A stretch of 30,681 bases of DNA, from the NCBI GenBank assembly GCA_016748015.1, contig JAAOMT010000168.1, positions 1-30,681 on the forward strand, given 5' to 3'. Shown piece after piece: positions 1 to 30,681 of the stretch; within the stretch, counting starts at the first letter, position 1, and each line of letters opens with the position of its first letter. Under the pieces are notes generated by a model, which was given only the letters and a program-made list of their open reading frames with translations, was not told the DNA's origin and ran no database searches. A program made the translations under genes and the position numbers. The DNA is from Geosiphon pyriformis. Its lineage: Eukaryota > Glomeromycota > Glomeromycetes > Archaeosporales > Geosiphonaceae.

Positions 1-2588
1 CAGCTGTTGGCAAAATTTCGATTGTTTATTGGTATAAAATGTGTAATTTAAAAAATATTAATTATCATTGATAGTTTTTAAATGCCGTCAAGTCCGAGCG
101 TCGTTATTATTTACTACATTAGTAAATTTTATTTTTTTGGAAACCCGAAAATGCTTATAGACATTTTGCTCATACTATATTTTAAATTAAAATTGGTAAA
201 ATAAAAAATCAACTAGCTTTGTTTCTTAACCATATAGTATATGTAAAATGGATAAAGGTTAGATTGTGTAACTTTAAAATAAAATTATAATTTATTAAGA
301 TTAGGTGACATACAGTTATTGTATGTATTTTATTTTTGGAAAGTGGACAAATATAAATTTATTTACTTTTTTGATTTACATTTGTCATTTTTACAAATCA
401 TTCTTTATATAAATTTATATTGGAAGGAAAGAAATATTTTGAATTCAAAATAATTTTTATATCTCTTTAAACAATAAAAAAAGTTATAAAACGCCCAACT
501 TTAATTTTAGTGAACAAGCAGTAGGTCTGGACAATTTTCAAATAAAAGAAATGCCTGAAATATTATTTTGAAATATCCAAAAAAAAATTCGGACATTTTT
601 AAAGAATAACAATGCTAATAAAATTTCTGCTTCCAAATATTGGTTGGGACAATCTTTTAAATTTTGAACTTTTTTATTCCAGTTTAAATGATAAAAAAGT
701 AGTGCCCAAACAAAGACTGACCATTTTCAAATTTACATTCAGCATTCATCACAATAGCAGTTTGAAAATATAAAATTATTACAGGCTTCTGACGAATAAA
801 CTTTTTGACACAAAATTTGAGGCTTTGGTTTTAGTTTCAGCTTCCTGAAAGCCCCCAAAAAATCTATTTTCATAGGATATATTGCCGATTTGAAATAAAC
901 CATTAGATATGATTTCTTAGTCTAAATCCTTTCATTTACAAACTATTATCAAAATACAAATTTGACAATTGCGCCTCAGCATCTTTGAACCGAGGTTTAA
1001 ATGGTGATTGGATTGATTCTTTACGCGAAATAATTTCTTATCAAAATCAAAATTTATCAGTATTCCTATATGAGTAAAATTCTAATAATGATCTACATTT
1101 GAAAAATCAATAAATCATATCATTTTATAAAGTGATATTGTAATGAACAAAAATATTGATTTTTAAAAAAATTTGATTAAGATTAAATGTTCTGAATTTA
1201 TAATTGTTTGTTTTATTTTATTTGTTAACTGGAAAAAATTATATATAATAATTTCATTCCTGGCTATATATAAATTTAGAATTTTATATAGTTTTGAATT
1301 TAAGATTATTTACTTTTCAAATAATGAAAACTATAAATAAGATTTAAATTTATACTACTTTAATCAAAACTTGAAGAACTTATTGAATAGATTAAGCAAA
1401 TTAAAAATAAAGCTATTTGCTATTTATAAAATGCCTTTAGAATTATATATTGATTTCTATATTTTTAATTTTAAGAAGTTTAATTATCATTTTTTATTTA
1501 GTTTCTGTTGCAAAATGTCAAAATTGATTGTTTTAATTTTAATTAAAAAAAAAGAAAGTTTTTCAATGATTAAATAAAATAAGGAGGCAGAATTGGTATT
1601 CCGAGTTTATTAGAAAATGCTTCTATTTTACGAAATAATATTTAGTAGAAATTATTTTATTAAAGAGTTATTACCTTGAAGCTGATATTATATTTTGAAT
1701 AACACTTTTAAGTTTTTTTAAATTTTTTAAATATTTCTTATCAAATATTTATTAAACTCTATTTATTTATTTTACTGCCTATTAAAAAAACAAACCATTA
1801 TACAAAAATATGATTTTTAATTAGCGAGGAAACACAATTATGCATTTAAATGTTCAATAAGAGACATGCTTTCCAGCCATCCGTTTTATAATTAAATTAT
1901 TAAAAATATGACAAAATACATTAATTAAACCATATATATATGCAAAAATTTGTAAAATAAAATAATTTAAAATAAAATTGAATTTGTAATATTTAAAATT
2001 AGATATCAGTTTTTTGAAACTAAATACCATTATATATATACATAATTTATTATACAAAAGGCGAAATTTTTAGACTTAAAAAAAAATTTTTTTGCTATTA
2101 ACGTTTACAAATTTGAGTGGAAGATGAAACTATTTTTGGCCTCCAAAAAACAACAGCTTTGCACTTTGGTAAGTAATTTGGTGTACAATAAGAAAGTTTG
2201 ATCATTTTATATAGATTTAATCCATTATTGATTTTTTTATTGAATAATAGTGTTCAAGTCTGATTTCTTTTTGAACATTATAATTTCATTTTATAAACAT
2301 TAAACTTAAAAATTTTATTGAACAAAAATTATTATTTATTTTCTTTTATATAGAATTTTTGTAAATAAAAAATTCCTTATTTATGATTTTATAAGATGTT
2401 AATTAAAATAGGGACAAATTAATTCATTTTGATAGTTACACTAATCATCAAGTGATTTTAAAAACTCTATATCAGTCTCAGATTAACATGCATAAAACAT
2501 AGGGCTGATTTGATTTTGTGAAAATCCTCTTTCACCAAAGACTGCAGATTGAAATATCAATATTTTAAAAGCTTCTTATATCTTACCT
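1..2588. other. AT-rich stretch without a recognisable gene
   Basis: No open frame here has coding-like composition. The few frames of 60-70 codons are rich in Asn, Lys, Ile, Leu and Phe, as expected by chance at this base composition. I saw no RNA gene or clear repeat. The last 100-200 bases presumably hold the promoter and 5' UTR of the BTB-TLDc gene, but no core element stands out in such AT-rich DNA. Confidence 0.6.
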
Positions 2589-4088
2589 ATGACATCCCAG
2601 CAATTCTTTCACGCTTTATCCCATGATTTTGGGAATTTACTAGATAGTCAGGATTTTTCTGATGTTAAGATTGTCGTTGGAGAAGTGCCTAATATCAGAA
2701 CTTTTCAGGCACATTCGCAAATTTTAGCAGCAAGATCACCGTATTTTGCTGTAGCACTCTCTAGTAATTGGGTCAAAAGGGAAAATAATACCATTATCTT
2801 CTCTAAACCTAATATTTCACCCAATATTTTTGAGATAATTCTCAGGTAAGGTTATTCATTTGCTTCAAAGTATTTTAGTCAATATAAATTTATACGTTTT
2901 ATTTTCCTGCACAGATATATTTATAATGGTGAGATTTCTCTTGACGAACATCGATTACCTACCATTTTAGAATTCCTTGTTACCGCTGACGAGCTTATTC
3001 TAGAAAACCTGATTGATTACCTTGAAGACTATTTGATTGAACACCGTGCAAAAGAGCTAGAAGAAAATTTCGCCACTTTGCAGAAAACTTCATTTATGCA
3101 TGATTCTTTCAAAAAGTTACAAAATTTCTGCATCGAAATAGCTGTTACCAATCCAACTATAGTCTTCAACTCCCAAGATTTCACCTCCCTTAGTGAAAAG
3201 GCTCTTTCCTCAATTTTAACCCGGGATGACTTGGATATAGAAGAATCTGAAATATGGGAAAAGATTGTGGAGTGGGGAGTTGCTAAATTGGATAATGACA
3301 TTCGGATGAAAAAGGTTCTTTGCTGGACAGATGAAAACTTTAACGCCTTTAAGGAATCTATTGAAAGACTTCTACCTTCAATCCGCTTCTTTAACATATC
3401 TTCAGTTGACTTCTATCACAAAGTAAAACCATTTGCGAGAATCTTACCTGGAACTTTATATGAAGATCTTTTACATCATTATCTCGTACCGGGTAGTCGT
3501 CAAGAGTCTGTAGACGCTCAGCCATTACGTTGTTCTCGATTTAACATTGATTCAAAGCTTCTTCGATCGCATAATATAAGACAGCTTGATCATTGGATTC
3601 AAGGCAAAGACATAAATACTCCTTTTGAAAATCCACTTGGAAATGATCTTAAGCTGTTACTTCGAGGCAGTCGAGATGGATTCACTCCAGGCGATTTTCA
3701 TCGATTATGCGATGATAAAGGAGCAACAGTTTGCATAATCAAAGTGAAAGGAACTGGTCAGCTAATAGGCGGCTATAACCCACAATCTTGGGACTCTCGA
3801 AATACAAATTTAGATGGAGAAGACAGTTTTATCTTTTCCCTTGGAGATGGGACACTTGGAAATGCTAAACTTAGTAGATTTGTTAACGGACATGGACCTT
3901 ATAGTAGTCCAACTTGTGGACCCTGTTTTGGATATGGCAGTATTGGATTGTATGGCAATGATTTCAGAACTAGTCCAAGGTGCTATTGTAAAAAGACAAC
4001 GAGTTATCATCATGATATAATGCCTGGATCAGAAAAGGTGAATTTCTTTGTTGAGGAGTATGAAATTTTTCAAATCAAAAATAAATAA
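2589..4088 (+). CDS. BTB-BACK-TLDc domain protein, two exons, intact
   Basis: Exons are 2589-2845 and 2915-4088, joined across a 69-nt intron (GTAAGG...CACAG) that splits an Arg codon; the product is 476 residues. An N-terminal BTB/POZ domain covers about residues 15-115 (DFSDVKIVVGE, FQAHSQILAARSPYF, then YIYNGEISLDE just after the splice). A BACK-like helical region follows at about 140-240, with EIWEKIVEWGVAK. A TLDc domain covers about 325-474 (SRDGFTPGDFHRLC, GQLIGGYNP, SFIFSLGDG, GPCFGYG) and ends with the typical VEEYEIFQI strand. BTB-BACK proteins are usually Cullin-3 substrate adaptors. TLDc domains are linked to oxidative stress resistance and V-ATPase regulation. This architecture is greatly expanded in Glomeromycotina; the target of this member is unknown. 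The ATG at 2589 is chosen because it places the BTB fold about 20 residues in and matches the family's start. No disruption is seen. Confidence 0.93.
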
Positions 4089-5940
4089 ATTCAATTTAAC
4101 TATAAAGGTTAACTCACTATCTTAGAAATTTTTGATTTGCAGAATATTCTATAGTCTATTATTTAAAGCCCCACAATAAATTTAAAATAAATTGTTTTAA
4201 TAAAAGGTTGTAGCTTAGGTTTTTATCACAATTTATAAATACAACTTTAAATGCATACTTGTGTCTCCCCTGCTAAAAAAATGCAAATTTACAGGTGTTT
4301 GTTGTTTTATTCGGCGATGAAATAATACTTAATAAATATTCTAATAAGGAAACTTTGAGAGATTCGAAAAGATTTAAAGGTTTCAAACAAAATATAACCT
4401 CAGCTTTTAAGGTATTAACTCTTTAATAGAATATATTTCTTTTAATAATTTCTTTTAAAATGGAATTATCTTCTGGTAAACCCAGAATAACTAATTTTGC
4501 TTCCTTTTTTTATCTCATCCAGAAATAGAAAATTTTTTTCGTTTTCTTAATTGATTTTGAAATTCCAAATATTAAAAAGACCTAGTTTCGAAATTACATA
4601 GAATAATTATTTTAGTTTGCTTTAACATCAAAATATATAAAAGTTTTCAAGGATATTAGTTGTGTAAAAAAACATTAATCAACTCAAAGATAAAAAGATA
4701 AAAGATTTAAATATTAAAAGACTTAGTGTAAAGCAAGCACAAGTGCTTTAAACCACCAAAAGCCATTGGCATGTGCAATATTTGAACTGTGATGCATACT
4801 TTATTTGTATATAATAAAAAAAATTACCAATAAATATTAAAAAAGTAAAAACAGCATAAATTAAAATATGTATATTACAAAAATATAAAACCAGAATCTT
4901 TTTCAACTTTAATAACACAAAATGTAAATACAATAATAAAATAGAATAAAGATATGTAGGTTGTAGTTTATATAAAAACTGAATGCTTTGTTTTTTTATA
5001 CTAATAACACATTTATTATTTTATAAATATTTTCATTTTTATATAATAAATACTGATTTTCAAATTATGTCTATTTTAAATACTTTTTTGTTGTATTTGT
5101 TTTAAATCGTTATGAAAATAATTTGTTGGTACTTTTCAATTGGTAAGAATGTTCAGAAGTGATAAATTTTTTTGCTTGATAAACAAATTATTTAAAATTA
5201 CAAGAAATTATATATAAAGAATTTAAAAACTGCAGTCAAAGAAATTCAAGAATTAGTTAAATAGAATATTGAAAAATTAATGAGAAAACTCACATAAAAT
5301 TGGTTTTTATTTAGGAATTTCCGCAAAAAATTTATTATTATTAAAACACAATAAGAGAATTGACTTAATTTGGTATATTGAATATTTTATTATTCAAATA
5401 AAATAATGAAATCAAATTATTTAGAGAGATGAATTATAAAAATATAGAAAGAAAAAAAAGACATTTTAATCCTTTCCGATTTTCAAGGCCAAGTTAACTA
5501 AAAATTATTATTGAATAAATTTTTTATTCCAGAAACTTAATAAATATTGATGGCATTATTTAAAATGCTATGATATGTATTAAACAAAAATTTATAGATT
5601 ATTTATTTGTTGAAGGGATTTTGCATTTCATAGTATTTGTTAATTTGATTAGTATGCCTTTGAATTATATATGTATTTTATAAGAAAAAACTATGTTGAA
5701 GGGATCACGTTTGCCACCAGAGAGATTCTTTCTAATAAATCGGAATTTTGTTCATTCAGTACCCAAAGAAACCTTAGAAAAATCAATTTAAACTATAAAA
5801 TATTACCAAAAAAATTTTTAGCTACAACTTTTCTTTGAAAGTTATAATCTTAATGATCATCCTCGGTTATCCAAATAAGAAAATTGGGTGCCATTAAATC
5901 TGGAGAAAATTTAAATCTAATCGGGACTTGTTATATAATC

Positions 5941-6004
<64 letters not shown>

Positions 6005-7129
6005 GAGTGAATTTATTAAATATAATAAAATCGCTAAAAAGAGCAAAGTTTTGGTAATTAACCAAATATTAAATTTCATTGTAATTATTCTGATAGTTTA
6101 ATTAAAACTTGTATTTATAATTTCTATTGGCGTTTTAAAAGGAAGTTAATAGTAATCTCGACAAAGAAAAATTACTTAGAAAATGGGCTTAAACCGTCAA
6201 TTAATCAATCATTAAATGTACTGCAAGAATCGGTAAATTTTTTCATGAAAAGATATAAAATCTTTGAAACCATAAATTAATAAAAATCTTTTATAGTTTC
6301 AAAAATATCCAAAGCCCACTGTCTTATTCATCGTACTCTTTGCTGCTGATAATCATAATCTGAATCTTTTATATTTGAATAATGTCAACTTTTAAACCCC
6401 AATATTAAAGATTTAATCTTCTCGGATATTATTATTATTAATTTTATTGAGATATTCCACAATTCCTGATTTAAGTCTGATTTCAAATGCGAAAATTTTA
6501 AAAAACCTTTTACAATTATCCTTTTTGATTAAATCATGATTAAATTAATAATTAATTTAAAAGAGAGTGATTAAAATATATAACATTAATAACTAATAAA
6601 TATTGAAATAATTTAAGCATAATAATATTATCAATATATTTTTTATTTATATTGTATATATATGTAAATATTTTCTCATTATTAACAAAATTATATATAT
6701 TATTTAAATTTGGTAGTTTATTTTAATAAATTCTATTTTTGTAACATTTAGTAAATAAAATATAAAATATAATTTTTTAAATAAAATTATGCTTATTAAA
6801 AAAAAATATAAACAGTTTTATGAAAAAATAATCTTTAATGTTATTAACCAATAATAAAATATAATAAGTTGGGGGCTAAGTATTAACTAACACCATATAT
6901 ATTATTGGACTGGAAAAAATAATTGTTAGTACAATCAAATCTAAGATCAGAAATGACAAATTTTGTTTTAAAATAAGGGTATTGCAAGAATGTATTTCTT
7001 TATTACATAAAAAAGGGTTTCTCATTTTCTTCTCAACAAATATTAATTCTTCTAATAATATAATCTCGTCGGAAGAAATTCATTCAAAGTAATTTAAAAA
7101 AAGTTTAAAGCTTGATGAATCAATTTACT
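4089..7129. other. Gene-poor AT-rich stretch
   Basis: No recognisable gene. It holds an (ATT)n microsatellite at 5942-6004 and a 32-codon ATG-to-stop frame at 5693-5791 (+). That frame has slightly more coding-like composition than its surroundings but no recognisable motif. No RNA gene was found. Confidence 0.5.
5942..6004. repeat. (ATT)n microsatellite, about 21 units
   Basis: An uninterrupted trinucleotide tract. It produces a meaningless poly-Asn frame on the minus strand. The same motif recurs at 9925-9974 and inside the last intron of the lipase gene at 15342-15382. Confidence 0.97.
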
Positions 7130-8095
7130 TTAAAGAAAATATCTACCCTCAACAACTTCATAGTCGACAAAATGAATTGCAAGACGCTCCATTTGAAATT
7201 CTTCATAAGAAATTTTTTTGACTTTGCTGATCAGTAAAGGCATCATTTTCTTCAACCAAATTGAATTAACACTACTTTCTCTACACCTAAGTTTATCAAA
7301 TTTATTAAAGTGAGTTAGAATTGTCTGTTAACCATTCCTGTTTGCGGAACTTTGGTCCTCAAAAGTAAATGACAAGTTGTCTATCTCTTCCTTATTCTTG
7401 TCTCCCATATGTAGGTTAAAAAATATTTCACTTTTGAAACAACATTAAATTTTCAAAGTGGATAGACAAATTATAAAATATTCAAGATATACAAGGATAT
7501 TCTCCTCTTTCACAACAATTCTAATTTCATTTCACGAAAGACATTAAGGAAATTTTGCATAGTCAGCCATATGTCTAAGAAAAAGTATTTTCTTATTATT
7601 GAAGACTTCAGAGTTTTCTGCTCCCTTTTGAACTGGTTTAGTAGGCTGAGGTCTCATTTGAAAACCTTTTTTTTGATATATTTTGCTTTTTATTTTTGAT
7701 CCCAGAAAATGAAAATTGTTGCTTTTATTTTTGTTGCTATTTTTTGCCTTCTTTACAAGGGTTTCCTCTCCAAAACTTTTCTTTTGATTATAATTTTCAT
7801 TTAATTAATTCAGTATTATGTAATTTTTGACTCTAAAGCATCGAGCTAAATTTTAATATGAATTGAAATGGGTCTTGTTTCAACTTTTTACTTAAGTATA
7901 ATTTAAAATCATTTACATTTGATGAAAAAATTGTGAAGCGAGCTCAAATAAATTAGTAAAACAATAAATATATTGGTAAAATAAATAATAAAAGAACTTT
8001 TTTATCTTACCTGTTTTCTTTCATTAACATTATGGTTTCAAACTCGGTGAATTTGAATTTAATAAGATTTTCATATAAATCACCTCTCTTTCGGA
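7130..8095 (-). pseudogene. Unrecognised, interrupted coding-like region
   Basis: Three minus-strand islands have more complex amino-acid composition than the background. Island one, 8095-8011, reads 27 residues (including RGDLYENLIKFKFTEFE). It is flanked by an acceptor-like ATTAG and a strong donor (AACAG|GTAAGA), so it looks like a real exon. Island two, 7804-7544, is 86 open codons, rich in Lys and Asn at first and then containing MRPQPTKPVQKGAENS. Island three, 7408-7130, spans 93 codons in one frame with a single internal TAA at 7330-7328. It contains KKISYEEFQMERLAIHFVDY. I do not recognise the family. It lies just downstream of the lipase pseudogene on the same strand, but its frames do not resemble the lipase copies. 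It may be a decayed gene or an intron-containing gene whose exon borders I could not settle. Confidence 0.3.
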
Positions 8096-8606
8096 CTAAT
8101 GATAACCAAATTATGTGAGATTATCTGAAGACGGTGAAAATCAGAAGAAAAAACAGTTAACAAATTGGGAAAGTAAGAAATAAATGTAATAAATTTTAAT
8201 TAGATAAGGGGATAATCCATACTTTAAAATTCTAAATAATAATTTGGACTAAAAACAAAAAATTTAGATTATATACACATGAAAAATATGGAATTTATAA
8301 GCACAAGCCTCAAACCTGTGTGCTGAAAAGAATATATTAGCCAAATAATATTAGAAGAAACCTTTTTCTTACCACATTTAGAATTTCTTTATTTCTCAAC
8401 GGCAATTATAACATAGTGTAAAATTGACATAAACCCTAATGAAATTAATATTCTGAAAAATTCCAGAAAGAGCGGTTTATCTTAACTTTGAAAAAGTTTC
8501 TTCTAAAAAATAAATTTGTTTCCTCTTAAAAACAACTTCAAAAATAATAAATCACCACTGCCCCTCAATTTCAAATATGATCATTATCAGGATATAATTT
8601 TTGTAA

Positions 8607-9780
8607 CTATTTGAGGAATCTCTTTAATTTTGTTCCGAAATAATTGATCCTATGGAGATGTCTTCTCATATTGCATTCCTATAAAATGGTTTGTAGTAAA
8701 TTTAGGATACTAGATCAAAAATCACCTCATTTTCATGTGGAGTACCTGTAGGAAAACATAAATAAATCTTTGGATTTGAGCAGTCACATTGATATTCTAT
8801 CCAAATTTCTTTTTGAAAGTATCTGTATAAAATGCTGGAAAATATCGAATTTTTATGTGTAAGCCAGATTTTCCATGATCAAACTCCTCAATTAAAAAAT
8901 TAGGCATTCCAATCATCATCATAAGTGACACTTGAAACTTTTTGAATCAAGTGTTCGGTTTAATGCACAAATATTTCGTGGTTGACCAAATGTAATAAAA
9001 CTTATTTATGCTTTAAGATACTTCCTTTTATATTCAAGTGCAGCATGTATGAGCGAAGACTAAAGTAAAAAACTTTATAAATTTTTAATTATCAAAAACA
9101 AATTCATTTACCAGCTCCAATCCGAAGCTGGTAAAGGGTTCCTAAAATAGAGGTACTATTTATTGCCAACGCTCATAAATTTCTTTCAAAAAATATTCTT
9201 CTTCTACATGTGGGTAAGGTACGATATCGCGCATATTGCGTATTTTATATTTAAAGATAGAATTCCAATTATAGAATGAAGCATAATAAAAGAAATTGTC
9301 ATTCCTAAAATTATTACTATTTTTCAAATAATTATTGAAATAAATTTGAGTTAAAAAATTTGCTTCCCTTTGTGAAAAATAATAATCAATATAGAATAAC
9401 CCTAAATTCGATTCGCCTAAAAGAGAAGTTTTCATTCGTTTGATTAACTTTTTTGACAATATGCAAAAGCCGCATTTGAAGCTAGCTCACGCAAAAAATT
9501 TTCATCTTCAATAATCTCTTTTATTAGTACTCGATATATTAATGGGTTGGGTAAAAAGATTTCTTTTTTGAATAGGTTCAGTGATAAAATTTTTCTGCTT
9601 AAGAAAATGCGAGCCTTAAATCGGTTTGAAATTAATTTTAGATATATTATTAAATTTCTTGAATTAAATTCTCTCTTTTAATGTTGCAAAAATAACAAGC
9701 TCTTTTGGCTGTAATCAGTTTAATTTTGTAAAGAGGAGAAATTAGAATCAATAGAGAAAAGAATGAGATTGGAATAGGTA
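8607..9780 (-). pseudogene. Class 3 lipase-like pseudogene (third copy)
   Basis: Pieces occur in the same order as in the two other lipase-like genes. They are: a hydrophobic stretch near 9760-9700; then ELASNAAFAYC near 9500; a frame at 9459-9160 aligning with the central region (NMRDIVPYPHVEEEYF); the elbow region FTSFGLEL, ending at 9112; then a 52-nt intron (9111-9060); then TFGQPRN near 8980; then LTHKNS, EIWIEYQCDC and, after a 47-nt intron (8725-8679), ECNMRRHLHRINYFG with a stop at 8609-8607. Introns after the elbow (phase 1) and before the Glu-Cys-Asn motif (phase 0) match those of the intact copies. Several frameshifts and stops separate the pieces, and no start codon joins the N-terminal part. 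The nucleophile position appears to be Gly, and the catalytic Asp position appears to be Ser. It is divergent from the lipase-like gene at 10028. Family assignment is firm; details of the decay are approximate. Confidence 0.72.
9107..9135. repeat. 10-bp perfect inverted repeat over a splice donor
   Basis: TTTACCAGCT at 9107-9116 and AGCTGGTAAA at 9126-9135 form a perfect 10-bp stem with a 9-nt loop. On the minus strand one arm contains the donor GTAAA that follows the elbow codons of the lipase pseudogene. Confidence 0.8.
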
Positions 9781-9903
9781 AAATATTTTAAAAATTAATT
9801 TAGAATGTGAAAAATTCTCAAATTTTATCAAGTATCAAAAATAAATGAACTGGTTCCGGAGCTAATCTTTGGAATCTATTTATGAAAAAATTCGTCAATC
9901 TAT

Positions 9904-9926
9904 CAACAACAACAACAACAACAATA

Positions 9927-9974
<48 letters not shown>
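9904..9974. repeat. Compound (CAA)n/(TAA)n microsatellite
   Basis: About seven CAA units run into about sixteen ATA/TAA units. It sits in the roughly 250-bp gap between the divergent lipase pseudogene and the lipase-like gene, 54 bp before the ATG of the latter, and so lies in its promoter or 5' UTR. Confidence 0.95.
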
Positions 9975-9977
<3 letters not shown>

Positions 9978-10027
9978 GCTAGACATTGGCTCATTCTTTT
10001 ACAATTTTGAGTTATTTTAACAAAAAA

Positions 10028-11612
10028 ATGGTTTCTTTTTGGAAGAAAAATATAACTCTTCAAGTATCCAAAAAGACTTTTAACCAAATTTTGGTTGCAA
10101 AAATCATAGCGATTAATCTTTTTATCATTTTCATAAATTTTTTGTTTCGTTCAAAAGTATTAAGCCATGATTATTTGATACAAAATAAATCAAATTTTAA
10201 TTCTTTTAATCACTCACAATCTATTTCATTGACTAAAAAAAATTTAACCGAGAATTGGCTGATTTCAAAAGATGAAAACTTAAAAAATAGATATGAAAAA
10301 AACTCTTTCATAAAAAGGAATTCACTTGGTCCTTTATATAAAAAAATTCTAGTTCAAGATAAAGATATCTTGAAATTTTTTGCTAGCAAGGCAAATTTAG
10401 CCTGGACAGCGCATTGCCATCTAAAATATTTAAGTGACCGGGGCAATGGTAAGTATAAGAATTCTTCAAAGATTAACTTTTTTCTATCCTAAATAATACA
10501 TTTGAAACCTCGTTTTTGAATCAGTTAAATATAGGGCCGCGGCTTTTTTCTTAGCACATGACCAATCGAAAATCACGTTCAGTTTTGCAACGACCGTTTT
10601 TCACAAGTTTTCCAATTTAGCATTCGTAAGCAGAGGCACCCATAATCCAGCTATTCAATTCCCAAATGTACCTGGTGCCTGGGTTGTTCGCCGTGCTTAT
10701 CGAAAATGGAAAACTTATACTGAAATAAATTTTTTTCGTGGTTTTCGAATGTATTTGACGAACTTATCGATCCAGCCTGATTTTTCTGACTTTGAATTTA
10801 CCGGATTTGGTGAAAGCAGTTGTAAGTTTCTTCTTTCTTTTAAAAAAGAAAAGTAAAAAAAATTAGACGATATAATCATTTAATTTTCATATCAAATTTT
10901 TTCTTTTCAAATTAGCCTATCCAATCTTTGCTGCTCTTGAATTTTCAGCAAGATATCACCCGAAAAAGAAGCCGATTGTTGTTACTTTTGGCCAGCCGAA
11001 AATAGGAAATGAAGTTTTTACTGCTTTTGCTCACTCCAAGCTTGAGGTAAATATATTAATTGTTAGTTTGAAATATTAAAAAATTCTGTCGGAATTTCCA
11101 ATTGAAACCGAATTTCTAGATTTTTCGCGTCACACTTGCAGACGATTTACTACCATTAACACCCACGAGAGGATTAAGAAAATTTTCCAAGTGGAGTGAT
11201 AAAAATGAGAGATTGAATGCGATAGCAGCACATGAAGAGTACACACATTTTAAACCAGAGTTTTGGATCGAAAATGAATCAAATTGTGCTTGCCCGAAAA
11301 ATGTGTACCCAATTGTGTACAAGTGCTATAACACGCATTCCTTCATGGAACATCCGGTACGAATTAGAATTTCAATTTTTCAAAAATATTGAAAAATTTT
11401 ATGCTTTATTAATGGTTTAAGCTTTTTAGGAATGCAATAGTCGTGATCATGACTTTAAAACTTCTCAGACGATGACAATCTTCGATAATGAAGATGAATT
11501 TCGTTATGGACCATATTTTGGCAAAGATTTTATGGATTGTCAAAATGCAAGTTCAGATAATATCCGAAAGGTCATTTATCAAGAACTAATTGCAGGCAGA
11601 AATGATTTTTAA
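10028..11612 (+). CDS. Class 3 lipase-like protein lacking the nucleophile Ser, five exons
   Basis: Exons are 10028-10448, 10525-10821, 10916-11046, 11120-11356 and 11430-11612, joined by GT-AG introns of 76, 94, 73 and 73 nt into 422 residues. The first ATG in the open frame is used. A predicted signal anchor spans about residues 21-40, suggesting a membrane-anchored or secreted product. The alpha/beta-hydrolase core is recognisable: RGTHNPAIQF (the oxyanion-side strand region), the elbow FTGFGESS, VVTFGQPKIGNEVF, ADDLLP, EFWIENES, and the C-terminal GPYFG. Class 3 lipases use a Ser-Asp-His triad. Here the Ser position is Gly236, the Asp is kept (Asp292), and the C-terminal His position aligns with Arg387. 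Lipase activity is therefore unlikely; the fold may bind lipid or have another role. All splice junctions preserve frame and there is no internal stop, so it appears functional as a gene. A possible AATAAA poly(A) signal lies at 11626-11631. Confidence 0.85.
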
Positions 11613-13040
11613 TCTTTTTTCACAAAATAAATATGATATTCAAATATTTTAAATATATTTATATGAAAGTAAATGCAACTTTTTAAATGTGTCAATAACT
11701 TATTTTACCTAAAAAATTATTAAAGGATAACTTTTTTATCACTCTAATATTTTTTTCCTAAAAATCTCAATATTATTTAAAAAGGAATGCTATATCACTA
11801 CTTTGTAGTCTACAATTTATTTGTGAGTGATAGCTTTGAAAAAAAATTTTAAGAGAATTCTCAAATTTTAATTAATGAAGTTGAACCAATTGAAAAATTA
11901 ATTTAACGTCATTTTAATATCTTTGATTTATAAATTTCACATATTCAGAAATTTTATTTTCCCTTAAGATGAAGATATTTCCTATTTTTAGATAATTATT
12001 AGCATGAAATACTTCCAAGTTCTTCAATTCCAAAAAATTATGAATTTTATTTCTAAATCTACTATTCCCTTCATCATCCTCTTATTGAAGCAATCTTATC
12101 ATTAAAGTCATCAAATGGTATTAAATAACTGGATTAAAGGTTGCAATAATTATGAAAATAAAAGTGTTTAATTTTTCTAATTGTATAAAAGTTTTTTTTA
12201 AAATTCATGTTTTTACAGTTGCTTTAACAAAAATCAAAGAATTTATTATATATAAATAAAATAATATATTAACCAATTTTAATAATAATATGTTATTTTA
12301 GTTTAAAAAATATACAAATTTATAATATTTTATATACCATTTTTTGCAATAATAAATGAATAATATTTACGCAAAACTATGCAAATTGTTATATATATAT
12401 ATATATATATATTAATAATATTTTGTAATTATACTTTGTTTTTCTGCTACTTTTTTTATAATTGTTTTAATAATCTATTTTTAAGTTACAATAAATACCT
12501 ATTTTTTATGTTAATTTTATATTGTATAAGACATTTTTAAATTTTAAACAAATTTACAAATTTTTTTATAGCATTCCATTTTTAAAAGAAATTTTGGCAG
12601 TTAGTTTGAATATCATTCATTAAAAATAATGTTACTTGTAGTTCTAAAATAAATCAATATTTTCATTTCCAAAATACATCCATGAATATATATTTAAGAA
12701 TACGATTGTTTTTATACATTTTATAATGTTTTCATTAAACATTTAGTTTTATTTTATTTTTAATAAATTCTTTTAATTCATTATAATAATTCCACATAGA
12801 GCTTTACCAAATTTGAGGCCCTAAGTTAGATGACATAATTCATCGATGTCAATGATTTTAAGCTTAAATTCAAGTCTTAAAAACAACGTCTTACTATTTG
12901 TCAAAATGAACTAAGAATTTTTTTCTTCAAGATTAAAATGACTTTTAAATCTTTTTATATCACAGTTTCTTTTGCAATATTATACCAATACTGATTATAA
13001 TAAGCTGTAGTTTTTTGACTATAGAATAGTAAAAGAAAAT
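11613..13040. other. AT-rich intergenic stretch
   Basis: No gene-like frame seen. It contains an (AT)n tract of about 11 units at 12391-12412. Its start presumably holds the 3' UTR of the lipase-like gene. Confidence 0.6.
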
Positions 13041-14165
13041 GTGAATCCATACCAAGTAGAGTTGCTCAGTAGTAAATGTTCTTTTAGCCACTGGAAAGTA
13101 AGTTTTGTCGATTGTAAGGCAAATATTTTTATTACCCGAGACATTTTACATGGCTTAACTCGTGATCCATCTTCGGCTCCTGGTCCAGCTCTCGCATCCA
13201 AAGGTGTCGAGGTGGTTAAGGCTAATTTATCAAATAGCAAAGATGTGGAGCGAAATACATCAATTGTAATAATTTATATGACAAATTTGTTAAAAAGTAA
13301 TAAGTAATTCATTAACTGATCTTTTATTAGATGTATGGGAGAAAAAATTTAAGATTCATCACAAATTTAATATGAATTTCACCAAAGATCTTTTGTTTCA
13401 ATTATATTTCACTCTCTGATGCAGATGCCAGATCAAAAGGACTTACAATAATGCTTTTCACTTAACAGAGATTAAGCAAATTTCTTTACTATAAAGAAGG
13501 CTATGTAGAAATAAAAGTCCCAATTTTTCAGGCTGACTTTTTGATACTTATTTTTAATGCTCTCAATAATACAAAGGTAAACATCTAATATAAAGTTTTA
13601 TTAAAAAATGGGTTTAAATGGTTGATATTTGATGATTAATTATCACTTTTAGTTTTCCAATCTTTTTTTTAACCAATTGTAGCTAAAATAATCGAAAGAC
13701 CACAGAAATGGAATTGAAAAAGTGTCAGAATACATTATCTTTTAAGAAATTGTCGAAACTTTGACCAAAGGTAACTGAAATGACGTTTAATATTTCACTT
13801 AGACACAACTTTCTAATCCAAATTTCCAAAAAGAATTTTACAAAAATCCCATTATTATCATATATTAAGTGACGGGTAAAGAACATCGTTTCATCTCACT
13901 TTCTAAAAAGGAAACTGCCAAAGAGGCTCCGCACTTGACAAATGATGAAATATTTCATATGTTAGTGATCGCAAAACTTTTTATCTTTAATGTTTCATTA
14001 TCAATATTAACTTCTAATTTCATATAATTCTTAATACTTGATTTTCATATGACAGAATAGATGAGATCAAAGGATTTTGGATACTTTGAAGGAGATGCGG
14101 CTCTTAATGATCTTTCTATCATTACCTTTGAACAGTATGCTCAAAGAAAGTATGGAGAAAAGTAA
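13041..14165 (+). pseudogene. NmrA-like (Rossmann-fold) protein remnant
   Basis: The 5' piece at about 13152-13304 reads GLTRDPSSAPGPALASKG followed by VEVVKANLSNSKDVE. This is the hallmark beta-strand/NADP-side region of NmrA-like proteins, where a 'TRDP' motif precedes 'GVEVVxADLxDxxSL'. A later piece at 13869-13970 reads VTGKEHRFISLSKKETAKE and then DEIFHM. The last piece, 14061-14165, reads DFGYFEGDAALNDL and ITFEQYAQRKYGEK before a stop; it resembles the family's C-terminal 'YYG...TFEEW' end. The region between 13305 and 13868, and the region before 13150 where the GxxGxxG dinucleotide-binding loop belongs, are not recognisable. Frames change between pieces and a TAA precedes the second. 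NmrA-like proteins are NAD(P)-binding redox sensors or reductase relatives. I judge this a decayed copy; an unusual exon structure is the alternative. Confidence 0.55.
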
Positions 14166-15240
14166 ATTATTGAAAAATGAACTTGATTGTTGTTGGTTCA
14201 TGATATTATGGATGTTCTCAATCAAATTAATCTTGGGGTTAATTTTTTCGAATAATTTGTTGTGAATAAAATTTATGTATTGATGTTTTCAAGAATTCAA
14301 TTTCAATATTGTAAGCCTTACTAATACTTTTTGAAAAAAATATAACTTATTTATCTATCACGTTAGAAATGTAAAATTTTACACCTTTCGCCTTAAATCT
14401 GAATCCGATTTTCAGGGGAAACCAAATCCCTGTTTGATTTAATCGACAGAATTCCTATCTTATAAAGTGAAAATCTAGAGCCTTTGAGTTTTTAAAAAAA
14501 ATTAAAATTCTATTCATTGAAACGTACAAAAAATATTTTAAGTTAATTATATTCTTTTTATTATATTTTTCCAAGTTAACAAAATATTTCAATTTCCAAT
14601 CTATGTATAAAAAACTCAAGATTAAGCCATATATTAATACTAGTGCTTCTCTAACTCATTGAAAATTCATGCCTGATATTCATTAAATCAGTTTAAAGCC
14701 AGATTTTATATTATTTACAATTCTATATTTTTTAAAATTAATATTTGGAAGGAATGATTCATTTTCAAAAATAATATAAATTAAACTGAAAAACTTAAAA
14801 TTTGAAAACTTTGTTTATCAGTATGGGGTTTGTTTTAAAATATTGGAAAGCTCTTTGACATTTAATAATCATTTGATATTTTGCTTCAAAAATTAACAGC
14901 CATATACTTTAATTATTGAAAAGGCTATAGTTATTTTTAAAAAGATTATTATGCATAAATAATTTTATTTTAATTGATTTTTTGCTAAAAGATTTCAAAA
15001 TATTTTTCGTATAAATTTAAATTGGTTCTTCTAAATCTTATGTAATTTTAAACGAAATAAATTTAATATTTAGAAGGCAATCTATTATTGGACTTAGGAA
15101 TTCAAGGACATGGAATACTTGAAAGAACGCGATCGTTTCAAAATACTCGAGTTACGATAACAGTTACAAAATTTTTACCACCATGAATTTATCCTCTCTT
15201 GTTAAATCCCAAAAGTCAGAAAAACTCCCAAGAAATAAAT
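14166..15240. other. AT-rich intergenic stretch
   Basis: No coding-like frame, RNA gene or repeat recognised. It separates the 3' ends of the NmrA-like remnant (+) and the lipase-like gene (-), which are convergent. Confidence 0.55.
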
Positions 15241-15341
15241 TTATACTTGATTATCACAGCGTCCCATTGTAACCCCAAAATAAGGACCAACATGAGCCCA
15301 TGATTCCAAATCATCAATTGTCCCCTGATTACATTCCTTTA

Positions 15342-15383
<42 letters not shown>

Positions 15384-16691
15384 ATCAAAATCATATAGAT
15401 GTAATTTAGCAAATTTGAAAATCAAATAAACCATAGCAAGCGATCTCCGTTATTTACCTGATTCTCACCATGTGTTGCACCCCACTTTGGTCGATATCCT
15501 CGGCAGTTAAAATAAACATAGCCACCCTCTATAGTTTTTTTGTTAAGACAATCGCATTCATCATGCGTTAACCAAAACTCTCTATCATGGTGTAAAAATT
15601 TTGGTGGTGGATGAAATGAGCGAGGGACGTAATCATTTGAATGCGTTATTCTTTGCACTTTCACAAATTGGTTGAGAAAGATAGCAAGTGAAACATCACC
15701 AATTCGTGGCTGACCAAATGTTGTGACTAGTATTTTTTGTTAATTGAACCATTGTTAAAACAGTGGATCTGATAATAGAGAGCGGCGAGAACAGCATAAG
15801 CTAAATTTTATTCAGAAATTATTAAAAAAGATTTACATTGAATCGCCCAAAATTAAAAAATCATAAAAATTTTAAAATTGCAAAATGAAATATGAAACTT
15901 ACCACCACCAACTCCATGTCCAACAAAATTTAAATCAAAAGAAAGAAAAGGATCAAGCTTTTCAATAATTTCCCCTTTCATTTTTTTTACATCCTCATTC
16001 CATACTGAATCTACATATGTTTGATTTAAATATAGTTTTCCTTGTTTCAATAATTTAAAAGTTATACGTGCCAATTTAACTTCTCGAGTTTCCCATTGCA
16101 TACGGGATAACATTTCCCCAACGAAATAAATAATCACGCGATTATGTCTTTTGTCAAAAACAATTTCAAAGCTTGGGGCTATTTTTCAAAAAGAATTTTA
16201 ATGTAATTTCAATATAATATCAGGATTTTTAATTGAAATTCAGAAAAAGTACATTTTGGTTTTTGCGTAGTCCTTTTTCTTCCATTAGAATTATCCACTG
16301 TTTCCGTGCAATAGGCCATATTAGCGTATTGTGCAACATGAAACATTAAAAGTTTATAGGCATCGTTCAAATTTTGTACCGTTCTGTATGGATAAGGTGG
16401 AAGGTTTTGATGTTCAGGATTAAGAGAGGGATGAGGACTCTTATTCCGAATTCTTTTATAAATTCTTGGACGTTTATCGAAAGTCATTGAAAGATTTGAA
16501 TTTTTATTGATTGAATATTGAATCTGTTGATATATAAAAGTTTTCTCGAAACTTTTATTAACCAGAGAAAATTCATTTTTTGAAAATATTTCATATTTAA
16601 TTTGAAAATTATTCAAAAATAAAAAAAGTATCAGGGAAACCTGACTAGTTAATATAATAAAAATTTTTTTAGTTATATTGAAAGTTTTCAT
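15241..16691 (-). CDS. Class 3 lipase-like protein lacking the nucleophile Ser, four exons, one frameshift
   Basis: On the minus strand the exons are 16691-16253, 16178-15903, 15800-15458 and 15336-15241, with introns of 74, 102 and 121 nt. The ATG at 16691 places a predicted membrane anchor at residues 10-26; an upstream in-frame ATG at 16757 is less likely. Conserved blocks are FHVAQYANMAYC, FEIVFDKRHNRVIIYFVG, NFVGHGVGG, TTFGQPRIGDVSLAIF, ITHSNDYVP, DREFWLTHDECDC, and ECNQG through AHVGPYFGVTMGRC. The elbow Ser is replaced by Gly235, while the Asp (about 295) and the C-terminal His (about 368) are kept. Exon 3 is one base short of frame: the shift lies between the ALYYQ and TTFGQP blocks, most simply at the A6 run (T6 on the plus strand, 15733-15738). 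Either the gene is freshly inactivated or a base was lost in sequencing or assembly. Counting the missing base, the product would be 384 residues. Intron 3 carries an (ATT)n tract. Confidence 0.8.
15342..15382. repeat. (ATT)n microsatellite in a lipase intron
   Basis: About 13-14 units. It lies a few bases from the 3' splice site (AATTAAAG) of the last intron of the minus-strand lipase-like gene, so length variation here could affect splicing. Confidence 0.93.
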
Positions 16692-18545
16692 CTTTTTCAA
16701 ATTACAATTAATCTCTTTTGAAAGTTTGCAATTATATACACAGTAGTTAAAGATCAAAAAATTTCGGATTAATCTTTGGACTATCTGCCAGATTTGTCAT
16801 CTGAAATTAATATATTTATACATTATTTCTTTTTAATTACTCTTTTTAAGAATTATCAATCAGATAATTATGCTAAATTTTCGGCTTAAAATTCGGTAAG
16901 GTGATAACATCGATCGTTGTTGAATGATAAATTTAATCAGCGAAAAATAAATTGTCGATTATTTAAAGGTTTATTCTAAACAAATTTTATTTCAATATTA
17001 GTATTCAGAAACACTTAATTAAGTATTCGAGAATGCCCCATCTAGAGAAATTCTCCAGCTCCAACTTTGATTGGAGTTGCTATTGATCATCTACATCAGA
17101 ATGGAATTCAAAATAAGAAATATTGTGTATTATAAATATTTTGATGATAAATAACATATTATTATCTTGGTCTCCGCTTATAATTGATTATCTCTATTTG
17201 TATCCTATCAAGCCGAATACGTCAAATCTCCTTTATTGAAATTTTAGATCTTTTAAAATCAAAATCAAATCTTCTATCTAGAAAAGATGACTGTTAGTCA
17301 TTTTTAAAAAATTTTCTAAAAGATTTTCAATAAAAAATAAATTTACCTAATCTAAACTCGTTGGCTCTTTTATCATCACCTAACAAAACTCCCCATTTTT
17401 ACAATACACAGACCCCGTCAATGTTTATCGAATAAATTATATGTTAATTTTATGGTTAGTTCTGAATTTCGTGATGAAACTTTTTTATATCGTGAAATGT
17501 GATTGAAAAGTTTTGATTCAATTTATAATTGAGGAATATATAATGGCCGAGTTCAACAGATTTGTGATTACTATTCATCACCCTAAAATAATTTAAAAAT
17601 CTTAGCTTAAGGTTTTAGGGCAAATTAGTTTTACTTTGTAATAAAATTGAATAAAAGTTATATTAAAGAGCCAGATTAAATGTAAAAGCTCCCTATAATT
17701 TTTTTTTAAAAGCATAAAAGTTTTTATCTGTTTGTACAGTTATAAATTTTTTTCATCTAAATGACATTGTTCAATTTAGTGATTCCATCTTTGTGTAAAA
17801 TTCGAACTAGATTACTTTTTTTTTTTTTTAAAAAAAAAAAAAAAAGAGTTGAAAATTTGAGAATTCATGACTTAACTGAATTGTCAAGAGCGAAAATTGA
17901 AGTAAATATTTTGTAGCTTTTTAAATGAATCATGCATATATGATATTTTATGTAAAGTTACGAAATTTTTTTTCTAGATCTTTTGCATCAAGGTTACTAA
18001 AATGTTTTTCTAAAATATGGCTCATTAGCGACATAAGTATTTATAAGATTTTAACTATATAGTGTTTTTTTTAAGATATTTTGTCATTATAATGTAAAGT
18101 ATTAAGCAAAATAAAAAAGATTTTTTTAAAATTCTTTTCACTATGACGCTTTTCTTTCCAAAGATACTTTTATCTCAGAATCAGTTCATTTTCATTGTTT
18201 TGATCATTAGAAGTAATATTTGAAAATGAGATTTCTCAAAAATAATTAATTTTTATTTCAGGCACTCTAATTGAAATTTTTTCATTATAATAAGGGAATT
18301 TTTTCATGTTGATTTATTGATAAAATTCATAAAACAATTTCTAAACAATGGTTTAATTAAATTGGTGTTATTGACTCATTGAAATCCCAAGAGACTTTAC
18401 ATAAGCGAGAGCCAAGGAAATTACCTTAAAAATTTTTAGTAAAGCTTATCACTGATAAAGAAGAGTGATATACGTTTTGGAGGCGAAAAAATCTCAACTC
18501 TTTGGTTTTTCATCAAGACAATGACATTTGTGTTTCAGACGATCT
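16692..18545. other. Intergenic stretch with little visible structure
   Basis: Holds the upstream regions of the lipase-like gene (-) and Sel1 gene A (+). The only clear structure is the T14/A16 palindrome at 17816-17845. Short coding-like stretches around 17056-17230 could not be assigned. Confidence 0.5.
17816..17845. repeat. T14-A16 palindromic homopolymer junction
   Basis: Fourteen T are followed directly by sixteen A, so the tract is self-complementary and could fold on itself in either strand. Confidence 0.9.
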
Positions 18546-18608
18546 CTACCCGTTTAATCAATCTAGCGTTTCAGATTTCTTGAAGGCCTAGCCTTTTCAG
18601 GAATGTGA
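18546..18608 (+). promoter_or_regulatory. Upstream block shared with Sel1 gene B
   Basis: CTACCCGTTTAA, CTAGCGTTTCAGATTTCTT and the following AGCCTTTTCAGGAATGTGA recur in the same order and orientation upstream of Sel1 gene B (28729-28651 on the minus strand). It lies about 85-150 bp before the ATG. It is GC-richer than its flanks, which fits a retained promoter or 5' UTR element. A recent duplication with no selection on the block is the alternative. Confidence 0.55.
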
Positions 18609-18693
18609 AACCTTATTTATTAACAAGAAAAACTCCTTTAAAAATCCTTTACCCATAACAAAATATTAAATCTATTTGTGTTGCTTGAAAATC

Positions 18694-20409
18694 ATGTCTT
18701 CAATTTCATCGATTGAAAACGCAACTTCACCCCTCGACTGGCTTGAAGGAACATTGATTGTCATCCAAAAAAATTTGGCCATTTTTCCAGCCAGTAAATA
18801 TTCAAAGGTTGCTGAATTAGTGAAAAACTATCTTTTGCGCAATCTGAAAACACCAAAAGATTTGTTCGATTGCTTGAATAAGAAAAATTCACAGTGTTTG
18901 ATAAATAATATTTTACTCGGCTTTTCTTTAGAACATGGGATTGGAACTATTCCTAATTTAACAAAAGCATTTCTAGAATATCAAAAAGCAGCGAAGGCAA
19001 AAAATTCTTTTGGACAATTCTTCTTAGGTTATTGTTATGATAATGGAATTGGTACTTCACAAGATCAAGGAAAAGCATTTGAACTCTATTCAAAAGCAGC
19101 AGAGGTGGGACATACAAATGCACAAGAAAGTCTTGCAAATTGTTATCTGAATGGAAGGGGAACAACAAAAAATTCAGAAAAAGCATTTGAACTTTATTCA
19201 AAAGCAGCAGAGGCAGGACATTTAAAGGCACAATATAATCTTGCACTTTGTTATGATAATGGAGAAGGAACGATAAAAAATTCAGAAAAAGCATTTGAAC
19301 TCTATTCAAAAGCAGCAGAGGCGGGACATTTAGATTCACAATACAATCTTGCAGTTTGTTATGCTAATGGAGAAGGAACGACAAAAAATTCAGAAAAAGC
19401 ATTTGAACTCTATTCAAAAGCAGCAGAGGCGGGAGATCTTGATGCCAAATACAATCTTGCACTTTGTTATGTTAATGGAAAAGGAACGACAAAAAATTTA
19501 GAAAAAGCATTTGAACTTTATTCAAAAGCAGCAGAGGCAGGAGATTTAGATGCACAATACAACTTTGCACTTTGTTATCTTAATGGAAGAGGAACGACAA
19601 AAAGTTCAGAAAAAGCATTTGAGCTCTATTCAAAAGCAACAGAGGCGGGGTATTTAGATGCACAATACAATCTTGCACTTTGTTATGCTAATGGAAAAGG
19701 AATGACAAAAAATTCAGAAAAAGCATTTGAACTTTATTCAAAAGCAGCAGAGGCAGGACATGTAAATGCGCAATACAATCTTGCACTTTGTTATGTTAAT
19801 GGAAAAGGAACGACAAAAAATTTAGAAAAAGCATTTAAACTCTATTCAAAAGCAGCAGAGGCAGGACATTTAAATGCACAAAACAGTCTTGCAAATTGTT
19901 ATCTTAATGAAAGGGGAACTACAAAAAATTCAGAAAAAGCATTTGAACTTTATTCAAAAGCAGCAGAGGCAGGACATTTAAAGGCACAATATAATCTTGC
20001 ACTTTGGTATGATAATGGAGAAGGAACGACAAAAAATTCAGAAAAAGCATTTGAACTCTATTCAAAAGCAACAGAGGCGGGGTATTTAGATGCACAATAC
20101 AATCTTGCAGTTTGTTATGCTAATGGAGAAGGAACGACAAAAAATTCGGAAAAAGCATTTGAACTCTATTCAAAAGCAGCAGAGGCGGGAGATCTAGATG
20201 CACTATATAATCTTGCAGTTTGTTATAATAATGGAGAAGGAACGATAAAAAATTTAGAAAAAGCATTTGAACTCTATTTAAAAGCAGCAGAGGCGGGACA
20301 TTTAAAGGCACTATACAATCTTGAATTTTGTTATGCTAGCGGAGAAGGAACGACAAAAAATTCAGAAAAAGCACTTGAACTCTATTTAAAACAGAGGCGG
20401 AACATTTAA
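18694..20409 (+). CDS. Sel1-repeat protein A, 3' end frameshifted
   Basis: An intronless frame of 571 residues. The ATG at 18694 is chosen because gene B starts at the equivalent ATG (MSS-SSIENATSPLDWLEG). Residues 1-90 form a domain that I do not recognise. A degenerate repeat follows at 91-126, then twelve 36-residue Sel1-like units (KAFELYSKAAEAG..AQYNLALCY.NG.GTTKNSE), each exactly 108 nt. Sel1 units are paired antiparallel helices, TPR-like, that act as protein-interaction scaffolds. In the thirteenth unit four bases are missing near 20390 compared with the other units (LYLK then QRR instead of LYLKAAEAG). This shifts the frame to an early TAA, while further repeat sequence continues out of frame to about 20480. 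The protein may still be made in shortened form. Partner and function are unknown. Confidence 0.88.
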   Translation: MSSISSIENATSPLDWLEGTLIVIQKNLAIFPASKYSKVAELVKNYLLRNLKTPKDLFDCLNKKNSQCLINNILLGFSLEHGIGTIPNLTKAFLEYQKAAKAKNSFGQFFLGYCYDNGIGTSQDQGKAFELYSKAAEVGHTNAQESLANCYLNGRGTTKNSEKAFELYSKAAEAGHLKAQYNLALCYDNGEGTIKNSEKAFELYSKAAEAGHLDSQYNLAVCYANGEGTTKNSEKAFELYSKAAEAGDLDAKYNLALCYVNGKGTTKNLEKAFELYSKAAEAGDLDAQYNFALCYLNGRGTTKSSEKAFELYSKATEAGYLDAQYNLALCYANGKGMTKNSEKAFELYSKAAEAGHVNAQYNLALCYVNGKGTTKNLEKAFKLYSKAAEAGHLNAQNSLANCYLNERGTTKNSEKAFELYSKAAEAGHLKAQYNLALWYDNGEGTTKNSEKAFELYSKATEAGYLDAQYNLAVCYANGEGTTKNSEKAFELYSKAAEAGDLDALYNLAVCYNNGEGTIKNLEKAFELYLKAAEAGHLKALYNLEFCYASGEGTTKNSEKALELYLKQRRNI

Positions 20410-20460
20410 ATGCACAATATAACCTTGCACTTTGTAATAATGGAGAAGGAAAGATGAGAA
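18964..20460 (+). repeat. 108-bp coding tandem repeat array (Sel1 gene A)
   Basis: All complete units are exactly 108 bp. Units starting at 19072 (four units) closely match the four starting at 19828, an offset of 756 bp or seven units. This reveals a higher-order duplication within the array. Confidence 0.9.
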
Positions 20461-20480
20461 ATTCAGAAAATTCAGATGAG
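20410..20480 (+). pseudogene. Out-of-frame tail of the Sel1 array
   Basis: Read one frame away from gene A, this gives HLNAQYNLALC, then NNGEG and RNSENSDE: one more decayed Sel1 unit. It lacks one codon relative to the standard unit. It ends at GAG|GTATTT, which resembles a 5' splice site. Confidence 0.7.
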
Positions 20481-20556
20481 GTATTTCCTTTTAAGAAATC
20501 TATGTGATTCTTATTATTCTAGTTCTTATCTAACACTAAAAACTATATTTATATAG

Positions 20557-21282
20557 TTCATGGACATCATAAAAGCGCCACATGCAAATACATCCTTGAA
20601 TGCTATGGAACCACAAAAGACGTTACAACTGATTAATTTGCTATGGTTCTACCATTTGCCGAATATGGGGACCTTAGAAATTTTCTCGAGAACAACGAAA
20701 ACACTCTTATTTGGGGCATGTTTCTTCGTATTATTTTTCAAATCGCCAGAAGCCTAAGATTTATACATGCATCAAAACTGGTGCATGGGGACTGGCATCC
20801 TGAAAATATCTTTGCATTGAAAACGAACCCCTTAATAGTTGTCATTTCTGATCTTGGACTCTGTCGTCCTGCAGATGACACTCCACAGTCTGGAAAAATT
20901 TATAGTGTTCTTGAGTATCTTGCGCCCAAAATTTGCAAAGGGGGTTTTGGACTAAGTATAGCGATATATACAACTTTGCCATCATTTCCAGTGAAATTAT
21001 TTCAGGAGAAAGACCTTTGAATAATACAGATTCTATTTACGTGCAATTTGATGTGATTTATGAAAGCGTCCTATAATCAAAAAACATACACCTCAATGTA
21101 TTCACGTATTCTCGTGATACTGCAAACAGCTTCAACATAGAGTTATTGCTGCTCGTGATAATTGTAACTTAAATCAACCCATCCGTGAAAAAATACTTTA
21201 TTCTGACGAGACACAAGATGCTATGCGAGACAAGATACAGAAGCCGGTTAACCTCAAAACCAGGATTTTCTACAAATGGTAA
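20557..21282 (+). pseudogene. Protein kinase domain pseudogene, 5'-truncated
   Basis: Starting just after an acceptor-like TTTATATAG, the frame reads HHKSATCKYILECYGTTKD, a TAA stop at 20634-20636, then MVLPFAEYGDLRNFLENN, the helix-E region, the catalytic loop VHGDWHPENIF, ISDLGLCRP and EYLAPK. After a frameshift near 20945 the kinase continues as KYSDIYNFAIISSEIISGER. Another shift precedes RPIIKKHTPQC, and coding-like sequence runs on to a TAA at 21280-21282. This is the tyrosine-kinase-like type common in these fungi. The glycine loop and ATP-binding Lys are absent, so the 5' end is missing. The catalytic loop is HGD rather than HRD, the DFG motif is DLG, and APE is APK. It cannot encode an active kinase. 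It lies 76 bp after the decayed Sel1 tail. Confidence 0.85.
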
Positions 21283-23195
21283 GCGTTTCATTTATTATTA
21301 TTGAAATTAAGTTTAGTTTTGGTAAACTCTTTCTTAAGTTTTTTGGTAAACTTTGCATGGACTTTAATTGTTTCAAAACAAAAAGTTACTATTAGTATTT
21401 ATTTATTTCCCAGAATGTATTAGATTTTTATCATTAAGCTATTTTTTTATTGGAGTTTTTTTTATTAATTCTTTTTTATTTTTAAAGCAATAATATATAA
21501 ATTAAGATAAATGAAGAATTATTTTCTTAATTAACACTTAACAGCATTATATATGTGTTATTGATTTCTTTATATATTTACTAATTAATTTTTGTATATA
21601 TAATTAAACAGATCATGTCAATAAGTTTTAAATAATAAAGAAAATCTTTAAATTGATTTTTAAGAATTGTTTATTATACTTGAAAAAAATAGACTTTATA
21701 ATAATAATGTTGTTAAGAATTCTAGATTATTGTTTAAAGTAAATTTAAAATATCGGTAATATTTTAATGTTACTAATTTAGTGATTGCCATTTTGTATAA
21801 ATTTCAACTAACATATTAATTCTTAAAAAAACATTAATTATTAATAAATGTATTTTTTCTACCTTGAATAACTTAATCCAAATCGGTTATAAATGTTGTA
21901 TACCAATTTTACTTTCTAAATAATTATAGTTGTAGTTTAAAAAAGTCAAAATTTTTTAAAGAAATTATTAGCAGTATTTTATTCTGTGTTTTAGAAGATA
22001 AATTTTGATTTTCGTATTAAAACCATTTTTTAAAAGGTTGTAAACAATCTAAATTTTTTATTTTTTAATAATAATAAAATAAAATAATTAAAAAACTATT
22101 AAAAATAAGTTATTTAATTTTAAAGCTATTAGTTTATAGAAAAAAATAACATTTTAAAGAAATAATTGATTTTTGTTTTTTCAAAATAAAAATTTTTTTA
22201 TAAAAAGAAAAATATTTTTTTATATATGTTTGAGTAATATTATTTTAAATTATATATTGTACAAATTGAAATATTAATTAAATAAAAATTATAAAAATAA
22301 CTTAATACTAATTTTGATCCAAATTTTAATTAGTAATACTGGTGTTTGATTTGCTTAAAAAATTTATTAAAGTTCAAGAATAATATGTATCTTTTAGATG
22401 TTAAATAAAATAAATAATAATATTGAATTTTTTATAAGTAAAGAGATTTTAAATAAGCTATTGGTTCTATCAAAATTTAAATAAGTGAATTTTTTAGAAT
22501 AATACAACTTTATAAATAAAATTGATGTAAAAGAACTATTTCTAGTACTAACTTAGTGTAACTAATTACGAGTTATTAGAATACAATCTACATTTAATAT
22601 GTAACAATTGAATTTTAAAAAAATAGTTAAAGCATAATAAAGAAAACTTAACCAAAATAAATCATATTTTTTAATAAATTTTTCTTTGAATTTTAAGAAC
22701 CATATATAAGTGTTGGTCATATAGAACAGTACATGTTTACAAGTTATAAACAAACTAATAAAAACATGGCTACTAGTATGAAAATTTTTTTATTAAATTT
22801 TACAAAAGTTTATGATTATCCAGCCCAATACAATATGTAAAATATTTTGAATTTGAAAATACTTGTAGAAAAAAGGTTTGTATTCTTGGCAAGACATCCA
22901 AAAATTACAGTAAAACCAAATATTTTCATGTTTTGTTGTCCAAATATTTACTGTTCTAGCACCTTAATGTTCAAAAAATTTTAAATCAGACATATTAAAA
23001 AATAAGGACTTAATTTTTAGCTGATTTTACTGTCTAAAGAATGAAGAGCTGTATAAGAAAATAGTATATTTATTTTAGATAATTTTTTAATCGTTTTCAT
23101 AACGAGTTTAAAAATAAGAATCGCTCAATTATCATATTAAACTACCACATAGTAATGTCTTTGGTGAAGAATTTTCTCAAATTTATTAAAATATA

Positions 23196-23392
23196 TCCGA
23201 GCTAAACCTGTTGATAGTCCATTTTTGGCTGCGCGGAAGAACATTGATCAGTTAAAGGATAATACCACATTATATAGTTGTCCAGATATTGGAAATAATT
23301 AATTTAAACTTTTGGGACCAGCTATTATATTTTATTTTATAGCGTTCACCGTTCAAATTACCAAACAATTAAAAATTCGAAGAAAGTACTAA
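23196..23392 (+). pseudogene. Unrecognised coding-like remnant
   Basis: One frame reads AKPVDSPFLAARKNIDQLKD and TTLYSCPDIGNN, then an in-frame TAA, then FKLLGPAIIFYFIAF, a hydrophobic segment, to a TAA at 23390-23392. The composition is clearly unlike the flanking desert. I cannot name the family. It could be an old gene fragment. Confidence 0.25.
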
Positions 23393-23817
23393 TTCAAGCA
23401 ACTCTGATGTAATTTTCAGAAAGTTTATGAATTCTTAGTGAGAGCAATCTGTTTTTAAAAGTTGGTTTGAGCTTAATTTAATAATAAAAGCATTATATCA
23501 AGCAATTTTTTTTTTACTTAAACTAATTGTTCAATATGCGCATTTTTTTTAGCTTCGAATAATTATCTCAAAATTAAAGATTATCAAAGGCGACCTAATA
23601 TCATTTATAGTGAATAAAAATTTGATGAATAAGGACATTTTTTGTAAGTAAACATAGAGAAACAATATAAATACAAATTTTGATTTTAAGAAGTTACTTT
23701 ATAAAATATAAATTAACAAACATTTAAAAAAAGCCTCTTTCATTATATATTATTCAGTTTTATCCTTTATCCTGACTTATTCATATTTATTCAAAGAAAT
23801 GATAAAAAATTATTGGA

Positions 23818-23831
23818 GGGGGGGGGGGGGG
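23818..23831. repeat. G14 homopolymer
   Basis: Fourteen consecutive G in an otherwise AT-rich non-coding stretch. Confidence 0.95.
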
Positions 23832-25026
23832 AAACTAATGAAATGCATGCAATTTGTAATTCAAGAAATTTTTCACAGTAACATAAATCCTGTAAACAAA
23901 TGACGAGATGTTTTAAACTAGCGTAGAGAATTACATTTAAAAATTTAAATTGTTAAATTAAACAAATAAAAATAGAAAATTTTCAAAGAAAAAAAATCAG
24001 TTAAAAGAAAATAATTTTGTTTTAAAAAATCTATCTTTGAACAGTAAAAGTAGATTTAAATTTATAAATTGGTTAAAATCAAACATTTTTTATTCTCTTC
24101 TTGATATAGAAAAAAAAATCATTTAAAAAGATTTTATCTGATTATGATTTTCGTTTTAAAATTTTATCCATACATACTTGTTACCATTTTTTGCTTTAAA
24201 TTTGATATATAAATTAAAATTCATTGTATAATGTTATAAATAATGTTAATCATTTATTTCCTTTTAGAAATTAAACTTCAAACCTTCTTTTGAACTATAT
24301 AGTAACTTTACGATTTTTTCTGTTTTTGGATTATTTTTTAGAAAATCTATTTGGTAATATTTCAAATTTTATTTTCAATTGAATAATAGATAGCAGTAAA
24401 ATTACTTTTTGTAACATTCTGAAACATTATTATTATTATTATAATTAAAATTTAGTAAAAATCAAGATAAATATTTATAAGTATTAAATTATATAAAATT
24501 AAAAACAATAAAACCTAAATTAATAATATACCATTTTTATATTAATTTGTTTGATTATTCGAAAAATAAAACAATCAGAAAAAATTCTTATATTAGATTT
24601 GCGCAAATTGTATTGTGAAATTAATATTGAAACTGAAAAAAAAAACAAAAAGTAAGTTTTTTGGATTATTTGAAAATATATATTTTAATTTAAAAATAAA
24701 TTGCTATAAAATTTATTTTTAATCTTTTTTCATTAAATTTAAGTATCTTTGTCAATTATTATTTTTATTTTTATGTTTGTGAATTTATCTTATAGTTAAA
24801 TACAATAACAATAACAGCTTTAATTTTATTATTACTATTTGTGATCTTTTTTGTAAATGCTTCGTTAACAAAATTTTGAATTTATAAAATTTATTAGACA
24901 ATGTGGTTTTCTGAAAAATAATCGATATTTAAATTCGAAAAAATTATAGTTCCAAAAATAGGATCAATCATCTCATTTACTACAAAAATTGTTTTTTCGG
25001 AACTGCGTGTCTGTCCATCCGTGGAA

Positions 25027-25502
25027 ATGACAAATGTCGATTCAGATACGGATTCAGAAGTCGGGGAAAGCAAACTTGACATTGAATTTTAGAGGCAGTG
25101 GGCTTCTAGCCGTTTTAAACCGACACTGCATTCATAGTTACAAGTTAACACATGGGTTATATAATGAAATTCATGTGCTACAGTTTGATGATGGACCGGA
25201 TTGCATTGGTCGAATCCCACTTGATCCGCCAAAGTATTACCAATAATGGCATGGCGAAAATATATCGCTCAAAACATCAAAGTGCCAGATGTATATGACT
25301 GGGGATTATAGTCACTTGAACCACATAAAGTTCTCATATATCATAATGGAACGTCTACCTGGATAGCATTAATACCGAGTCTTGGATCACCTAACGACTG
25401 AAAATAAAAAGCATATTTTAAACCAAATAGTTGACTTATTGTTTGAGTTGTTGTAAATGCCATTTCAAAAAAATCGTATGCCTTTATATGAATGGCCAAA
25501 AC
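25027..25502 (+). pseudogene. Aminoglycoside phosphotransferase-like kinase pseudogene
   Basis: A start-like frame at 25027 (MTNVDSDTDSEVGESKLDIE) gives way, one frame over, to NEIHVLQFDDGPDCIGRIPL. That block is the typical second and third strands of the phosphotransferase (APH/choline-kinase-like) fold in fungi. Later pieces are YIAQNIKVPDVYDW, FSYIIMERLPG and HLTTENKKHILNQIVDLLFE, the expected order for the N-lobe and hinge. At least three frame changes and several stops intervene. The last piece (MPFQKNRMPLYEWPK) ends at a donor-like AC|GTAAGG at 25503. No catalytic loop (HxD) is recognisable afterwards, so the C-lobe is lost or unreadable. The family phosphorylates small-molecule hydroxyls; this copy is inactive. 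Confidence 0.72.
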
Positions 25503-26215
25503 GTAAGGTTTGTTTATTCTGATATGACGTTATTTAAACTTGCCCAATGTCTTGATAAACTTTTTTTTAGAAATACCGTCAATACTCTAAAGACTTTTGA
25601 TTAAGGACTGAAGAAACAATAATAACCTTATTAATGAGACTCTAATCCAATTTTATAAATTATTCAATAAATTTATTATTCACAAACATTATTTTTTTTT
25701 ACAAACGTTTTTTACTATCAAAAAATAATTTATTTGAAGTAAATGCTAAATAACACCAAATAATATGTAGGTAAGATTTTATACATAATAAAAATTCTTG
25801 AATTGGTTTCCTAAATAAAATTAAGTAATATTTAAGATTTTCTCATAATTTATCCATAGTTGTAAATAAAGTTTTTATCAATTGCAACACATTTTAGTTT
25901 GCTTATGCCTTTCAAACCTATATGATTTTGATGCAGAGTTAATAAAATTTTCAAAATTAATATTCCCTATATTTTATTGTTTCTGTTTAGTTTTATTAAC
26001 ATACATATTATATATTTAATAATCCTATTTTTAGAAATACAAAAGCGCTCTTTTCCGGATTTTTCATTGCTTTCTATCCATCTGGATAATAGGTTCTAAG
26101 ATTATTATATCTGCGCTTATAATTCCATTTCGATTCAAGTTAAAAACTCCCATCTCTGCTGCCTTTGAATATAGTTCAAATGCTTTTCCTCGTTATTCGT
26201 TGTTCCTAATCCTCG
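25503..26215. other. Gap holding a decayed Sel1 unit at its right end
   Basis: Between about 26060 and 26215, the minus strand continues the Sel1 array beyond the stop of gene B. It reads RGLGTTNNE, then a one-base shift, then a unit resembling KAFELYSKAAEMG. The rest is AT-rich without recognisable content. Confidence 0.6.
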
Positions 26216-28300
26216 TCAATAGAAATCTTCAAGATTGTTGTGTGCACCTGTACTTTCCACCTCTACTGCTTTTGAATATACTTCGAAAGCTTTTTCCTCG
26301 TTTTTCGTTGTTCCTAATCCATTTAGATAACAATTTGCAAGATTGTGTTGTGCGTCTAGATCACCCGCCTCTGCTGTTTTTGAATAGAGTTCGAATGATT
26401 TTTCCACATTTTTCGTTGTTCCTAACCCATTTTGATAGCACCATCCAAGATTGTTTTGTGCCTTTAAATGCCCCATCTCTGCTGCTTTTGAATATAGCTC
26501 AAATGCTTTTCCCTCGTTTTTCGTTGTTCCTAATCCTTTTTGATAGCACCATCCAAGATTGTTTTGTGCCATTATATTACCCGCCTCTGCTGCTTTTGAA
26601 TATAGTTCGAATGCTTTTCCCTCGTTTTTCATTGTTCCTAATCCTTTTTGATAGCACCATCCAAGATTGTTTTGTGCATTTAAATGTCCCATCTCTGCTG
26701 CTTTTGAATATAGTTCGAATGCTTTTCCCTCGTTTTTTGCCTTTAAATGTCCCACCTCTGCTGCTTTTGAATATAGTTCGAATGCTTTTTCCCCGTTTTT
26801 CGCTGTTCCTAATCCATTTTGATAGCACTGTCTAAGACTGTATTGTGCCATTTTATGACCCGCCTCTGCTGCTTTTGAATATAGTTCGAATGCTTTTCCT
26901 TCGTTTTTCGTTGTTCCTAATCCTTTTTGATAGCACCATCCAAGATTGTTTTGTGCCTTTAAATGTCCCATCTCTGTTGCTTTTGAATATAGTTCGAATG
27001 CTTTTCCTTCGTTTTTCGTTGTTCCTAATCCATTTAGATAACAATTTGCAAGAAAGTATTGCGCATCTAGATTTTCCATCTCTGCTGCTTTTGAATAGAG
27101 TTCGAATGCTTTTTCCTCGTTTTTCGCTGTTCCTAATCCTTTTTGATAGCACCATCCAAGATTGTTTTGTGCCATTATATTACCCGCCTCTGCTGCTTTT
27201 GAATATAGTTCGAATGCTTTTCTCTCGTTTTTCGTTGTTCCTAATCCATTTTGATAGCACCATCCAAGATTTTTTTGTGCATTTAAATTTCCCACCTCTG
27301 CTGCTTTTGAATATAGTTCGAATGCTTTGCCCTCGTTTTTCGTTGTTCCTAATCCATTTAGATAACAATTTGCAAGATAGTATTGTGCATCTAGATTTTC
27401 CGTCTCTGCTGCTTTTGAATATAGCTCAAATGCTTTTCCCTCGTTATTCGTTGTTCCTAATCCTTTTTGATAGCACCATCCAAGATTGTTTTGTGCCATT
27501 ATATTACCCGCCTCTGCTGCTTTTAAATAGAGTTCAAATGCTTTTTCTTCATTTTTCGTTGTACCTAATCCTTTTTGATAGCACTGTCCAAGATTGTTTT
27601 GTGCACTTGGATTCCCCGCCTCTGCTGCTTTTGAATAGAATTCGAATGCTTTTCCCTCGTTTTTCGTTGTACCTAATCCTTTTTGATAGCACCATCCAAG
27701 AGTGTTTTTTGCATAGATATCTCCCGCCTCTGCCGCTTTTGAATAGAGTTCAAATGCTTTTTCCTCATTTTTCATTGTTCCTAATCCATTTTGATAGCAC
27801 CATCCAAGATTGTATTGTGCCATTTTATTACCCGCCTCTGCTGCATTTGAATATATTTCAAATGCTTTTTCCTCATTTTTCGTTGTTCCTAATCCTTTTT
27901 GATAGCACCATCCAAGATTTTTTTGTGCTTTTAAATTTCCCGCCTCTGCTGCTTTTAAATAGAATTCGAATGCTTTTCCCTCGTTTTTCGTTGTACCTAA
28001 TCCTTTTTGATAGCACTGTCCAAGATTATTTTGTGCACTTTGGTTTCCAGCCTCTGCTGCCTTTGAATAAAGTTCGAACGCTTTTCCCTTATTTTTCGTT
28101 GTTCCTAATCCATTTTGATAGCACCATCCAAGATTATTTTGTGCACTTGGATTTCCCGCCTCTGTTGCTTTTAAATAGAGTTCGAATGCTTTTCCTCTAT
28201 CTTGTGAGACACCAATTCCATTGCTATAACAATCACCTAAAAATAATTTTCCAAAAGAATCCTCTGCATTTGCTGCTTTCTGAAATTCTAAAAATGCTTT
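26216..28300 (-). repeat. 108-bp coding tandem repeat array (Sel1 gene B)
   Basis: About 19 units of 108 bp in one frame. Units at 27544-27221 closely match those at 27220-26897, a three-unit (324-bp) higher-order duplication. One unit is shortened by 45 bp. Confidence 0.9.
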
Positions 28301-28570
28301 TGTTAAATTAGGGATAGTTCCAATCCCATGTTCTAAAGAAAAGCCGAGCAAGATATAGTCTATCGAACGCATTGAACTTTTATTATTTAAGCAATCGAAT
28401 AAGTCTTCAGGTTTTTTCTGATTGTGCTCAAGATATATTTTCACCAAGTTAGCAACTTTTGAATATTTGCTAGCTGGGAAAATGGCCAAATTTTCTTTGA
28501 TGACAATCAATGCTCCTTCAAGCCAGTCGAGGGGTGAAGTTGCGTTTTCAATTGATGATGTTGAAGACAT
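26216..28570 (-). CDS. Sel1-repeat protein B
   Basis: An intronless frame of 784 residues, paralogous to gene A and convergent with it. The first 126 residues match gene A closely (SSIENATSPLDWLEG, LAIFPASKYSKVA, LLGFSLEHGIGTIPNLTKAF). These are the unnamed N-terminal domain plus one degenerate repeat. Eighteen further units follow with consensus KAFELYSKAAEAG..AQNNLGWCYQKGLGTTKNEG, then a partial unit. All are 36 residues except the fourteenth (26788-26726), which has only 21 after an in-frame 45-nt loss. The stop at 26218-26216 falls inside a repeat unit, and repeat-like sequence continues beyond it, so the original protein was probably longer. Sel1 arrays act as interaction scaffolds. The role here is unknown. 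The long plus-strand open frames opposite this gene are by-products of the repeat periodicity. Confidence 0.92.
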   Translation of the reverse strand: MSSTSSIENATSPLDWLEGALIVIKENLAIFPASKYSKVANLVKIYLEHNQKKPEDLFDCLNNKSSMRSIDYILLGFSLEHGIGTIPNLTKAFLEFQKAANAEDSFGKLFLGDCYSNGIGVSQDRGKAFELYLKATEAGNPSAQNNLGWCYQNGLGTTKNKGKAFELYSKAAEAGNQSAQNNLGQCYQKGLGTTKNEGKAFEFYLKAAEAGNLKAQKNLGWCYQKGLGTTKNEEKAFEIYSNAAEAGNKMAQYNLGWCYQNGLGTMKNEEKAFELYSKAAEAGDIYAKNTLGWCYQKGLGTTKNEGKAFEFYSKAAEAGNPSAQNNLGQCYQKGLGTTKNEEKAFELYLKAAEAGNIMAQNNLGWCYQKGLGTTNNEGKAFELYSKAAETENLDAQYYLANCYLNGLGTTKNEGKAFELYSKAAEVGNLNAQKNLGWCYQNGLGTTKNERKAFELYSKAAEAGNIMAQNNLGWCYQKGLGTAKNEEKAFELYSKAAEMENLDAQYFLANCYLNGLGTTKNEGKAFELYSKATEMGHLKAQNNLGWCYQKGLGTTKNEGKAFELYSKAAEAGHKMAQYSLRQCYQNGLGTAKNGEKAFELYSKAAEVGHLKAKNEGKAFELYSKAAEMGHLNAQNNLGWCYQKGLGTMKNEGKAFELYSKAAEAGNIMAQNNLGWCYQKGLGTTKNEGKAFELYSKAAEMGHLKAQNNLGWCYQNGLGTTKNVEKSFELYSKTAEAGDLDAQHNLANCYLNGLGTTKNEEKAFEVYSKAVEVESTGAHNNLEDFY

Positions 28571-28650
28571 GATTGAATATTTTGTATGTGTAAAGAAGAA
28601 TTATTGAAGAGTTCGTCTTGCTATTAAATAAGGATTTCAATCTATAATCA

Positions 28651-28729
28651 CATTCCCGAAAAGGCTGGCCCTGAAGAAATCTGAAACGCTAGAAAGTTCA
28701 TTCCCTCACTTACATTCTTAAACGGGTAG
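28651..28729 (-). promoter_or_regulatory. Upstream block shared with Sel1 gene A
   Basis: On the minus strand CTACCCGTTTAA, CTAGCGTTTCAGATTTCTT and AGCCTTTTCGGGAATGTGA occur in the same order as upstream of gene A. Here about 20 extra bases lie between the first two motifs. It lies about 80-160 bp before the ATG of gene B. Confidence 0.55.
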
Positions 28730-29974
28730 GAATCAAAGCCGCAAAAAGGCTAACTAGGCTTATCATTATCTTTTTGCTATTTTAATTACACTCTGTTTGG
28801 TGATTGCCGATTTCAATAGATTTCTTTGAAATGCACAATATAGTTACAAGGTTGCAGATGGGTTTCGCTAGCCCTAGCTGTCTTCTTTAAAGTCTTAATA
28901 ACAAGCTTAATATAATTTCTTTGTATTGTTTATCCTAGATTTCAGTTGATAGAACCAATTCAATTTAAAATTGTTATCTGTTTTAAGCATCTTTTACCTC
29001 AAATTAGTAGATGAATATATAATGCTAATGCACACATATCTACTAACTCAAGATTTCCGACCACTTGCATATAAACTTTTAAGATTTTGTCAATTAATGA
29101 AATCTACTTATAGAAGCTAACCTGTATACATCTTTGCTTTAAGATGATGTTGAAACTCTTAATTCAAACGCGACTGATGACAAAAGTGATATTATCACGA
29201 GGGATCTGATGTCCAATCAGGTAGGTGCGATATGTACTGTGATAGAATTTATTGCTGGGGCTGCATCTGACAACTACGATAGATGGTTAGCACCTTCTTT
29301 GGCTTTGTTGTAATCTATGCATACAGTCTGATACTTTATGTAATATACCACATTCGTAAAGAAAACATATGAAACTCATATGACACGCATGTGCATGTGC
29401 CAAGCAGCATACCTCTGTGATATCTCGAGCGAGAATAAAATTTTTTTTTAATTGAAGTTGATTCAATTATTAGAACAAATTTTCTTTTAAACTACTTTGG
29501 ATTCTTAAAAACAAGCTCTTGCTGGCATTAACATCAAAGAGAATCTCAAACATGAAGACTTTTTTATGTATTTCCAGCCAAAAAAGCATATTCATGTTGT
29601 GATACCACTTTCTTTCTTTCACTCCATAGCAAACATGATCTGCTTATTTTTAAAGGTTGGAAAAGATGCCTTATTGTGAGAAGGTTCTAAAACTTTTTAT
29701 TATCCAAACATGCTATTTTATGATTTTCTTATTAAGATTTATCAATTAATATGTGAGGAGGAGTCCCAAGAAATCTCGAATTAAATAAAAGTGAAAGTAC
29801 TGAGAGTAGTCGTCCACCAAAAATTTTCAAGTTCAACTAGTCTCCAAACATCAATTACTAATAAAAAAAAGGTTAGTATTGCTATGTTTCGTCGTTTTTA
29901 TAGAATCGGACCTGTCTTAATTGAATCTAAGCAGTCTTTCACAAATGAAGTTCCAACCCTAATCCTTATAATAG
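28730..29974. other. Intergenic stretch with one exon-like frame
   Basis: No recognised gene. A 56-codon plus-strand frame at 29143-29313 is less AT-rich than its flanks and reads TRDLMSNQVGAICTVIEFIA and SDNYDRWLAPSLALL. It follows an acceptor-like CTTTAAG. I could not assign it to a family. An ATG frame at 29884-30063 (MFRRFYRIGPVLIESKQS) is also unrecognised and runs into the tandem repeat. Confidence 0.3.
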
Positions 29975-30095
29975 AGAGTTTGCGCTACAATGATTTCTTT
30001 GTAAATTTACTTCTAGCAGTCCCAAATGGAATTCCTTGTAGAACAGAGTTTGCGCTACAATGATTTTCCTTGTAAATTTATTTCTGCAATTGGCT
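29967..30095. repeat. Tandem duplication, about 70-bp period
   Basis: AGAGTTTGCGCTACAATGAT at 29975 recurs at 30045. Similarity extends over about 40 bp downstream (CTTGTAAATTTA-TTCT) and several bases upstream (TCCTT...AG). It lies directly before the transposase-like gene. Confidence 0.85.
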
Positions 30096-30115
30096 AGTGA
30101 TGTCACGTAATTTTA

Positions 30116-30681
30116 ATGCAAACGCGTATCAAATCTCACCATATGGAGTCCGAGAACTTGACTTTTGACAGCCTGCGAATGGCTACACTTCTGCTACTAC
30201 TTCATAAGCGTCAACAGCAACTGGCCATAACAATGAAGACAATATTTGAACCTGAACGTCCATTGATTCCCAATACGAGACTTGATCTAAATGCACTTGA
30301 TGAGGGAACGTGTGTAGCATTTTTCCGGTATGAAGATTAAAGTTTTATATGATTAATGTGACAATAATGTTTTGAAAAGTATATTGAAGACAACGGCTTA
30401 TAGATTCAACAAAACACAGATAGAACAACTTGTTGAACACTTCCGAATTCCATCAGTTATCATTACAGAAAATCGTTTGCGGGCAACTGGAGTTGATTCA
30501 TTATGCATGTTACTTCGGCGAATGGCTTATCCAAACCGACATGTTGATACTGTTCACCTTTTTGGTCGACCAACTGATGAAATTTCTCGTTTCTGCCAAC
30601 ATATTATGCATATATTATACGATCGTTTCCATCATCTCCTCGATCAATTCGACCATGAACGATTGACACCTACACAACTGG
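30116..30681 (+). CDS. Harbinger-type transposase-like protein, 5' part
   Basis: Exon 1 runs 30116-30327; exon 2 begins at 30404 and runs off the window. The intron of 76 nt (GTATGA...CTTATAG) is inferred because removing it joins CVAFFR to FNKTQIEQL. That gives the FRF-x-K-x-x-I block typical of the region upstream of the DDE domain in PIF/Harbinger transposases. Next come FRIPSVI, GVDSLCMLLRRMAYPNRHVD, FGRPTDEISRFCQHIM and YDRFHHLLDQFDHERLTPTQL, all characteristic of the family. The catalytic DDE domain would lie beyond the end. Methionines at 30143 and 30179 are alternative starts. The gene is uninterrupted as far as seen. Whether it is a live element or a domesticated copy cannot be judged without the 3' half and terminal inverted repeats. 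Confidence 0.8.

Follow-up and report, generated by a model that had tools for sequence, protein, structure and literature searches.

Fungal class 3 lipases are the closest described relatives of the genes analyzed here. Among them are 1dt3 and 5ap9, which we take to be the Thermomyces lanuginosus lipase, and 1tgl and 4tgl, presumably the Rhizomucor miehei lipase. The genes share with these enzymes the fold (as judged by sequence), the elbow strand and turn, and the TFGQP, Asp and HxxxEYW motifs, and the C-terminal H-x-GPY motif is common to gene 2 and most of the Gly elbows read. They differ in that Gly stands in place of the Ser nucleophile, and in gene 1 the catalytic His is replaced by Arg as well. 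The nucleophile of lipases sits on a strained turn, which Gly relaxes, and no lipase acyl-enzyme can form without Ser. A Ser-less lipase of solved structure is the Thermomyces lipase 1gt6 (elbow GHALGG), the top PDB match of our Gly profile; we take it to be a laboratory-made single change to Ala, unlike the natural Gly lineage.

A second comparison is offered by the plant immune proteins EDS1, PAD4 and SAG101, which work in pairs and combine a class-3-lipase-like domain without lipase activity with an EP domain. EDS1 and PAD4 retain the Ser-Asp-His triad. We know of no head-to-head gene-pair origin for these proteins.

Arbuscular mycorrhizal fungi live on lipid from the plant host. Glomeromycotina fungi have a mean of 189 lipases according to a 2025 paper (PMC12574304). 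Our literature search, which covered titles and the beginnings of abstracts outside most subscription journals and all preprints, returned no report of class 3 lipases with Gly in place of Ser from these fungi.

Class 3 lipase-like genes in the window

The window, which is the whole stretch of DNA analyzed (30,681 nucleotides), holds three copies of class 3 lipase-like genes. Gene 1 (10028..11612, + strand) encodes a protein of 422 aa in an open frame spliced from five exons (10028-10448, 10525-10821, 10916-11046, 11120-11356 and 11430-11612) with GT-AG introns, and it scored 30.7 bits against Pfam Lipase_3 (cut-off 22). Its spliced translation across the elbow reads FEFTGFGES-SSYPIFAALEF, with the Gly codon GGT at the nucleophile position (10809..10811; TGFGES). 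The catalytic Asp position has GAT, Asp, by alignment column (11144..11146; RVTLADDLLP), and the catalytic His position has CGT, Arg, by sequence reading (11502..11504; DEFRYGPYFG). An N-terminal hydrophobic segment lies at aa 21-39 (hydropathy 2.54, with a maximum of 1.05 beyond aa 80).

Gene 2 (15241..16691, - strand) starts at 16691 and is supported by Pfam Lipase_3 matches to its pieces (22.2 and 34.0 bits) and by the exon ECNQGTIDDLESWAHVGPYFG. Its exons are 16253-16691, 15903-16178, 15458-15800 and 15241-15336, the ends of the last two being set by eye. The gene is not intact: a run of A that lies after the post-elbow helix and before TFGQP breaks the frame of the third exon, at a site that is open in four close relatives. 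Across the elbow intron gene 2 reads NFVGHGVGG-AYAVLAALYY; translation and the motif search place the Gly codon GGA (15913..15915; VGHGVGG) at the nucleophile position. The catalytic Asp position is D by alignment column, the catalytic His position has CAT, His, by sequence reading (15292..15294; AHVGPYFG), and a hydrophobic N-terminal segment is found at aa 10-28.

The third copy (8607..9700, - strand) is a pseudogene with stops in all three frames. Translation around 9121 gives TSFGLEL, in which the Gly codon (9121-9123; TSFGLE) takes the nucleophile position. Gene 1 and the gene 2 pieces are Lipase_3 members by sequence, the Ser nucleophile of GxSxG is absent from all three copies, and an intron directly follows the elbow in the window genes and their modelled relatives.

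Placement of Gly on the lipase nucleophile

A single-sequence PDB search with gene 1 gave no match at E<=0.001. A profile was built from nine proteins (five of the partner type described below, two gene 1-type and two gene 2-like). At E<=1 it matched 47 different sequences in the PDB, the best being the Thermomyces lipase 1gt6/5ap9/1dt3 (E 8e-14). In this alignment FtGfGvga of the profile lies without a gap over FTGHSLGG (FTGHALGG in 1gt6), which puts Gly on the nucleophile, with no other Ser there. The first-pass annotation had read Gly at the Ser position in all three window copies, and this alignment together with the translations bears it out.

The Ser paralogue C401 from the same genome aligned over its full length to the Rhizomucor lipase 1tgl, which gave us the columns of S144, D203 and H257 (residue numbers counted on the printed alignment), presumably the catalytic residues of that chain. 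The His of HxxxEYW (alignment column 277, 110/110) was tried as the catalytic His and rejected, since the 1tgl alignment puts the catalytic His in H-x-GPYFG. RML has one residue fewer between His and YFG than the gene 1-type proteins, so the His one place later in RHGPYF of four gene 1-type members (L101, L102, L103 and L107) could take its role; the window's gene 1 lacks a His at that place. AlphaFold, supplied with nine exon rows, gave no usable model (mean pLDDT 33.9) for a contiguous reading of the partner gene L117 that runs through the elbow intron.

Gly elbows across the genome

Among 80 Pfam-drawn Lipase_3 loci of the genome (the upper part of 150 listed rows, with second exons of one gene omitted), 52 have Gly, 18 Ser and 9 another residue at the nucleophile position, and 1 is unread; Gly copies outnumber Ser copies about 3:1. 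Seven of these loci had no automatic elbow. Six were read by eye (L130 Gly; L046 and L060 Ser; L124 and L089 Asn; L056, which is the same gene as L033, Gly) and L097 was left unread. The exact elbow GHG[IV]GG occurs at 181 places in the genome and its backward-pattern control at 0; the elbow is therefore not a product of chance. The wider pattern GHxxG[GA], which takes in other hydrolase families, gave 96 matches, 60 of them with Ser, and 12 backward matches.

We then aligned 141 rows, namely 114 of 118 elbow matches (the loci L038, L124 and L130, with no readable piece, were dropped) and 27 spliced models, leaving out the gene 1 model of L107. In this alignment, which includes 41 rows obtained from a Gly query, 125 rows are without Ser in the nucleophile column (Gly 112, A 5, E 2, R 2, D 2, N 1 and C 1), and the site therefore does not behave as a needed nucleophile; L044 and L127 are Ser by the same column. 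All four Gly codons are used at the 99 sites read (GGT 45, GGA 44, GGG 6 and GGC 4), so that many silent changes have been taken while Gly was kept. A C-x-C...C motif is present in 98-99% of Gly rows vs 5-6 of 16 Ser rows, several of the latter being gapped there.

In the tree, gene 1 and gene 2 both fall inside all-Gly sets, and the Ser row L137 lies inside an otherwise-Gly set of five (98% SH-aLRT). The Gly profile was also run on viral contigs, where it drew 19 Lipase_3 loci; 18 of these have Ser and one has Gly (L184), so the profile alone does not select Gly. No relative turned up when prokaryote genomes were searched with a fragment of a Ser paralogue.

A gene 1 subfamily with divergent partners

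Gene 1 belongs to a subfamily of 18 loci in the genome, which were taken from 22 matches after three weak ones were excluded (two partner-type genes at C92 and C302 and a short C351 piece) and two rows were counted as one locus (C226). The catalytic His position is Arg in 10 of these loci, Leu in 2, Thr in 2 and His in 2, and is unread in 2. A hydrophobic N-terminal segment (19-residue mean >=1.6) is present in 14 of 17 gene 1-type models, including that of the window.

At 14 of the 18 loci, gene 1-type copies face a second Gly subfamily head to head; one further locus is tandem rather than divergent, and three are without a partner in the examined stretch. Ten of the 14 partners were modelled, one runs into an assembly gap and three are decayed: the one in the window and the remnants at L103 and L114. 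Wherever it is readable in the partner subfamily, the His is kept. The gene 1 half carries stops in 3 of the 10 modelled pairs (L106, L107 and L113). With the exception of L116, the remaining gene 1-type models keep an open frame throughout the part that was modelled. Distances among gene 1-type copies correlate with those among their partners over the 10 pairs (Mantel r 0.89, 0/5000 permutations), a correlation that leans on two close pairs. The pairing could persist by duplication of the whole block instead of by selection on pairing.

The window pseudogene is a decayed copy of the partner type, with a partner-profile match at 9163-9312 (E 4e-11). The three window copies had been described as a cluster, but they do not make up a single tandem array. 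Gene 1 and the pseudogene together form a conserved divergent pair, and gene 2 is a member of a different subfamily. By analogy with the head-to-head pairs elsewhere, the stretch between the two halves (9701..10027, no strand assigned) would be the place of a shared divergent promoter region; a simple (AAC)n/(AAT)n run occupies about 9904-9973 of it.

Constraint on the Gly copies and their likely role

Median identity among the Gly copies is 30%. dN/dS is 0.42-0.52 between gene 1 and its three nearest relatives and mostly 0.4-0.6 among the Gly copies, values that indicate constraint, though not a tight one, and pN is below pS in 120/120 pairs of the gene 1 subfamily and 45/45 pairs of the partner subfamily (165 in total). 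The Gly copies have lost a catalytic residue while their coding sequence stayed constrained, as would be expected of a pseudoenzyme family under selection. It had been proposed that Gly is retained and expanded in this family. Within this genome Gly is the majority state, forms all-Gly sets in the tree and is not confined to decaying copies, in agreement with that proposal.

The window genes are members of a large lineage derived from class 3 lipases, with an N-terminal hydrophobic segment and Gly in place of the elbow Ser, and the fold appears to have been preserved and amplified to serve some purpose other than normal fat hydrolysis. A non-catalytic role for the Gly copies is likely, judging from their sequences. 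We give about even chances to the reading that they are lipid-binding or lipid-sensing pseudolipases, with gene 1 and its partner co-expressed and acting together. The Gly proteins would hold an acyl ligand in the former active-site cleft without cutting it, and Gly was probably favoured by relaxing the strained nucleophile turn once catalysis had been given up. Gene 1 is the half of the pair that has lost both Ser and His, and the partner type retains His and Asp; the two halves would be expressed together and function jointly, probably in a heterodimer. The pseudolipases would act in a genome that probably depends on outside lipid: the fungal type I fatty-acid synthase domains PF08354 and PF18325 had no match in the genome, a missing match not showing absence, and a ketoacyl-synthase locus is present.

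Catalysis without a nucleophile, in which the Asp-His dyad and oxyanion pocket still work and His serves as general base on water or a substrate carbon in enzymes of a different reaction, appears unlikely, although some alpha/beta-hydrolase relatives, and lipases engineered to lack Ser, behave in this way. D occupies the catalytic Asp position in 112/112 Gly rows and 16/16 Ser rows. Of 59 Gly elbows (contigs C8-C227), 53 retain the catalytic His, 4 do not, and in 2 it was not found; a 60th elbow, C227:250569, which also has the motif downstream, was excluded from the count. Among the 15 of 18 Ser loci read for His (L127, L046 and L060 excluded), 12 have His, 1 has Asn and in 2 it was not found. 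The exact motif alone gave 33/59 Gly elbows and 8/15 Ser elbows. An invariant Asp and a nearly invariant His, kept at 30% median identity about as in the Ser rows, exceed what a merely retained scaffold predicts, and the position of L137 looks as if the machinery could still accept Ser. However, gene 1-type proteins have mostly lost His and kept Asp, which may therefore be structural; the site carries A, E, R, D, N or C in 13 of 141 rows; and by inspection the GPY residues beside the His motif appear about as conserved as His itself.

A lipase-fold adaptor or receptor for protein-protein contact and signalling, comparable to EDS1/PAD4/SAG101, in which the divergent pair forms a heterodimer and lipid is unnecessary, is rather improbable. 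The Gly profile did match EDS1 and PAD4 in the PDB (E 3e-8 to 1e-4), and the conserved divergent pairs with their asymmetric active sites would suit such a complex. On the other hand, these matches are far weaker than those to the fungal lipases, and the hydrophobic segment at the N-terminus suggests entry into the secretory pathway. The EP domain of the plant proteins was not seen in gene 1 either, as a Pfam scan at E<=1 returned only Lipase_3, alone above its cut-off, and a sub-threshold RNA_pol_Rpb5_N.

Decay of dying duplicates, with Gly as one of several changes at a dispensable site, is very improbable and already largely refuted by the constraint. It would account for the window pseudogene, the broken frame of gene 2, the remnants at L103 and L114 and the stops at L106, L107 and L113, but not for pN below pS in every pair, the 112/112 Asp, the 181 exact Gly elbows or the gene 1-type models that, apart from L116, stay open. 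We give hardly any credence to an artefact in which Ser is restored by RNA editing, by alternative splicing at the intron immediately after the elbow or by a nucleophile that another part of the chain or the partner subunit supplies, since the Gly codon lies within an exon, 112 aligned genes have Gly, and no Ser column exceeds 60% in the Gly rows of an alignment without the N- and C-termini and, in most rows, the post-elbow helix, where a Ser is possible.

If the organism is an arbuscular mycorrhizal fungus, as the lack of a fatty-acid synthase match suggests, its Gly copies are a concrete candidate for lipid binding or sensing: a very large family under constraint, with the cleft of a lipase preserved and the scissors gone. 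Domain-based lipase counts would then misjudge such fungi. We advance, as a tentative and rather doubtful extension, that most class 3 lipases (about 180 or more) have become nucleophile-less with a preserved Asp-His pocket in a fungus lacking a type I fatty-acid synthase of its own. Part of them would be run as divergent, co-transcribed pairs in which one half has Asp and His and the other Asp only, for two-component capture, ferrying or sensing of host or environmental lipid, or the proteins would be a new class of enzymes that use the lipase fold independently of Ser. Because natural Ser and Gly copies are neighbours within a single clade, they provide a ready comparison for the effect of Gly at the nucleophile elbow.

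Outside the lipases, the Hint domain, used as a lineage marker, had one match in this genome, vs the large expansion in Glomeromycotina described in PMC8778642.

Glycine occupies the nucleophile position in the window copies

The first-pass annotation held that Gly replaces the nucleophilic Ser in three class 3 lipase-like copies, and that a non-catalytic lipase fold is being retained and expanded. Gene 1 (10028-11612, plus strand) has five exons whose joined frame is open over 422 aa. On the minus strand, gene 2 (from 16691 downwards) is open through the elbow, the nucleophile turn, and then breaks within a run of A. The pseudogene (9700-8607, minus strand) is the decayed head-to-head partner of gene 1. 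Both genes exceeded the Pfam Lipase_3 cut-off, and the elbows read TGFGES in gene 1, VGHGVGG in gene 2 and TSFGLE in the pseudogene. When nine Gly proteins were aligned (A1) and used as a profile, Thermomyces lipase was matched at E 8e-14, with FtGfGvga lying on FTGHSLGG without gaps. The catalytic columns were located through a full-length alignment between Rhizomucor lipase 1tgl and a Ser paralogue encoded in this genome (E 3e-39), which assigned Ser, Asp and the C-terminal His, the last within H-x-GPYFG. The elbow readings and the profile alignment thus agreed with the first claim for all three copies: as judged from sequence, the nucleophile position of lipases is Gly. Both genes and 14 of the 17 models of gene 1's subfamily (window included) carried a single N-terminal hydrophobic segment, fitting a signal peptide or anchor.

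Glycine elbows are common in the genome

The genome holding the window (124.7 Mb, 406 contigs) contained at least 163 Lipase_3 exon matches, many of them crowded together on a few contigs (C227, C252, C329, C370 and C401). Among 80 loci taken from the top portion of the Pfam-ranked list, the nucleophile residue was Gly in 52, Ser in 18, another residue in nine (A 2, D 2, N 3, C 1, R 1) and unread in one; the elbows of L056, L130, L046, L060, L124 and L089 were read by eye. Such sampling should favour Ser, because the Pfam family is mostly Ser. The exact pattern GHG[IV]GG, searched with the Val codon GTG omitted, occurred 181 times in the whole genome and never in the backward control. The wider pattern GHS.G[GA] gave 96 matches (12 in the backward control), with Ser in 60, which include other hydrolase families. 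As a control, the Gly profile was used to collect 19 Lipase_3 loci on viral contigs; 18 had Ser, and the sole other locus, L184 on a viral metagenome contig, had the elbow GHGLGG.

We aligned 141 genes, of which 112 had Gly, 16 Ser and 13 another residue. A Gly query supplied 41 of these genes, the window together with the gene 1/partner loci 28, and Pfam the remainder. In a tree built from 143 columns without the elbow, in which 60 of 138 inner branches were unresolved, a single clade held ten of the Ser rows (SH-aLRT 91) and the other six, which may be either reversions or survivors, were dispersed. One of these six, L137, grouped with four Gly rows (SH-aLRT 98), and the sets containing gene 1 and gene 2 were all Gly. 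Explaining the three states on this tree took no fewer than 18 changes, and a single origin of Gly is therefore not required.

Most gene 1-type genes are paired with a second Gly subfamily

The gene 1 subfamily comprised 18 loci, the window and 17 others. At 14 of these, a second Gly subfamily (TFTGFGxGA) lay upstream on the opposite strand: ten partners were modelled (L101, L104, L106-L109, L112, L113, L115, L117), one ran into an assembly gap (L105) and three were decayed (L103, L114, window). Gene 1 in the window is thus a widow whose former partner is now a pseudogene. Unlike these divergent pairs, L110 (G000:C302:74500-80400) was a same-strand tandem in the order partner, gene 1-type, partner; L102, L111 and L116 had no partner within the fetched stretch. 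The L106 partner model was irregular, and L106, L107 and L113 had stops in their gene 1 half.

The His position in the gene 1-type loci was Arg in ten, Leu in two, Thr in two, His in two and unread in two (L114, L116). His in H-x-G[PS]YF was present in all ten modelled partners, the L103 and L114 remnants and one L110 partner. Distances of the two halves were correlated (r 0.89, 10 pairs, 0 of 5000 permutations). Two close pairs (L101-L107, L113-L115) accounted for part of this correlation. Among the remaining pairs, the gene 1 halves shared only about 40-53% identity; therefore the pairing is old and the halves were inherited together. We infer regulation common to both halves and a heterodimer, in which the two proteins would act together.

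Glycine copies are under constraint

The Gly rows had a median identity of 30% (1500 sampled pairs). The Asp column was D in 112/112 Gly rows, 16/16 Ser rows and 12/13 other rows. His was read downstream of 59 exact GHG[IV]GG elbows (contigs C8 to C227): 33 had an exact H-x-GPYFG within 250-1100 bases, and by eye the remaining 26 had His in 20, Asn in three, Pro in one and no motif in two, so that His was kept in 53 overall. Among 15 Ser loci, 12 had His, one Asn, and in two it was not found. Nei-Gojobori dN/dS was 0.42-0.52 between gene 1 and its three closest relatives, 0.37-0.86 across the ten closest gene 1-type pairs, 0.37-0.63 across the 14 closest partner pairs and 0.35-0.68 in the gene 2 clade, plus a single 0.13 at saturated dS. 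pN was below pS in 120/120 gene 1-type and 45/45 partner pairs.

Retention and expansion of the Gly family were supported by the locus and elbow counts (52 of 80; 181) and pN below pS in all tested pairs. The family has lost Ser and retained Gly, has grown in number under constraint, and has conserved its gene pairs. The Gly proteins may bind a ligand without cutting it, and Gly may be preferred at the elbow for the sake of the turn. The main tension with binding without cutting is that Asp and His are so well kept in the Gly copies, which leaves room for Ser-independent catalysis, an explanation we consider unlikely. Codons at the Gly site were GGT 45, GGA 44, GGG 6 and GGC 4 (n=99). Three cysteines (C-x-C...C, alignment columns 300, 303 and 324) were present in 98-99% of Gly rows versus 5-6 of 16 Ser rows; they may form an additional disulfide or a metal site that marks the Gly lineage.

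Genomic setting

Neither of two fungal fatty-acid-synthase domains sought in the genome was matched, and a ketoacyl-synthase locus was present; the lack of matches to these two domains fits an arbuscular mycorrhizal fungus, without being proof. A Hint-domain expansion is reported for Glomeromycotina in PMC8778642; none was seen in this genome. The window also carries two inverted Sel1-repeat genes, 18670-20409 (plus strand, 12 Sel1 stretches) and 26216-28600 (minus strand, 18), 78% alike across 1.7 kb, whose units measure 108 bases. A kinase-domain frame (20637-21020) comes after the former, and an open frame at 2850-4088 (plus strand) encodes BACK and TLDc domains.
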